Under the pieces are notes generated by a model that had not been told where the DNA came from, made no database searches, and saw nothing but the letters and a program-made list of their open reading frames with translations. Positions 1-64,000 of a stretch of DNA of 64,000 bases are shown here, piece after piece (position 1 is the stretch's first letter; the number at the start of each line of letters is the position of its first letter). This DNA is from Modestobacter versicolor (GTDB lineage Bacteria > Actinomycetota > Actinomycetes > Mycobacteriales > Geodermatophilaceae): the NCBI RefSeq assembly GCF_014195485.1, contig NZ_JACIBU010000001.1:1240001-1304000 (forward strand), in the 5' to 3' direction. Position numbers and translations under genes: made by a program.

Positions 1-16
1 TGCCGTAACTGGTGCG

Positions 17-532
17 TCACTGCTGGTCAGACCGCCGGTCACCGGCCGGCCACCTCCCGGCCACCGCACCGACGACCAGCCCACCGGCCAGCGCGGAGGC
101 CGCGCCCGGCCAGCGCCCGTCGCCCCGCGCCGGGTCGCCCACCTGCTCGCACGCCGGCCAGCCGGGGCAGCCCAGCGGTTCGTAGCTGCCGCCGTGGGCG
201 GTCACCCGGGTGCCGTCGGCGGCGCGGAGCAGCAGCAGCCCGGCGACGACCAGGCCCGCGGCGGCGACGCCGACCAGGCACGCGACCCGGGTCGCGTGCC
301 GGGCTCCCCCGGTCAGCAGCCGGCCGGCCAGCGCGCCCAGCAGGGCGGCGCCGGCGACGAGCAGCAGCCGGCCGGCCGCGGCCCGCCGCCGGGCGCCCCG
401 CAGCTGGTCGAACTGCTCGGGCGAGAGGAACTCCAGCCCGCCCCCGGCGTCCCCGCCCCGGACGACGAGCACGACGCCCAGGACCAGCAGCGCCGCGCCG
501 ACGGCGAGGAGCCAGGGCGCCGCCCGCCTCAC
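17..532 (-). CDS. Small multi-pass membrane protein, function unknown
   Basis: Predicted 171-residue protein with hydrophobic segments near residues 5-22, 55-72, 82-100 and 146-160, so about four membrane passes. A Cys pair lies in the loop before the last segment (around CPGWPAC). I do not recognise the family. The GTG start at 532 overlaps the pyrF stop (GTGA), the same coupling seen through the whole pyr operon, which supports a real, co-translated gene. In many actinobacteria the gene after pyrF is an integration host factor (mihF), but nothing of it is visible in the 16 bases left. High confidence that it is coding; no function assigned. Confidence 0.75.
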   Translation of the reverse strand: MRRAAPWLLAVGAALLVLGVVLVVRGGDAGGGLEFLSPEQFDQLRGARRRAAAGRLLLVAGAALLGALAGRLLTGGARHATRVACLVGVAAAGLVVAGLLLLRAADGTRVTAHGGSYEPLGCPGWPACEQVGDPARGDGRWPGAASALAGGLVVGAVAGRWPAGDRRSDQQ

Positions 533-1419
533 GCGCCGAGCTCGGCCGTCCAGCGGTCGGCCGCGGCGCGCAGGGCGGCGACGTCCGGGCCGGCGTTCAG
601 CACGTCTCGCGAGACGGTGGGGACGACGGCGCGGCCGGACCCGAACAGCCGGCGCAGGTCGGCCACCGAGCCGCCCTGCGCGCCCAGGCCCGGGGCGAGC
701 ACCGGCCCGCGCAGGCCCGCGAGGTCGACGTCCAGCTCGGGCAGCGTCGCGCCGACGACCACACCGAAGGAGCCGGTGAACGCCCCCCAGCGCCCCTGCT
801 GGTCGGCGAAGGCGGCCGGGTCGGGCGCCGGGTCGCCCACCAGCCAGTCGGGGGTGTTCCAGCGGCCCACGGCGTCCACCACGTGCTGGGCGACGCTGCG
901 GCCGCCGGCCGTCGCGTGCTGCACCTCGCCGCCCTCCGGGTTGGAGGTGCGGGCCAGCACGAACAGCCCGCCGCCGGAGGCCCGGGCGGTGCGCGCGGCG
1001 GGGTCGAGCGAGCCCGGGCCGAGGAACGGGCTCACGGTGAGCGCGTCGACGGCCATCGGGTGCTCGGGGCGCAGGTAGTCGGCGTAGGCGTCCATCGTGG
1101 AGCCGATGTCGCCGCGCTTGGCGTCCAGCAGCACCAGTGCCCCGGCAGCCCTGGCCCGCACGACCGCCTCCTCCAGCACGGCGATGCCGCGGGAACCGTG
1201 CCGCTCGTAGAACGCCGACTGCGGCTTGAGCAGCGCCACCCGCCCGGCCAGCGCCTCGACGACCAGGTCGGTGAACCGGCGCAGCCCGTCGACGTCGTCG
1301 GTCAGGCCCCAGTCGAGCAGCAGCGAGCGGTGCGGGTCGATGCCGACGCACAGCGGGCCGCGGTCGGCGACCGCCTCGGCCAGCCGGCGGCCGAAGGGGA
1401 CGGCGTCCGGTGCGGTCAC
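529..1419 (-). CDS. pyrF: Orotidine-5'-phosphate decarboxylase
   Basis: Decarboxylates OMP to UMP, the last step of de novo UMP synthesis (cytosolic TIM barrel). The 296-residue protein carries the catalytic DAKRGDIG motif at residues 99-106 (Lys101) and CVGIDPH near residue 24. Its length and the DAKRGDIGST form match the longer mycobacterial-type OMP decarboxylases rather than the roughly 240-residue E. coli type. The GTG start at 1419 overlaps the pyrD stop by four bases; no better start lies nearby. It is the eighth gene of the pyr operon. Confidence 0.97.
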   Translation of the reverse strand: MTAPDAVPFGRRLAEAVADRGPLCVGIDPHRSLLLDWGLTDDVDGLRRFTDLVVEALAGRVALLKPQSAFYERHGSRGIAVLEEAVVRARAAGALVLLDAKRGDIGSTMDAYADYLRPEHPMAVDALTVSPFLGPGSLDPAARTARASGGGLFVLARTSNPEGGEVQHATAGGRSVAQHVVDAVGRWNTPDWLVGDPAPDPAAFADQQGRWGAFTGSFGVVVGATLPELDVDLAGLRGPVLAPGLGAQGGSVADLRRLFGSGRAVVPTVSRDVLNAGPDVAALRAAADRWTAELGA

Positions 1420-2429
1420 TGCAGGCCCCGCGAGTGCCGGCCGGCCGGCGGGTCGGGACGGCGGTGGGCGTAGCCGATGGCGTCGGCGAGCCGGCCGAAG
1501 CCCCGCTCCCCCAGCGCGTCGGCGAGCTCGGCGTGGATCCGGGCGGGGGCCGACGGGTCGTTGAAGACCGCCGTCCCCACCGAGACGGCGCTGGCGCCGG
1601 CGAGCACGAACTGCAGCGCGTCCAGCCCGCTGCGGATGCCGCCCATGCCGAGGATCGGCACGTTGGGCAGCGCCTGGTGCACCTGCCACACGCAGCGCAG
1701 CGCCACCGGGCGGATCGCCGGGCCGGAGAGGCCGCCGGTGACCCCGCCCAGCACCGGGCGCATGGTGTCCGGGTCGATGACCAGCCCGAGCAGGGTGTTG
1801 ATCATCGACAGGCCGTTCGCCCCGGCCTCGGCGCAGGCGGCGGCCACCGAGACGATGTCGGTGACGTCCGGGCTGAGCTTGGCGTAGACCGGCTGGGCCG
1901 GGTCGGCGACCTCGCGCACCGCGGCGACGACGTCGGCCGCGGCCACCGGGTCGCAGGCGAACACCTCGCCGCGGCTCTCGACGTTCGGGCAGGAGATGTT
2001 GACCTCCAGGCCGAGCACCCCGGGCACGCCGCGCAGCCGGGCGGCGAGCTCGGCGAAGTCCTCGACCCGGGTGCCGGCGATGGAGACGAACGCGCGGACG
2101 CCGCGCTGCGCCAGCCACGGCAGGTCCTCGGCCAGCAGCCCGTCGATGCCGGGGCCCTGCAGGCCGATGGAGTTCAGCATCCCGCTGGGCGTCTCGGCCA
2201 TCCGCGGCGTGGGGCGACCCGAGCGCGGCCGCAGCTGCACCGACTTGGTGACCACGGCACCGATGGAGGTGAGGTCGAAGAACGGGTCGAGCTCCTGGCC
2301 GAAGGCCGAGCAGCCCGAGGCGGTGAGCACCGGGCTGACCACCGGCACCCCGCCGATCGAGGCCTGCATGTCGACGGTGGGGACGGAGAGCGCCTCGGCC
2401 GGGGCGGGCAGCGTGGGCTCGATGCTCAT
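1416..2429 (-). CDS. pyrD: Dihydroorotate dehydrogenase, class 1B-like catalytic subunit
   Basis: Oxidises dihydroorotate to orotate with FMN. The 337-residue protein has the class 1B active-site motif NISCPN with the base Cys147, instead of the Ser used by class 2 quinone-linked enzymes, and lacks the N-terminal membrane helix of class 2. It lies directly after an iron-sulfur/FAD subunit gene (ATGA overlap), as expected for the NAD-linked PyrD-PyrK heterotetramer. The C terminus carries a short basic, Pro-rich tail. Mycobacteria and, as far as I recall, Streptomyces use class 2 PyrD at this position, so the class is notable. Confidence 0.93.
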   Translation of the reverse strand: MSIEPTLPAPAEALSVPTVDMQASIGGVPVVSPVLTASGCSAFGQELDPFFDLTSIGAVVTKSVQLRPRSGRPTPRMAETPSGMLNSIGLQGPGIDGLLAEDLPWLAQRGVRAFVSIAGTRVEDFAELAARLRGVPGVLGLEVNISCPNVESRGEVFACDPVAAADVVAAVREVADPAQPVYAKLSPDVTDIVSVAAACAEAGANGLSMINTLLGLVIDPDTMRPVLGGVTGGLSGPAIRPVALRCVWQVHQALPNVPILGMGGIRSGLDALQFVLAGASAVSVGTAVFNDPSAPARIHAELADALGERGFGRLADAIGYAHRRPDPPAGRHSRGLQ

Positions 2430-3486
2430 CAGGGCTCCAACCGGATGACCTGGGTGCCACCGGGGCGGTCCGCGGGCGGCGGGGGCGGCGGCGGGGGCGC
2501 GCCCCCGATGTAGGCGGTGACGTCGTCGTGGTCGGGGTCGGCGGCAGCCGGCGGGGGCGGCGCGACCGGTGCAGCGGCCGGCGGGGCAGCCGGGGCCGCC
2601 ATCAGCCCCATCGCGTCGGCACCGACCACGTCGGCGGGCAGGGTGCCCACGTCGGCGAAGCGCACCCGGTCGCCGCCGAACACCGGGCCCTCGACGCAGG
2701 ACCGGGCGAACCGGGTGCGGCCGTCGGCGCCGACCACCGGCAGCACGCAGGTCATGCAGACCCCGATGCCGCAGGCCATCGACTCCTCGACCGCCACGTA
2801 GCCGGGGATGCCCGCGGCGACGGCCTGGTCGCTGACGGCGCGGAGCATGCCCATCGGCCCGCAGGCGTAGACCACCCCGGCGCCGCGGATCAGCTCGGCC
2901 ACCGCCTGGGTGACCCAGCCCCGGCGGCCGGCGCTGCCGTCGTCGGTGGTGACGACGAAGGGTGCGGCCAGCGCGCCGAGCTCCGGCACCGAGCACAGCC
3001 GGTCGGCCGAGGCGGCGCCGGTGACCGCGGCGACCTCGTGCCCGCCGGCGCGCAGCCGGGCGGCCAGGCCGACCAGTGCCGCCGCGCCGTAGCCGCCGCC
3101 GACCAGCAGCGCGGGCGTGCCCGGCGGGGGCAGCGGGAACGGCCGGCCGAGCGGCCCGACGACGTCGACCTCGGCACCCAGCTCCAGCCCGGCCAGCCAG
3201 GTGGAGCCGACGCCCTTGGCGGAGACGACCACGTGCACCCGGCCGGCACCCACGCCGGCGATCGCGATCGACCGGCGGAGCAGGTTCGCCGAGGTCGGCC
3301 CGCCGACGGCGAAGGCGACGAACTGACCCGGCTCGGCGGCCTCGGCGATGTCCGGGGCGAAGAACCCCAGCTCCACGTAGGCGCCCATGGTGCGACGGGA
3401 GGCGACCTCGGCCATGCCCTGCACGGGCGGGTTGCGGGCGGGCGGGACGGGCGGGGTGAACACCGGCCGGCCGCCCGGCTGCTCGG

Positions 3487-3490
<4 letters not shown>
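2429..3490 (-). CDS. pyrK: Dihydroorotate dehydrogenase electron-transfer subunit (PyrK-like)
   Basis: FAD and [2Fe-2S] reductase subunit that passes electrons from PyrD to NAD+. A ferredoxin-reductase FAD domain (LLRRS around residues 70-74) is followed by a nucleotide-binding domain (GGGYG near 131-135; CGPMGM near 210-215) and the PyrK iron-sulfur motif with Cys240, Cys245, Cys248 and Cys265. At 353 residues it is about 100 longer than Bacillus PyrK. The extra part is a C-terminal Pro/Ala-rich tail (about residues 295-353, with a run of eight prolines) of unknown role. The GTG start overlaps the carB stop. Confidence 0.88.
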
Positions 3491-6801
<3,311 letters not shown>

Positions 6802-6804
6802 GAC

Positions 6805-8034
6805 TCAGGCCTCCCCACCGTTGCGCCGGCTGGATGACGATCTGGCCGGGTCGTCCACCGTCGCCTTGGTCATTGCGGAGTTCTCCCCCGTGCTCTGCTC
6901 GACGACGGGTGCCGGTGTCACGGCGCTGCCTTCCCTCGATGCGGCCATCAGGTCGACGAACCGGCCGAACAGCGGGTTGGCGTCGTGCGGGCCGGCCGCG
7001 GCCTCGGGGTGGAACTGCACGCTGAACGCCGGGGCGTCGATCAGCCGCAGGCCCTCGACAACCTGGTCGTTGAGGCCGACGTGGCTGACCTCGACCGGGC
7101 CGAACGGGGTGTCGACGGGTGCGTCGAGCGGGGCGTCGACGGCGAAGCCGTGGTTGTGGCTGGTGACCCGGACGGTGCCGCTGACCCGGTCGAGCACCGG
7201 CTGGTTCAGGCCGCGGTGGCCGAAGCGCAGCTTGTAGGTGCCCAGGCCCAGCGCCCGGCCGAGGATCTGGTTGCCGAAGCAGATGCCGAACAGCGGCCGG
7301 CGGGCCTCCAGCACGCCCCGGACGGCGGCGACGGCGTAGTCGGCGGCCGCCGGGTCGCCCGGGCCGTTGGAGACGAACACCCCGTCGATGCCGTGCTCGA
7401 GCAGCTGCTCGGCGGTGGCCGTGGCCGGCAGCACGTGGGTCTCGACGCCGAGCGCGGCCAGGTACCGCGGGGTGGCGGTCTTGATGCCCAGGTCCAGCGC
7501 GGCGATGGTGAACCGCTTCTCCCCCACGGCCGGGACGACGTAGGGCTCGGTGGCGCTCACCGACGGCGCCAGGTCCGCCCCGCTCATGCTGGGGCTGCCG
7601 GTGACCCGGGCGAGCAGCTCGTCGGCGCCGAGCTCGGTGCTGATGCCCGCGCGCATGGCGCCCCGGTCGCGCAGGTGCCGGGTCAGCGCGCGGGTGTCGA
7701 TGCCGCTGATCCCGATGACGCCCTGGGCGACCAGCTCGTCGTCCAGGCTGCCGGTCGCCCGCCAGTTCGCCGGGCGGCGGGCCGGGTCGCGGACGACGAA
7801 CCCGGCCACCCACATCCGGCGGCTCTCGTCGTCCTCGCCGTTCACGCCGGTGTTGCCGATGTGCGGCGCGGTCATCGTGACGATCTGGCCGGCGTAGCTG
7901 GGGTCGGTGAGGGTCTCCTGGTAGCCGGTCATCCCGGTGGAGAACACCGCCTCGCCGACCGTCGTGCCGGTCGCGCCGTAGGTCTGGCCGCGGAACGTGC
8001 GCCCGTCCTCGAGCACGAGGAGCGCTTCCTTCAC
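6805..8034 (-). CDS. carA: Carbamoyl-phosphate synthase small (glutaminase) subunit
   Basis: Hydrolyses glutamine and channels ammonia to CarB. The N-terminal CarA domain (residues 1-150) is followed by a class I glutamine amidotransferase domain with nucleophile Cys252 (GICFGNQ, where GICLGHQ is usual) and the His342/Glu344 pair in QFHPEA. The enzyme is 409 residues, about 30 more than usual, because of a polar Ser/Thr-rich tail from about residue 366. The GTG start overlaps the pyrC stop. Sure of function; the tail may be a lineage feature. Confidence 0.97.
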
Positions 8035-9317
8035 TTGACTGCCTTCCCGTCCATCACGGTCGCGACGCCCCGCAGGAACGTGGCGACCACCCGGCCGGGG
8101 AGCTCCCGGCCGGCATAGGGGCTGTTGCGGCTGCGGCTGGCCAGCGCGGCCGGGTCGACGACGGCCCGGTGCGCGGGGTCCAGCAGCAGCAGGTTGGCCG
8201 GCTCGCCGACGGCGAGCGGGCGGCCGTGGCCCTCCAGGCGGCCGATGGCCGCGGGGCGGACCGACATCCGGTCGGCGACGCCGCGCCAGTCGAGCAGGCC
8301 CGGCTCGACCATGGTCTGCACGACCACCGAGAGGGCCTGCTCGAGGCCGAGCATGCCCGGGCGGGCCGAGGCCCACTCGCTCTCCTTGTCCTCCACCGCG
8401 TGCGGGGCGTGGTCGGTGGCGACCGCGTCGATCGTCCCGTCGGCCAGGCCGGCCCGCAGCGCCTGGACGTCGGCGTCGGTGCGCAGCGGCGGGTTCACCT
8501 TGAACACCGGGTCGTAGCCCTCCGCGCACTCGTCGGTGAGCAGCAGGTGGTGCGGGGTGACCTCGGCGGTCACCTGCACGCCCCGCGACTTCGCCCAGCG
8601 CAGGATCTCCACCGAGCCGGCCGTCGAGACGTGGCAGACGTGCAGCCGGGCGCCGACGTGCCCGGCCAGCAGCACGTCGCGGGCGATGACCGCCTCCTCG
8701 GCGGCGGCCGGCCAGCCGGCCAGCCCGAGCCGGGCGGAGCGGTCGCCCTCGTTCATCTGGGCGCCCTCGGTCAGCCGGGGCTCCTCGGCGTGCTGGGCGA
8801 CGACGCCGTCCAGCGCCTTGACGTACTCCAGGGCGCGGCGCATCAGCGCGGGGTCGGCGACGCAGTGCCCGTCGTCGGAGAACACCCGCACCCGGGCAGC
8901 GGAGTCGGCCATCGCGCCGAGCTCGGCCAGCCGCTCGCCGCGCAGCCCGACGGTCACCGCCCCGACCGGGACGACGTCGACCAGACCGGCCTGCTGCCCC
9001 AGCCGCCAGACCTGCTCGACCACGCCGGCGGTGTCGGCGACCGGGTCGGTGTTGGCCATCGCGTGCACCGCGGTGAACCCGCCCAGCGCCGCGGCCCGGC
9101 TGCCGGTCTCGACGGTCTCGGCGTCCTCGCGGCCCGGCTCGCGCAGGTGGGTGTGCAGGTCGACCAGGCCGGGCAGGGCGACCAGCCCGGCGGCCTCGAC
9201 GACGTCGGCGCCCGGCACGGTCAGCGAGTCGCCGACGGCGGCGATCCGGCCGTCCGCCACGAGCACGTCCACGGCGTCCTTGCCGTAGGGCCTCGCGCCC
9301 TTGATCAGGATCGTCAT
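8031..9317 (-). CDS. pyrC: Dihydroorotase
   Basis: Zinc amidohydrolase that cyclises carbamoyl aspartate to dihydroorotate. The 428-residue protein has the metal-binding HTH motif (His55, His57 in [11 protein letters not shown]), the later DGHCVADP and HVSTAGS elements, and a catalytic aspartate in ATDHAPH, typical of type I dihydroorotases. ATG start; the pyrB stop overlaps it by three bases. It sits between pyrB and carA, as in other actinobacterial pyr operons. Confidence 0.97.
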
Positions 9318-10234
9318 TCGGGAGCCCCTCCCAGGAGCAGGTAGAGGACCGCCATCCGGACCGAGACGCCGTTACCGACCTGGTCGACGATCGTGGAGCG
9401 GGCGGAGTCGGCCACCTCGGCGGCGATCTCCATGCCGCGGTTCATCGGGCCGGGGTGCATGACGATCGCGTCGTCGGGCAGCACGCCCATCCGTCGTCCG
9501 TCCAGGCCGTAGCGGCGGCTGTACTCGCGGGCGCTGGGGAAGAACGAGGCGTTCATCCGCTCGGCCTGCACCCGCAGCATCATCACCACGTCGGACTTGG
9601 GCAGGACGGCGTCCAGGTCGTAGCTGACCTGCACCGGCCAGCTGCCCACGCCCACCGGCAGCAGCGTCGGCGGGGCGACCAGGGTCACCTCGGCGCCGAG
9701 CGTGCTCAGCAGCCAGACGTTGGAGCGGGCCACCCGGCTGTGCAGCACGTCGCCGACGATCGCGACCCGGACGCCGTCCAGCCGGCCCACCCGCTGCCGG
9801 ATCGTGTACGCGTCGAGCAGCGCCTGGGTGGGGTGCTCGTGGGTGCCGTCGCCGGCGTTGACCACGCTGCCGGCCACCCACTGCGCCAGCCGGTGCGGGG
9901 CGCCGGAGGCACCGTGCCGGACGACGATCGCGTCGCTGCCCATCGCCTCCAGGGTCAGCGCGGTGTCCTTGAGGCTCTCGCCCTTGGAGACGCTGCTGCC
10001 CTTGGCCGAGAAGTTGATGACGTCGGCGGACAGCCGCTTGGCGGCCAGCTCGAAGCTGATCCGGGTGCGGGTGGAGTCCTCGTAGAAGAGGTTGACCACG
10101 GTGCGCCCGCGCAGCGTCGGCAGCTTCTTGACCTCGCGGCCGGCCAGCGCGGACTCGATCTGCGCGGCGGTGTCGAGGACCAGCGTGGCGTCGGCCCGGT
10201 CCAGGTCGCCGGCCTCCAGCAGGTGCCGCTTCAC
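9314..10234 (-). CDS. pyrB: Aspartate carbamoyltransferase catalytic subunit
   Basis: Condenses carbamoyl phosphate with aspartate, the committed step. The 306-residue protein shows the carbamoyl-phosphate loop STRTR (54-58, FYEDSTRTR), HPTQALLDA and the later HPGPMNRG motif. No pyrI regulatory subunit gene is present, so control is likely through PyrR. The GTG start at 10234 overlaps the pyrR stop (GTGA). A longer frame continues upstream without a stop but covers pyrR, so it is not used. Confidence 0.97.
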
Positions 10235-10818
10235 TGCCCACCTCCGGTCAGCAGGACCTCGTCGACCCCGTCGATCTCGGCCAGGTGCACCTTGACCGAC
10301 TGGCTGCGGGACGTCGGGACGTTCTTGCCGACGTAGTCCGCGCGGATCGGCAGCTCCCGGTGGCCGCGGTCGACCAGCACGGCGAGCTGGACGGCGCGGG
10401 GCCGGCCGAGGTCGCGCAGCGCGTCCAGGGCGGCACGCACCGAGCGGCCGGAGAACAGCACGTCGTCCACCAGCACCACCAGGCGCCCGTCGATGCCGGA
10501 CCCCGGCAGCCAGGTGTCCTCCAGCGCGCGCACCCCGCGCAGGCGCAGGTCGTCGCGGTAGAGGGTGATGTCGACGGTGCCGACGTCGATCGCGGTGCCG
10601 CTGAAGGCCTCGATGCGACCGGCCAGCCGGCGGGCGAGCGGGGCGCCGCGGGTGGGGATGCCGACGAGGACCAGGTCGGCGAGGTCGGGGCCGGCCTTCT
10701 CGATCAGCTGGTGGGCGACGCGGTCGACCACCCGGGCGACGTCGTCGGCGGTGAGCAGCGGTGCGACGGCGGGCTGGTCGGCGGGCGGTGTCGAGGGCGC
10801 GGCAGATGACTCGGTCAT
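10231..10818 (-). CDS. pyrR: PyrR, pyrimidine operon regulator / uracil phosphoribosyltransferase
   Basis: Binds pyr mRNA in response to UMP and also has uracil phosphoribosyltransferase activity. The 195-residue protein has the PRPP-binding motif around residues 113-127 ([12 protein letters not shown]). It is the first gene of the pyr operon. A near-perfect ribosome binding site (AAGGAGG, five bases before the ATG) fixes the start. In mycobacteria PyrR is thought to act on translation of its own leader. I could not find the Bacillus-type PyrR-binding loop here. Confidence 0.96.
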
Positions 10819-10957
10819 CAGGCCTCCTTCCCCGCCTCACGGGACGGGTCGTTAAAGGAGTTGGCCGTCGTCGACGCGGCTGCGCCGGCGACGGTGTGGA
10901 CCGCGGACGACGGTACTGCACGGGCCGGTGTGAGCCGCACCGCGCCCGCGGGACCAC

Positions 10958-10992
10958 CAGGTGGGACAGATCTGCCCCATCAGGGGCACCTG
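10958..10992 (-). promoter_or_regulatory. Possible leader hairpin upstream of pyrR
   Basis: In the 253-base gap between pyrR and bldD, an outer repeat CAGGTG/CACCTG (10958-10963 and 10987-10992) encloses an alternative inner hairpin TGCCCC-ATCA-GGGGCA (10973-10988). The two stems share bases and cannot form together, as in switching leaders. Whether the pyrR transcript starts far enough upstream to include it is unknown. Suggestive only. Confidence 0.25.
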
Positions 10993-11016
10993 ACTGTCGC
11001 CGAGCACGTCCGACCA

Positions 11017-11030
11017 GTACTCTGCGTGAC
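11017..11030 (+). promoter_or_regulatory. BldD box upstream of bldD (probable autoregulatory site)
   Basis: GTACTCTGCGTGAC matches the published BldD target consensus TNACNC(A/T)GNGTNAN at every fixed position except the first (G for T). It lies 42-55 bases before the bldD ATG and may sit between a GAC-containing -35-like element and a TACCGT -10-like hexamer (11034-11039). A direct repeat GACCAGTAC flanks it (11012-11020 and 11028-11036). BldD is known to repress itself in Streptomyces. Confidence 0.6.
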
Positions 11031-11071
11031 CAGTACCGTCCCGATCCGACGACAGTCAGTGAGCAGAGGTC

Positions 11072-11620
11072 ATGAGCACCGACTACTCCAGGGCGCTGGG
11101 CGCCCGCCTGCGGGCCATCCGCAACCAGCAAGGGCTGTCGTTGCAGGGCGTGGAGGACAAGTCCCACGGCCGCTGGAAGGCCGTGGTGGTCGGCTCCTAC
11201 GAGCGCGGCGACCGGGCGGTCACCGTGCAGCGGCTCTCCGAGCTGGCCGTCTTCTACGGCGTCCCGGTCTCCGAGCTGCTGCCGGACCCCCGACCGAGCT
11301 CCGCGGTCACCAAGAGCACCAAGATCGTGCTGAACCTCGAGTCGCTGGGCTCGCTGCCCGCCGACGAGGCCGGCCCGCTCGCCCGCTACGCCTCGACCAT
11401 CCAGGCGCAGCGGCACGACTACAACGGCAAGGTGCTCTCGATCCGCGCCGAGGACCTCAAGTCGCTGGCGATCATCTACGACATGAGCCCCGACGAGCTG
11501 ACCACCCGGCTGATCGAGTGGGGCGTGCTCTCCCCCGGCGCCGACGGCAGCATCTACGCCACCGAGGACGACGACGACTCGGCGTCCTGGGGCGGCGACC
11601 GGCGGCGCACCCCGCGCTGA
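11072..11620 (+). CDS. bldD: BldD, c-di-GMP-dependent developmental regulator
   Basis: Master repressor of development genes in Streptomyces, dimerised by tetrameric c-di-GMP. The 182-residue protein has an N-terminal Xre/Cro-type helix-turn-helix (residues 5-70, including [18 protein letters not shown]) nearly identical to Streptomyces BldD. The c-di-GMP signature RXD-X8-RXXD is intact: Arg114-His-Asp116 and Arg125-Ala-Glu-Asp128, at the same numbering as S. coelicolor. The C terminus ends in an acidic run and basic tail. It is divergent from the pyr operon and followed by a strong terminator. In Streptomyces bldD lies next to nusB; here a 6.7-kb insert separates them. Confidence 0.96.
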
Positions 11621-11633
11621 CGCACGGCTGCCC

Positions 11634-11672
11634 GCGGACGGCCCACCCCGGCTCCCGGGGTGGGCCGTCCGC
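11634..11672 (+). terminator. Strong hairpin terminator after bldD
   Basis: Perfect 18-bp stem with a 3-base loop (11634-11651 and 11655-11672), 13 bases after the bldD stop. No T-tract follows, as is common in high-GC actinobacteria. Its stem shares the core GCCCACCCCG with the terminator after nusB. It could also stop the converging LAL regulator transcript. Confidence 0.85.
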
Positions 11673-11736
11673 GTTCCCGGCCACCCGGTGCAGCTCGTCC
11701 AGCCGCCGGCGACGACGGGCACCTCACCCCGGCCGG

Positions 11737-14361
11737 TCAGCCCAGCAGGTCGGCCAGCTGACGACGACCGCTGATCCCGAGCTTGGCGTAGACGTGCGCC
11801 AGGTGCGTCTCCACCGTCCGCACCGACACCACCAGCCGGTCGGCGATCTCCTGGTTGCTGGCGCCCTGCGCCGCCTGGCGGGCCACCTCCTCCTCCCGGC
11901 TGGTCAGCGGGCCGACCGCGGTCTCGTGCAGCACCGTCTCCCCGCCGACCTCGCACCGGCGGGCCAGCGCGGCCGCTGAGGCCCGGGCCGCGGCGGCCGC
12001 TCCCCGGTCCCCGGCGCGGGCGTGCGCCGTGGCCGCGTCCGACGCCGCGTCGGCGGCGAGCAGCACCGCGCCCATCGCCTCGAACCGGGCGCTGACCGCG
12101 GTGAGCGCGAGGCCGTCGCCGTCCACCGCGGCCCGCACGTGGGTGGCGCAGGCCGCGACCAGCCCCGACTCGGTCGCGCAGCCCAGCGCGGTGATCCGGT
12201 CCACCACGTCGGCGCCCCGGCCGAAGCGCGCGGCGGTGTGCAGCAGCAGCGCCTCGACGGCCCACTGGTCGGTGGCCGCCGCCTCGGCCGCGGCGTCCAG
12301 GGCACGCGCCCCCGCCTCGGTCAGCCGCCCCGTGCTCGCCGCCAGCCACGCCTCGGCGGAGCGCACGGTCGGCCGGAACGCCGCCGGCACCCGGTGGGCC
12401 ACCCCGTGCCCGCTCTCGAGCATCCGGCGGGCACCCGCGGCGTCGCCGGTCACCACCTTGGCGATGGCCAGCTCCGCCACGCACAGCGGCAGCACCCCGG
12501 TGGGGTCGCGCTCGTCGAGCCCGGCGAGCGCCTCGACCAGCCAGCGCACCGCCTGGCGGGCGCGGCCGGCGGCCAGCGCGGCGCAGCCCCGGTAGAGCGC
12601 GATGACGGCGTCCCCCGCCCAGCGCGGGGCCTCCAGGTTGTGCCGCTGCAGCTCGGCGGCCCGCCGTTCCAGCTGGTCGATCCGGCCGCCGTAGCGCAGC
12701 GCGAGCACCTCGGCCTGCGCCAGCGCCAGCCGACCCAGGCCCACCTGCGGGCCGGCCGGCGCCTCCCCCAGCGCCGCCCACCCCTCGGTGACCGTGGCCA
12801 GCGCCGCGTCGGTGCGGCCCGACACCGCGAGCCCGGCCCCCGCGGCGGCGGCCGCCAGGGGCCGGGCACTGCCCCGCCGCGGGGCGTCCGCCATCGCCCG
12901 GGTCGCCAGGTCCACCGCGCGCCGCGGCCGCCCGGACAAGAACTCCAGCACCGCCTCGGTCGCGGTCAGCAGGGCGGTGCCGTCGGTGGTCCGCACCGCC
13001 GGGCGGGCGTCGGCGAGCACCGCGAACGCGTCCTCCGTGCGCCCCAGCCCGCAGGCGAGGCCGATCGACCGCAGCGCGGTGAGCTGGCTGAGGTCCTCCT
13101 GCGACGCGGTGGTGGTCAGCGCCTCGGCGGCCAGCCGGTCACCCCGGGCCGGGTCGCCCTGCCACTGGGTCGCCTCCACCAGCGCCACGCAGGCGGCCGC
13201 ACCGCCACCCGCGGCGATCCCGGCCTCGGCGAGGCGCTCGGCGAGCGGGTGGTCCAGCAGGGCGTTGGCCCGCCGGGCGGCCTCGGTGAGCCGCTGCCCG
13301 TCGGGCTCACCGGACTCCCGGTCCAGGATCAGCGCGGTGTGCCGGCGGAGCGCGGCGTTGGTGGTGGGCAGCGGCTGCCCCTCGCCCAGCTGCCGTCGGA
13401 CGTCCCGCAGGGCGGCCCAGGGCGCCCGGCGGCGCACCACCTCGGTGAGCAGCGGGTGGGCGGCCCGCACCTCCCCCGACCCGCCCGTCACCAGGTCGAC
13501 GAGGACGCCCCGGCGGGCCAGCTCGGTGACCGCGCCGGCGCTGCTGAGCTCGACCAGGCGGTCGGCCGGCAACGGCTCGCAGGTGGCCAGCACCTCCAGC
13601 ACCCGCCACTCCTCGGCGCTCAGCTCACCGAGGTGGTTGAGCACGATCTCGGACAACCGCTGGGACGGCGTCATCGCCCCCTCCCAGCGCCACACCCCGT
13701 CGTGGTCGCGGAGCTGACCGGACCGCCGGCCGTCCTCCAGGAGCTCGCGCAGGTACAGCGGGTTGCCGCCACCCAGCCGCCACAGCTGCTCGCCGGTCCG
13801 GCTGTCCACCGCCCCGCCCAGGAGGGCCGCGGCCAGCTCGTCGGCGTGCGCGCGCGACAGCGGGTCGAGCTGCACCCGGCTGACCAGCCCGTCCTTCCAC
13901 AGCGCCGCGACCGGGTCCGGCGTCGCCGGCGACGTGCGGACCGTGAGCACCAGCGACACCTGGCCCCCGGCGCCCAGCTGGTGCAGCAGCGTCAGGGAGA
14001 GCCGGTCGAGCAGGTGCACGTCGTCGACGACCAGCACCGGTCGCTGGCCCGACGGGTCGGTGACGACCGCCTGCGCCGCGCGCTGCAGCAGCACCAGCGC
14101 GTCGGTGGCGCCGTCGACCGGCGGCAGCAGGTGGGCCAGCGCGCCCAGCGGCACCGCGGCGGCCGCCGGGCTCGCTCCCGCCCACCGGGTCGGTCGGCCC
14201 AGCCCCTCGGCGATGGCCACGGCCTCGCGGGCCAAGCGGGTCCGCCCGACCCCCGACGGGCCGGCCACGACGACCCCGCGGGACTCGACGTCGGCCAGCG
14301 CGGCGGTGACCGTCGCGCACTGCGCCTCCCGCCCGACCAGCGGCGGTCCGAGCTCGGACAT
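11737..14361 (-). CDS. LuxR/LAL-type ATP-binding transcriptional regulator
   Basis: Large regulator (874 residues) with an N-terminal STAND/AAA-like ATPase domain, a central helical repeat region of about 500 residues, and a C-terminal LuxR helix-turn-helix (last 60 residues, [20 protein letters not shown]). The P-loop reads GPSGVGRT (34-41): the usual Walker A lysine is arginine. Walker B is [10 protein letters not shown] (109-118). The ATG at 14361 begins MSELG just before the conserved LVGRE motif. A GTG at 14409 would add 16 residues, but its GAGGAG is too close to serve well as a ribosome binding site. It lies 270 bases downstream of the M50 protease gene on the same strand and is the likely regulator of that insert; its signal is unknown. 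Confidence 0.85.
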
Positions 14362-14436
14362 CAGCGCGAGTGCCCGGTGCCGGGTACGCGGCGTGCGGCC
14401 GGCTGCCACCTCCTCGGCTCCGGTGTCCAGCGACGA

Positions 14437-14449
14437 TCACGCTCGGTGA
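14437..14449. promoter_or_regulatory. TCAC-N5-GTGA palindrome, BldD-like, before the LAL gene
   Basis: TCACGCTCGGTGA is an imperfect palindrome with four-base arms. On either strand it differs from the BldD consensus at one fixed position. It lies 76 bases upstream of the LAL ATG (28 from the alternative GTG), in the probable promoter region. Target of BldD or of the LAL protein itself; undecided. Confidence 0.4.
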
Positions 14450-14583
14450 GTCCCCTGATGGCCACGATGCCCCCCGCACTCCAGCCCGAGGTCACGGTAG
14501 GGCTCGGCAGCAGCGGCACACCAGCCGGATCGGACCGCAGGGGCCGCCGGGACGGCGGCACGGTCCCGGCACGCCGGGCGCAC

Positions 14584-14596
14584 TCACCGTCGGTGA
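14584..14596. promoter_or_regulatory. Second TCAC-N5-GTGA palindrome before the LAL gene
   Basis: TCACCGTCGGTGA is a perfect 13-base palindrome with the same arms and the same TCGGTGA right half as the site at 14437-14449, and starts 147 bases from it (about 14 helical turns). It fits the BldD consensus less well (two mismatches). It lies 35 bases past the end of the M50 protease gene. Confidence 0.35.
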
Positions 14597-14630
14597 CCGG
14601 GTCCGTGGGTGCGTGCACACCCGCGGAGGG

Positions 14631-17600
14631 TCAGCCCCCCAGCAACGGCACCGGGGCGGGCAGCGACCACTGCACCAGGAGGCCGCCGGGCTCCGTCGCC
14701 ACCGACGCCGGGGCCAGCGGTGCCCGTTGGGCGTCCAGCCACCGTCGGAGCAGGGCGGCGACGGCCGGCTCGCCGGCGGGCCGGCCGTCCAGCCCGGTGA
14801 CCAGCAGGGCGTGCGGCGGCGCGGCCGCCGGGTCCTCGCCCGGCACCGGCGGCAGGGCACCGACGGAGACCGTGCGCTCCCCCATGAGCCCGGCCAGCAC
14901 CAGGAGCAGCCGGGAGTCGACCTCGCCGGTGCGGACCGCCTCCCGCACGATCGCCGGGGCGTCCAGCCGGGGGTTGGCCGCGAGCAGCGCGCCCAGCGTC
15001 TGGCGGCGGGCCGCCTCCTGCGCTGCGGCCGCCGGGTCGGCGCTCGCCGCGGCGGGCGCCAGCACGGTGAGCGCCCCCTCGCCCGCACCGAACCTCGCCA
15101 CGACCCGAGGGCCCGGCGGCACCTCGCCCTGGACGACGGCCCAGCCGGGGCCGGCGGTCCCCTGCCCCGCCAGGGCGCTGAGCCGCTCGTCGGGCACCCC
15201 GTCCCGCACGAGGTCGGCCCACAGCCGGTCGGGCACCTCCACCGGCACCGTCGGCGCGGTGGGCTGCGCCAGCCAGCCGGCGAGCTCCGCGTGCGCGACC
15301 GGCGCGGCGGCGGCCGGGGCGAAGAGCCCGCCCACCACGACCACCAGCAGCAGCGGGACGGCGAGCGCGGACGACACCAGCGGGTGCGGGCGCTCGGCCA
15401 CCGGTCCCCCGGCCAGCGCCTGGACGAGGAGCACCCCCAGCGGGACGACGGTCACCACGACCAGCGGGAGCGCCGCGGCCGCGACCGCCCAGGGCAGGGC
15501 CCCGGCGAGGACAGCGGCACCGGCCGCGGCCGCCCACGGGCGGAGGTGCCCGACCGCGGCCCCGCCGACCACGACCAGCGCGGCCACCAGCAGCAGCACC
15601 GCCCGGTCGGCTGCCGCCATCGGGGGCGGCTCCCCGGGCATCGCCCCGAGCAGCGCGCCGCCGAGCCCGAGGGCCAGCAGCCCGGCCACGGCGGTCCACC
15701 GGGCCGACCGCGGCAGCCCGGCGCCGACCCTCCCCTGACCGACGGCGACCGCCGCGGCGGCGGCCACCGGGAGGACGACGACCGGGCAGGTGGCCACCCC
15801 GACGAGCAGCGCGGCCAGCCCGACCGCCGGCGCCGCCGGACGCCGCGCCACCTGGTGGCGCGGGCGGGCGTGCGGGCGCAGCAGCAGGAGCAGGCCGACC
15901 GCCGCCCACGCCGCACCCACCAGGGCGGCGCTGACCCCGGCCAGCAGCCCGACCACCGGGCCCATCACCAGCACGCCGGCGGTCGGCAACCCCACGGCCA
16001 GCGGCCGCACCCGCCGGCGGGCGGCCAGCACGAGCAGGCAGCCCAGGAGCACCGCGGTGGCCAGCAGCGCCACCTCGCGCCCGCCGGTCAGCACGTCGGC
16101 GTGCCGGTCGAACGCGCCGGTCAGGCCGGCGTACCCGGCGACCAGCTGGCGCACGAGCAGATCGGCCCCGGGCACGGCCACCGGGGCCGATCTGGGGTCG
16201 ACGGCGGCGAACGCGCCGCTGGTGACGCCGACCTCGCGGGCGGAGGCGGGCAGCGACGCCGCGACCTGCCACACCCGGGCAAGCACCAGCAGCAGCAGCG
16301 CGGCGCACGCCGAGCGCGCGAGACCGCGGGTGACCCGGCTCCAGGTGCCCGCCGGCACGCGGCCGCGCCCCCAGCGCGCGACGGCCGCGCGGCGCAGCAT
16401 CCCGCCGATCATCACGGTGATCAGCACCGTGCCGATCCAGGGCAGCAGCAGCAGCGAGAACTGGCCGACCCCCAGCACGACGGTCAGCACGTCGCCGTCC
16501 CGGACGGCGCGCTGCAGCCCGCGCCCGTAGTCGACGACCGCGGCCGCTGCGGCGGGCAGGGCGCGCGGCAGCAGGAGCAGGAATACCACGAGGAGGCCGC
16601 CGAGCGTCGGGACGACCGCGAGCACCCAGCCCACGATCACCCGGCGCGACCAGGGCTTGAGCCGGCTCACTGCCGGGTCGGCCGGCCGGCCGGGCAGCAG
16701 GCTGCGCAGCACCGGGCGGAGGTAGCCGAACAGCTCGGGGACGCCCACCAGGTCGGCGAGCACGTAGTACCCGTCGAGCCGGATCGACGGCAGGAACTGC
16801 CACAGGGCGCCGCTCAGCAGGCCGAGCACGAGGAGCAGCAGCCACGGCTGGCCGGTGGCCAGGTACACCGCGGTGAGGCCTGCGATGAACAGCGCGTTGA
16901 AGTACACCCCACCCAGGTCGGTGCGCAGCCGGCCGACACGGCCCAGCCGGTAGGAGTCGGTGACCGTGCTGTAGAGGGCGGGCCAGACGATGTAGAGCCC
17001 GATCCCCATGTCGCCCGGCCGGGCCCCGCCGTAGCGGCAGGCGGCCACGTGACCGCACTCGTGGAACACGGCCGACGCGAGGGACAGCCCGAGCATCGCC
17101 AGGGTCAGGGTCGGGTGCTGGACGACCTGCGTGACGCCGCCGACCGCGGCGTCGACCAGCCCGCCCCGCAGGACGGCGGCGACGAGCAGCGCCACGAACG
17201 CGCTCAGGCCGGCGGCCCACACCGGGCGGCGGAAGAACAGCTGGAAGAGCCCGGCGACCCGCCAGACCACGCCCGCGGGCACGATCCCGATCCGGAACCG
17301 CAGCGCGAGGAGGGGGTCGGGGCGGACGAGCACCACCTCGGGGCCGGCGGTGGCGCCGTCCGCGGCGACGATGCCGACCGGGCGGAGCCGCTCCTCGACC
17401 AGGAAGCCGACGTCGTCGGCGGTGAGCTCCTGCCCGAGCTGGCGGGAGAGGTCGGCGGCCAGCGCGGCGTCGTCGCGGCCGTTGAGCGAGGCGGCCACCC
17501 GGTACAGCAGGTGCGGCAGCTGCATCACCTGCCCGTCGACCCGGCGGATCAGGTACGTGGGGACGTCGAGGCCGGAACCCTGGTACTCGCCGAGCAGTTC

Positions 17601-17672
17601 GGTCCCCTCGGCGAGCCGGTGCACCGCGGGCGCGCCCGGGGCCGGTGGCGGGGTGAGCGTGCTGTCGAGCAC
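14631..17672 (-). CDS. Large membrane protein with M50 zinc-peptidase motif (putative peptide zinc metalloprotease)
   Basis: Predicted 1013-residue polytopic protein. Residues 15-105 form a soluble domain resembling the PqqD-like/winged-helix domain seen in actinobacterial putative peptide zinc metalloproteases (YLIRR-DGQV-QL then LLY-VA). The M50 zinc motif HECGH is at 204-208 within a hydrophobic helix, and the partner motif LDGYYVLAD at 299-307 supplies the third ligand, so the site looks intact. Many further hydrophobic segments follow, then a soluble C-terminal domain of about 210 residues. Typical M50 proteins are about 400 residues. An excellent GGAAGGAGG (17680-17688), seven bases before GTG 17672, fixes the start and overrides a GTG at 17744. 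The gene follows the glycine-rich peptide gene by 110 bases, which suggests that peptide as substrate or cargo (inference). Confidence 0.85.
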   Translation of the reverse strand: MLDSTLTPPPAPGAPAVHRLAEGTELLGEYQGSGLDVPTYLIRRVDGQVMQLPHLLYRVAASLNGRDDAALAADLSRQLGQELTADDVGFLVEERLRPVGIVAADGATAGPEVVLVRPDPLLALRFRIGIVPAGVVWRVAGLFQLFFRRPVWAAGLSAFVALLVAAVLRGGLVDAAVGGVTQVVQHPTLTLAMLGLSLASAVFHECGHVAACRYGGARPGDMGIGLYIVWPALYSTVTDSYRLGRVGRLRTDLGGVYFNALFIAGLTAVYLATGQPWLLLLVLGLLSGALWQFLPSIRLDGYYVLADLVGVPELFGYLRPVLRSLLPGRPADPAVSRLKPWSRRVIVGWVLAVVPTLGGLLVVFLLLLPRALPAAAAAVVDYGRGLQRAVRDGDVLTVVLGVGQFSLLLLPWIGTVLITVMIGGMLRRAAVARWGRGRVPAGTWSRVTRGLARSACAALLLLVLARVWQVAASLPASAREVGVTSGAFAAVDPRSAPVAVPGADLLVRQLVAGYAGLTGAFDRHADVLTGGREVALLATAVLLGCLLVLAARRRVRPLAVGLPTAGVLVMGPVVGLLAGVSAALVGAAWAAVGLLLLLRPHARPRHQVARRPAAPAVGLAALLVGVATCPVVVLPVAAAAAVAVGQGRVGAGLPRSARWTAVAGLLALGLGGALLGAMPGEPPPMAAADRAVLLLVAALVVVGGAAVGHLRPWAAAAGAAVLAGALPWAVAAAALPLVVVTVVPLGVLLVQALAGGPVAERPHPLVSSALAVPLLLVVVVGGLFAPAAAAPVAHAELAGWLAQPTAPTVPVEVPDRLWADLVRDGVPDERLSALAGQGTAGPGWAVVQGEVPPGPRVVARFGAGEGALTVLAPAAASADPAAAAQEAARRQTLGALLAANPRLDAPAIVREAVRTGEVDSRLLLVLAGLMGERTVSVGALPPVPGEDPAAAPPHALLVTGLDGRPAGEPAVAALLRRWLDAQRAPLAPASVATEPGGLLVQWSLPAPVPLLGG

Positions 17673-17679
17673 GGTGCGT

Positions 17680-17688
17680 CCTCCTTCC
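17680..17688 (-). promoter_or_regulatory. Ribosome binding site that fixes the M50 protein start
   Basis: GGAAGGAGG seven bases upstream of GTG 17672. It is among the strongest Shine-Dalgarno sequences in the window, where most genes rely on stop-start overlap instead. It implies independent and efficient translation of the protease gene. Confidence 0.8.
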
Positions 17689-17782
17689 GGGGCGGCCGGG
17701 ACGGCACGGAGGGACGGCCTCGCGGCCGCCCCTCCGGTCACCACGGCGGCGCGGGGACGGGGACCCCGCGCCGCGGCAGCTG

Positions 17783-18028
17783 TCAGCCCGCGGAACCGCC
17801 GGCGCCGCCGGCCCCACCGGCGCCGCCGTTGGCGCTGCCTCCGGTCGCGTCACCGAAGACGCTCACGGCCGGCGAGATGGCGATGCCGCCGTTGCCCCCG
17901 GCGCCCCCGGCGCCACCGGCGCCGCCGACCAGGACCTGGTAGAAGAAGCCGCCGCGCGACTTCCGTCCTCCGTAGCTGCTCATGACGGTGCGGGCGGGGA
18001 GCAGCTCGACCTTCTGGTCCTCGAACAT
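17783..18028 (-). CDS. Glycine-rich small peptide with leader-like N terminus (candidate modified-peptide precursor)
   Basis: Predicted 81-residue peptide. Residues 1-18 are leader-like and charged, with the ordered motif VELLPARTVM; 19-27 are Gly/Arg/Ser-rich; 28-34 form a short hydrophobic FFYQVLV stretch; 35-81 are almost all Gly, Ala and Asn with GGAGGAGG runs split by AISPAVSVFGD. It has no Cys, His or Trp and no Sec signal peptide. AGGAG (18034-18038), five bases before the ATG at 18028, fixes the start; an in-frame ATG at 18070 lacks such a site. It lies upstream of the M50-motif membrane protein on the same strand. The leader/core shape resembles RiPP precursors, but no recognised modifying enzyme (LanM, YcaO, radical SAM, grasp ligase) is nearby, so a structural or surface Gly-rich peptide is the alternative. 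Confidence 0.75.
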   Translation of the reverse strand: MFEDQKVELLPARTVMSSYGGRKSRGGFFYQVLVGGAGGAGGAGGNGGIAISPAVSVFGDATGGSANGGAGGAGGAGGSAG

Positions 18029-18105
18029 GACATCTCCTGTCTGCTGGACTTCCCTGGAGCCGAGCCGCATGCCACGGATCTCGGCTCCCCCATGCTCGGC
18101 GCGGC

Positions 18106-18134
18106 GTGAGGGCGGTCACAATCGTGGTCACCAC
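18106..18134. promoter_or_regulatory. Operator-like repeat cluster before the glycine-rich peptide gene
   Basis: GTGA-N6-TCAC (18106-18119) overlaps a direct repeat GGTCAC spaced 12 bases (18114-18119 and 18126-18131) and an odd palindrome GTGGTCACCAC (18124-18134). This is about 80-105 bases upstream of the peptide start. It resembles the older AGTGA-N-TCACC description of BldD sites. Candidate promoter control region only. Confidence 0.3.
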
Positions 18135-18242
18135 GTATCTCCCGCCCGGCGACGCCGGTCCCGTGCTCGACCGGTACGTAGCCGGTGGGGCGGCACCACG
18201 GAGGCCGGCGGGCCGACCACGTACGTCGTGCGGCCGCAGGGA

Positions 18243-18282
18243 CGCCGAGAGCCCACCCCGTGGTCGGGGTGGGCTCTCGGCG
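18243..18282 (-). terminator. Strong hairpin terminator after nusB
   Basis: Perfect 18-bp stem with a 4-base TGGT loop (18243-18260 and 18265-18282), about 45 bases after the nusB stop on the minus strand. It ends the aro/efp/nusB transcript and separates it from the peptide/protease insert. The stem core GCCCACCCCG is shared with the bldD terminator. Confidence 0.85.
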
Positions 18283-18326
18283 TGCGGCGTTCGGCGCCCC
18301 GGCTGCAGCAGCAGCGGGGCCCGTGC

Positions 18327-18731
18327 TCAGGTGGGGATCTCGGCCCGGACGATGCCGCCCAGCACGCCGTTGACGTAGGCCGGGGAGTCGTCGGTGGACA
18401 GCGCCTTGGCCAGCTCCACCGCCTCGTCGATGACCACGGCGTCCGGGACGTCGTCGACCCACAGCAGCTCGTAGACCGCCATCCGCAGGATGGCGCGGTC
18501 GACGTCGGGCAGCCGGTCCAGCGACCAGCCCGAGGCGTGCTCCTCGATCAGCGCGTCGATGCGCTCGCGCTGCTCGACCGCGCCCTCGACCAGCCGGACG
18601 GCGTGGTCGGGCACCGGCGGGTTGGCGTCGGCGAGCCGGTCGCGGAGCACCGCGAGCGGGTCGGAGCTGCGCAGGTCGGCCTCGTAGAGGACGTCGACCG
18701 CGCGCTTGCGCGCCTTGGAACGGGCGGCCAC
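18327..18731 (-). CDS. nusB: Transcription antitermination protein NusB
   Basis: Binds boxA RNA with NusE (S10) for rRNA antitermination. The 134-residue, all-helical protein has the family hallmarks: KARKRAVDVLYEADLR at the N terminus, DRAILRMAVYELL in the middle, and a C-terminal AYVNGVLG-IVR. GTG start, four bases after the efp stop. It is the last gene before a strong terminator. Confidence 0.96.
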   Translation of the reverse strand: MAARSKARKRAVDVLYEADLRSSDPLAVLRDRLADANPPVPDHAVRLVEGAVEQRERIDALIEEHASGWSLDRLPDVDRAILRMAVYELLWVDDVPDAVVIDEAVELAKALSTDDSPAYVNGVLGGIVRAEIPT

Positions 18732-18735
18732 CGGG

Positions 18736-19296
18736 TCAGCTGACCCGGCCGAGGTAGCGGCCGTCGCGGGTGTCGACCTTCAGCTTCTCGCCGGTGGTGA
18801 TGAACAGCGGGACCTGGATCTCCGCGCCGGTCTCCAGCGTCGCCGGCTTGGTGCCGCCGGTGGACCGGTCGCCCTGCAGGCCCGGGTCGGTGTGCTGCAC
18901 GACCAGCTCCATGCTCACCGGGAGCTCGACGTACAGCGGGGTGCCGTCGTGCACCGCCACGGTGACCTCGGTGTTCTCCAGCAGGTAGTCCTTGCCGCTG
19001 CCGAGGGTGGCGGCCGGGACGTAGATCTGCTCGAAGGTGTCGCCGTCCATGAAGACGTAGTCGGTGCCGTCGGCGTAGAGGTAGGTCATCGACCGCTTGT
19101 CCACGTTCGCCGTCTCGACCTTCGTGCCGGCGTTGAACGTGCGGTCGACGACCTTGCCCGACAGCACGTTCTTCAGCGTCGTGCGGACGAAGGCGCCGCC
19201 CTTGCCCGGCTTCACGTGCTGGAAGTCGGTGACGGTCCACAGCTGACCGTCCAGGTTCAGGACGGTGCCGTTCTTGAGGTCGTTGGTGGTAGCCAT
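18736..19296 (-). CDS. efp: Elongation factor P
   Basis: Rescues ribosomes stalled on polyproline. The 186-residue protein has an N-terminal KOW-like domain with the tip loop [10 protein letters not shown] near residues 30-40, then two OB domains ([21 protein letters not shown] at the C terminus). Full family length. The ATG at 19296 directly follows the pepQ TAG. Polyproline proteins in this window (PyrK-like tail, the 27782-28132 protein) are natural clients. Confidence 0.97.
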
Positions 19297-20391
19297 CTAG
19301 AGGACCAGGAGTTCCTTGCTCGTGAGGGTCAACAACTCGGGCTCGTCGTCCGTGACGACCAGGGTGTCCTCGATCCGGACACCGCCGTGGCCGGGCAGGT
19401 AGACGCCTGGCTCCACGGTGACGGCCATGCCAGCGCTCAGGGTACCTGCGCCGAGGGCGGAGATGCCCGGAGCCTCGTGGATCTCCAGCCCCACGCCGTG
19501 CCCCAGGCCGTGGGTGAAGTGCTCGCCGTGGCCGGCGGCGACGATGACGTCGCGGGCCGCGGCGTCCACCGCGGTCACGTCGGCGCCCACCGCCAGGGCC
19601 GCGCGGCCGGCCGCCTGCGCGGCCGCGACCAGCTCGTAGACCTCGCGCTGCCAGTCCGCCGGGTGCCCCAGCACCAGGGTGCGGGTCATGTCGGAGTGGT
19701 AGCCGGCGACGGTGGCGCCGAAGTCGAGCTTGAGCAGGTCGCCGTCGCGCAGCACCGTCGCGTCGGGGCGGTGGTGCGGGATCGCGGAGTTGGCCCCGGT
19801 GGCCACGATCGTCTCGAAGCTCGGCGCCTCGGCACCCAGCGTGAGCATCCGGGCGTCCAGGTCCCGGCCGACCTCCAGCTCGGTGCGCCCCGGCCGGAGC
19901 GCGCCCTCGGCGGCCAGCTCGGCCAGCGCCCGGTCGGCGACGGCGCAGGCCTGGCGCAGCGCGTCGACCTCGGCGTCGTCCTTGACCGCGCGCAGCGCCT
20001 CGACGGCCCGGTGGACGCTGACCAGCTCGACGGCCCCGGCACCCTCGCCGGTCGCGCGCTCCAGCCCGCGCAGCCCGTCGACGGTCACCACGTGCGACTC
20101 GAAGCCGAGCCGGGTCGCGCCGGCCGCCACGGCGGCGCGGGCCAGCGCCAGCTCGGTGCCCCGGTCGACCAGCAGCTCGACGTCGGGCACCTGGGTGCCG
20201 GCCTGGGTGGTGTACCGGCCGTCGGTGCCGAAGAGGTCGGCGCCGTCGGTGCGCAGCAGCAGCGCGCCGTTGGACCCGGTGAACCCGGTCAGGTAGCGGA
20301 CGTTGAGCAGGTTCGTGACCAGGACGGCGTCCAGGCCCGCCTCGGCCGCTGTCGCTCGCAGCCGCTCCCGGCGCTCGGCCGTCGCCGTCAT
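19297..20391 (-). CDS. pepQ: Xaa-Pro peptidase, M24 family
   Basis: Cytosolic metallopeptidase acting on Xaa-Pro bonds. The 364-residue protein has an N-terminal creatinase-like domain (1-130) and a C-terminal pita-bread domain. The dinuclear metal ligands are visible in order: LDFGA, YHSDMTR, GLGHGVG, TVEPGVY and RIEDT. ATG start overlapping the aroQ stop (ATGA). Aminopeptidase P versus prolidase cannot be settled from the sequence; the chromosomal position before efp matches actinobacterial pepQ-type genes. Confidence 0.92.
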
Positions 20392-20822
20392 CGCACGCCC
20401 TTCCCGGCCAGGTAGCGCAGCGCCAGCTCGTAGCCGATCACGCCCAGCCCGGCGATGACGCCGTCGGCGACCCCGGAGACGTAGGAGTGGTGCCGGAACG
20501 GCTCGCGGGCGTGCACGTTCGTCAGGTGCACCTCAACCAGCGGGCCGGTCAGCCCGGCCAGCGCGTCGCGGAGCACGACCGAGGTGTGCGACCAGCCGCC
20601 CGGGTTGATCACCACCGCTTCGCCGGCGTCGGCCGCGTCGAACACCCAGCGGAGCAGCTCGGCCTCGGAGTCGGTCTGCCGGACGACGACGTCCTGGCCG
20701 AGCCCGGCGGCGGCGGCCTGGACCAGCTCCACGAGCTCGGCGTACGTCGTCGTCCCGTACTTCTCCGGCTCCCGCTTGCCGAGCCGGCCCAGGTTGGCCC
20801 CGTTGAGCACCTGTATGGTCAT
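20388..20822 (-). CDS. aroQ: 3-dehydroquinate dehydratase, type II
   Basis: Third shikimate step. The 144-residue protein has the type II features: [12 protein letters not shown] at the N terminus, catalytic Tyr in [21 protein letters not shown] in the centre and [17 protein letters not shown] toward the C terminus. ATG start at 20822 overlapping the aroB stop. A longer frame without stops extends upstream through aroB and is not used. Confidence 0.96.
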
Positions 20823-21877
20823 CGCGTTCCTCCACTCACGGCCGCCCAGGCGGCGTCGAGCCAGGCCTGGTCGGGGTCGGTCAGGATGGTCGGGTTGCCC
20901 AGGCCGTCGAGGACGACGAAGCGCAGCGAGGCGCCGCGGGCCTTCTTGTCGATCCGCATGACCGCCTGCAGCGCGGCCCAGTCGCCGCGGTAGCTGGTGG
21001 GCAGGCCCATCGCCGCGACGAGCTCGCGGTGCCGGTCGGCGTCGGCGCGGCTGAGCCGGCCGGCCGCGGCGGCGAGCTCGGCGGCGAAGACCAGCCCGAC
21101 CGCGACCGCCTCGCCGTGCCGCCAGCCGAAGTCCTCGACCCGCTCGATCGCGTGGGCCAGCGTGTGGCCGTAGTTGAGGAACTCGCGGCGGCCGGTGTCG
21201 TAGAGGTCCTCGCCGACCGCGTCGGCCTTCACCTGGACGGCGCGGGCGATCAGCTCGGTGGTCTCCGCGCGCCCGGACGGGTCGGCCGCCAGCAGCTCCA
21301 GCACCCGGCCGTCGGCGATGAACCCGCACTTGACGACCTCGGCCAGGCCGGAGCGGAACTCCGCCTCGGGCAGCCCGGCCAGCGCGTCGGTGTCGGCGAG
21401 CACGGCGGCCGGCGGGTGGAACGCGCCGACCAGGTTCTTGCCCGCGGCGGTGTTGATGCCGGTCTTGCCGCCGACCGCGGCGTCGACCATGCCCAGCAGG
21501 CTGGTGGGCACCTGCACCACCCGCACCCCGCGCAGCCAGGTGGCGGCCAGGAACCCGGCCAGGTCGGTGACCGCTCCCCCGCCGACGCCGACGACCGCGT
21601 CGGAGCGGGTCAGCCCGAGCCGGCCGAACTCCTCCCAGGCGCCCGCGGCGACCTCGGCGGTCTTGGCGGCCTCGCCGTCGGGCACGACGACGGCCTCGGC
21701 GGCCACCCCGGACTGCTGCAGGGTCTCCACGGCCGCGCCGGCCGCGGCGGCCAGCGACCGGCTGTGCACGACGGCGGCGCGGGGCGTGCCGTCGAGCACC
21801 AGGCCCAGCTGCGCCTGCACGCCCGGGCCGATGAGCACGTCGTAGGGCCGCTCACCGGCGACGGTGATCCGCCTCAT
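20819..21877 (-). CDS. aroB: 3-dehydroquinate synthase
   Basis: Converts DAHP to 3-dehydroquinate using NAD+ and zinc. The 352-residue protein has [22 protein letters not shown] for NAD binding, [19 protein letters not shown] for substrate binding, and zinc ligands within GHTLAHAIE and GEAVAVG. ATG start overlapping the aroK stop. In the aroC-aroK-aroB-aroQ run. Confidence 0.97.
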
Positions 21878-22410
21878 CGCGCGGTGCCGGCCGCGGCGAC
21901 CAGGGCGGCCACGTCGGCGACGACGTCGGCGGGCTCGCGGCCGCCGGTGGGCACGGTGGCGCTGGACACCTCGGCGTACAGCGGGGCCCGGGTCTCCAGC
22001 ATCTGCCGGAGCATCGCGCGCGGGTTCACGCCGAGCACCGGCCGGTCGCGGGAGAGCCCGACCCGTTTGGCGGCCGACGGCAGGTCGACGTCCAGCCAGA
22101 CGACGACGCCCCCGGCCCGCCCGTGGGCGACCAGCAGCTCGCGGGTGGCCGTGCTGGTGACGGCACCGCCGCCGAGGGCGAGCACCCCGGTGTGCTCGGC
22201 CAGCGCGCGGGCGACGGCCTGCTCCTCCAGCGCCCGGAAGTGCGGCTCGCCCTGCTGGACGAACAGGTCGGCGACCGTCGTCCCGGTCTGCTGCTCGACG
22301 TCGGCGTCGGTGTCCCGGAACGGCACGCCGAGCTGCCCGGCGACCCGGGTGCCCACCGTGGTCTTGCCCGCGGCGGGCGGCCCCACCAGCACCAGCACCG
22401 GCCCGCTCAT
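21874..22410 (-). CDS. aroK: Shikimate kinase
   Basis: Phosphorylates shikimate at O3. The 178-residue P-loop kinase has Walker [12 protein letters not shown] near residues 10-20, the shikimate-binding DTDADVE, GGGAVTS, and a lid region with [11 protein letters not shown] start, three-base overlap with the aroC stop. Standard length for the family. Confidence 0.97.
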
Positions 22411-23585
22411 CGCAGGGTCAGCGCGTCGAGGTAGCCCTGCACGTTGCGGCGGGTCTCGGTGACCGAGTCGCCACCGAACTTCTCCAGCACGGCGTCGGCG
22501 AGCACCAGGGCGACCATCGCCTCCATCACCACGCTGCCGCGGGGCACGGCGCAGGCGTCGCTGCGCTGGTTGATCGCGACCGCCGGCTCGCCGGTGGTGG
22601 TGTCGATGGTGGCCAGCGCGCGGGGCACGGTGCTGATCGGCTTCATCGCGGCGCGGACCCGCAGCACCTCGCCGTTGGTCATGCCGCCCTCGATGCCGCC
22701 GGCCCGGTCGGTGCGCCGGGCCAGCTGGCCGTCGACCAGGTCGATCTCGTCGTGGGCCACCGACCCGCGCCGGCGGGCGGTCTCCAGGCCGTCGCCGACC
22801 TCCACCGCCTTGACCGACTGGACGCCCATCAGGGCCCCGGCCAGCCGGGAGTCCAGCCGGCGGTCCCAGTGCACGTGGCTGCCCAGGCCGGGGGGCAGGC
22901 CGTGCACGACGACCTCGATCACGCCGCCCAGGGTGTCGCCGGACTTCCGGGCGTCGTCGATCTCGGCGACCATCTGCTCGCTGGTGGCCGGGTCGGCGCA
23001 GCGCACCGGGTCCTCGTCGATCCGCGGGTTGTCGTCGGGGCCGGGCAGCACGCCGGCGGGGACGACGACCGGGCCGATGCCCACCACGTGGCTCACCACC
23101 CGCACGCCGAGCACCTGCTGCAGGAACGCCTGCGCCACGGTGCCCAGCGCGACCCGAGCTGCGGTCTCCCGCGCGCTGGCCCGCTCGAGCACCGGGCGGG
23201 CGTCGTCGAAGCCGTACTTCTGCATGCCGGCCAGGTCGGCGTGGCCGGGCCGGGGTCGGGTGAGCGGCGCGTTGCGGGCCTGCCCGGCCAGCACCTCGGC
23301 GTCGACCGGGTCGGCCGACATCACGCTCTCCCACTTGGGCCACTCGGTGTTGCCGATCTGGACGGCGATCGGCCCGCCCTGGGTGACCCCGTGCCGGACG
23401 CCACCGCTGAGGGTGACGACGTCCTCCTCGAAGCTCATCCGGGCGCTGCGGCCGTGGCCCAGCCGGCGCCGGGCCAGCTGGGTGTCGAGGTCGGAGGTCT
23501 GCACCTGCACCCCGGCCGGGAGACCCTCCAGCACGGCGGTGAGCTGCTGACCGTGCGACTCACCTGCGGTCAGCCAGCGCAACAT
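22407..23585 (-). CDS. aroC: Chorismate synthase
   Basis: Makes chorismate from EPSP with reduced FMN. The 392-residue protein has the N-terminal [10 protein letters not shown] signature, [20 protein letters not shown], and later [11 protein letters not shown] and [18 protein letters not shown] start at 23585 inferred from the family's usual N terminus; no strong ribosome binding site is seen. A frame open further upstream lies in the neighbouring gene's region. Confidence 0.97.
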
Positions 23586-23622
23586 GCCGGCGATTCTGCC
23601 AGTAGCCCGCCGGGGGCCCGCA

Positions 23623-24279
23623 TCAGCCGACGGGCAGCGGCGCCGCGAGGCACAGCGCGACGTACGCACCGGCGAGCAGGGGCGGGCCGAGCGGCACCCG
23701 GGTGCGCCAGCTCGCCCACCCGGCGGCGATGAGCAGCAGCGACCCCGTGGCGCCGAGCAGGAGGCCGGCCAGCACGCCGCCGGCCAGCACGCCCCAGCCG
23801 GCCCAGCCGAGCACCAGGCCGAGCAACCCGAGCAGCGGCACGTCACCGCGGCCCAGCGCGTCGGGCCGGACCAGCCGGGCGGCCGTGGCCAGCCCGTACG
23901 CCGCGGCGGCGCCGGCGGCGGCCCGCACCAGCGCCGGCCACCCACCGGTGGCCACCGCGTCGGCGGTCAGCGCGACGGCGCACCCCGCCAGCGCCGGGAC
24001 GACGACCCGGGTCGGCAGCCGGTGCACGGCCAGGTCGACCCCGGCCAGGACGACGGCGGCCAGGCCGAACCAGGCCAGCGCGACGGCGGCCGGGCGGTCG
24101 CCGGTCAGCGCCGGCGCTGCGCCGACCGCGGCGGCGGCGACCACCGCGGTGACCGCGACCCGGCGGCGGGAGGGCCGGGCGGTGTCGTCGCGGCGGGCCA
24201 GCCGCACCGTGGTCGCGGCCAGCCACGGGCCGAGCAGCAGCCCCAGGACGCCGCCGGCGACGGTCAGCGCGCTGCGCAC
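23623..24279 (-). CDS. Prepilin peptidase-like membrane protein, A24 family
   Basis: Predicted 218-residue protein of seven or so hydrophobic segments. Both aspartates of the type IV prepilin peptidase active site can be placed: Asp82 ([10 protein letters not shown]) and Asp146 in GRGD. It lacks the N-terminal cysteine-rich methyltransferase domain of full PilD, like the small TadV/CpaA forms. The GTG start at 24279 is seven bases after the aroE stop; aroC follows 37 bases later. No pilin or Tad gene is in the window, so its substrates must be elsewhere. Confidence 0.85.
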
Positions 24280-24286
24280 GGACCGG

Positions 24287-25081
24287 TCAGGCGTCCAGGG
24301 CGGCGCGCATCGCCGCGATCGGCGCCGACCGGCCGGTCATCAGCTCGACCTGGACCGTGGCCTGCCAGAACAGCACCTCGATGCCGCTGATCGAGTGCCC
24401 GCCGGCCCACTCGACCCGCTGCGCCAGCGGCGTCGGCCAGCCGGCGTACAGCACGTCCAGCACGGTCTGCTTCGCCCGCCACCCCAGCTCCGCGACCACC
24501 GGCTGGCCCTCGGCAGGGACCGTGCTCACCACGACCGGGGCCTCGACGGTGCGGACGTCGTCCAGCCGCTGCACGTGGCTGACCACGCCCAGCACCTCCA
24601 GCACCCGGACCACCTCGGTGGCCCGCGCCGGCTCCCGGACGACGACGTCGACCTGCCGGGCGCCGAGCGAGGCCAGGGCGACGGCGGCGGCCACCGCCGT
24701 CCCGCCGGCGCCCAGGATCGCGGCGTGCTGGACCTCGTCGATCCCACCGGCCCGCAGCGCGGTGCCGAGCCCGGCGACGTCGGTGTTGTCGGCCCGCCAG
24801 CCCCCGCTGTCGAGCCGGGTGAGGGTGTTGGCCGCACCCAGCAGCCGCGGCAGCGCGTCGACCTCGTCGGCGACCTGCACGGCGGCCCGCTTGCAGGGCA
24901 TGGTGACCGAGAAGCCGCGCCACTCCGGCCCGAGGCCGGCCAGCAGCACCGGCAGGTCCTCGGCGCCGATGTCCAGCGCGTCGTAGGTCCAGTCGGTGAG
25001 GCCCAGGGCGGTGTAGGCCGCCCGGTGCAGCAGCGGGGACAGGGAATGGCCGACGGGCCGGCCGAGGACCGCTGCCCTCAT
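24287..25081 (-). CDS. aroE: Shikimate dehydrogenase
   Basis: Reduces 3-dehydroshikimate with NADPH. The 264-residue protein has GRPVGHSLSPLLH at the N terminus (substrate serines), SVTMPCK with the catalytic lysine, NTL and DNTD, then the Rossmann motif GAGGTA near residue 124. ATG start. It lies between mltG and the A24 peptidase gene rather than inside the aroQBKC run, as in related actinobacteria. Confidence 0.95.
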   Translation of the reverse strand: MRAAVLGRPVGHSLSPLLHRAAYTALGLTDWTYDALDIGAEDLPVLLAGLGPEWRGFSVTMPCKRAAVQVADEVDALPRLLGAANTLTRLDSGGWRADNTDVAGLGTALRAGGIDEVQHAAILGAGGTAVAAAVALASLGARQVDVVVREPARATEVVRVLEVLGVVSHVQRLDDVRTVEAPVVVSTVPAEGQPVVAELGWRAKQTVLDVLYAGWPTPLAQRVEWAGGHSISGIEVLFWQATVQVELMTGRSAPIAAMRAALDA

Positions 25082-25120
25082 GCCGGCCCGCCTGCGGGTC
25101 CGTTGCTCAACCGCGCGACC

Positions 25121-27313
25121 TCAGTTGCCCGGGTTGTCCCGCAGCCACTGCTGGAACAGCAGCACGTTCGCGTCGTGCTCTTCCTTGGTGGCCGCGAACC
25201 GGGTCTCGCCGGTGTCGGGGTCGACGACCACGAAGAACAGCCAGTCACCCGGGGTCGGGTTCTGCACGGCGCGCAGCGCGTCCTCGCCGGGGTTGCTGAT
25301 CGCGCCCGGCGGGAGCCCGGGGTTCGCGTAGGTGTTGTACGGCGAGGGGTTGGCCCGGTCCTCCGCGGTCGTGGTCACCCCGCTCTTGCCGTTGGCGTAG
25401 TTCACCGTGGTGTCCAGCTGCAGCGGCATGCCGATCGCCAGCCGGTTGTCCAGCACCCGGGCGACCATGCCCATGTCCTCGACCGAGCCGGCCTCGGCCT
25501 GCACGATGCTCGCCTCGGTGAGCACGGCGAGCCGCTCGGCCTCGGGCACCTGGAGCTCGTCGAGCACCCGGACGGCGCCGGCCACCATCTCCGACAGCAC
25601 GGTGGCCGGGGTGTCGCCGGGCTCGATGTCGTAGGTGGCCGGGAACAGCCAGCCCTCGAGCACGCCGTTGGCGTAGGGCGGCAGGCCCAGCGCGGCGGTG
25701 TCGGCGGCCGCGGCCTGCAGGTCGGCCAGCGGCATCCCGGTCTGCTCGGCCAGCCGGTCCAGGATCTGCACCTGCGTCAGGCCCTCGGGGATGGTGACCT
25801 TGGAGACCTGCCGGGACGCGGGGTCCAGCAGCAGGTCCAGCGCGGCCTGGCCGGACATCTGCGACCGCAGCCGGTAGACGCCGGGCTGGATCCCGGTGGC
25901 CGCGGGGTTGGCGTCGGCCGCCTCCTCGAACGGGTCGCTGGAGGCGATGACGTCGGCGTCGACCAGCGTCGCGGCGATGGCGCGGAGGGAGTCGCCCTCC
26001 TCCACCCGGACGTCGACCTCCCCGGTCCCGGTGCCGGTGTAGTCCTCGGCGACCGGGTTCAGCTGGTCCCACAGCGCCTTGCCGCCGATGCCGATGCCGG
26101 CCACCAGGCCGACCAGCACGAGCAGCGAGAGCACGATGGTGATCGGGCCACGGCGCTTGCGGCGCCGGCCGGAGCCGCCGCCCCGGCCACCGCGGCCACC
26201 GCGCCGGCCGCGACCGCCGCCGCCACCGGAGCCGCCGTCGTGGCCGTCGTGGTCGTCGTGGTCGTCGATGACGACGACCTCGAGCCCACCGGTCTCGTCG
26301 AAGACCATCGACCCGGCGGCGTGGTCGTCGTGCAGGTGGTCGTCGTGCAGGTGGTCGTCGTGCTCCTCGTGCGGGTGGGCGTCGACGTGCTCGTGGTGCT
26401 CGGGCTCGTCGTCGAACTCGCCCCGGTGCCGGGCGGAGGCCGCCTGCCAGCCGTGGTCGTCCTCCACGTCGTCGAACCGGTCGGCACCGACGGCGGCGTG
26501 CACCTCGGTGGCCAGCTCGGGCAGCGGCTCGGACGGGTGCCCGGCGGGCAGCCCGGTGACCGGCGGAGCGGTGAAGAGCGAGGCGAGCGTGCCCGCGGCA
26601 GCGGCCTGCGGCTCCGCGGCTGGCGGGGCCACCGGCGGGGCGACCGGCCGGGCGACGGGCTGAGCCACCGGCGAGGCGGCACGCGGGGGCACCGGCACGG
26701 CGGCCTGGTGCACGGGCCGTCCGGTCGCGGAGAGCCAGCCGGGGTCGGTGTCGGCGTCGGCGAACCGGTCGGCCACCACCCGGTCGGCGACGCTCGGCTG
26801 GGCGGTTACGCGGGGTGCCGGCGCGAGGCGCCGGTCGATCTGCGGCGCGTGCCCGGCCGCGGCGTCGTCGGTCAGGTGCGGCACCGCCGGCGGGACGGCG
26901 AGCATCTCGGTGGTGCGGGGGGCCGGGTCGGCGGCCTGACCGGTCCACGACGAGCGCGCGGGCCGGGAGTCGGTGCTGCGCCGGGGCGCCTCGGCCCGGT
27001 CGATGCCGTACGCGCTGAGGTCCAGGCCGGCGGCGGCCAGGCCGACGTCGGCGATGCCCGTGGCGGCCAGTCCGGTGATCCCCACGTCGGCGACGTCGGC
27101 GGCGGGGCGGGGCGGGAGCACCTGCACGCCGGCCGCGTCGGTCTCCGGGGCGTGGCGCCGGCGGCGGCGCGGGCGCATGGTGTCGTCGTCGGCGAGCTGC
27201 AGGGTGTCCGCTCCGGCCCAGGAGGCCAGCAGCTCGGACGCCGGGCGCCCCGCGTCGGCACCGTCGGGTTGGGAGTGGCGGCCGCGCGAGCGCGGCGGGG
27301 TCGGGTCCGTCAC
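25121..27313 (-). CDS. mltG: Endolytic murein transglycosylase MltG with very long N-terminal extension
   Basis: Cleaves nascent glycan strands and sets their length. The 730-residue protein is about twice the usual size. Residues 1-385 are a predicted disordered cytoplasmic region rich in Ala/Pro, with a His/Asp-rich stretch (about residues 300-345) and a basic Gly/Arg run before the single transmembrane helix (about 388-411). The YceG catalytic domain follows (about 430-720), with the expected glutamate in AEAGS near residue 609 and the conserved YNTY-NPGLPPGAI segment. The GTG start overlaps the ruvX stop; the long extension is in frame with no stop. Role of the extension unknown. Confidence 0.92.
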   Translation of the reverse strand: MTDPTPPRSRGRHSQPDGADAGRPASELLASWAGADTLQLADDDTMRPRRRRRHAPETDAAGVQVLPPRPAADVADVGITGLAATGIADVGLAAAGLDLSAYGIDRAEAPRRSTDSRPARSSWTGQAADPAPRTTEMLAVPPAVPHLTDDAAAGHAPQIDRRLAPAPRVTAQPSVADRVVADRFADADTDPGWLSATGRPVHQAAVPVPPRAASPVAQPVARPVAPPVAPPAAEPQAAAAGTLASLFTAPPVTGLPAGHPSEPLPELATEVHAAVGADRFDDVEDDHGWQAASARHRGEFDDEPEHHEHVDAHPHEEHDDHLHDDHLHDDHAAGSMVFDETGGLEVVVIDDHDDHDGHDGGSGGGGGRGRRGGRGGRGGGSGRRRKRRGPITIVLSLLVLVGLVAGIGIGGKALWDQLNPVAEDYTGTGTGEVDVRVEEGDSLRAIAATLVDADVIASSDPFEEAADANPAATGIQPGVYRLRSQMSGQAALDLLLDPASRQVSKVTIPEGLTQVQILDRLAEQTGMPLADLQAAAADTAALGLPPYANGVLEGWLFPATYDIEPGDTPATVLSEMVAGAVRVLDELQVPEAERLAVLTEASIVQAEAGSVEDMGMVARVLDNRLAIGMPLQLDTTVNYANGKSGVTTTAEDRANPSPYNTYANPGLPPGAISNPGEDALRAVQNPTPGDWLFFVVVDPDTGETRFAATKEEHDANVLLFQQWLRDNPGN
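26321..26365 (-). repeat. Three 15-bp tandem repeats inside mltG
   Basis: Three copies of GTGGTCGTCGTGCAG (the third ends CTC) encode repeated Asp-Asp-His-Leu-His units in the His-rich part of the MltG extension. Copy number could vary between strains. Confidence 0.85.
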
Positions 27314-27792
27314 GAGTGGCGCCCCCCGGTCTCGGGGCCAGTGCGTGGACGCCCGTCGAGATGGCTCTGCAGGATGACCACGGCCGCTGCCTGGTCGATC
27401 ACCGGGCGCTGGCGACGGGCAGGGATGCCCCCGGCGCGCAGATGAGTCGCAGCGGTCACGGTGGAGAGCCTTTCGTCGACGAGGTGCACCGGGACGTCCC
27501 CGATGCGACTGGCCAGGGCTTCAGCGTAGGCACTGGCATCTCTTGCCGACGCGCCCGACGCACCGGACAGGTGCCTCGGCAACCCCACAACCACCTCGAC
27601 CACCTCGTGTGTCACAACCAGCCCAGCGAGGCGGTCCAGATCGCTCTGGTCCTTGGCGCGGCGGAGCGTCTCCAGCGGGCTGGCGAGGGTGCCGGTCGCG
27701 TCGGAGAGGGCGACGCCGACCCGTACGGTGCCGACGTCCACGCCCAGTCTCCGCCCAGGGACCCAGGTCGCGCTCGTCCGGTCATCGGGCAC
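27310..27792 (-). CDS. ruvX: Putative Holliday junction resolvase RuvX/YqgF
   Basis: RNase H-fold protein implicated in pre-16S rRNA 5' processing and/or junction resolution. The predicted 160 residues show the opening strand GVDVGTVRVGVALSD with the first catalytic Asp, VVGLPRHLSG, and VDERLSTVTA. The GTG at 27792 overlaps the preceding gene by 11 bases and gives a normal length. The nearby ATG (27785) is in another frame. It belongs to the alaS-hyp-ruvX-mltG-aroE run. Confidence 0.9.
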   Translation of the reverse strand: MPDDRTSATWVPGRRLGVDVGTVRVGVALSDATGTLASPLETLRRAKDQSDLDRLAGLVVTHEVVEVVVGLPRHLSGASGASARDASAYAEALASRIGDVPVHLVDERLSTVTAATHLRAGGIPARRQRPVIDQAAAVVILQSHLDGRPRTGPETGGRHS

Positions 27793-28132
27793 GGTGCGCG
27801 CCGCCGTCCGGGGCCGGGTCGTCGGGTGGGTCCTCGTCACGGGCGACGGACCGGTCGTCCCCGGCGGGGCGGTGCCGCCCGGGCACGCGGGGTGGGTAGC
27901 CCCCGAGGTCCAGCTGCCCGGTGGCCGGGGCCGCCGCCGGCGGGGCACCGGGCGCGTCGTCGGCCGTGGGCTGCGCCGGGAGCGGCGGCAGCGGGAAGGG
28001 CACCCGCTCGGTGCGGCGCTGGCCGCCCGTCCCGGGGGCAGGTCGGTCCGACGGCGGCGCGGGGGGCACGGGCGGTCGTCCGGCCTGGGTGACCGGCTCC
28101 TCCCCCTGCGTGCCGTCGGGCCGCTCGGTCAC
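27782..28132 (-). CDS. Proline-rich hypothetical protein between alaS and ruvX
   Basis: Predicted 116-residue protein, mostly Pro, Ala, Gly, Arg and Asp, with no hydrophobic segment or known motif, so probably disordered. Support is positional: its GTG start overlaps the alaS stop (GTGA) and its end overlaps the ruvX start, so it keeps the operon translationally coupled. In GC-rich DNA a chance open frame of this size is possible, so this is moderate only. Confidence 0.55.
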   Translation of the reverse strand: MTERPDGTQGEEPVTQAGRPPVPPAPPSDRPAPGTGGQRRTERVPFPLPPLPAQPTADDAPGAPPAAAPATGQLDLGGYPPRVPGRHRPAGDDRSVARDEDPPDDPAPDGGAHRAR

Positions 28133-30798
28133 GACGCGGCCGCCCCGATCGCCTGCTCGACGGCCGCCAGGGCCGCCGGGATCCCCGCCGGGTCGGTGCC
28201 GCCGCCCTGCGCGACGTCCGGCTTGCCGCCACCGCGTCCGCCCACCGGGCCGGCCGCGGCCTTGAGCAGGTCGTTGGCCGAGAGCCCGCGCTGCTGGGCG
28301 GGCGGGTTGACCGCGGCGATGAGCGCCACCTTGCCGTCGGCCGCCGACGCCAGCACCACCGCGGCCGGCTTGTCGCCCAGCCGCCCGCGGACGTCCAGCG
28401 CCAGGCTGCGCAGGTCGCCGCCGGACAGGCCGGCCGGCGCAGCGGTCACGACCGCGACGCCGCCCAGGTCGCGGGCCGAGGCGGCCAGGTCACCGGCGGC
28501 GGCCAGCGTCTGCTGGGCGCGCAGGTCGGCGAGCTCCTTGTCGGCGTCGCGGAGCCGGCCGAGCATCCCGTTCACCCGGTCGACGATGCCGTCCTGCGGC
28601 GTCTTGAGCAGGTCGGCGAGCTGGCGGACGAGGTCGCGCTCGCGGGCCAGGTAGCGGAATCCCTCGAGCCCGACGGCGGCCTCGACCCGGCGGGCTCCCG
28701 AGCCCACCGAGCTCTCCCCGGTCAGCGCGAGCGTGCCGATCTGCGCGCTGCCGCGCACGTGGGTGCCACCGCAGAGCTCGCGCGACCACTCGCCGCCGAT
28801 CTCCACGACCCGGACCTGCTCGCCGTAGGTCTCGCCGAACAGCGCGAGCGCACCGAACTCGCGGGCCTCGGGCAGCGTCATGTACAGCGCCCGCACCCCG
28901 TGGTCCGCGCGGACGGCGGCGTTCGCGACGTCCTCGATGTCGATCCGCTGCTGCGGGGAGAGCGCGCCCTGCCAGGCGAAGTCCAGCCGCAGGTAGCCGG
29001 GCCGGTTGTACGAGCCGGACTGCAGCGCCTGCGGGCCGAGCACCTGGCGCAGCGCGGCGTGCAGCACGTGCGTGCCGGAGTGCGCCTGGCACGCCGAGAG
29101 CCGCCACTCGCGGTCGACCTGGGCGCGCAGCTCGGTGCCGGCGCGCAGCTCGCCCTCGAGCACCCGCACCTGGTGGGCGACCAGGCCCTTGACCGGCCGC
29201 TGGACGTCGATGACCTCGGCACGGCCGCCGTCCCAGGTCAGCTCGCCGGCGTCGGCGACCTGCCCACCGGACTCGGCGTAGAACGGCGTCCGGTCCAGCA
29301 CGACCCGGGTGATCCCGCCGGGGCCGACCACCGGCTCGCCCTCGTCGTCGGACTCGTCGACCACGCCCAGCACCCGCGACTCGGTGTGCAGGGTGTCGTA
29401 GGCCCGCCAGTCGGTGGGGCCGAACTCCTGCAGCAGCCGGCGGTAGGCCAGCACGTCGACCGACCCGGTGCGCTTGGCCCGGGCGTCGGCGCGGGCCCGC
29501 TCGCGCTGCTCGGTCATCAGCGCGCGGAACCCGGCCTCGTCGACGGTGACGCCCTGCTCGGCCGCCATCTCCAGGGTGACGTCGATCGGGAAGCCGTAGG
29601 TGTCGTGCAGCGAGAACGCCTGGGTGCCCGACAGCGCCGGGGTACCGGCCGCCTTGGCCTGGGCGACGGCGGTGTCGAACAGCGCCGTCCCGGCGGTGAG
29701 GGTGCGCCGGAACGCCTCCTCCTCGGCGTAGGCGATGCCGGAGATGCGCGCGAAGTCGGTGCCGACCTCCGGGTAGCTGGCCTGCATCGCGTCCCGGGAG
29801 ACCGGCAGCAGCACGGGCAAGGTCGCCTCGTCGACGCCGAGCAGCTTCATCGACCGGACGGCGCGGCGGAGCAGCCGGCGCAGGATGTAGCCGCGGCCCT
29901 CGTTGCCCGGGGTCACGCCGTCGCTGATCAGCATCAGCCCGCTGCGCACGTGGTCAGCGACCACCCGCAGCCGGACGTCGGCCTCGTGGTCGGCGCCGTA
30001 GCGGATGCCGGCCAGCTCGGCGGCCCGGTGCAGGACCGGGGCCACCTCGTCGATCTCGTACATGTTGTCGACGCCCTGCAGCAGGAAGGCCACCCGCTCC
30101 AGGCCCATGCCGGTGTCGATGTTCTTCTTCGGCAGGTCGCCGAGGATCGGGAACTCCTTGCCCTCCCCCGGCCCCCGCTCGTACTGCATGAAGACGAGGT
30201 TCCAGATCTCCAGGAACCGGTCACCGGCCGGGTCGGCCTCCGGACCGCCGTCGGGGCCGTACTCCGCACCCCGGTCGTAGTGGATCTCCGAGCACGGCCC
30301 GGCCGGGCCGGCCGCGCCGGTCGACCAGTAGTTGTCGTCCTTGCCGCGCCGCTGGATGCGCTCGGCCGGCACGTAGGCCTGCCACGCGTCGAAGGCCTCG
30401 TCGTCGTCCAGGTAGACCGTCGGCCAGATCCGCTCGGGGTCCAGGCCCAGGCCACCGTCGGCGACCGGGCCGGTGACGAGCTCCCAGGCGAACTGGATCG
30501 CCTCGGCCTTGAAGTAGTCCCCGAAGGAGAAGTTGCCGTTCATCTGGAAGAACGTGCCGTGCCGGGTGGTCTTGCCCACCTCCTCGATGTCGAGGGTGCG
30601 CACGCACTTCTGCACGCTGGTGGCCCGCGGGTAGGGCGCGGGCTCCCGGCCGGTGAGGTACGGGATGAACGGCACCATCCCGGCCACGGTGAACAGCAGC
30701 GAGGGGTCGGGCGACACCAGCGAGGCGCTGGGCACCACGGTGTGGCCGCGCTTCTCGAAGTGCTCGAGGAAGCGGCGGCGGATCTCGGCGGTCTGCAT
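28129..30798 (-). CDS. alaS: Alanine--tRNA ligase
   Basis: Class II synthetase charging tRNA-Ala. The 889-residue protein contains the catalytic core (RATSVQKCVRTLDIEEVG, QMNGNFSFGDYFK), the editing domain with the HSGTHVLHAALR zinc motif and the later CGGTHV motif, and a C-terminal C-Ala domain with the Gly-rich GGRGGGKPDVAQGGG signature. ATG start. Upstream are two small envelope-type genes, as in Streptomyces. Confidence 0.98.
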   Translation of the reverse strand: MQTAEIRRRFLEHFEKRGHTVVPSASLVSPDPSLLFTVAGMVPFIPYLTGREPAPYPRATSVQKCVRTLDIEEVGKTTRHGTFFQMNGNFSFGDYFKAEAIQFAWELVTGPVADGGLGLDPERIWPTVYLDDDEAFDAWQAYVPAERIQRRGKDDNYWSTGAAGPAGPCSEIHYDRGAEYGPDGGPEADPAGDRFLEIWNLVFMQYERGPGEGKEFPILGDLPKKNIDTGMGLERVAFLLQGVDNMYEIDEVAPVLHRAAELAGIRYGADHEADVRLRVVADHVRSGLMLISDGVTPGNEGRGYILRRLLRRAVRSMKLLGVDEATLPVLLPVSRDAMQASYPEVGTDFARISGIAYAEEEAFRRTLTAGTALFDTAVAQAKAAGTPALSGTQAFSLHDTYGFPIDVTLEMAAEQGVTVDEAGFRALMTEQRERARADARAKRTGSVDVLAYRRLLQEFGPTDWRAYDTLHTESRVLGVVDESDDEGEPVVGPGGITRVVLDRTPFYAESGGQVADAGELTWDGGRAEVIDVQRPVKGLVAHQVRVLEGELRAGTELRAQVDREWRLSACQAHSGTHVLHAALRQVLGPQALQSGSYNRPGYLRLDFAWQGALSPQQRIDIEDVANAAVRADHGVRALYMTLPEAREFGALALFGETYGEQVRVVEIGGEWSRELCGGTHVRGSAQIGTLALTGESSVGSGARRVEAAVGLEGFRYLARERDLVRQLADLLKTPQDGIVDRVNGMLGRLRDADKELADLRAQQTLAAAGDLAASARDLGGVAVVTAAPAGLSGGDLRSLALDVRGRLGDKPAAVVLASAADGKVALIAAVNPPAQQRGLSANDLLKAAAGPVGGRGGGKPDVAQGGGTDPAGIPAALAAVEQAIGAAAS

Positions 30799-30851
30799 GC
30801 GGGAGGTCTCGGTCCTTCAGCGAACGTGGTGGCCGGTCGGCCGGGAGGAGG

Positions 30852-31148
30852 TCAGTTGTCCGCGGCGTGGGCGCCGCGGCGCGGGAGCGCCGACGGGAGC
30901 TCGACGCTGCCGCGGTCGGGCAGCGGGGCGTCCAGCCCGGTGCCGGCGCGCAGCTCGTCCTCGCGGACGGCGGCGGCGGCCCGGACGTCGGCGCCGAAGT
31001 CACCGATCGCCTCGGCCAGCTCGCGCAGACCGTCGGCCAGCGAGCCGGCGATGCCCTGCGGGGTCAGCTTCTCCGCGGCCCGGGACAGCCGGCGGACGAC
31101 GAGGGCGCCGATGGTGATGCCCATGGCGAGCCAGAACAGCCGGCGCAT
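30852..31148 (-). CDS. Small membrane-anchored protein (DUF6167-like)
   Basis: Predicted 98-residue protein with one N-terminal hydrophobic helix (residues 1-20, RRLFWLAMGITIGALVVRRL), then an amphipathic region and an acidic, Arg-containing tail. It resembles the small conserved protein next to alaS in actinobacteria (family assignment from memory). The ATG at 31148 overlaps the stop of the DUF948 gene by one base (TGATG). Confidence 0.75.
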   Translation of the reverse strand: MRRLFWLAMGITIGALVVRRLSRAAEKLTPQGIAGSLADGLRELAEAIGDFGADVRAAAAVREDELRAGTGLDAPLPDRGSVELPSALPRRGAHAADN

Positions 31149-31591
31149 CAGGAGGACCGCCGGTTCGCACGCCGGGCCCGGCGCTCGTCCTTGGCCGACT
31201 GCTGCGCCGAGGCGAGCGCTGCGCCCTCGCGCTTCTTCTTGGCGGCGCTGCGCACGCCGTAGCTGAAGGCGGCGACCTTGATCAGCGGGCTGCCGAGGGT
31301 GGCGGCGAAGACGCTGGTCAGCGCGGCGACGTTGCTCGACACGTTGGCCGCGTTGCCGGTGATGTCGTCGACCCGCTCGAGGTTGGCGTTGACGTGGGTG
31401 ACCGTCGTCGACGCCTGGCTCAGGATCGGCTGGCTCTGCTCCCGGACCTGGCGGATGGTGAGCGTGGTCTCGTCCAGGGTGCGCCCGAGCTTGAGCAGCG
31501 GCACCGCCACGATGACGACGAGCAACGCCACGGCGATGGCCGCGACCAGCCCCGCGATCTCTCCTACGGACACGTGGTGGGTCCCCTTCAT
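31148..31591 (-). CDS. DUF948 domain protein
   Basis: Predicted 147-residue protein: an N-terminal transmembrane helix (about residues 12-33), then a long heptad-like region (LDETTLTIRQVREQ through VNANLERVDDITGNAANVSSN) typical of DUF948, and a basic C-terminal tail. Probably a membrane-tethered coiled coil. Paired with the small gene downstream and alaS, a conserved actinobacterial trio. The ATG at 31591 is used; a GTG seven codons in is an alternative. In Streptomyces rpsD follows upstream; here rarA does. Confidence 0.82.
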   Translation of the reverse strand: MKGTHHVSVGEIAGLVAAIAVALLVVIVAVPLLKLGRTLDETTLTIRQVREQSQPILSQASTTVTHVNANLERVDDITGNAANVSSNVAALTSVFAATLGSPLIKVAAFSYGVRSAAKKKREGAALASAQQSAKDERRARRANRRSS

Positions 31592-31669
31592 CGTCTCGAG
31601 TGCGCCGGTGGAGCGACCACCGGTCGAGCAACACTAGCCGCGGCGGACGACGGTCGTCGTCGCGCTTCC

Positions 31670-33004
31670 TCAGCTGCGGCGGCGGATGATCGCCCGGAGC
31701 TTGGCCAGCCGGGCACCGATCTGGGCCTCGACGCCCCGGCCGGTGGGCCGGTAGTAGTCGCGGCCGACCAGCGCGTCGGGCGGGTACTGCTGCGGCACGA
31801 CGCCGTCGGGGTGGGCGTGCGGGTACACGTAGGTCTTGCCGTGGCCGAGCTTCTTGGCCCCGGCGTAGTGGGCGTCGCGCAGCCCCGGGGGCACCGGGCC
31901 GGCCAGCCCCGCGCGGACGTCGGCGACCGACTCGCCCATGGCGGTGGTGATCGCGTTCGACTTCGGCGCGGTGGCCAGGTGGACGACGGCGTGCGCGAGC
32001 GGGAAGTGCCCCTCGGGCATCCCGATGAAGGCGACGGCGTCCGCGGCGGCGACGGCGGTGAGCAGCGCGGTCGGGTCGGCCATCCCGATGTCCTCGCTGG
32101 CGGAGATGACCAGCCGGCGGGCGATGAACCGCGGGTCCTCCCCCGCCTCCACCATCCGCGCCAGGTAGTGCAGCGCCGCGTCGACGTCGCTGCCCCGGAT
32201 GCTCTTGATCAGCGCGCTGGCGATGTCGTAGTGCTGGTCGCCGGAGCGGTCGTAGCGCACCGCGGCCTGGGCGACCGCCGTCTCCAGGGTGGCCAGGTCC
32301 AGCACGTCGGAGCCGACCGCGCGGGCCGCACCGGCGCCGCTCTCCAGGGCGGTGAGCGCCTTGCGGGCGTCGCCGCCGGCCACCCGCAGCAGGTGCTCCT
32401 CGGCCTCTTCGGTGAGCGTGACCGCGCCGTCCAGCCCGCGGTCGCTGGTGAGCGCCCGGCGCAGCACGGTGCGGACGTCCTCGTCGGCCAGCGGCTGCAG
32501 GGCGAGCACCAGGCTGCGGGACAGCAGCGGGCTCACCACGGAGAAGAACGGGTTCTCGGTGGTCGCCGCGATCAGGCTGACGATCCGGTCCTCCACGGCC
32601 GACAGCAGGGAGTCCTGCTGGGTCTTGGAGAACCGGTGCACCTCGTCGATGAACAGCACGGTGCGCCGGCCGGCGTGGGTGAGCTCGCGCTTGGCGTCGG
32701 CGATGACCGCGCGCACCTCCTTGACCCCGGCGTCCAGCGCGGACAGCTGGACGAAGGAGCGCTGGGTGGCCAGCGAGATGACGTGCGCGAGCGTGGTCTT
32801 GCCGGTGCCGGGCGGGCCGTAGAGCACCAGGGACATCGGCTCGTCGGCCTCGACCAGGCGGCGCAGCGGCGCGCGGGGGCCGAGCAGGTGCTGCTGGCCG
32901 ACCACCTCGTCCAGCGACCGCGGGCGCATCCGGACCGCGAGGGGCGCGCCGGGGTCGACCGGCGGCGGCCCCTCGTCGGGTGCGGGGTCGAACAGCGAGC
33001 TCAC
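31670..33004 (-). CDS. rarA: Replication-associated recombination protein A (RarA/MgsA AAA+ ATPase)
   Basis: AAA+ ATPase acting at stalled replication forks, related to clamp loaders. The 444-residue protein has Walker A GPPGTGKT (63-70), Walker [11 protein letters not shown], a sensor region ATTENPFF, and a C-terminal tetramerisation region with the family motif [20 protein letters not shown] start. A copy of a dispersed 41-base repeat lies 27 bases upstream. Confidence 0.95.
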
Positions 33005-33030
33005 TGCTCCCCCTGCTCGCTGCCGCGGCG

Positions 33031-33071
33031 CGCTCCGCTCTTCGGTCGCTGGCGCTCCCTGCGATGCTCAC
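33031..33071 (-). repeat. Dispersed 41-bp repeat, copy A (upstream of rarA)
   Basis: 37 of 41 positions match the segment at 39248-39288. On the minus strand it begins GTGAGCATCGCAG and contains reiterated GAGCG/AGCGA units. Both copies lie just 5' of a minus-strand gene (rarA here, hisS there) in the same orientation. Confidence 0.8.
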
Positions 33072-33125
33072 CCGCCTGTCCGCTCACGGTTGCGAAGTTA
33101 CCCGCGGGCCACGACGGTCTGGTCC

Positions 33126-33986
33126 ATGCAGCAGCGACGCATCGGCACCGCCACGGTCAGCGCCATCGGGCTCGGGGCGATGCCCCTGTCCACCAAGGAG
33201 CACCGGCCCTCGCCGGAGGAGGCGGAGTCCGTCGTCCACGCGGCGCTGGACGCCGGGGTCACCCTGGTCGACACCGCCGACGCCTACGCGGCCGACGAGG
33301 CCGAGTTCGGGCACAACGAGGAGCTCGTCGCCCGGGCGCTGGCCTCCTACGGCGGCGACACCTCCGAGGTCCTGGTGGCCACCAAGGGCGGGCACACCCG
33401 ACGCGGCCAGGACTGGGAGCTGGACGGCACGCCGCAGTACCTGCGCCGGGCGTGCGAGGGGTCGCTGCGCCGGCTGGGCGTCGAGGCGATCGGGCTCTAC
33501 CAGCTGCACCGACCCGACCCGGCCACGCCGTGGGAGGAGTCGATGGGCGCGCTGCGGTCGCTGGTGGACGACGGCCTGGTGCGGATGGCCGGCATCTCCA
33601 ACGCCGACCTGGCCCAGATCGACGCCGCCCGGGCGATCGTCGGCGACGCGCTGGTGAGCGTGCAGAACCAGTTCTCGCCGGCCTACCGGTCCTCGGCCGG
33701 CGAGCTCGCGCACTGCGCCGCGACCGGGCTGGCCTTCATTCCGTGGAGCCCGTTCGGCGGGGTGTCGGCGGCGAAGTCGCTGGGCTCGACGGCCGACGAG
33801 TTCGCCGCCGTCGCCACCGAGCTCGGGGTGTCGGTGTACCAGGTGACGCTGGCCTGGCACCTCGCCCAGGCCGACGTCGTGGTGCCCATCCCCGGGGCGT
33901 CCCGGCCGCAGTCGATCGTCGACTCCGCGGCGGCGGTGCACGTGCAGCTGAGCGCGGAGCAGCTCGCCCGCCTGAACGCCGCCTGA
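33126..33986 (+). CDS. Aldo/keto reductase
   Basis: NADPH-dependent (beta/alpha)8 oxidoreductase of 286 residues. The catalytic tetrad can be placed: Asp49, Tyr54 (DTADAY), Lys87 (TKGG) and His128 (QLHRPD). The C-terminal IPGASRPQSI matches the cofactor-binding segment. The ATG at 33126 begins MQQRRIG, the normal strand for the family; the in-frame start at 33090 would add twelve atypical residues. Substrate not predictable. It is divergent from rarA. Confidence 0.92.
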   Translation: MQQRRIGTATVSAIGLGAMPLSTKEHRPSPEEAESVVHAALDAGVTLVDTADAYAADEAEFGHNEELVARALASYGGDTSEVLVATKGGHTRRGQDWELDGTPQYLRRACEGSLRRLGVEAIGLYQLHRPDPATPWEESMGALRSLVDDGLVRMAGISNADLAQIDAARAIVGDALVSVQNQFSPAYRSSAGELAHCAATGLAFIPWSPFGGVSAAKSLGSTADEFAAVATELGVSVYQVTLAWHLAQADVVVPIPGASRPQSIVDSAAAVHVQLSAEQLARLNAA

Positions 33987-34013
33987 CGCGGCCGGCCTCA
34001 CTGCCCCCTCTGC

Positions 34014-34085
34014 GTTGATCATGGGCGTCTGGCCTCGGACACGCCGCGGCTGCGCGTGTCGACGTGCCAGACGCCCATGATCAAC
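34014..34085. repeat. Long hairpin repeat, copy 1 (left of the AbiEi/DUF559-type gene)
   Basis: Perfectly complementary 20-base arms (34014-34033 and 34066-34085, arm GTTGATCATGGGCGTCTGGC), with an inner GACACGC/GCGTGTC stem in the 32-base loop. The outer 14 bases of the arms recur at 35065-35136 on the other side of the next gene. It lies 28 bases after the aldo/keto reductase stop, so it may also terminate transcription. Confidence 0.9.
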
Positions 34086-34190
34086 CGGACGGACGGCTGA
34101 CTACAGCCACTGCATCCACAGGCGTCCGCCTCGTCCACAGATCGCCGTCGCCCGTGGGCCTGCCGCGCCGCGACGGCCACCGTCGACCAC

Positions 34191-35069
34191 GTGGACGGCA
34201 TCCCGCTCGGCAGCAGCTACACCTGGGCGTCGGCGCGAGCGGCCGGTGTGACCCGTCGGCAGATCGAGCGGGACGGACATCGCATCGGCCAGGGGCTCTA
34301 CCTGTCGCAGGCCGTCGAGCCGACCTTGCTGGAGCGCTGCCGGGCATGGAGCCGGCTGCTCCCCGCCGAGGCGTCGTTCGGTGGAGCGACCGCGGCCGTG
34401 CTGCGGGGCGCACCGCTCGCCGAGCCGTCGCGGCCGACCGTCGTCCTGCCCCCGCACCTCGTCGTACCGGCCCGCCGGGAGCTGGTGCGGCTGGTCCGCA
34501 CGCTGGGGCCCGAGGACGTCGGCGACCACGCCGGAATCCGGGTGACCTCCGGGCCGCAGACCTTCCTCGACCTGGCCGCAGCGCTGCCGCCGCACGAGCT
34601 GGTCGCGGTCGGCGATGCCCTGATGCGGGGCGGTCACCTGGACGCCGTCGGGCTGGTGCGGAGGCTGGTCCGGGCCGACCGGGTGCGCGGCGTGGTCCGG
34701 GCGCGGGCGTGCGCGCCGTTGCTCAACGGGCTCGCGCAGTCCCGCCCGGAGAGCCACCTGCGCTACTGGCTGAGCACCAGCACGCTGCCTCCACCCGAGG
34801 TGCAGGTGCCCGTGCGCGACCGGCGCGGGCGGGTGGTGGCGCACGGCGACCTCGGTTACAGCCGCTGGAAGGTCCTGCTCGAGTACGAGGGCCGGCAGCA
34901 CGCCGAACGGGACCAGTTCCGCCGGGACGTCGACCGGTACTCGCTCATGGCGATCGACGGGTGGCTGCTGCTGAGGTTCGCCGACCACCACCTCGGCGGA
35001 CCGTTCGCCGTGGTCGAGCGGACCCGCCGTGCGCTGCTCAGCCGCGGCTGGCGCCCGGACCCCTGTTGA
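34191..35069 (+). CDS. AbiEi-like/DUF559-type protein (winged helix plus nuclease-like C terminus)
   Basis: Predicted 292-residue protein. The N terminus (residues 10-40, SARAAGVTRRQIERDG then GLYL) matches the AbiEi antitoxin-type winged helix. The C terminus (about 218-275) resembles the DUF559/Vsr-like fold: GDLGYSRWKVLLEYEGRQH followed by FRRDVDRYSLM and a final LLRFADHH. No toxin partner gene is adjacent. Such genes are very common in actinobacteria, with unproven function. GTG start; the stop TGA lies inside the flanking hairpin repeat, so repeat and gene may move as a unit. Confidence 0.8.
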   Translation: MDGIPLGSSYTWASARAAGVTRRQIERDGHRIGQGLYLSQAVEPTLLERCRAWSRLLPAEASFGGATAAVLRGAPLAEPSRPTVVLPPHLVVPARRELVRLVRTLGPEDVGDHAGIRVTSGPQTFLDLAAALPPHELVAVGDALMRGGHLDAVGLVRRLVRADRVRGVVRARACAPLLNGLAQSRPESHLRYWLSTSTLPPPEVQVPVRDRRGRVVAHGDLGYSRWKVLLEYEGRQHAERDQFRRDVDRYSLMAIDGWLLLRFADHHLGGPFAVVERTRRALLSRGWRPDPC

Positions 35070-35136
35070 TCATGGGCGCCTTGCCGACGACACGCCGAGA
35101 CACGGCCGGTCACCGGACACGACGCCCATGATCAAC
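35065..35136. repeat. Long hairpin repeat, copy 2 (right of the AbiEi/DUF559-type gene)
   Basis: 14-base perfect arms (35065-35078 and 35123-35136, GTTGATCATGGGCG and its complement), identical to the outer part of the copy at 34014-34085, with a different 44-base middle. Its left arm supplies the stop codon of the preceding gene. It sits between converging genes, 12 bases from the aspS stop, and probably works as a two-way terminator. Confidence 0.9.
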
Positions 35137-35148
35137 GACAGACAGACC

Positions 35149-36909
35149 TCAGGCGGTGGGCTCCGCGGCTGCGGCGGGGGCGTCGTCCGGCTCGGGCACG
35201 AAGTCGATGCCGGCCTCCGCGCGCTGGGCGTCGGAGATCGGCGTCGGCGCACCGGTCAGCGGGTCGTAGCCCGCGCCGGTCTTCGGGAAGGCGATGACCT
35301 CGCGGATCGAGTCGACCCCGGCCAGCAGCGCGGTGAGCCGGTCCCAGCCCAGCGCGGCACCGGCGTGCGGCGGCGGGCCGTAGGCGAAGGCCTCGAGGAA
35401 GAAGCCGAACCGCTCGCGGGCCTCCTCCCGCGACATGCCCAGGGTCTCGAACACCCGCTCCTGCAGGTCGGCGTCGTGGATGCGGACCGACCCGCTCATC
35501 AGCTCGTTGCCGTTGACGACCAGGTCGTAGGCGTCCGAGAGCGCCGCGCCCTTGTCCTCGGCGAACCGCTCCCGCCACTCGGGGGTGGGCGAGGTGAAGG
35601 GGTGGTGCATGAAGGTCCAGTCGCCGTCCTCGGTCTCCTCGAACATCGGGAAGTCGACGACGAACAGGAACGACCACGACCCCGGCTCGATGAGCTCCAG
35701 CCGCTTGGCCACCTCGTTGCGGGCGGCGCCGAGCAGCTCCTGCGAGGAGCGGCGAGCGCCGGCGGCGAAGAAGACGCAGTCGCCGGGCTTCGCGCCGACC
35801 GCCTCGACCAGCCCGGCCCGCTCGGACTCGGAGATGTTCTTGGCCACCGGCCCGCCGAGGGTGCCGTCCTCGGCGATCGTCACGTACGCCAGGCCCTTGG
35901 ACCCGCGGGAGCGCGCCCAGTCCTGCCAGGCGTCGAACGCGCGCCGCGGCTGCGAGCCGCCGCCGGGCATCACGATCGCGCCGACGTAGGGCGACTGGAA
36001 CACCCGGAACGGCGTCTCGGCGAAGTACTCGGTGAGCTCGGTCAGCTCGATGCCGAAGCGCAGGTCGGGCTTGTCGGAGCCGAACCGGTCCATCGCCTCG
36101 CGGTAGCTCATCCGCGGGATCTCCGGCACCTCGTAGGAGGCCAGCTCCCGCCACAGCTGCCGGACGACGTCCTCGGCCACGGCCAGCACGTCATCCCGGT
36201 CGACGAAGCTCATCTCGAAGTCCAGCTGGGTGAACTCCGGCTGCCGGTCGGCGCGGAAGTCCTCGTCCCGGAACGCGCGGGCGATCTGGTAGTACCGCTC
36301 CAGCCCACCGATCATCAGCAGCTGCTTGAACAGCTGCGGCGACTGCGGCAGCGCGTACCAGGAGCCGGGCTGCAGCCGCACCGGGACGACGAAGTCGCGG
36401 GCGCCCTCGGGGGTGGACCGGGTCAGCGTCGGGGTCTCGACCTCGACGAACCCGTGCCCGGCCATGACGGTGCGGGCGATCCGGTTGATCTCCGAGCGCA
36501 GCCGCAGCACCGAGGCCGGGCCCTGGCGGCGCAGGTCGAGGTAGCGGTACTTGTAGCGGACGTCGTCCCCGGCGGCCTGCGCGGTCTCGATCGGGAACGG
36601 CAGCGGCGCGGACGACGAGAGAACGGTCAGCTCGCTGGCGACGACCTCGATGTCACCGGTCGGCAGGTCCGGGTTCTCGTTGCCGGCCGGGCGGGCCTGC
36701 ACCTGCCCGGTGACCAGCACGCAGTACTCGTTGCGCAGCGCGTGCGCCTCCTCCTCGCGGACGACGACCTGGGCGTAACCCGAGGCGTCGCGCAGGTCGA
36801 GGAAGACGACCCCGCCGTGGTCGCGCCGGCGGGCGACCCAGCCGGCGAGGGTGACCGTGGAACCGGCGTCGGTCGCGCGCAGCGTGCCGGCGTCGTGGGT
36901 GCGGAGCAC
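35149..36909 (-). CDS. aspS: Aspartate--tRNA(Asp/Asn) ligase
   Basis: Class IIb synthetase of 586 residues. An N-terminal OB anticodon-binding domain ([19 protein letters not shown]) is followed by the catalytic core with motif 2 ([18 protein letters not shown]), an inserted GAD domain typical of bacterial enzymes, and motif 3 ([11 protein letters not shown]). GTG start. Whether it also charges tRNA-Asn depends on the presence of GatCAB and AsnRS, not visible here. Confidence 0.97.
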
Positions 36910-36933
36910 TTCAGGGCCTTTCGAGAGAGGGCT

Positions 36934-37959
36934 TCACCAGCGGTCGTGCACGTGGGCGCGGATGCGCTCGTCGTACACGCGCTCGAGGTCGGAGAGCTGG
37001 CTGTCGGACAGCGGCGGGAGCGCCGCGGCGGCGACGTTGCCCAGCGCCTGCTGGACGTTGCGCGCGCCGGGGATGACGGTGGTGACGCCGGGCTGGTCGA
37101 TGACCCAGCGCAGCGCGAACGCGGACGTGGCGACGTCCGGGCCGGCGATCTCGGCGACCTCGCGGGCCGCGGCGACACCGACCTCGAAGGGCACCCCGGA
37201 GAACGTCTCGCCGACGTCGAAGGCCTCGCCGTTGCGGTTGTAGGTGCGGTGGTCGTCCGCGGCGAAGGTGGTGTCGGTGGAGTACTTGCCGGTCAGCAGC
37301 CCGCTGGCCAGCGGGACCCGGGCCAGGATGCCGACCTCGGCGCGCTGCGCGGCCGGCAGCAGCTGCTCCAGCGGCTTGCGCCGGAAGATGTTGAGGATGA
37401 CCTGGATCGACTGCACGCCGGGGTGCTGCAGCGCGGTGAGCCCCTCGGCGACGGTCTCCACCGAGACGCCGTAGCCGGCGATGGCCTGCTCCGCGACGAG
37501 CGCGTCGAGGGTCTCGTACACCCGCTCGTCGGAGTAGACGGCCGGCGGCGGGCAGTGCAGCTGCACCAGGTCCAGGGTCTCGACGCCGAGGTTGCGCCGC
37601 GAGCGGTCGATCCAGGCCCGCAGGTTCTCCGGGGTGTACTGCTCGGCGGTGAACGGGTCGGCGCGGCGGCCGGCCTTGGTCGCGACGAACGGCCGCTCGC
37701 CGCGGGCGGCCAGCGCCTGGCGGATGCGCACCTCGGAGCGGCCGTCGCCGTAGACGTCCGCGGTGTCCAGCAGGGTGACCCCGGCGTCCAGCGCGGCGTC
37801 GAGCACGGCGGCGGCGTCGTCCTCCGAGACGTCGCCCCAGTCGCCGCCCAGCTGCCAGGTGCCCAGACCGACCACCGACACGTCGGCGCCGGTGCGGCCC
37901 AGCGGGCGGGTCTCCATCGGGGTGTTCGCGGCCTCTGCGATGCCGTCAGTCACTGTCAC
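36934..37959 (-). CDS. Aldo/keto reductase (second)
   Basis: Predicted 341-residue reductase with tetrad Asp65, Tyr70 (DTADVY), Lys95 (TKAG) and His135 (QLHCPP), and the cofactor motif [10 protein letters not shown]. It is longer than the copy at 33126-33986 and belongs to a different subgroup (YghZ/YajO-like by its [17 protein letters not shown] region). The GTG start at 37959 overlaps the hisS stop; an ATG 14 codons in ([10 protein letters not shown]) is the alternative. Substrate unknown. Confidence 0.9.
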
Positions 37960-39218
37960 GGGCCAACCGTGCCACGCACCCGGTCGAACAGCTCACCCAG
38001 GGGGACGGCGACCTGCTCGTGCGTGCGCAGGTCGCGCAGCTGGGCCACGCCCTCGGCGAGGTCCCGGTCACCGACGACCACCGCGTGGGTGGCCCCGGAG
38101 CGGTCGGCGGCCTTCATCGCGCCCTTGAGCCCGCGGTCGCCGTAGACGGTGTCGGCGGAGACCCCGGCCTCGCGCAGCTGGCCGACGAGCTTCACGGCGT
38201 ACCGCTTCGCCTCCGCCCCCAGCGGGACGACGAAGGCCTGCACGCCCGAGGACGCGGCGATGTCCAGCCCCTCGGCGTGCACCGCGAGCAGCGTCCGGTC
38301 GACGCCGACGGCGTAGCCGATGCCGGAGAGGTTCGGGCCGCCGAGCGCCGCGGACAGCCCGTCGTACCGGCCGCCGCCCCCGATCGCCGACTGCGAGCCG
38401 AGGCCGGAGTGCACGAACTCGAACGTCGTCTTCGTGTAGTAGTCGAGCCCGCGCACCAGCTTGGGCGCCTCGGTCCAGCTCACCCCGAGGTCGGCCAGGT
38501 GCTCGCGGACGGCGTCGTAGTGCGCCTTCGTGGAGTCCGACAGGTGGTCGACCATCAGCGGGGCGTCGTCGAGCTGGGCCTGCACCTCCGGGCGCTTGTC
38601 GTCGAGCACCCGCAGCGGGTTGATCTCCGCGCGGCGCCGGGTCTCCTCGTCCAGGTCCAGCTTCTCCAGGTACTCGACCAGCAGCTCGCGGTACTGCGGC
38701 CGGCAGGTCGCGTCGCCCAGCGAGGTGAGCAGCAGCTCGAACCCGGTCAGCCCGAGGTCGCGGAAACCCTGCACCGCCAGCGCGATCACCTCGGCGTCCA
38801 GCGCCGGGTCGTCGACGCCGAGCGCCTCGCAGTCGACCTGGGTGAAGTGCCGGTAGCGGCCGGCCTGCGGGCGCTCGTAGCGGAACGCCGACCCGACGGC
38901 CCACAGCTTCACCGGCAGCGCGCCGGAGTACAGCCGGTGCTCGATGAAGGACCGCATCAGGCCGGCGGTGAGCTCCGGGCGCAGCGTCAGCGAGCGGCCG
39001 CCGCGGTCGGTGAACGTGTACATCTCCTTGGAGACGACGTCGGTCGACTCCCCGACCCCGCGGGAGAACACCGCGGTGTCCTCGAACGTCGGCGTCTCGA
39101 TGTAGCCGTAGCCGGCCCGGCGCAGCGGGGCGGTCAGGGTGTCCCGGACGGCGAGGAACTGCGCCGACGCGGGGGGCAGCGTGTCGAACGTGCCCTTCGG
39201 GGCGGTCAGCCCGCTCAC
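37956..39218 (-). CDS. hisS: Histidine--tRNA ligase
   Basis: Class II synthetase of 420 residues. Starts [11 protein letters not shown], motif 2 around [18 protein letters not shown], the histidine-specific [15 protein letters not shown], and the C-terminal anticodon-binding domain. GTG start. A dispersed 41-base repeat fills most of the 70-base gap to the preceding gene. No T-box was found upstream. Confidence 0.97.
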
Positions 39219-39247
39219 AGTGTCATCACTCGCTTCGCTCGTGGGTT

Positions 39248-39288
39248 CGTTCCGCTCCTCGCTCGCTGGCGCTCGCTGCGATGCTCAC
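39248..39288 (-). repeat. Dispersed 41-bp repeat, copy B (upstream of hisS)
   Basis: 37 of 41 positions match the copy at 33031-33071. The sequence is built of GAGCG/AGCGA units and runs on into GAGCGAAGCGAG toward hisS. It begins one base below the hydrolase stop codon and ends about 29 bases before the hisS start. Confidence 0.8.
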
Positions 39289-39972
39289 TCACAGGGAACG
39301 TCCCTTCGGTGCCGAGGCGGCCTCGGCGAGGTAGGGGTTGGTGGCGCGCTCGCGCCCGATCGTGGTGGCCGGGCCGTGGCCGGGCAGCACGACGGTCTCG
39401 TCGTCCAGCGGCAGGACGACGTCGCGCAGCGAGCCGAGCATCGACTCCCACGAGCCGCCGGGCAGGTCGACCCGGCCCACCGAACCGGCGAACAGCACGT
39501 CGCCGGCGAGCAGGCCCGGGGAGTCGTCGAGGTCCACGGAGAACACCACCGAGCCCTGGGTGTGGCCCGGCGCGTGCCGCACGGTGAGCTCGACCCCGGC
39601 CAGCGACAGCACGGCGCCGTCGTCCAGCGGGAGGACCCCGGCCGGGTCCGGCAGCCGCACGCCGGTGATCAGCGGCGCCAGCTGCGGGCCGTGCCAGCGC
39701 GCGGGGTCCGACAGCATGCCGGAGTCGGCCGGGTGCAGGTAGGCCGGGATGCCGTAGCCGTCGCAGACCGGCAGCACCGAGAAGGTGTGGTCCAGGTGCC
39801 CGTGGGTGAGCACGACCGCGACCGGCTTCAGCCCGTCCGCGGCGAGCATCGCGGCCAGCGGCTCGACGGCGTCCATCCCCGGGTCGACGACGACGCACTC
39901 GGCGCCGGGTCCGCTGGCCACCGCGTAGCAGTTGGTGCCGAAGGCGCCGGCGGGGAAGGAGCGGATGAGCAC
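39289..39972 (-). CDS. Metallo-beta-lactamase-fold hydrolase (glyoxalase II-like)
   Basis: Predicted 227-residue hydrolase with the zinc motif HGHLDH (His57, His59, Asp61, His62), APGHTQGSVVF and a terminal LPGHGP, as in hydroxyacylglutathione hydrolases. Actinobacteria lack glutathione, so the substrate would be a mycothiol or other thioester. Located next to hisS and divergent from the cyclophilin gene, as in Streptomyces. GTG start. Confidence 0.9.
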   Translation of the reverse strand: MLIRSFPAGAFGTNCYAVASGPGAECVVVDPGMDAVEPLAAMLAADGLKPVAVVLTHGHLDHTFSVLPVCDGYGIPAYLHPADSGMLSDPARWHGPQLAPLITGVRLPDPAGVLPLDDGAVLSLAGVELTVRHAPGHTQGSVVFSVDLDDSPGLLAGDVLFAGSVGRVDLPGGSWESMLGSLRDVVLPLDDETVVLPGHGPATTIGRERATNPYLAEAASAPKGRSL

Positions 39973-40134
39973 CCGTGCAGGTTACGCGGGGCGACGGGGC
40001 GCTCCGCGGCGCTGCCAGGGAGCCGACAGGTGCCCGCCCTACACTGCGCACTCGACACCGCGGGGTGGATGGCGTCGGCTCGACGAGCGGGGCCGCCCCC
40101 GCGTCCGTGCAGATGCCCGAGGAGCCCGAGAAGA

Positions 40135-40989
40135 GTGCCGACCAACAAGCAGCGCCGTCAGGCCGCGCAGCGACGGCTGCAGCGCCAGCTCGAGCGGCGC
40201 GAGGAGCTCGCCCGCAAGCGCCGCACCCGCCTGCTGATCGGCGTCACGGTGGTGGCCGTCCTCGCGGTGGTCGGCGCCGCGCTGATCATCACCAACCTCG
40301 GTGACGACGACAGCAGCACGACGGCCTCCCCCACCACCTCCTCCGCCCCGGCCGGGGACCCCGCGTCGTCCGCGGCCGCGACGGCGACCAACGCCGACGG
40401 CACGGTGGCCTGCAACTTCGTCCCCGACGACTCCGGCAACACGAACCTCACCGACGTCGGCACCCCGCCGGACGCCGCGAACACCCCGACCACCGGCACC
40501 TCGACGCTGCGGATGAGCACCGGCCAGGGCGACCTCACCCTCACGCTGGACCGCGCGGGCGCCCCCTGCGCCGCCTCGAGCTTCACCTACCTGGCCTCGC
40601 AGGGCTTCTTCGACGGCAGCCCCTGCCACCGCGAGGTGAACCAGGCGACCTTCGGCGTCCTGCAGTGCGGCGACCCGACGGGCACCGGCCAGGGCGGCCC
40701 CTCCTACAAGTTCGGCCAGGAGGTCAGCGCGGAGACGACCTACCCGCGCGGCACGATCGCGATGGCCAACAGCGGCCAGCCCAACTCCACCGGCAGCCAG
40801 TTCTTCCTCTGCTTCACCGACACCCAGCTGTCGCCGGACTACACGGCCGTGGGCACTGTCGACGAGGCCGGGCTGGCCGTGCTGGACCAGATCGCGGCCG
40901 CGGGCAACGACGGCTCCTTCGAGCCCAGCCCCGGTGGCGGTGCCCCGAACACCCCGGTGACCATCACCTCGATGACCGTCGTCGGCTGA
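40135..40989 (+). CDS. Membrane-anchored peptidyl-prolyl cis-trans isomerase (cyclophilin)
   Basis: Predicted 284-residue protein: basic cytoplasmic N terminus (residues 1-30), a transmembrane helix (about 32-52), a Ser/Thr/Pro/Ala linker (to about 90), then a cyclophilin domain. The active-site region is recognisable (SPCHREVN, LQCGDPTGTGQGGPSYKF, NSTGSQFFLCF). At least five cysteines lie in the exported domain. GTG 40135 is used; AGGAG lies about 12 bases upstream. Presumably folds exported proteins. Confidence 0.92.
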   Translation: MPTNKQRRQAAQRRLQRQLERREELARKRRTRLLIGVTVVAVLAVVGAALIITNLGDDDSSTTASPTTSSAPAGDPASSAAATATNADGTVACNFVPDDSGNTNLTDVGTPPDAANTPTTGTSTLRMSTGQGDLTLTLDRAGAPCAASSFTYLASQGFFDGSPCHREVNQATFGVLQCGDPTGTGQGGPSYKFGQEVSAETTYPRGTIAMANSGQPNSTGSQFFLCFTDTQLSPDYTAVGTVDEAGLAVLDQIAAAGNDGSFEPSPGGGAPNTPVTITSMTVVG

Positions 40990-40992
40990 CGG

Positions 40993-41018
40993 GCGGGCGG
41001 GGACGCGTCCCCGCCCGC
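40993..41018 (+). terminator. Perfect 26-bp palindrome, terminator after the cyclophilin gene
   Basis: GCGGGCGGGGACG followed at once by its reverse complement, starting four bases after the stop codon. It can fold as an 11-bp stem with a 4-base loop. It lies 13 bases before the next start codon, so it may weaken rather than block readthrough. Confidence 0.7.
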
Positions 41019-41030
41019 ACACTGGGCGCG

Positions 41031-41675
41031 ATGGACGCCGATCCGTACGCGGGCTTCCCCCCGGGCTTCTTCGACCGCGGTGACGAGAGCCCGGACGCCG
41101 TCTTCTACGACGTCCCCCGGCTGGTGACCCACATCGACGAGGGGGCCGTCGCCGCGGTCGGGCGGCTGTACGCCGAGCTGGGGATCGACGGCGACGCACC
41201 CCGGCCGGTCCGGGTGCTGGACCTGATGTCGTCCTGGGTGTCGCACTTCCGCACGCCCCCGGCCGAGCTCGTGGTGCTCGGCATGAACGGCGCGGAGCTG
41301 GCGGCCAACCCGGCGGCGACGGAGCGGCTGGTGCACGACCTCAACGCCGACCCGCGCGTCCCGCTGCCCGACGGCGACGTGGACGCGGTGGTGTGCTGCG
41401 TGTCGATCGACTACCTCACCCGGCCCGTCGAGGTGCTCGCCGAGGCCGGCCGGGTGCTGCGGCCGGGCGGGCAGCTGGCGGTCACGTACTCGAACCGGTG
41501 CTTCCCGACCAAGGCGGTCCGCGGCTGGTTGGCCACCGACGACGAGCAGCACGGCGCCGTCATCTCCGAGCTGGTGCGGCGCAGCGGTCGGTTCACCGAG
41601 CCGGCGGTCCAGTTGCGCACGCGACCGGGCGCCGGCGACCCGCTGTACGCCGTCACCGCCACCCGGCTCCCCTGA
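41031..41675 (+). CDS. SAM-dependent methyltransferase-like protein
   Basis: Predicted 214-residue class I methyltransferase: VRVLDLMSSWVSH replaces the usual Gly-rich motif I, then LGMNGAEL (motif II), DVDAVVCCVSIDYL (motif IV) and GRVLRPGGQLAVTYSNRCFP (post-I). The missing GxGxG means SAM binding is not certain. The N terminus (PPGFFDRGDES-FYD-PRLVTHID) is conserved in a group found in actinobacteria and cyanobacteria. ATG start decided by position after the palindrome. Confidence 0.85.
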   Translation: MDADPYAGFPPGFFDRGDESPDAVFYDVPRLVTHIDEGAVAAVGRLYAELGIDGDAPRPVRVLDLMSSWVSHFRTPPAELVVLGMNGAELAANPAATERLVHDLNADPRVPLPDGDVDAVVCCVSIDYLTRPVEVLAEAGRVLRPGGQLAVTYSNRCFPTKAVRGWLATDDEQHGAVISELVRRSGRFTEPAVQLRTRPGAGDPLYAVTATRLP

Positions 41676-41687
41676 CGAGGGAGCCGG
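41663..41687. terminator. Bidirectional terminator between converging genes
   Basis: CCGGCTCCC and GGGAGCCGG form a 9-bp stem with a 7-base loop. The left arm overlaps the end of the methyltransferase gene and the right arm lies seven bases from the relA stop. Confidence 0.7.
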
Positions 41688-41693
41688 CACCGG

Positions 41694-44099
41694 CTAGGCC
41701 GTCACGCGCTCCACGTCGAAGACGCCGTCGACGTTGCGGACCGTCTGCAGCACCGAGCCCAGGTGGGCGGGGTCGGCGAGCTCGAAGGTGAACCGGCTGA
41801 TGGCCACCCGGTCGCGGCTGGTCTGCACCGAGGCGGACAGGATGTTCACCCGCTCGTCGGCCAGCGCCCGGGTGACGTCGGAGAGCAGCCGGTGCCGGTC
41901 CAGCGCCTCGACCTGGATCGCGACGAGGAACACCGCCCCCGGCTGCGACGCCCAGTCGACCTCGACCAGCCGCTCGGGCTTGCGCTGCAGGTCCGCGGCG
42001 TTGGTGCAGTCGGTGCGGTGCACGCTGACCCCGCCACCGCGGGTGACGAACCCGAGGATGTCGTCGCCGGGCACCGGGGTGCAGCACTTGGCGAGCTTGG
42101 CCCACACGTCGTGCATGCCGTGGACGACGACGCCCGGGTCGCCGCTGGCGGTGCGGGCGACCGACCGCTTGGTCGGGATCGCGGTCTCCGCGATGTCCTC
42201 GGTGGCGCCCTCGGAGCCGCCGAGCGCGGTGAGCAGCTTCTCGACCAGCGAGTGCGCCGAGACCTGGTTCTCCCCCACCGCGGCGTACAGCGCGCTGACG
42301 TCGGGGTAGTGCAGGTCGGCGGCGAGGGTGGCCAGCGACTCGCCGCCCAGCAGGCGCTGCAGCGGCAGGCCCGCCTTGCGCATCGCCTTGGTCAGCGCGT
42401 CCTTGCCGGCCTCGACGGCGTCCTCGCGGCGCTCCTTGGTGAACCACTGGCGGATCTTGGTCCGCGCCCGGGAGGAGCCGACGAAGGCCAGCCAGTCCTG
42501 CGAGGGAGCGGCCGTGGGCGAGCGGGAGGTGAAGACCTCCACCACGTCGCCGTTGGACAGCTTGCTGTCCAGGGAGACCAGGTTCCCGTTCACCCGGGCG
42601 CCGATGCAGCGGTGGCCGACCTCGGTGTGCACCGCGTAGGCGAAGTCGACCGGCGTCGACTCGCCGGGCAGGCTGATCACGTCGCCCTTGGGCGTGAAGA
42701 CGAAGACCTCCTGCGGACCGAGGTCGTAGCGCAGCGTCTCCAGGAACTCTCCGGGCTCCTGCGCCTCGCGCTGCCAGTCCAGCAGCTGGCGCAGCCACAG
42801 CATGTCGTCGCCGGCGGAGCCCGGGGGCGGCCCGGCCTCGCTGGTCTTGCCCCCGCTGCGGGCGTTCTCCTTGTACTTCCAGTGCGCGGCGATGCCGTAG
42901 TCGGCGATCCGGTGCATGTCGTGCGTGCGGATCTGCAGCTCGACCGGCTTGCCCTGCGGGCCGATCACCGTGGTGTGCAGCGACTGGTACATGTTGAACT
43001 TCGGCATCGCGACGAAGTCCTTGAAGCGCCCGGGCACCGGCTGCCAGTGGGCGTGCATGATGCCCAGCGCCGCGTACACGTCGCGCACCGAGTCGACCAG
43101 GATCCGGATGCCGACCAGGTCCCAGATGTCGGTGAAGTCGCGGCCGCGCACGATCATCTTCTGGTAGATCGAGTAGTAGTGCTTGGGCCGGCCGGTGACG
43201 ACCGCCTCGATCTTGGCGGCCTTGAGCTGCTCGGTCACCGCCGAGGCGACCTCGGCCAGGTAGGTGTCCCGGGACGGCGCACGCTCGGCGACCAGCCGGA
43301 CGATCTCGTCGTAGCGCTTGGGGTACAGCGTCGCGAACGCGAGGTCCTCGAGCTCCCACTTGATGGTGTTCATGCCCAGCCGGTGGGCCAGCGGGGCGAG
43401 GATCTCCAGCGTCTCGCGCGCCTTCTTCTCCTGCTTCTCCGGCGGGAGGAAGCGCAGCGTGCGCATGTTGTGCAGCCGGTCGGCGAGCTTGATGACCAGC
43501 ACCCGGGGGTCGCGGGACATCGCGACGATCATCTTGCGGATGGTCTCGGCCTGCGCCGCGTCGCCGAACTTGACCTTGTCGATCTTGGTGACGCCGTCGA
43601 CCAGGTGGGCGACCTCGGGACCGAACTCGGTGCGGATCGTCTCCAGCGTGACGCCGGTGTCCTCGACCGTGTCGTGCAGCAGCGCGGCGACCAGCGTGGT
43701 GGTGTCCATGCCCAGCCCGGCCAGCACGGTGGCGACCGCCAGCGGGTGGGTGATGTAGGGGTCACCGCTCTTGCGCTTCTGCTGGGCGTGCGCCTCCTCG
43801 GCGACGTCGTAGGCGCGCTGCAGCAGCACCAGGTCGGCCTTGGGGTGGCTCTGCCGGTGCAGGGCGGCGAGCGGCTCGAGCACCGGGCGGATGCCGGTGG
43901 ACCGCTGGCCGGCGACGATCCGGCGGGCCAGCCGGTCGCGCACCCGGCGGCGGGGTACCGCCTCGTTCTCCCCGCCGGGTTCCGGTGCGACGTCGTCGGG
44001 ACGGCGGACGGCGGGGCGCTCGGGCAGCGCGGGCCTCGGCGCTGCCTCCTCCGTGGGGGGCGCGCCGGACGTCCGGGGTGCGACGACGTCAGAGGCCAC
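41694..44099 (-). CDS. relA: (p)ppGpp synthetase/hydrolase RelA/SpoT (Rsh)
   Basis: Bifunctional stringent-response enzyme of about 801 residues. The HD hydrolase domain has LLHDTVEDT and [11 protein letters not shown]; the synthetase domain has [16 protein letters not shown] and KPVELQIRT; then TGS ([12 protein letters not shown]) and ACT domains. Start: an AGGAG five bases before GTG 44099 (VASDVV) is far better than the in-frame starts at 44138 and 44177. TAG stop. Follows apt, secF and secD, the standard actinobacterial order. Confidence 0.96.
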
Positions 44100-44186
44100 A
44101 GGTGCTCCTGCTCTGTTGAGGAGGCGGTCCCTCCCCATGCTAGCCGCGGTACGGCGCGGGCCGCCGCCCGTGCTCACCCGTGGTGG

Positions 44187-44762
44187 TCAGGTGGTCCAGA
44201 GGGCGTGCACGGGGTGCGGGGCGATGCGCTGGCGACCCCCCAGGGCCGCCAGCTCGATGACCACCGCGACCGCGGTGACCACCCCGCCCAGCTGCTCGAT
44301 CAGCGCGATCGCGGCCTGGAGTGTTCCCCCGGTGGCGAGCACGTCGTCGACGAGCAGCACCCGCTGCCCGGGCCGGATGGAGTCGGTGTGCAGCTCCAGC
44401 GTGGCGGTGCCGTACTCCAGGGCGTACTCGGCCGACACGGTCTCGCGCGGCAGCTTGCCGGCCTTGCGCACCGGCACCACCCCGGTGCCGGCGTCCAGCG
44501 CGACGGCGGCGGCCAGCAGGAAGCCGCGCGCCTCGACCCCGGCGACGACGTCGAAGCCGGGCCCCCCACCGCTGAGCGCCGCCGCCCGCGGGTCGACGTC
44601 GGCGGGCTCGGTGAGCGCGTCGACCACCCGGCGGAACGCCCCGGCGTCGGCGAACACCGGTGTCAGGTCGCGGAAGACCACCCCGGGCTCGGGGAAGTCG
44701 GGGACGTCGACCGCGATCGAGGCGATCAGCTCGTCGACCGGCAGGTCGGCGACCTCGCTCAC
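44187..44762 (-). CDS. apt: Adenine phosphoribosyltransferase
   Basis: Salvages adenine to AMP. The 191-residue protein has DVPDFPEPGVVFRDLTP at the N terminus, GVEARGFLL, and the PRPP motif VLLVDDVLATGGT. GTG start overlapping the secF stop. The secD-secF-apt-relA order is conserved in actinobacteria. Confidence 0.96.
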   Translation of the reverse strand: MSEVADLPVDELIASIAVDVPDFPEPGVVFRDLTPVFADAGAFRRVVDALTEPADVDPRAAALSGGGPGFDVVAGVEARGFLLAAAVALDAGTGVVPVRKAGKLPRETVSAEYALEYGTATLELHTDSIRPGQRVLLVDDVLATGGTLQAAIALIEQLGGVVTAVAVVIELAALGGRQRIAPHPVHALWTT

Positions 44763-46165
44763 CGGCGCTTCTTGCCCGCCGGGCGCTGGGCCGGCTTCTG
44801 CCCCGGCCGCTGCGGGCGCTGCCCCGGCTTGGGCGTCGTCGTCCCGCCCCGGCCGGTCGGCTGCACCGACTCCGGCGACTCGACCTGCACGTCGGCGTCG
44901 GGCCGGTCCGGCAGCACCTCGGGCCGCTCGGCCACGGCCACCGCGGACCGCCGGGCGGTGCTGGTGGCCCCGCCCGCGCGGCGGGCGCTGGCCACCGGCC
45001 CGCGCGGCGTGCCGGACGCGCTCGCCCGCGCCTCGGCCGCGCGGCGGGCGAGCACCCGCTTGCGCAGCGCCTGCTGCTCGGGCTCGCGCTCCTTGAGCTC
45101 GGCGAGCACCGGGGTGGCCAGGAAGATCGAGCTGTAGGCACCGGCGGCCAGGCCGACGAACAGCACCAGGGCCAGGTCCTTGAGCGTGCCGGCACCCAGC
45201 AGCCCCGCGCCGACGAAGAGCAGGCCGGCCACCGGGAGCAGCGCGATGACCGAGGTGTTGATCGACCGCATGAGGGTCTGGTTGACCGCCAGGTTCGCGG
45301 CCTCGCCGTAGGTCGACCGGGCGCTCTTGGCCAGGTCCTTGGTGTTCTCGTCGACCTTGTCGAAGACCACGACGGTGTCGTAGAGCGAGAAGCCGAGGAT
45401 GGTCAGCAGCCCGACCACCGTGGACGGGGAGACCTCGAAGCCGATCAGCGCGTAGACGCCGGCGGTCACCACGAGGTCGTGCAGCAGCGCGACGATCGCG
45501 CCGACCGCCATCTTGGGCTCGAACCGGACGGCGAGGAACGCGATGACCGCGACCAGGAACACCAGCAGGGCGATCAGCGCCTGGTTGGTGACGTCGCCGC
45601 CCCAGTCGGCGCTCACCGACTGCGGGCTCACCTCGGAGGGGGCCACGCCGGCGGCCTCGGCCACCGCGGCCACGACGGCCTCCTCGGCGTCGGGGTCCAG
45701 TGCCTCGGTGCGCAGCAGGACCGAGTTGCCGCCGACGACCTGGGCGCTGGAGACCTCGGCGCCGGCCTCCTCGGCCGCGTCGCGGATGTCGCCCAGCTGC
45801 GAGCTCTCCGCCGGCACCCGCACGCTGTTGCCGCCGGCGAACTCGATGCCGAAGTTGAAGCCCCGGAACACCATCGCGGCGACGCAGAGCAGCACCACGA
45901 CCGCCGTGACCCGGAACCAGAAGCGCCGCTTGCCCACGACGTCCAGGCCGGCCTCGCCGTTGTAGAGCCGGTGGGCCAGCGAGCTGCGGGCCGGGGCCCG
46001 GCGAGCCGCCTGGGCGGCGGACTCCCCCTCCGCGGGCAGCCCCGCGTCGGCCAGCGCCTGGTCGCCAGTGCTGTCGCCGGCGGCGTCGGCCAGGACCGCG
46101 CCGTCGTCGACCGTCTCGTCGGCGTCGGTGCCCAGCGGCACGTCGGCCTGGTCGCGGGGGGTCAT
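44759..46165 (-). CDS. secF: Protein translocase subunit SecF
   Basis: SecDF auxiliary membrane complex, using proton motive force to aid Sec export. The 468-residue protein has a long acidic N-terminal extension (1-70), six transmembrane segments, and the typical FNFGIEFAGGNSV and GFSLYDTVVVFDKVDEN motifs. The C-terminal 100 residues are basic and Pro/Gln/Lys-rich, ending in AGKKRR, a cytoplasmic tail that may touch the ribosome or membrane (inference). ATG start overlapping the secD stop. Confidence 0.96.
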   Translation of the reverse strand: MTPRDQADVPLGTDADETVDDGAVLADAAGDSTGDQALADAGLPAEGESAAQAARRAPARSSLAHRLYNGEAGLDVVGKRRFWFRVTAVVVLLCVAAMVFRGFNFGIEFAGGNSVRVPAESSQLGDIRDAAEEAGAEVSSAQVVGGNSVLLRTEALDPDAEEAVVAAVAEAAGVAPSEVSPQSVSADWGGDVTNQALIALLVFLVAVIAFLAVRFEPKMAVGAIVALLHDLVVTAGVYALIGFEVSPSTVVGLLTILGFSLYDTVVVFDKVDENTKDLAKSARSTYGEAANLAVNQTLMRSINTSVIALLPVAGLLFVGAGLLGAGTLKDLALVLFVGLAAGAYSSIFLATPVLAELKEREPEQQALRKRVLARRAAEARASASGTPRGPVASARRAGGATSTARRSAVAVAERPEVLPDRPDADVQVESPESVQPTGRGGTTTPKPGQRPQRPGQKPAQRPAGKKRR

Positions 46166-47811
46166 CGGTTGCTCCCGTTCGTGCTGCTCGCGCCGACCAG
46201 GTCGCGGTCGGTCCGGGCCGGTGGGGCCGGCCGCCGGCTGTGGTCGACCTGGCCGAGGCCGGAGAAGCGGTTGCTGCCGAAGGACCTGACCCGGCTCAGC
46301 ACCGCCATCAGCGGGTGGGTGAAGAGGAAGACGACGACCAGGTCCAGCACCGTCGACATGCCCAGGGTGAACGCGAAGCCCTTCACGTCGCCGATGGCCA
46401 GCCAGTACAGGATGGCCGCGGCCAGGAAGCTGACCGCGTCGGCGGAGAGGATCGTGCGCCGCGCGCGGACCCAGGCCCGCGGGGTGGCGCTGCGCAGGCT
46501 GCGCCCCTCGCGCACCTCGTCCTTGAGCCGTTCGAAGTAGACGACGAAGGAGTCGGCGGTGATGCCGATCGAGACGATGAACCCGGCGATGCCGGCGAGG
46601 CTGAGCGCGAACCCGATCTGCCGGCCCAGCAGCACCAGGGTCGCGTAGACCACCACCGCCGACAGCACCAGGCTGGCGATCATCACCAGCCCCAGCAGCC
46701 GGTAGTAGACCAGCGCGTACAGGAACACCAGGGCGACGCCGATGCCGCCGGCGATCAGCCCGGCCCGCAGCTGCTCGCTGCCCAGCTCGGTGGAGATCGA
46801 CTGCGCGGTCGCCTGGGTGAAGGTCAGCGGCAGCGCGCCGTACTTCAGCTGGTTGGCCAGGTCGGTGGCGGTCTCCTGGTCGAAGGAGCCGCTGATCTCG
46901 GTGGTGCCGCCGTTGATGGCGCCGTTGATGGTCGGCGCGGAGACGACCCGGCCGTCGAGGGTGATGCCCACCGCGTTGCCGACGTTGGCGGCGGTGTAGG
47001 TGGCCCAGGCCTCGGAGCCGGAGTTGTTCAGGTCCAGGGTGACGATCCACTCGCCGGTGGCCGCCTGGGTGCCGGCGGCGGCGTCGGTGACGTCGGTGCC
47101 CTCGAGGACGGCGGGGCCCAGCAGGTACTTCGCCGTGCCGTCGTCGGAGCAGGCTGCGATGAAGTCGCCGGGCCGGTCGACCTCGGTGGTGGTCGTGTCG
47201 CAGGTGAGCGTCGCGTACTCCGCGGCCGCCACCTCCTGCGTCACGGCCGGGGCGTCGGGGTCGGGGGCGTTGGTGTCGGTGGCCGCACCGCTCCCGGTCG
47301 TCGCCGGGTCCGCGGTCGGCGCAGCCGAGTCCGTGGGCGCAGCGGAGTCGGTCGGCGCAGCGGAGTCGGTCGGCGCAGCGGAGTCCGTCGGCGCAGCCGA
47401 GTCGGTGGGCGTCGCGGGGTCCGTGGCCGGCGTGGCGGCCTCCGGGCCCTGCACCACCGGCCGGAACCGCAGCTGCGCGGTGGCGCCCAGCTCGCGCGCC
47501 TGCTCGCCGTCGTCCCCGGGGACGGAGATGACGATGTTGCTGTCGCCCTCGGTGACGACGTCGGCCTCGGCGACGCCGAGCCCGTTGACCCGCTGCTCGA
47601 TGATCTGGCGGGCCAGCTCGAGGTCGTCGGGGTCGGGGGCGTTCCCGTCGGGCGTGCGGGCGGTCAGCGTCACCGTCGTCCCGCCCTGGAGGTCCAGGCC
47701 CAGCTGGGGCGTGCGGGTGTCGCCGGTGAGGTAGATCAGCGCGTACATGCCCGCGACGATCAGGACGAAGACGGCGAAGTAGCGCCGTGCGGGGAGCTGG
47801 CGGGCGGCCAT
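46162..47811 (-). CDS. secD: Protein translocase subunit SecD
   Basis: Partner of SecF. The 549-residue protein has an N-terminal helix (ARRYFAVFVLIVAGMYALI), the LGLDLQGGTTVTL motif, a large periplasmic domain carrying a Pro-Thr-Asp-Ser-Ala-Ala repeat insert (about residues 128-170), and five C-terminal helices with GIGVALVFLYALVYYR and GITADSFVVYFERLKDE. ATG start, 14 bases after the yajC stop. Confidence 0.96.
   Translation of the reverse strand: MAARQLPARRYFAVFVLIVAGMYALIYLTGDTRTPQLGLDLQGGTTVTLTARTPDGNAPDPDDLELARQIIEQRVNGLGVAEADVVTEGDSNIVISVPGDDGEQARELGATAQLRFRPVVQGPEAATPATDPATPTDSAAPTDSAAPTDSAAPTDSAAPTDSAAPTADPATTGSGAATDTNAPDPDAPAVTQEVAAAEYATLTCDTTTTEVDRPGDFIAACSDDGTAKYLLGPAVLEGTDVTDAAAGTQAATGEWIVTLDLNNSGSEAWATYTAANVGNAVGITLDGRVVSAPTINGAINGGTTEISGSFDQETATDLANQLKYGALPLTFTQATAQSISTELGSEQLRAGLIAGGIGVALVFLYALVYYRLLGLVMIASLVLSAVVVYATLVLLGRQIGFALSLAGIAGFIVSIGITADSFVVYFERLKDEVREGRSLRSATPRAWVRARRTILSADAVSFLAAAILYWLAIGDVKGFAFTLGMSTVLDLVVVFLFTHPLMAVLSRVRSFGSNRFSGLGQVDHSRRPAPPARTDRDLVGASSTNGSNR
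47315..47422 (-). repeat. Six 18-bp tandem repeats inside secD
   Basis: Units of the form GTCGGCGCAGCGGAGTCG encode a repeated Pro-Thr-Asp-Ser-Ala-Ala hexapeptide in the SecD periplasmic domain. The outer units are degenerate. The length keeps the frame whatever the copy number. Confidence 0.9.
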
Positions 47812-47825
47812 GCGGGGTACCCGGC

Positions 47826-48170
47826 TCAGCGGGTGGGGTCGGTGGGGTCGCCGTCGCCGTCGACGAACCCGGTCGCGCCCGAGGCGGACCCCGGGGCGGC
47901 GGCGTCGCCGGCCGGCGTGCGGATCTCCATGATCGCCGGGCGGGCGACGGTCATCACGACGCCGGGCGCGATCTGCAGGTCGACCGTCGTGTCACCGAGC
48001 GCAGCGACCGTGCCGTGGATGCCGCTGGTGAGCATCACCGGCGTCCCGATGGTGAGCGAGTCCTGCATCGCCTGGGCGTTCGCCTGGATCTTCTTGCGCT
48101 GCCGGGAGGGCAGGACGAAGAGGACGACGAACGCGAGCGCGACCAGGATGAGCAACGGCAAGGATTCCAC
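47826..48170 (-). CDS. yajC: Preprotein translocase subunit YajC
   Basis: Small SecDF-associated membrane protein of 114 residues. One N-terminal helix (about 3-20), then the family pattern PSRQRKKIQANAQAMQDSLTIG and VMLTSGIHGTV. GTG start. It heads the yajC-secD-secF-apt-relA run after a 155-base gap from ruvB. Confidence 0.94.
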   Translation of the reverse strand: MESLPLLILVALAFVVLFVLPSRQRKKIQANAQAMQDSLTIGTPVMLTSGIHGTVAALGDTTVDLQIAPGVVMTVARPAIMEIRTPAGDAAAPGSASGATGFVDGDGDPTDPTR

Positions 48171-48287
48171 GACAGGTGAGCCTCTCTACCGCGGCGTCAT
48201 CGCGCGGTGGGTGCGGCCCAGGGCGGGCCGCTCGGGTACATCGGCGCCGGCGCTCCCCTGCGGGCAGGGCGACCGGGGCGCGGTCGG

Positions 48288-48303
48288 CCCGGGACGTCCC
48301 GGG
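48288..48303 (-). terminator. Palindrome after ruvB, possible terminator
   Basis: CCCGGGACGTCCCGGG is a perfect 16-base palindrome 22 bases past the ruvB stop, in the only sizeable gap (48171-48325) between yajC and ruvB. The rest of this gap shows no coding or other clear feature and may hold the yajC promoter. Confidence 0.45.
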
Positions 48304-48325
48304 TTGCGCGCCAGCGCGGTGGAGT

Positions 48326-49453
48326 CTAGGCGTCGAACAGCGTCTGTGACGAAGCCCCGTCCGACGGCGGGTCGGCTGTGCCCCCGCTGAGCGGGAGACC
48401 GCCGCGCGGGACAGGGTGCCCCAGGTGCCGGAAGGCGGCCTCGGTCGCCACCCGGCCACGCGGCGTGCGGGCCAGCAACCCGGCGCGCACCAGGAAGGGC
48501 TCGCACACCTCCTCGACCGTGTGCGGCTCCTCCCCCACCGCCACCGCGAGGGTCGCGACGCCGACCGGGCCGCCGCCGAACCGGCTGACCAGCGCCTCCA
48601 GCACCGACCGGTCGAGCCGGTCGAGCCCGAGGTCGTCGACGTCGTAGAGGGCCAGCGCTGCCCGGGCCACCTCCAGGGTCACCCGGCCGTCGGCGCGCAC
48701 CTCCGCGTAGTCGCGGACCCGGCGCAGCAGCCGGTTGGCGATCCGGGGGGTGCCGCGCGACCGGCCGGCGATCTCCGCGGACCCGTCGGCGGTGAGCTCG
48801 ACGCCCAGCAGGTCGGCGCTGCGGGCCAGCACCCGCTCCAGGTCGGCGGTCTCGTAGAACTCCATCTGGCCCACGAAGCCGAACCGGTCGCGCAGCGGGC
48901 CGGTCAGCAGCCCGGCCCGGGTGGTGGCGCCGACCAGGGTGAACGGGTTGATCTCCAGCGGGATGGCGGTGGCGCCCGGGCCCTTGCCGACCACGACGTC
49001 GACCCGGAAGTCCTCCATCGCCATGTAGAGCAGTTCCTCGGCCGGCCGGGCGATCCGGTGGATCTCGTCGATGAACAGCACGTCGCCGGGCGACAGGTTG
49101 GACAGCATCGCGGCGAGGTCGCCGGAGCGCTCGATCGCCGGGCCGCTGGTGATCTTCACCGAGGTGCCCAGCTCCGAGCCGATGATCAGGGCCAGGCTGG
49201 TCTTGCCCAGCCCGGGCGGGCCGGACAGCAGCACGTGGTCCGGCGGCCGGCCGCGCCGCTTGGCGCCCTCCAGCACGAGGTCCAGCTGGCGGGCGACCTT
49301 GGGCTGGCCGATGAAGTCCGCGAGGGAGTGGGGGCGCAGGGCCGACTCGACGACCCGCTCCTCGTCGCCGGCCCGCGGGTCGACGGCGTCGTCGGGCAGC
49401 CGCCCGGGGCCCGCGTCGGCGGCGGGCAGCCGGCGGTCGAAGGGCGAGCTCAT
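48326..49453 (-). CDS. ruvB: Holliday junction branch-migration ATPase RuvB
   Basis: AAA+ helicase motor of 375 residues. Walker A GPPGLGKT (78-85), Walker [11 protein letters not shown], sensor [19 protein letters not shown], and the C-terminal winged helix ([16 protein letters not shown]) followed by a short Pro/Ser-rich tail. ATG start overlapping the ruvA stop. Confidence 0.98.
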
Positions 49454-50088
49454 GCCCGGCCCAGCAGCCGCAGCGCCTGCCGCAGCAGGACGGCGATCTC
49501 CACCCCACCGGTGGCGGCGACCTGCTCGTCGGCGACCGGGGCGAGCTGGGACACCGCGCCCTCGGCCTCCTTGCCGGTCCAGCCCAGGCTGACCAGCGCG
49601 GCGGTCAGCTGGTCACGCCACGGGGCCACCGGGGTGACCGAGCCCAGCCCGGCCGGGGCCGGCCCGTCGAGCGAGGTGTCGGAGCTGGTGGTGCCCAGCC
49701 GGTCGCGCAGCTCGAGCACCAGCCGCTCGGCGCCCTTCTTGCCGATCCCGGGCACCTGCATCAGCGCCTTGAGGTCGCCCATGGACACCGCGCGGCGCAC
49801 CTCGCGGGGCGGGTGGATCGCCAGCACCGCCTGGGCCAGCCGCGGCCCCACGCCGTTGGCGGTCTGCAGCAGCTCGAACAACTGGCGCTCGTCGTCGTCG
49901 GCGAAGCCGTAGAGGGTCAAGGAGTCCTCGCGCACGACCAGGCTGGTGGCCAGCCGGGCCTGCTCGCCCACCGCCAGCCGGGCGATCGTGCCCGGGGTGC
50001 ACTGCACCGACAGGCCGACCCCACCGACCTCGACGACCGCGCCGTCCGGGGAGACCGCGGCCACCCGGCCGCTCACGCTGGCGATCAC
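49450..50088 (-). CDS. ruvA: Holliday junction branch-migration protein RuvA
   Basis: Tetrameric junction-binding partner of RuvB. The 212-residue protein has an OB domain ([15 protein letters not shown]), two helix-hairpin-helix motifs ([36 protein letters not shown]) and a C-terminal domain III. GTG start at 50088 overlapping the ruvC stop. Confidence 0.96.
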
Positions 50089-50651
50089 CGGGAGATCCCG
50101 GTCCACCGGGGCAGCGTCGTGGCCCGCACCGGGGCGCCGATGCCGCCGGCGATTGCGGCCACCCGGAGCCGGTCCTGGGCCGGGCCGCGCCACACGTGGC
50201 AGACGGCGAGCGCCAGGGCGTCGGCGGCGTCGGCCGGCTTGGGCGCGGTGGCCAGCCCGAGCACCCGGGTCACCATCAGGGTCACCTGGTCCTTGTCGGC
50301 CCGGCCGTTGCCGGAGATGGCCGCCTTGACCTCGCTGGGGGTGTGCCAGGCGACCGGGACGTCGGCCTGCGCAGCAGCCAGGGCGGCGACGCCGGCGGCC
50401 TGCGCGGTGCCGGTCGCCGTCCCCTTGTTGTTCTGGTGGAACACCCGCTCGATCGCCATCGCGGTGGGGCGGTGCTCGCGCAGCAGCGCGGTCACGGCGG
50501 TGTGCACCTCCAGCAGGCGGAGCTCCAGGTCCAGCTCGGGGTTGGTGCGGACGACGCCGACCCCCAGCGCCGTGGGCCGCGACCCCGGCCGCCCCTCGAC
50601 GACACCCCAGCCGCACCGGGTCAGGCCCGGGTCGATGCCGAGCACCCGCAT
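50085..50651 (-). CDS. ruvC: Crossover junction endodeoxyribonuclease RuvC
   Basis: Resolves Holliday junctions. The 188-residue protein has the catalytic Asp7 in [11 protein letters not shown], Glu in [10 protein letters not shown], and the C-terminal aspartates in [20 protein letters not shown] site precedes the ATG at 50651. First gene of ruvCAB, 89 bases after yebC. Confidence 0.97.
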
Positions 50652-50740
50652 GGCCACTCCCCCAACGATCGCACGAACACGTGTTCGACCAAAGCTAACC
50701 GGGGATGCGGTCAGGAGGTGCTCACGACGCGCCGGGGGCG

Positions 50741-51495
<755 letters not shown>

Positions 51496-51499
<4 letters not shown>

Positions 51500-52191
51500 G
51501 GCCGTCTCCCCTCACTGGCTGCGCCGGCTCCGGCGCCACCGCCTGCTGCATGGTCTCGTGCCCGCCCGGCCGCCGCCTCCCGCACCAGCTCCACGAAGAG
51601 CGCGTGCACCCGGAGGTCCCCGGTCAGCTCGGGGTGGAAGCTGGTCGCCACCAGCCGGCCCTGGCGGACGGCGACGATCTTACCGTCGGCCGGGCCGCCC
51701 TCGACCCGGCCGAGCACCTCGACGCCGGGACCCACCCGCTCCACCCACGGCGCGCGGATGAAGACGGCGTGCACCGGCGGCCCGGGCACCCCGTCCAGCC
51801 GCACCGGGCTCTCGAAGGAGTCGACCTGGCGGCCGAAGGCGTTGCGGCGGACCGTGACGTCCAGCCCGCCGATCGTCGCCTGGCCGTCGACCGCGTCGAG
51901 CACGGTGTCGGCCAGCATGATCATCCCGGCGCAGGAGCCGTAGGCCGGCAGGCCGGCGCGCACCGCGGCCCGCAGCGGCTCGAGCATCCCGAACCGGCCG
52001 GCCAGGTTGGCCATCGTGGTCGACTCGCCACCGGGCACCACGAGCCCGTCGAGCTCGGCGAGCTCCTGGGGGCGGCGCACCGGCCGGGCCTCGGCGCCGA
52101 CCGCGCGCAGCGCGGCGAGGTGCTCGCGCACGTCGCCCTGGAGGGCCAGCACCCCGACGACCGGGGTGCCGGCGACGGCGGTGGTCACCAC
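51496..52191 (-). CDS. pdxT: Pyridoxal 5'-phosphate synthase glutaminase subunit PdxT
   Basis: Supplies ammonia to PdxS for PLP synthesis. The 231-residue class I amidotransferase has [17 protein letters not shown], the nucleophile in [10 protein letters not shown], and the His/Glu pair in SFHPELT. The C terminus has an extra Ala/Gly-rich tail of about 25 residues. The start may be GTG 52191 or GTG 52188; the latter gives the usual 4-base overlap with the pdxS stop. Confidence 0.95.
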
Positions 52192-53102
52192 CCGCGGGTG
52201 GCGTAGCGCTCGCTCTCCGGGAGCGTGGAGACGTTGATGCCCACCATCGGCTCGCCCAGGCCGCGGGAGACCTTGGCGATGACCTGCGGGTCGTCGTAGA
52301 ACGTGGTGGCCTGCACGATCGCGGCCGCGCGCTGCGCCGGGTCGCCGGACTTGAAGATGCCCGAGCCGACGAAGACGCCCTGGGCGCCCAGCTGCATCAT
52401 CATCGCCGCGTCGGCCGGGGTGGCGATGCCGCCGGCGGTGAACAGGACGACGGGCAGCGCACCGAGCCGGGCCACCTCGACGACCAGGTCGTGCGGCGCG
52501 CGCAGCTCCTTGGCGGCGACGAACAGCTCGGTCTCGTCGAGGGTGGACAGCCGCTTGATCCCGGCCCGGATCGAGCGCATGTGCCGGGTGGCCTCCACGA
52601 CGTTGCCGGTGCCGGCCTCGCCCTTGGAGCGGATCATCGCCGCGCCCTCGGAGATCCGGCGCAGCGCCTCGCCCAGGTCGGTGGCCCCGCAGACGAACGG
52701 CACGGTGAACTCGCCCTTGGCGATGTGGTGCGCCTCGTCGGCGGGGGTCAGTACCTCGGACTCGTCGATGTAGTCGACCCCGAGGGCCTGCAGCACCTGC
52801 GCCTCGACGAAGTGGCCGATCCGGGCCTTGGCCATCACCGGGATGGAGACCGCGCCGATGATCCCCTCGATCATGTCCGGGTCGCTCATCCGCGCGATGC
52901 CGCCCTGGGCCCGGATGTCGGCGGGCACCCGCTCCAGCGCCATGACCGCGACCGCGCCGGCGTCCTCGGCGATCTTCGCCTGCTCGGCGTTGACGACGTC
53001 CATGATCACGCCGCCCTTGAGCTGCTCGGCCATGCCGCGCTTGACCCGCTCGGTGCCGGTGGCAGCAGGGGTGGCGGGGGCCGGGCTGTCGTTCAGGGAC
53101 AC
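52185..53102 (-). CDS. pdxS: Pyridoxal 5'-phosphate synthase subunit PdxS
   Basis: Makes PLP from ribose 5-phosphate, glyceraldehyde 3-phosphate and ammonia as a dodecamer. The 305-residue barrel has [18 protein letters not shown], the active-site lysine in MAKARIGHF and a second in [14 protein letters not shown] start. pdxS-pdxT order as in Streptomyces and Mycobacterium. Confidence 0.98.
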
Positions 53103-53156
53103 GGGACTGCCTTCGGTCGGTCGGTCGTCGGGAGGGACGACCCAGCCTACGGCCGG

Positions 53157-53699
53157 TCAGCCACGGCCCTGCGGGCCGCTGCTGCGGGGCGCCGGCCCGG
53201 TGAGCACGGCGTCCAGGCCGTCGTCGATGTCGAAGTACCGCGGGAGGGGCCGGCGGCCGTGCAGCCGCAGCACCCGGGCCAGCCGGCCGCGGCGCAGCGC
53301 GCGGGTGTCGCGGACGGCGTCGTTGTAGAACCGCCGGGCCAGCGCGACCCGCATCCCGGCGTCGGCGAGCTCGGGGGTCAGCGCGCTGCCCGGGACCCGG
53401 CGGAGCAGCCGGCCCAGCCGGTTCTCGGCGGCCTCGCGGTCACCGGCGCTCGGCGCCCGGGCCCCCGCGGCCGCCTCCCCCAGCGGGACGGCGAGCTCGG
53501 CCCCCAGCTCCCCGGCCTGCTCGCGGGCCAGCGCCGCGGCCAGCTCGGCCCGGCGCAGCAGGGCGGCGTCGAGCACCTCGCGCGCCCGGCGGACCCGGCC
53601 GGCCAGCCGGCGTAACCGGGTCAGCGTGAACGCCGTCGAGGCCAGCAGCAGGGCGAGCAGGACCCCGGCGGCGAGCAGCAGCCAGGCTCCGGAGGTCAC
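53157..53699 (-). CDS. Single-pass membrane protein with LemA-like helical domain
   Basis: Predicted 180-residue protein with an N-terminal helix (residues 4-25) followed by a long helical region. The pattern [21 protein letters not shown] and [15 protein letters not shown] recalls the LemA family, but similarity is weak by eye. Located between pdxS and pimA, in the PIM lipid cluster. GTG start; 11 bases after the pimA stop. Function unknown. Confidence 0.7.
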
Positions 53700-53710
53700 A
53701 GAGCGTCAGG

Positions 53711-54940
53711 CTAGCGCCGTACCCGCCGCCGGAACGGTCCTGCCGTCGCCGCACCTGCCTCGCCCGGGGGAGGCGGGCCCCCGAGCAGCGCGGCGTCGTC
53801 GTCCGAGGACGCGGTGACGCCGATGCCACCGGTGGGGGCGACGGTCTCGTAGACGGCGAGGATCCGCCGGGCCACCACCGACCAGTCGTAGGCGGCGACC
53901 TCCCGCCGGCCGGCCGCGGCCAGCTCCGCGCGCCGGGCCGGCTCGGCGAGCAGCCCGGACAGCGCGGTCGCCAGCGCGGCGACGTCGCCCCGGGGCACCA
54001 GCACGCCCGCGGTGCCGTCGGCGAGCACCCGGCCGAAGGCGTCCAGGTCGCTGGCCACGACGGGGGCGCCGGCGGCCATCGCCTCCAGCAGGATCACCCC
54101 GAAGGACTCCCCCATCAGGTTGGGCGCGCAGTAGACGTCGACCGAGCGGAGGAACGCGGCCTTCTCGGGCTCGGCGAGCTCGCCGAGCAGCGTCACGTGC
54201 GGGGCGAGGTCCTCGCCCACCAGCTCGGCGAACTCCTCGGGGTCACCGCGGCCGGCCACCAGCAGCCGGGCGCGCGGGTGCGCGCGGACCACCTCGCGCA
54301 TCGCGTCCAGCAGCACCGGCAGGCCCTTGCGGGGCTCGTCGTAGCGGCCGAGGAAGCCGATGGTCGGGACGTCGGAGCCGCGGGCGTGCCCGGGCAGCGG
54401 CGGGCCCTCGGCGAAGGCCGGGACGTGCACGCCGTTGGGGATGACCACCGCGTCGCCGCCCAGGTGCTCGACCTGCACCCGGCGGGCGAAGTCCGAGACG
54501 GCGATCCGGCCGCTGATCTTCTCCAGCCACGGCCGCACCCACGGGCCCCAGGCGGCCAGGAACTTCGACCGGGTGGTCGCGGCGTGGAAGGTGGCGACGA
54601 TCGGCCCCTTGGCGATGATGCAGACCAGCAGCGACGCCGAGGGCGGGGCCGGCTCGTGCACGTGCACGACGTCGAAGGCGCCCTCGCGCAGCCAGCGGCG
54701 GACCCGGGCCGCGGAGACCAGGCCGAACTGGAAGCTGGCCATCGACCCGTTGTACGGGACCGGCACCGCCCGCCCCGCCCAGGTGACGTGCTCGGCGGGC
54801 AGGTTCTCCTCGTGCTCGGCCGGGGTGAGCACCTCGACGTGGTGCCCCATCCCGCGGAGGGTCTCGGCGAGGTCGCGCACGTGGTACTGGACGCCGCCGG
54901 GGACGTCCCACTGGTACGGGCAGACCAGGCCGATCCGCAT
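53711..54940 (-). CDS. pimA: Phosphatidylinositol alpha-mannosyltransferase (PimA-like, GT4)
   Basis: Transfers mannose from GDP-mannose to phosphatidylinositol at the inner membrane face. The 409-residue GT-B enzyme opens RIGLVCPYQWDVPGGVQYH, has FHAATTRSK in the acceptor domain, GFLGRYDEPRKGL, and the nucleotide-sugar ESFGVILLEAMAAGAPVVASD motif. It has a Gly/Pro tail beyond the mycobacterial length. ATG start overlapping the patA stop by one base. The thrS-HIT-pgsA-patA-pimA order matches mycobacteria. Confidence 0.93.
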   Translation of the reverse strand: MRIGLVCPYQWDVPGGVQYHVRDLAETLRGMGHHVEVLTPAEHEENLPAEHVTWAGRAVPVPYNGSMASFQFGLVSAARVRRWLREGAFDVVHVHEPAPPSASLLVCIIAKGPIVATFHAATTRSKFLAAWGPWVRPWLEKISGRIAVSDFARRVQVEHLGGDAVVIPNGVHVPAFAEGPPLPGHARGSDVPTIGFLGRYDEPRKGLPVLLDAMREVVRAHPRARLLVAGRGDPEEFAELVGEDLAPHVTLLGELAEPEKAAFLRSVDVYCAPNLMGESFGVILLEAMAAGAPVVASDLDAFGRVLADGTAGVLVPRGDVAALATALSGLLAEPARRAELAAAGRREVAAYDWSVVARRILAVYETVAPTGGIGVTASSDDDAALLGGPPPPGEAGAATAGPFRRRVRR

Positions 54941-55902
54941 CAGCCCGCCTCCGCCCGGTCGGCCTCGGGGACGGCGAGCGGTGCCGGCCGCCCCTCCGGG
55001 CCCACCTCGGGCCAGATCCGGCCCAGCACGTGCCAGTCCTCGGGCTGCTCGGTGATGGTCGCGGCGAACGCGTCGGCGACCTGCTGCATCGCGGCGGTCA
55101 CCCGGTCGCGGAGGCGGCCCGGCCCGTCGACCGGCACCGGCGGGTGGACGACGAACCGCCAGCCGGCGCCGTCGAACTGGCAGACCGCCGGCAGCAGCGC
55201 CGCACCGGTCTGCGCGGCCAGCAGCGCGGGGCCGCCGGGCATCGTGGTCCGCCGGCCGAAGAAGGTGACCGGGATGCCGGCCCCGGAGAGGTCGCGGTCG
55301 ACCAGCAGGCAGGCCGTGCCGCCGCCGGCGAGCCACTCCCGCACCACCGTCGAGCTCGGCCGCTCGCCGCCGGTCAGCGGGACGACCCGCATGCCCAGGC
55401 CCTCGCGGAACTCCACGAACCGCCGGTACAGCGACTCCGGCTCCAGCCGCTCGGCGACGGTGACGAAGGGCCCGCCCAGCCAGTCGACCAGCCACACCCC
55501 GGCGGCGTCCCAGTTGCCGCTGTGCGGCAGCGCCAGCACCACGCCGCGGCCCTCGGCGCGGGCCCGCTCCAGGTGCTCCTGGCCGGGCATCCGCGAGCCG
55601 GCGACGACCCGCTCGCGGCTCAGCGCCGGCAGCCGGAACGCCTCCTCCCAGTACCGGGCGTAGGACGTCATCCCCCGCCGGGTCAGGTCGTCCAGCGCCG
55701 CGTCGTCGAGCCGGCCGCCGGTGACGACGTCGAGGTTCGCGCGCAGCTGCCGGACCCGCCGGCCGCGGCGCCGGGCGGCGAGGGCTCCCCCGCCGGCGAA
55801 CAGGCCGCGGGCCACCGGCTCGGGCAGCAGCCGGACGGCCCGCCACCCGGCGGCGTACCCCGCGTCGGTCAGCCGGTCGCGCAGCTGCGCACCGCGGCTC
55901 AC
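54940..55902 (-). CDS. patA: Phosphatidylinositol mannoside acyltransferase (PatA-like)
   Basis: Acylates the mannose of PIM1/PIM2. The 320-residue member of the LpxL/HtrB-type family has the catalytic HX4D as HSGNWD (in LALPHSGNWDAAG), then LLVDRDLSGAGIPVTFFGR. GTG start overlapping the pgsA stop. Its position between pgsA and pimA supports the PIM role over a lipid A role, which a Gram-positive would not have. Confidence 0.92.
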   Translation of the reverse strand: MSRGAQLRDRLTDAGYAAGWRAVRLLPEPVARGLFAGGGALAARRRGRRVRQLRANLDVVTGGRLDDAALDDLTRRGMTSYARYWEEAFRLPALSRERVVAGSRMPGQEHLERARAEGRGVVLALPHSGNWDAAGVWLVDWLGGPFVTVAERLEPESLYRRFVEFREGLGMRVVPLTGGERPSSTVVREWLAGGGTACLLVDRDLSGAGIPVTFFGRRTTMPGGPALLAAQTGAALLPAVCQFDGAGWRFVVHPPVPVDGPGRLRDRVTAAMQQVADAFAATITEQPEDWHVLGRIWPEVGPEGRPAPLAVPEADRAEAG

Positions 55903-56558
55903 GGCGTGGGCGGGCCGGCCGGCTCGTCGGCCGGTGCGGCGGGGCCGGGCAGCCGCATGCCCCGGGAGCCGGTGCGGACGGCGGCGAACCGCTGCCCGAC
56001 GGTGATCGCGCTGCCGACGGCCAGCACCCAGAGGCAGACGTGCAGGGCGTAGGGGATGCCCAGCCCGGTGAAGCCGGTGCCGACCAGCACCAGGATCAGC
56101 CGCTCGGTGCGCTCGACGATCCCGACCTCGACCCGCAGCCCCATCCCCTCGGCGCGCGCCTTGACGTAGGAGGTCAGCACGCCGAGCACCAGGCAGACCA
56201 GGCTCAGCAGCACGATCAGCCGGTTGTCGCCCTCGCCGCCGTACCACCAGACCAGGCCGGCGAAGATCGCCGCGTCCGCCGCCCGGTCGCCGGTGGAGTC
56301 CAGCACCGCGCCGAACACCGACCCGCCACCGCGGGCCCGGGCCAGGGCGCCGTCCAGCATGTCCAGCAGCACGAAGAGGGTGACCGCGAAGGCACCCCAG
56401 AACAGCTCGCCGTTGCCGATGAGGAAGACCGCGGCCGCGACCGCGCCGAGCGTGCCGGTGAGGGTGACCGCGTCGGCGGTCACCCCGGCGCGCACCAGAC
56501 CGCGCACCACCGGGGCCCAGAACCGGCCGACGGCGGGCCGGAGATTGACGCCGAGCAC
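55899..56558 (-). CDS. pgsA: CDP-alcohol phosphatidyltransferase (phosphatidylinositol-phosphate synthase)
   Basis: Likely joins CDP-diacylglycerol and inositol phosphate, first step of PI/PIM lipids. The 219-residue membrane protein has the full signature DG-X2-AR-X8-G-X3-D-X3-D, with Asp66, Asp69, Asp87 and Asp91, and about six helices. The GTG start directly follows the HIT gene TAG. The call as PI-phosphate synthase rests on the PIM cluster context. Confidence 0.92.
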   Translation of the reverse strand: MLGVNLRPAVGRFWAPVVRGLVRAGVTADAVTLTGTLGAVAAAVFLIGNGELFWGAFAVTLFVLLDMLDGALARARGGGSVFGAVLDSTGDRAADAAIFAGLVWWYGGEGDNRLIVLLSLVCLVLGVLTSYVKARAEGMGLRVEVGIVERTERLILVLVGTGFTGLGIPYALHVCLWVLAVGSAITVGQRFAAVRTGSRGMRLPGPAAPADEPAGPPTP

Positions 56559-57155
56559 CTACGCCACACCCGCCCCGGGCCGGTCCACCGGCGGGGCCGG
56601 CGCGACCGGCCACTGCGCCGCGAGCAGCGCCCGGGTCTCCGCGAGCACCTGCGGCAGCACCCGGGTCAGCCCGACCACCGGCATGAAGTTGGTGTCCCCG
56701 CCCCAGCGGGGCACGGCGTGCTGGTGCAGGTGGTCGGCGATGCCGGCACCGGCCACCGAGCCCTGGTTCATCCCGATGTTGAACCCGTGCGCGCCGCTCA
56801 CCGAGCGGACGACCCGCATCGCCGTCTGGGTGAAGGCGCCCAGCTCGGCGACCTCGGCCAGGGTCAGGTCGGTGTAGTCGGGCACGTGCCGGTATGGGAC
56901 CACCATGAGGTGGCCGGCGTTGTACGGGTACAGGTTGAGCACGGCGAACACCGTCTCGCCGCGGGCCACGATGAGCCCGTCCTCGTCGCTCATCCGCGGG
57001 ATGAGGCAGAACGGGCAGTCGTGGTCGCCGGTCGGCTTGCCCTCACCGCGGATGTAGGCCATCCGGTAGGGCGTCCACAGGTGCTCGAAGACCGCCGTCG
57101 GGCCGCCGTCGTCGTTGACGACGGGGACCCGGAGGGCGTCGGGACCCTCGGTCAT
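56559..57155 (-). CDS. HIT-family hydrolase/phosphorylase
   Basis: Predicted 198-residue histidine-triad protein; [10 protein letters not shown] carries the nucleotide-transfer HxHxH. The zinc-type DCPFCLIP at the N terminus and [17 protein letters not shown] match the mycobacterial Ap4A phosphorylase-type member located beside thrS. ATG start overlapping the thrS stop. Confidence 0.93.
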
Positions 57156-59203
57156 CCCAGCGGGACCTCGGCGGTCGGGTCGGCGTTGTGCCGCGCGGCG
57201 ACCCAGGCGACCACCTGGGCGACGGCCTCGGCCACCGGCACCCCGTTGCGCTGGGAGCCGTCGCGGTAGCGGAAGGAGACCGCCCCGGCCTCGGCGTCGG
57301 TGGCCCCGGCGATGAGCACGAAGGGCACCTTCTGCTTGCTGGCGGTGCGGATCTTCTTCTGCATCCGGTCGTCGGAGTCGTCGACCTCGACCCGGATGCC
57401 CTTCTCCCGCAGCAGCAGCGCGACGTCGGTCAGGTAGGGCACCTGCTCGTCGGTGATCGGGATGCCGACCACCTGGACCGGGGCCAGCCAGGCCGGGAAG
57501 GCACCGGCGTAGTGCTCGGTGAGGACGCCGAAGAACCGCTCGATCGAGCCGAACAGCGCGCGGTGGATCATCACCGGCCGCTGCCGGGAGCCGTCGGCCG
57601 CGGTGTACTCCAGGTCGAACCGCTCGGGCAGGTTGAAGTCGACCTGGATGGTCGACATCTGCCACGACCGGCCGATGGCGTCGCGGGCCTGCACGGAGAT
57701 CTTGGGGCCGTAGAAGGCCGCACCGCCCGGGTCGGGCACCAGCTCGAGGCCGGACTGCACGGCCGCCTGGCGCAGCGCCTCGGTGGCGACCTCCCAGCTC
57801 TCGTCGGTGCCCACCGACTTGTCCGGGTTGCGGGTCGACAGCTCCAGGAAGAAGTCGTCGAGCCCGTAGTCGGCGAGCAGCCCGAGCACGAAGTCCAGCA
57901 GGCCGCGGAGCTCGCCGGCCATTTGCTCGGGGGTGCAGTAGATGTGCGCGTCGTCCTGGGTGAAGCCGCGCTCCCGGGTCAGCCCGTGGATGACGCCGGA
58001 CTTCTCGTACCGGTAGACGGTGCCGAACTCGAACAGCCGCAGCGGGAGCTCCTTGTAGGAGCGGCCACGGGACCCGAACACCAGGTTGTGCATCGGGCAG
58101 TTCATCGGCTTGAGGTAGTAGTCCTGCCCCTGCTTGCGGACGTTGCCCTCGTCGTCGCGCTCCTCGTCCAGGTGCATGGGCGGGAACATGCCCTCGGCGT
58201 ACCAGTCCAGGTGCCCGGAGGTCTGGAACAGCTGCGCCTTGGTGATGTGCGGGGTGTTGACGAAGGAGTAGCCGCCGTCCTCGTGGCGCTGCCGGCTGTA
58301 GTTCTCCAGCTCCCGGCGGATGATGCCGCCCTTGGGGTGGAACACGGCCAGCCCCGACCCGATCTCGTCGGGGAAGCTGAACAGGTCCAGCTCGGCGCCG
58401 AGCTTGCGGTGGTCGCGGCGCTCGGCCTCGGCCACCTGCTCCAGGTACGCCTTGTGCGCGTCCTTGCTCTCCCACGCGGTGCCGTAGACCCGCTGCAGCT
58501 GCGGGTTCTGCTCGCTCCCCCGCCAGTAGGCGGCCGCGCTGCGGGTGAGCGAGAACGCCGGGATGCCGGAGGTGCGCGGCAGGTGCGGGCCACGGCACAG
58601 GTCGGTCCAGACCCGGTCGCCGGTGCGGGCGTCGAGGTTGTCGTACATGGTCAGCTGCGAGCCGCCGACCTCGACGTCGGCGCCCTCGGCGGCGTCCGCG
58701 CCGCCCTTGAGCCCGATGAGCTCCAGCTTGAACGGCTCGTGCGCGAGCTCGGCCCGGGCGTCGTCGTCGCTGATCTCCCGGCGGCTGAAGTGCTGGCCGG
58801 CCCGGACGATCTCGGTCATCTTCTTCTCGAGGGCCTGCAGGTCCTCGGGGGTGAAGGGCCGCTCGGGGTCGAAGTCGTAGTAGAAGCCGTTGTCCACCGG
58901 CGGGCCGATGCCCAGCCGGGTGCCGGGGAACAGCTCCTGCACGGCCTGGGCGAGCACGTGGGCGGTGGAGTGGCGGATGACCGCGCGGCCGTCGGCGCTG
59001 GCGGCCGGGACCGGCTCCACCTCGGCGTCGGCGTCGGGGGTCCAGGCGAGGTCCTTGAGCTCGCCGGAGGGCAGCTCCCGGACGACGACCGCACCGTCGG
59101 GGCCCTTGAGCGGCACCCCGGCGTCCTTGAGCGCCTGCGAGGCCGTCGTCCCCGCCGGCACCCTGATCGGGCCGGCAGCGGTGGGCGAAGGCGCGGTGGA
59201 CAC
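57152..59203 (-). CDS. thrS: Threonine--tRNA ligase
   Basis: Class II synthetase of 683 residues: N-terminal TGS domain (1-65), editing domain with [13 protein letters not shown], catalytic core with [20 protein letters not shown] and [25 protein letters not shown], and a C-terminal anticodon-binding domain. A GAGGAG seven bases before GTG 59203 supports the start. No T-box seen upstream. Confidence 0.98.
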
Positions 59204-59278
59204 GGCAGAGCTCCTCGGGGTGTGCGGGTGCCGCTGAGCGGCGGGCCGACCGTCAGGGTAGTGCCCGGCGGCGAGCGG

Positions 59279-59848
59279 TCAGCCCAGTTCGTCGGTGAGG
59301 ACGACGGCGTCGCCCTCGGCCACCCGGCCCGGGTGCCGCACCTCGGCGTAGACGCCCAGGCAGTGCTTGGGGGTGCGGACGACCTCGAGCAGCGCCTCCC
59401 CCACCCGCAGCCGGCGGCCGACCCAGGAGCGCTCGTCGCCGTCGCCGGTCAGCTCGAGCACCAGGTTGGCCCGCGGGTCGTCGGCCGAGCAGCCCTCGGG
59501 GACGTCGCCCTCGGCGGCCCGGGCGATCGCGCCGCGGGAGACCAGGTGCACGGCCGCGGCGTCGACCTGCGGGCCGGCCGCCGAGCGGGCCAGCCGCACC
59601 GGGCGGCCCAGCACCTCGGTGAGGGTGATCGTGTCCGCCTCGGTGTCCCCGGTGGCGACGACCTCGCGCATCCGCGGCGTCGTCTTGACGGTGACCCGCT
59701 CACCCGTGCCGGCGTCGACCACCGACCAGGCCCGGTCACCGCGCAGCCCGGCCTCGTCGACCTCCGCCGCGGGGACCGTCCGCCCGCCCAGGGACTTGAC
59801 CGGGTAGACCGAGATCGAGGCCACCTGGCCCACCGTGCTGTCGCTCAC
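59279..59848 (-). CDS. MOSC domain protein
   Basis: Predicted 189-residue protein: N-terminal beta-barrel part (ISVYPVKSLGG, GDRAWSVVD) and a C-terminal MOSC core with the conserved cysteine in KHCLGVYAEV. MOSC proteins bind or transfer sulfur for molybdenum cofactor enzymes or reduce N-hydroxylated compounds. No molybdenum gene is nearby. GTG start overlapping the HNH gene stop (GTGA). Confidence 0.88.
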   Translation of the reverse strand: MSDSTVGQVASISVYPVKSLGGRTVPAAEVDEAGLRGDRAWSVVDAGTGERVTVKTTPRMREVVATGDTEADTITLTEVLGRPVRLARSAAGPQVDAAAVHLVSRGAIARAAEGDVPEGCSADDPRANLVLELTGDGDERSWVGRRLRVGEALLEVVRTPKHCLGVYAEVRHPGRVAEGDAVVLTDELG

Positions 59849-60243
59849 CCGCCCGACGCTACGCGACGGTCGTCCCCGCCCCGGCGGCGCAACCGGCGCA
59901 GCTGGGCGTCCAGGTAGGGCCGGGCCCGGCGCTGCCCGCCGCGCTCGGCGATCGCCGCGGCCAGCGCGGTGAGCACCCGGGTCAGCCGCTGCTCGTCGGG
60001 CTGCCAGCCGCGGCGCTGGCACTCCTCCAGCCACTCCACCGGCGCGGTGTGCCCGCGGTCGGCGTTGCACCGGCGGCAGGCGGCGACCTCGTTCTCCAGC
60101 CAGGAGGGGCCGCCCTTGACCCGCGGGACGACGTGCTCGGTGGACGGGAGGACCTGGTCGGTGAACGTGCGGCCGCACCAGATGCAGGTGGGGCCGTCGC
60201 GCTGCACGGCCGCGTGCAGGCGGGCCACGCGGTCCAGTGCCAT
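59845..60243 (-). CDS. HNH endonuclease-type protein
   Basis: Predicted 132-residue protein with a zinc-bound HNH fold: Cys20/Cys23 (CIWCGR), His37 (EHVVPRVKGG) and Cys56/Cys59 (CRRCN), then an Arg-rich tail. Stand-alone HNH proteins of this type are common in actinobacteria, with unknown targets. ATG start. Co-translated with the MOSC gene. Confidence 0.87.
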   Translation of the reverse strand: MALDRVARLHAAVQRDGPTCIWCGRTFTDQVLPSTEHVVPRVKGGPSWLENEVAACRRCNADRGHTAPVEWLEECQRRGWQPDEQRLTRVLTALAAAIAERGGQRRARPYLDAQLRRLRRRGGDDRRVASGG

Positions 60244-60289
60244 CGCCGGCCATGGTGCGCCGGTTGCCCGGCCGGCGCCGGGGACGACG

Positions 60290-60318
60290 AAGGCCCCAGG
60301 TCAGCGACCTGGGGCCTT
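60290..60318 (-). terminator. Terminator after tRNA-Val(CAC)
   Basis: 13-bp stem with a 3-base loop (AAGGCCCCAGGTC and complement), then TTCGTCGTC on the minus strand, 9 bases past the tRNA end. Nearly the same hairpin and tail follow the other tRNA-Val at 63484. Confidence 0.8.
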
Positions 60319-60326
60319 GCGTCCGG

Positions 60327-60398
60327 TGGGCGATACTGGGATCGAACCAGTGACCTCTTCGGTGTGAACGAAGCGCTCTACCGCTGAGCCAATCGCCC
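60327..60398 (-). tRNA. tRNA-Val (anticodon CAC)
   Basis: 72 bases with a complete cloverleaf: acceptor GGGCGAT/ATCGCCC, anticodon stem CTTCG/CGAAG, loop TTCACAC (anticodon CAC, reading GUG), T-loop TTCGATC, discriminator A; no encoded CCA. Very similar to the GAC-anticodon tRNA-Val at 63403-63474. Confidence 0.95.
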
Positions 60399-60423
60399 GG
60401 ACTCGGTCAATTCTGCCAGATGC

Positions 60424-60897
60424 TCAGTGCCACAGCGGCACCCACCCCGGGACCCACCCCGGCACGCCCGTGACGTGCAGCGTCACCACCAGCACGCCGT
60501 AGACGAACGCCGCGGTCAGCAGCGCCACCCCGACCCGGACCCACAGCGCCTGCCGGCCCAGCCACTCGGTCCACTGGGCCACCCGGCGCCGGGTGTACTC
60601 CAGCAGCCGCTCGGCCCAGGCGAACTCGGTCGCGAGCACGAACAGCCCGGCGATGACCGTCAGCCAGCCGGGGCCGGGCAGCGGGATGGTGACGATGCCG
60701 AAGGCGACGACGACCGCGCCCACCAGGCCGACCAGCACCCGGTAGGGGGTGTCCAGGCTGCGGCGGGCGCTGATCCGGCGCCGCCAGCGGGACTCGGCGA
60801 CCCGCTCGCGGAGGCTGCGCGACTCCTCGGCCTCGACCGGCGGGAGGTGCTCGCCGGGTGCCGGGACGGTGTCCCCGCCGGCCGGTCTGCCGTTCAG
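60424..60897 (-). CDS. PGPGW-motif membrane protein (TIGR02611-like), apparent CTG start
   Basis: Membrane protein with two to three helices and the diagnostic PLPGPGW motif (family of small actinobacterial proteins of unknown role). The first standard start is GTG 60738 (104 residues), but the frame continues upstream with conserved-looking basic sequence (SRWRRRISARRSLDTPYRVLVG) until a stop at 60907. In that stretch no ATG, GTG or TTG occurs; a CTG at 60897 overlaps the anti-sigma stop as CTGA, with GAGGTGG upstream. I infer a CTG start and 157 residues. Confidence 0.7.
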   Translation of the reverse strand: MNGRPAGGDTVPAPGEHLPPVEAEESRSLRERVAESRWRRRISARRSLDTPYRVLVGLVGAVVVAFGIVTIPLPGPGWLTVIAGLFVLATEFAWAERLLEYTRRRVAQWTEWLGRQALWVRVGVALLTAAFVYGVLVVTLHVTGVPGWVPGWVPLWH

Positions 60898-61784
60898 CTC
60901 GCCACCTCACCTTGCCCGATGATCTCCGTGGGGAACGACGGAGCCTGACGACCCGGCTCGATGCTGATGGCGTACACGGGGTACTCGTCGAGCCCGGTCG
61001 CGGTCGAGCCTACGGTCCGCAGGTCCATCTGTGGAGTGACCACGTCGAACACCCCGAGCGCCTGCGGCAGGCCGCCGTCGGCCAGACCCCAGACGACGTA
61101 GGTCTGGGCGTTGTCGTCGTTGACCGGCAGGCCGTCGCTGACCACCCGCAGCTCGTCCTCCCGGGCGACCACGGTGGCGACCGTGCGGCCGTCCTCGACG
61201 ACCGGGGCGACGGCCGCACGCCCGGGCTCGAGCAGGGCGTCCAGCATCTCCGACTGCTCGGCGGCGGTCGCCTGCGCGGCGTCCCGGTCGCTGGTGAGGG
61301 CGACGTTCCAGGCACCCAGCGAGAGCACCGCGGCGACGGCGGCGGCGACCAGCGCGGTGGGCAGCACCCGGCGCCAGGACGGGCGGTGGTCGGCGGTGCG
61401 CACCGGCCGCGGCGGGCGCAGGTCGCCGAACCCGCCGCCCGCGGGCACGGGCACCGGCACCGGCGCGGGCCGCAGGACCGGCGGTGCGGCGGGCTGCTCC
61501 ACCGGGCGCGCGGCCGGCGGCAGCTGCTCGGTCTCCTCGACGGCGGCGCGCAGCCGCTCCCGCAGCCCGTCGGAGGGCTCGGCCTGCGGCAGGTCGCCGG
61601 CCATGGCGGCCATGACCTCGACGGTCTCGGCGACGGTCTCCGCGCAGCGGTCGCAGCCGGCCAGGTGGTCGGTGAACCGGGTCTCGTCCTCCGGCTCCAG
61701 CGCGTGCAGCGCGAAGCCCACGGCGAGCTCGTCCCAGCCGCGGTGCTCCTCGTCCCGGTGCTCCGGGCCCATCGCGTGGCTCAT
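60894..61784 (-). CDS. rskA: Anti-sigma factor, RskA-like, zinc-finger ZAS domain
   Basis: Predicted 296-residue membrane protein. The N-terminal ZAS domain has His40-X3-Cys44-X2-Cys47 (HLAGCDRC), then a Pro-rich linker, a transmembrane helix (about 139-162) and an extracytoplasmic RskA domain (SDGLPVNDDNAQTYVVWGL, AISIEPGRQAPSFPTEIIG). It should hold the sigma factor encoded just upstream, released by regulated proteolysis. ATG start overlapping the sigma gene stop. Confidence 0.93.
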   Translation of the reverse strand: MSHAMGPEHRDEEHRGWDELAVGFALHALEPEDETRFTDHLAGCDRCAETVAETVEVMAAMAGDLPQAEPSDGLRERLRAAVEETEQLPPAARPVEQPAAPPVLRPAPVPVPVPAGGGFGDLRPPRPVRTADHRPSWRRVLPTALVAAAVAAVLSLGAWNVALTSDRDAAQATAAEQSEMLDALLEPGRAAVAPVVEDGRTVATVVAREDELRVVSDGLPVNDDNAQTYVVWGLADGGLPQALGVFDVVTPQMDLRTVGSTATGLDEYPVYAISIEPGRQAPSFPTEIIGQGEVAS

Positions 61785-62413
61785 CGTGCGGTCCCGTCGG
61801 CGGGGGTGGAGCCGGGCAGACCGGTGCCCAGCGTGTCCTTCAGCCGGCGCATCCCGGCCAGCATGCGGGTCTTCACGGTGCCCAGCGGGGTGTCGGTGAG
61901 GGCGGCCACCTCCCGCTGGGTGTAGCCGCCGTAGTAGGCGAGCGTCAACGCCTCCCGCTGCGGGGCCGGCAGGGCGTGCAGCGCGCTGCGCACCCGCTCG
62001 GCGACGATGCGCTCCCAGGCGGTGTCCTCGACGTCGGTCGTCTGGGTCGGCGCGGAGAGCACGAGGTCCTCCTCGGCCCGGGCCTGCCGGCGGCGGTGCG
62101 ACTCCTCGCGGCGGACGGCGTCGACGGCCTTGTGGTGCACCATCGCCAGGAGCCAGGAGGCCACGCTGCCGCGGGTGCCGTCGAAGGCGCCCGGGTCGCG
62201 CCAGATGCCCAGGAACACGTCCTGCAGCACGTCCTCGGCCAGCACGTCGTCGCCGAGCACCCGGCGGGCGAGCGCGAAGGCCGGCCGGCGGAAGCGCTGG
62301 TAGAGGTCGTCGACCGCGCCGCGGTCGCCGGCGGCGACGCGGCGGACCAGCTCGAGGTCAGCCGCGCTGTCCTCGGGGCTGCGGGGAGGTCGGCTCACGA
62401 GGCCCATGGTCAC
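61781..62413 (-). CDS. sigK: ECF RNA polymerase sigma factor, SigK-like
   Basis: Group 4 sigma factor of 210 residues: sigma-2 region (about 25-95, with DVLQDVFLGIWRDP) and sigma-4 region (about 140-195, with LAYYGGYTQREVAAL and PLGTVKTRMLAGMRRL). Paired with the RskA-like anti-sigma, the standard SigK arrangement. The GTG at 62413 (VTMGL) is used; ATG 62407 is equally possible. Target promoters unknown. Confidence 0.92.
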   Translation of the reverse strand: MTMGLVSRPPRSPEDSAADLELVRRVAAGDRGAVDDLYQRFRRPAFALARRVLGDDVLAEDVLQDVFLGIWRDPGAFDGTRGSVASWLLAMVHHKAVDAVRREESHRRRQARAEEDLVLSAPTQTTDVEDTAWERIVAERVRSALHALPAPQREALTLAYYGGYTQREVAALTDTPLGTVKTRMLAGMRRLKDTLGTGLPGSTPADGTAR

Positions 62414-62579
62414 ATGCGGCGTTCGCTGCGTCCCCCCTCTCCGGTTCAGCGCGCCCGGGCGTTCCTCCCGACGGGTCGGGTGCGTGGCGGGTGGGGCAGG
62501 ACGGGACTGCTGGGACTCCAGAGGCGCGACACGCCGAGGACATGCGTGACCAAGGGCCGTTCTGGGTCGTTAAGGGGAC

Positions 62580-63062
62580 ATGGCGCGCTACCCGAGGTCC
62601 GGCTGCACTGCTCGCACCACCTTCCACCTGGTCGGCCCCCAGACCTGGACGGCCGTCCCGGCCGCCCTGGTCTACGACTCGGCCGACCCCTTCGCGGTCC
62701 GGGTGCGCTTCGGCGACGACGGCCCCGACGACGTCGACGGCACGACCTACGACGCCCCGGACGACGACGGCGGCGTGGAGTGGCTGCTGAGCCGCGACCT
62801 GCTGCGCACCGGCCTCACCGCCCCGGTCGGCGAGGGCGACGTGCGCCTCTGGCCGGCCCGCGGCGGCCTCGACGTGGTCTTCCTGCAGCTGCGCGCCCCC
62901 TCGGGCGAGGCGCTGTTCGAGCTGTCCGGTGCCGTGGTCGGCGACTTCCTCCGGGAGACCGAGCTGCTCGTCCCGGCCGGCACGGAGAGTGACGCGCTCG
63001 GCGTCGACGACGAGCTGTCGGCGCTGCTGCGCGGCGGCACGGACAACCCCACGGGGCGCTGA
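62580..63062 (+). CDS. ssgB: SsgB-like sporulation/cell-division regulator (SsgA family)
   Basis: Predicted 160-residue SsgA-like protein matching Streptomyces SsgB, which positions FtsZ in sporulation septa: PAALVYDSADPFAVRVRF, VEWLLSRDLL-GL, GDVRLWPAR and FL-ETELLVPAGTES. It has an extra Asp/Gly-rich insert (about 46-62) and a short tail. An in-frame TAA at 62571 forces the ATG at 62580; the only Shine-Dalgarno-like bases (AAGGGG) are very close to it. The same relative position as in S. coelicolor supports the call. Confidence 0.92.
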   Translation: MARYPRSGCTARTTFHLVGPQTWTAVPAALVYDSADPFAVRVRFGDDGPDDVDGTTYDAPDDDGGVEWLLSRDLLRTGLTAPVGEGDVRLWPARGGLDVVFLQLRAPSGEALFELSGAVVGDFLRETELLVPAGTESDALGVDDELSALLRGGTDNPTGR

Positions 63063-63104
63063 CCTGCAGGGAAACCCCGGACGGACCTTCCGGGACCCCC
63101 CCTG

Positions 63105-63134
63105 TTCGCACCCCGGAAACGGGGTTGTTAGAGT
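63105..63134 (+). promoter_or_regulatory. Probable promoter of the tRNA-Gly-Cys-Val cluster
   Basis: TTCGCA (63105-63110), 18-base spacer, TAGAGT (63129-63134), 30 bases before the tRNA-Gly gene. TAGAGT is a common -10 of strong actinobacterial promoters; the -35 is a weaker match. Confidence 0.5.
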
Positions 63135-63164
63135 TCTTCCCGTAACGCGGACTTGATCCGCAGC

Positions 63165-63236
63165 GCGGATGTGGCTCAGTGGTAGAGCATCACCTTGCCA
63201 AGGTGAGGGTCGCGGGTTCGAATCCCGTCATCCGCT
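63165..63236 (+). tRNA. tRNA-Gly (anticodon GCC)
   Basis: 72 bases, acceptor GCGGATG/CATCCGC, anticodon stem TCACC/GGTGA with loop TTGCCAA (anticodon GCC), T-loop TTCGAAT, no encoded CCA. First of three co-oriented tRNA genes. Confidence 0.96.
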
Positions 63237-63280
63237 CGGAACTACCCCGGGCGCTGGTCGCGAGACCGGCGCCCGAGTGC

Positions 63281-63351
63281 GGTGGAGTGGCCGAGAGGCG
63301 AGGCAACGGCCTGCAAAGCCGTCTACACGGGTTCAAATCCCGTCTCCACCT
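63281..63351 (+). tRNA. tRNA-Cys (anticodon GCA)
   Basis: 71 bases, acceptor GGTGGAG/CTCCACC, anticodon stem ACGGC/GCCGT with loop CTGCAAA (anticodon GCA), T-loop TTCAAAT, no encoded CCA. Follows tRNA-Gly by 44 bases. Confidence 0.96.
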
Positions 63352-63402
63352 CGTCCTCCTCGGAGCACGAGCGCGGAGGTGGTCCGGCCGTCAGGCCGGG
63401 AG

Positions 63403-63474
63403 GGGCGATTGGCGCAGCGGTAGCGCGCTTCCCTGACACGGAAGAGGTCACTGGTTCGATCCCAGTATCGCCCA
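63403..63474 (+). tRNA. tRNA-Val (anticodon GAC)
   Basis: 72 bases, acceptor GGGCGAT/ATCGCCC, anticodon stem CTTCC/GGAAG with loop CTGACAC (anticodon GAC), T-loop TTCGATC, discriminator A, no encoded CCA. Last of the Gly-Cys-Val cluster; sister of the CAC isoacceptor at 60327-60398. Confidence 0.96.
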
Positions 63475-63483
63475 CAGCAAGGC

Positions 63484-63512
63484 AAGGCCCCGGGTCACCG
63501 ACCCGGGGCCTT
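63484..63512 (+). terminator. Terminator after the tRNA-Gly-Cys-Val cluster
   Basis: 13-bp stem, 3-base loop (AAGGCCCCGGGTC and complement), followed by CGTCGTCC, 9 bases after tRNA-Val. Homologous to the hairpin after the other tRNA-Val. Confidence 0.8.
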
Positions 63513-63547
63513 CGTCGTCCCCGGGGTCCCCCGCGGGCACCGCCGGC

Positions 63548-64000
63548 TCAGCCGACCGGCACGCCGTCCGCGGCGGCCCGCAGCGCGGCCACGTCGAGCT
63601 TCGTCATCTGCAGCATCGCCTGCACCGCGCGCTGGGCGCGGGCAGGGTCCGGGTCGGCGAACAGCTCCTCCATCCCCCGCGGCACGACCTGCCAGGACAG
63701 CCCGTACCGGTCCTTGAGCCAGCCGCACTGGCTCGCCTCGCCGCCGTCGGCGAGGAAGCGGTCCCAGAACCGGTCGACCTCGGCCTGGTCGGCGCAGTCG
63801 ATCTGGAAGGACACGGCCTCGGTGAACGGGAACAGCGGCCCGCCGTTGATGCCGACGAAGCGCATGCCGCCGGCCTCGAAGTCCACCGACATCACCGTGC
63901 CGGCGGGGCCGGGCGCGCCCTCCGGGTAGTGCGTGAGGCCGATGACGCGGCCGGAGCCGAGGACGTCGATGTAGTAGTGCGCCGCCTCCTCGGCCTGGCT
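63548..64000 (-). CDS. VOC-family (PhnB-like) protein, N terminus beyond the window
   Basis: The last 150 codons of a gene entering from the window edge. VOC/glyoxalase-fold pattern typical of PhnB and 3-demethylubiquinone methyltransferase-like proteins: HYYIDVLG, FEAGGMRFVGINGGP-FPFTEAVSFQIDC, VDRFWDRFLADGG, CGWLKDRYGLSWQVVP, and a C-terminal QAMLQMTKLDVAALR-A. No catalytic function can be assigned. The start codon is not in the window. Confidence 0.9.
   Translation of the reverse strand, partial: SQAEEAAHYYIDVLGSGRVIGLTHYPEGAPGPAGTVMSVDFEAGGMRFVGINGGPLFPFTEAVSFQIDCADQAEVDRFWDRFLADGGEASQCGWLKDRYGLSWQVVPRGMEELFADPDPARAQRAVQAMLQMTKLDVAALRAAADGVPVG

Follow-up and report, generated by a model that had tools for sequence, protein, structure and literature searches.

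MpaP is an intramembrane peptidase that depends on a RiPP recognition element (RRE) to remove the daptide leader; in the daptide loci described with it the precursor has an ELExMEAP leader and an invariant Thr at its C-terminus, and an oxidative decarboxylase, an aminotransferase and a methyltransferase are encoded alongside (PMC10036551). EpeP is reported to be sufficient for EpeX production and is thought to cleave and export EpeX; the same review also reports that epeP deletion did not abolish EpeX and that the M50 proteases TglG and TmoG trim C-termini instead (PMC10885120). According to a preprint on the TMcin system, the site-2-clan protease TmcP, a DUF3267 protein (PF11667), removes a leader at the membrane, and TmcA contains a transmembrane helix and a disulfide (PMC13252029). 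We compared these systems with a locus in the window, the whole 64,000-nt stretch of Modestobacter versicolor DNA analysed here. An earlier note had described three co-oriented genes there, and all three were confirmed as minus-strand open reading frames of 81, 1013 and 874 residues. The strong ribosome binding sites that it had reported for the peptide and protease genes are also present. The features of the locus are as follows.

17783..18028, minus strand: precursor peptide gene, 81 aa; leader residues 1-16 (MFEDQKVELLPARTVM), Gly-rich core 17-81
17981..18028, minus strand: leader-coding part, residues 1-16, with the motif ELLPARTVM
18034..18038, minus strand: Shine-Dalgarno AGGAG of the peptide gene, read directly
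14631..17672, minus strand: gene for the putative RRE-site-2-protease (M50-like) membrane protein, 1013 aa, GTG start
17680..17686, minus strand: Shine-Dalgarno AAGGAGG of the M50 gene, read directly
17385..17621, minus strand: predicted PqqD-like RRE domain, residues 18-96 (model mean pLDDT 89.9)
17049..17063, minus strand: HECGH zinc motif, residues 204-208
16770..16778, minus strand: LDG motif with the distal Asp, residues 299-301
14634..16337, minus strand: clade-specific C-terminal half, residues 446-1013
11737..14361, minus strand: LAL-type regulator gene, 874 aa; AAA_16 at residues 7-135, LuxR (GerE) HTH at 818-872
14437..14449, no strand assigned: palindrome TCACGCTCGGTGA, a possible operator lying upstream of the LAL gene
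14584..14596, no strand assigned: palindrome TCACCGTCGGTGA, a possible operator lying upstream of the LAL gene

The trio was said to be inserted between bldD and nusB, and the comparison of sites bears this out. BldD scores 288 bits against NF050110 (cut-off 250), and the minus-strand genes at 18731-18327 and 19296-18736 are those that we take to be nusB and efp. The trio forms an island at this site: among the best-scoring 30 of 100 genomes with a BldD match, own included, bldD and nusB are 63-786 nt apart in 27 of the 29 other loci. The two loci without the close spacing are L147 and L149; the latter belongs to G011, the only one among 22 same-genus genomes in which the N-terminal half of the M50 protein found a match. 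Two genomes of the family, G052 and G046, are examples outside the 29 compared that have the unit at the bldD-nusB site. No peptide relic was seen by eye in eight empty gaps and the L147 flank. Rfam gave 0 matches in 12 kb, sigma-70 promoter and terminator scans found none, and the sole PADLOC match was the HTH of the LAL protein. Nothing was found in support of the developmental role suggested earlier, and nusB and efp homologues adjoin the unit in 8 of the 78 named loci.

The membrane protein can be described as a predicted PqqD-like RRE fused to a site-2 protease. In the model of residues 18-96, strands 25-29, 40-43 and 49-52 are followed by helices 54-61, 68-79 and 85-96, with an extra short strand at 64-66; three strands and then three helices are the order expected of a PqqD-like RRE fold. 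Foldseek aligned this model with PqqD 5sxy (probability 0.94, TMt 0.64, E 0.64), while no Foldseek E-value reached 0.001 and the best matches by E-value were ion channels and transporters at probability 0.15 or less; a GdmN chain had a probability of 0.80. A profile comparison of the N-terminus ranked PqqD 3g2b second (E 0.58), behind an unrelated chain at 0.11, and Pfam PqqD matches 1 of 73 members. In the protease half, HECGH at 204-208 and LDGYYVLAD from residue 299 are intact, as previously read. Across an alignment of 73 sequences, H204, E205, G207, H208, R298, D300 and G301 are invariant; it comprises the window and 72 of the 78 named loci, with L100, L116, L128, L132, L133 and L137 left out where the script found no usable start or frame. 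The structure model of the protein contains long helices, and HExxH with a distal Asp (H204, E205, H208, D300) in a multi-helix membrane protein is the pattern of a site-2 protease. The match of this half to SpoIVFB 8vjl is weak (Foldseek probability 0.30, TMt 0.31). The window protein has no Pfam match, Peptidase_M50 included, and that family is marginal among the 73 members (19 at E up to 0.1, best 0.0042). The C-terminal half (446-1013), which also lacks a Pfam match, is related to a separate 611-aa membrane protein of the same genome.

Against the described families, the window protein scores 90.1 bits with daptide_HExxH (NF041824, MpaP; cut-off 300) and 40 bits with YydH/EpeP (NF058609; cut-off 225), and it lies below every curated family cut-off. 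It appears to be kin of the daptide and epipeptide proteases, remote in both cases. Unlike daptides with their invariant Thr, the window peptide ends in Gly; the decarboxylase, aminotransferase and methyltransferase set is absent between bldD and nusB and was not recognised by eye among recurrent neighbours in the 78 loci. YydH/EpeP is likewise a membrane M50 protease with a proposed role in cutting and exporting a small peptide, whereas the yyd locus as described encodes a radical SAM epimerase and an ABC transporter, both lacking from the window's island. The window protein differs from TmcP in having no Pfam domain such as DUF3267.

No signal peptide was seen by eye in the peptides. The 81-residue peptide matches no Pfam or NCBIfam family, and no such family was found among six peptides tested (the window's and five from relatives). 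Its leader is conserved in relatives. With position 0 set at the L of LP, 138 non-redundant peptides covering 75 of the 78 loci have E at -2 (91%), Q at -5 (68%) and E at -9 (80%), while the letters at 0, +1, +3, +4 and +6 were fixed by the search pattern and are uninformative on their own. In the favoured reading the peptide is a precursor whose short conserved leader has the motif E-x-L-P-x-[RK]-x-x-[ML] and whose core has diversified. Leader and core lie beside a processing enzyme, as expected of a RiPP precursor, the split between the two being drawn from conservation.

The earlier note had made its proposal depend on a peptide frame that is conserved next to M50 homologues and under purifying selection, and both expectations held in relatives. 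Of the 79 best named loci, 76 have a small ORF on the same strand ahead of the M50 homologue whose product begins with an LPx[RK]xx[ML] leader; the three misses are a degenerate frame, RVEVLTARAIM (L092), an LPARTLV variant (L108) and peptides on the opposite strand (L123). L081 is the same stretch as L080 and is excluded from counts out of 78. The position of the matches is narrow: on the M50 strand there were 113 in 77 kb within 1 kb upstream and 5 in 496 kb inside or downstream of the M50 region. Control scans of the remaining 56.5 kb of the window and of 72.5 kb from L015-L031 gave 0 matches each, with length filters of 50-140 aa and again of 35-320 aa. The Shine-Dalgarno-like word and coding-like GC3 of the relatives are not separate evidence because both were scan filters. 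Among 29 loci from a later phylum search, a looser test found a leader peptide anywhere in 20, and a stricter recount found one anywhere in 18 and upstream on the M50 strand in 13. The strict leader motif is absent in 9 of the 29, the recount did not locate the M50 motif in 6, and the set is partly dependent (a peptide of the first set recurs in L169, L170 and L180, and G088 was in an earlier sample). Loci hold one to five peptides, with the leader conserved and the core varied, and the leader recurs at one position across phyla. Over the full peptide, dN/dS was below 1 in 18 of 18 pairs from other loci, which were hand-picked and partly non-independent, with none dropped; one leader gave 1.11, resting on very few changes. 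The window's own peptide lacked a close orthologue for such a comparison.

One scan of a species-level genome collection returned 441 stretches with relatives of the protease, and an even draw of Actinomycetota gave 30 positive genomes in 396, own included. Strains with the unit include Geodermatophilus obscurus DSM 43162 (L113) and members of Streptomyces. Phage records gave no match. Plasmid matches were limited to two Streptomyces, and 18 of 20 records cover just 27-37% of the query; the two plasmid homologues have RefSeq gene calls in which peptide and protease are both labelled 'hypothetical protein'. A literature search found no paper on the peptide-protease pair. The pair is wider than the earlier note had seen, the window containing a local copy of one found in many soil bacteria. 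It is widespread, and the window protease and the six peptides fall outside curated families.

The cores vary by clade. Gly, Ala and Asn together account for roughly half of their residues and Arg plus Lys for about 3%; Cys is present in 9% of cores, and the cores are low-complexity and roughly 30-110 aa long. In the window's clade, Gly-rich arms flank a short central segment. In one branch (LPDRE) the core repeats a 23-residue unit found in an exported partner or in the protease's own C-terminus. The pattern P.N.A...N..[SC]..[SC]...A.A.Q, built from the same proteins, gave 63 distinct matches in 1.9 million residues of six-frame ORFs from loci enriched for the system: 40 in peptides (36 flagged by script and 4 read later, of which three are extended frames and one has VP for LP), 11 in separate partners and 12 in M50-fused domains. 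In another count, 3 of 24 motif matches were judged spurious (L072, L082, L102). Core and partner align in the same register by hhalign (P 0.00095), with a probability of only 22%. In the window's class no partner-shared repeat was seen, and a partner gene is missing from the window's island. At lag 2, hydrophobic alternation reaches z 4.9 in the Geodermatophilaceae class, 3.1 and 2.6 in two others and -1.8 in Streptomyces. It is absent from the window's own core (z 0.4), so we do not claim beta structure for that peptide. Chaplins and curli-type repeat proteins are short exported repeats with Asn/Gly spacing that occur in several copies and self-assemble. Their likeness to the pair is an analogy only; here a protease-linked leader is found instead, and the chaplin model gave no Pfam match for the window peptide or the five relatives. 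Membership in the daptides, epipeptides and chaplins was rejected on the tested features.

The regulator has an AAA_16 domain (38.1 bits, cut-off 32.6; 2.9e-9) and a GerE domain (60.3 bits, cut-off 23.5; 1.4e-16), an N-terminal AAA and C-terminal LuxR HTH being the LAL architecture. AbsR2 (NF050132) has the same AAA_16 and C-terminal LuxR HTH, but the window protein scores 174 bits where the cut-off is 850 and is not AbsR2. No Shine-Dalgarno was seen by eye before its ATG. Control of the unit by this protein, as proposed earlier, is plausible and probable within the window's clade, but it would be clade-specific. Of 78 loci, 24 (by clustering) or 25 (by tblastn) have a LAL gene no more than about 5 kb away from the M50 gene. 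The two palindromes upstream of the gene are near-identical, and most relatives do not have them. The pattern TNACN5GTNA matches upstream of LAL genes in 9 of 25 loci (16 matches in 12 kb vs 0.117 per kb in whole loci). Operator conservation was dropped and is not used here because 7 of these 16 matches lie in coding region and 4 are one sequence from related loci.

We favour, with some confidence, a reading in which the leader is bound by the RRE and cut by the protease and the core acts extracellularly, most likely as a surface building block. The predicted RRE at the N-terminus would bind the leader and present the junction to the fused site-2 metalloprotease, which would use its HExxH and distal Asp to make a cut at the membrane, close to the M/L of the motif. 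The cut may allow export of the core, a route also proposed for EpeP/YydH, and the pair probably releases the peptide from the cell. Of the earlier suggestion that the membrane protein matures, exports or senses the peptide, maturation and export gain support from the 76/79 association and the predicted RRE, and 'senses' does not. Once outside, the core would most likely be built into a surface layer or fibre, with an exported partner protein as the base for assembly. A bolder proposal, which we hold tentatively and think doubtful as it stands, is a new class of exported surface polymer that needs no classical signal peptide: the RRE-fused site-2 protease would release a short repeat peptide in many copies, and these would co-assemble with a secreted or protease-fused partner bearing the same repeat. 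The protease would in this way be both processing enzyme and assembly anchor, and clades would have swapped core and partner while keeping leader and protease. If the favoured reading holds, RRE-guided intramembrane proteolysis releases peptides beyond modified antibiotics; many loci offer an evident enzyme, a substrate motif and a predicted cut region, so the model is directly testable.

The protease could instead mature and export a RiPP-like bacteriocin against neighbours, with tailoring enzymes elsewhere or none. The closest protease families do mature RiPPs (PMC10036551, PMC10885120), and several divergent cores per locus together with a patchy spread (30/396 Actinomycetota genomes) fit bacteriocins. 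We nevertheless think this unlikely: no tailoring, transporter or immunity gene was recognised among neighbour clusters present in at least 4 of the 78 loci (by eye, with a few Pfam runs), the cores have the Gly/Ala/Asn-rich, Arg/Lys- and Cys-poor composition given above, and a repeat common to core and exported partner fits a structural role better. A signalling role, in which the cell would sense the released core or a leader fragment and the LAL regulator would receive the feedback, would suit the LAL gene near the M50 gene in 24-25 of 78 loci and the paired palindromes. It seems improbable, given that the examined flanks of 53 of the 78 loci held no LAL gene, no recurrent receptor gene was recognised, the cores are long and low-complexity and most relatives lack the palindromes.

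Site-2 proteases often act on regulators, and on that precedent the peptide might be a regulator or cofactor of a protease whose substrate is another membrane protein, e.g., an anti-sigma factor. Multiple copies with diversified cores, the RRE-like domain and the daptide and epipeptide precedents point to a substrate, and we give the cofactor role very little weight. That the peptide ORF arose by chance from high GC content is scarcely credible: Gly codons are GC-rich and long spurious frames abound in the window, but the leader holds one position across phyla, 129 kb of control DNA gave 0 matches, relatives show dN/dS below 1 and RefSeq calls genes for the two plasmid homologues.

Two minor observations concern neighbouring genes. 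The 78-locus neighbour clustering contains one cluster of ABC-type ATPases, present in 9 loci at varying distances, and at L048 a single methyltransferase-like ORF follows the M50 gene.

The genome, 4.59 Mb in size, is actinobacterial, and in it the peptide, M50 and LAL genes lie between bldD and nusB. The earlier note had described three co-oriented genes inserted there, and the coordinates bear out both the shared orientation and the placement:

18731-18327, a gene taken to be nusB
18028-17783, minus strand, peptide gene
17672-14631, minus strand, M50 protein gene
14361-11737, minus strand, LAL gene
11072-11620, plus strand, bldD (288 bits to NF050110)

A BldD match was obtained in 100 genomes, and we compared the bldD loci of the 30 that matched best; setting the window's own genome aside leaves 29. 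Because nusB is found 63-786 nt from bldD in 27 of these 29, and one of the two exceptions (L149) comes from a genome of the same genus that has the M50 gene (G011), the unit is, judging from gene spacing, an insertion at the bldD-nusB site in this genus. The other exception, L147, also belongs to the genus (genome G006) and has no nusB within 1.5 kb of bldD. A search of G006 with the M50 N-terminal half gave no match despite this separation, and L147 perhaps holds another insertion at the same site. Of the 78 named loci, 8 have nusB and efp homologues close to the unit. In the window, the stretch that separates nusB from the peptide gene contains an inverted repeat (18242-18283) whose 19-bp arms pair perfectly across a 4-nt loop; it has no T tract and may be a terminator of nusB.

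When the window peptide was used as query, it matched 7 of the 112 genomes of the family, the window's own among them. In six of them the match is a leader peptide adjoining an M50 homologue; in the seventh (G030) it is confined to the Gly-rich residues 18-74. With the M50 alignment as query, a scan of the genome collection yielded 441 stretches encoding a relative, and the best 80 gave 79 loci (78 after merging a duplicate), whose titles name Geodermatophilaceae, Pseudonocardiales, Saccharopolyspora, Streptomyces, Acidimicrobiia, Thermoleophilia, Rubrobacteraceae and Chloroflexi. We then searched for ORFs that combine a start codon and coding-like GC3 with a Shine-Dalgarno-like word and, near the start, the motif LPx[RK][TEAQS]x[ML]. 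Of the 79 loci, 76 have such an ORF upstream on the M50 strand, and the last of these ORFs in a locus stops 75-618 nt ahead of the M50 match. The same scan (50-140 aa filter) found none in 56.5 kb of the window or in 72.5 kb of L015-L031, and still none in this control DNA with a 35-320 aa filter or without the GC3 filter; a downstream control gave three matches in 242.5 kb, themselves LLPARTT peptides. What the earlier note described is real and goes beyond what it claimed: the precursor-and-protease pair is widespread and largely unnamed.

Peptide matches by position relative to the M50 gene
Zone; M50 strand; opposite strand
Less than 1 kb upstream; 113 in 77.3 kb; 2
1-3.5 kb upstream; 36 in 169.1 kb; 13
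Farther upstream than 3.5 kb; 1 in 143.7 kb; 1
Over the M50 region; 2 in 257.2 kb; 0
Downstream; 3 in 239.2 kb; 0

A later set of 29 loci from a phylum search (1.5 kb flanks; three share a peptide with the first set) has a match somewhere, on either strand, in 20. A recount with a shorter Shine-Dalgarno word list leaves 18 loci with a match at any position and 13 with one upstream on the M50 strand; the M50 motif was not located in six. In total, 149 peptides (138 non-redundant) were collected from 75 of 78 loci, 1-5 per locus. Counting from the L of LP as position 0, residues outside the pattern-fixed positions also recur in the leader: E both at -9 (80%) and at -2 (91%), Q at -5 (68%), S at +7 (60%). 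Upstream of some distant M50 relatives (L054, L056, L191, L194, L195 and L196) the leader-bearing ORFs are much longer, at 208-285 aa, and seem to hold several core-like repeats.

The leaders fall into classes: LLPART in Geodermatophilaceae and Pseudonocardiales, FLPART in Saccharopolyspora, LPGREALG in Streptomyces, and LPDRE and LPERA in other Actinomycetota and Chloroflexi. Mean protease identity is 0.54-0.84 inside classes versus 0.41-0.54 between them (9 of 73 sequences are outside the classes), and by mean pairwise identity leader class broadly tracks protease similarity. The earlier note had staked the peptide on purifying selection, and among relatives this holds: in 18 hand-chosen pairs from named loci other than the window, whose own peptide has no close orthologue, Nei-Gojobori dN/dS over the full peptide was below 1 in all 18 (0.00-0.65), single values being rough because the peptides are short. 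The leader has no amino-acid change in five of six Geodermatophilaceae pairs; one Pseudonocardiales leader gave 1.11, with very few changes.

The full-length M50 protein had no match in a Pfam scan. It scored 90 bits against the NCBIfam daptide intramembrane metalloprotease (cut-off 300) and 40 bits against YydH/LiaK (cut-off 225), so that by these scores it is kin to, not a member of, these protease families. H204, E205, H208 and D300 are invariant in an alignment of 73 sequences (72 named loci and the window), of which 19 match Peptidase_M50 and one PqqD at E up to 0.1. Residues 1-430 were modeled with AlphaFold2 (mean pLDDT 89.9), and Foldseek matched the model to PqqD 5sxy (probability 0.94, TMt 0.64), to maturase 5wgg, which carries an RRE (0.87), and to a GdmN chain (0.80). 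None of the E-values is below 0.001, and a ranking by E-value is headed by unrelated membrane proteins whose probability is low; the protease half resembles SpoIVFB weakly (probability 0.30, TMt 0.31). A profile search gave an unrelated chain (E 0.11), then PqqD 3g2b (E 0.58). The modeled N-terminus has strands at 25-29, 40-43 and 49-52 and helices at 54-61, 68-79 and 85-96, the order required of an RRE in PMC12710340.

The C-terminal half, also without a Pfam match, is 38% identical to a separate protein of the same genome:

L002:1396-3231 (own genome C2:301629-303326), 611-aa membrane protein without Pfam match

It may be a degenerate GT-C-type protein.

Around the unit, the neighbour clusters common to at least four of 78 loci include none recognised as a tailoring enzyme, a transporter or an immunity gene; because this assessment used sequence and a few Pfam runs, a rare enzyme could be missed. 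One cluster, of ABC-type ATPases, is found in nine of 78 loci at scattered distances. One Blastococcus locus has a methyltransferase-like ORF (by eye) directly 3' of the M50 gene (L048:12509-13048); no other tailoring-like neighbour was noticed within the window's family. Exported-looking proteins recur clade by clade. Ten of the 13 named Geodermatophilaceae loci (among the 13, three are from one strain and two are short contigs) have a lipoprotein-like protein; its one homologue in the window genome, a small lipoprotein at C1:3703188-3703427, is unlinked to the unit, and its surroundings are covered by locus L202. Homologues of an L074 protein (DUF2807, 99 bits) lie downstream in 13 loci, one match being weak.

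In LPDRE, LPERA and LPGRE loci the partner is a C..C.T.A.A.Q-repeat protein (21 of 78 by motif, plus L124), with a signal-like N-terminus, by eye, in the few read; in L051 and L053-L056 the M50 protein itself has this domain fused at its C-terminus. The repeats of core and partner can be aligned in a single register. The pattern P.N.A...N..[SC]..[SC]...A.A.Q has 63 distinct matches in 1.9 million residues of six-frame ORFs from the fetched loci: 36 flagged as leader peptides, 11 separate partners, 12 M50-fused domains, and four recognised as peptides when read, of which three are in extended frames and one, in L170, has VP instead of LP. hhalign returned the same alignment (P 0.00095, probability 22%). 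This sharing is suggestive, not proof, because these same proteins served to build the pattern and the loci searched are enriched for the system. The repeat is not present in the window's core, which aligns in its own class, with Gly-rich arms flanking a short central segment.

The pair is best read as RRE-guided leader removal with release of the core. For the cores, a structural role at the surface is our preferred guess, and its main rival is that they are antimicrobial. The proposed leader removal resembles the maturation step of daptides and epipeptides; membership of either group was ruled out by the features tested. In the daptide paper (PMC10036551), MpaP is described as an intramembrane peptidase that depends on an RRE and occurs alongside short ORFs; the pipeline of that study yielded other RRE families too and may already have met this group. 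According to a review (PMC10885120), EpeP is sufficient for EpeX production and is thought to cleave and export EpeX, EpeX persisted after deletion of epeP, and pearlin C-termini are trimmed by other M50 proteases. YydH is a presumed processing and export protease (PMC7026026), and a site-2-clan protease removes the TMcin leader (PMC13252029). The word M50 is absent from the main texts of PMC12710340 and PMC7470986, and the passages covered from PMC12338566 hold nothing further on leader removal. Within the open-access literature, subscription papers being outside the search, no paper was recognised as describing the leader or the pair.

The domains recognised in the LAL protein are AAA_16 and LuxR. 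A homologue lies within the fetched flanks of 24 of 78 loci by clustering and 25 by tblastn, in Geodermatophilaceae and Pseudonocardiales. Upstream of the LAL gene are two near-identical 13-bp palindromes:

14437-14449 and 14584-14596, palindromes TCACGCTCGGTGA and TCACCGTCGGTGA

They resemble BldD boxes, with one or two mismatches. TNACN5GTNA occurs upstream of or at the start of the gene in 9 of 25 LAL loci, many from related sequences. The window has five matches versus 3.65 expected, two of them in the 272-bp gap upstream of the LAL gene.
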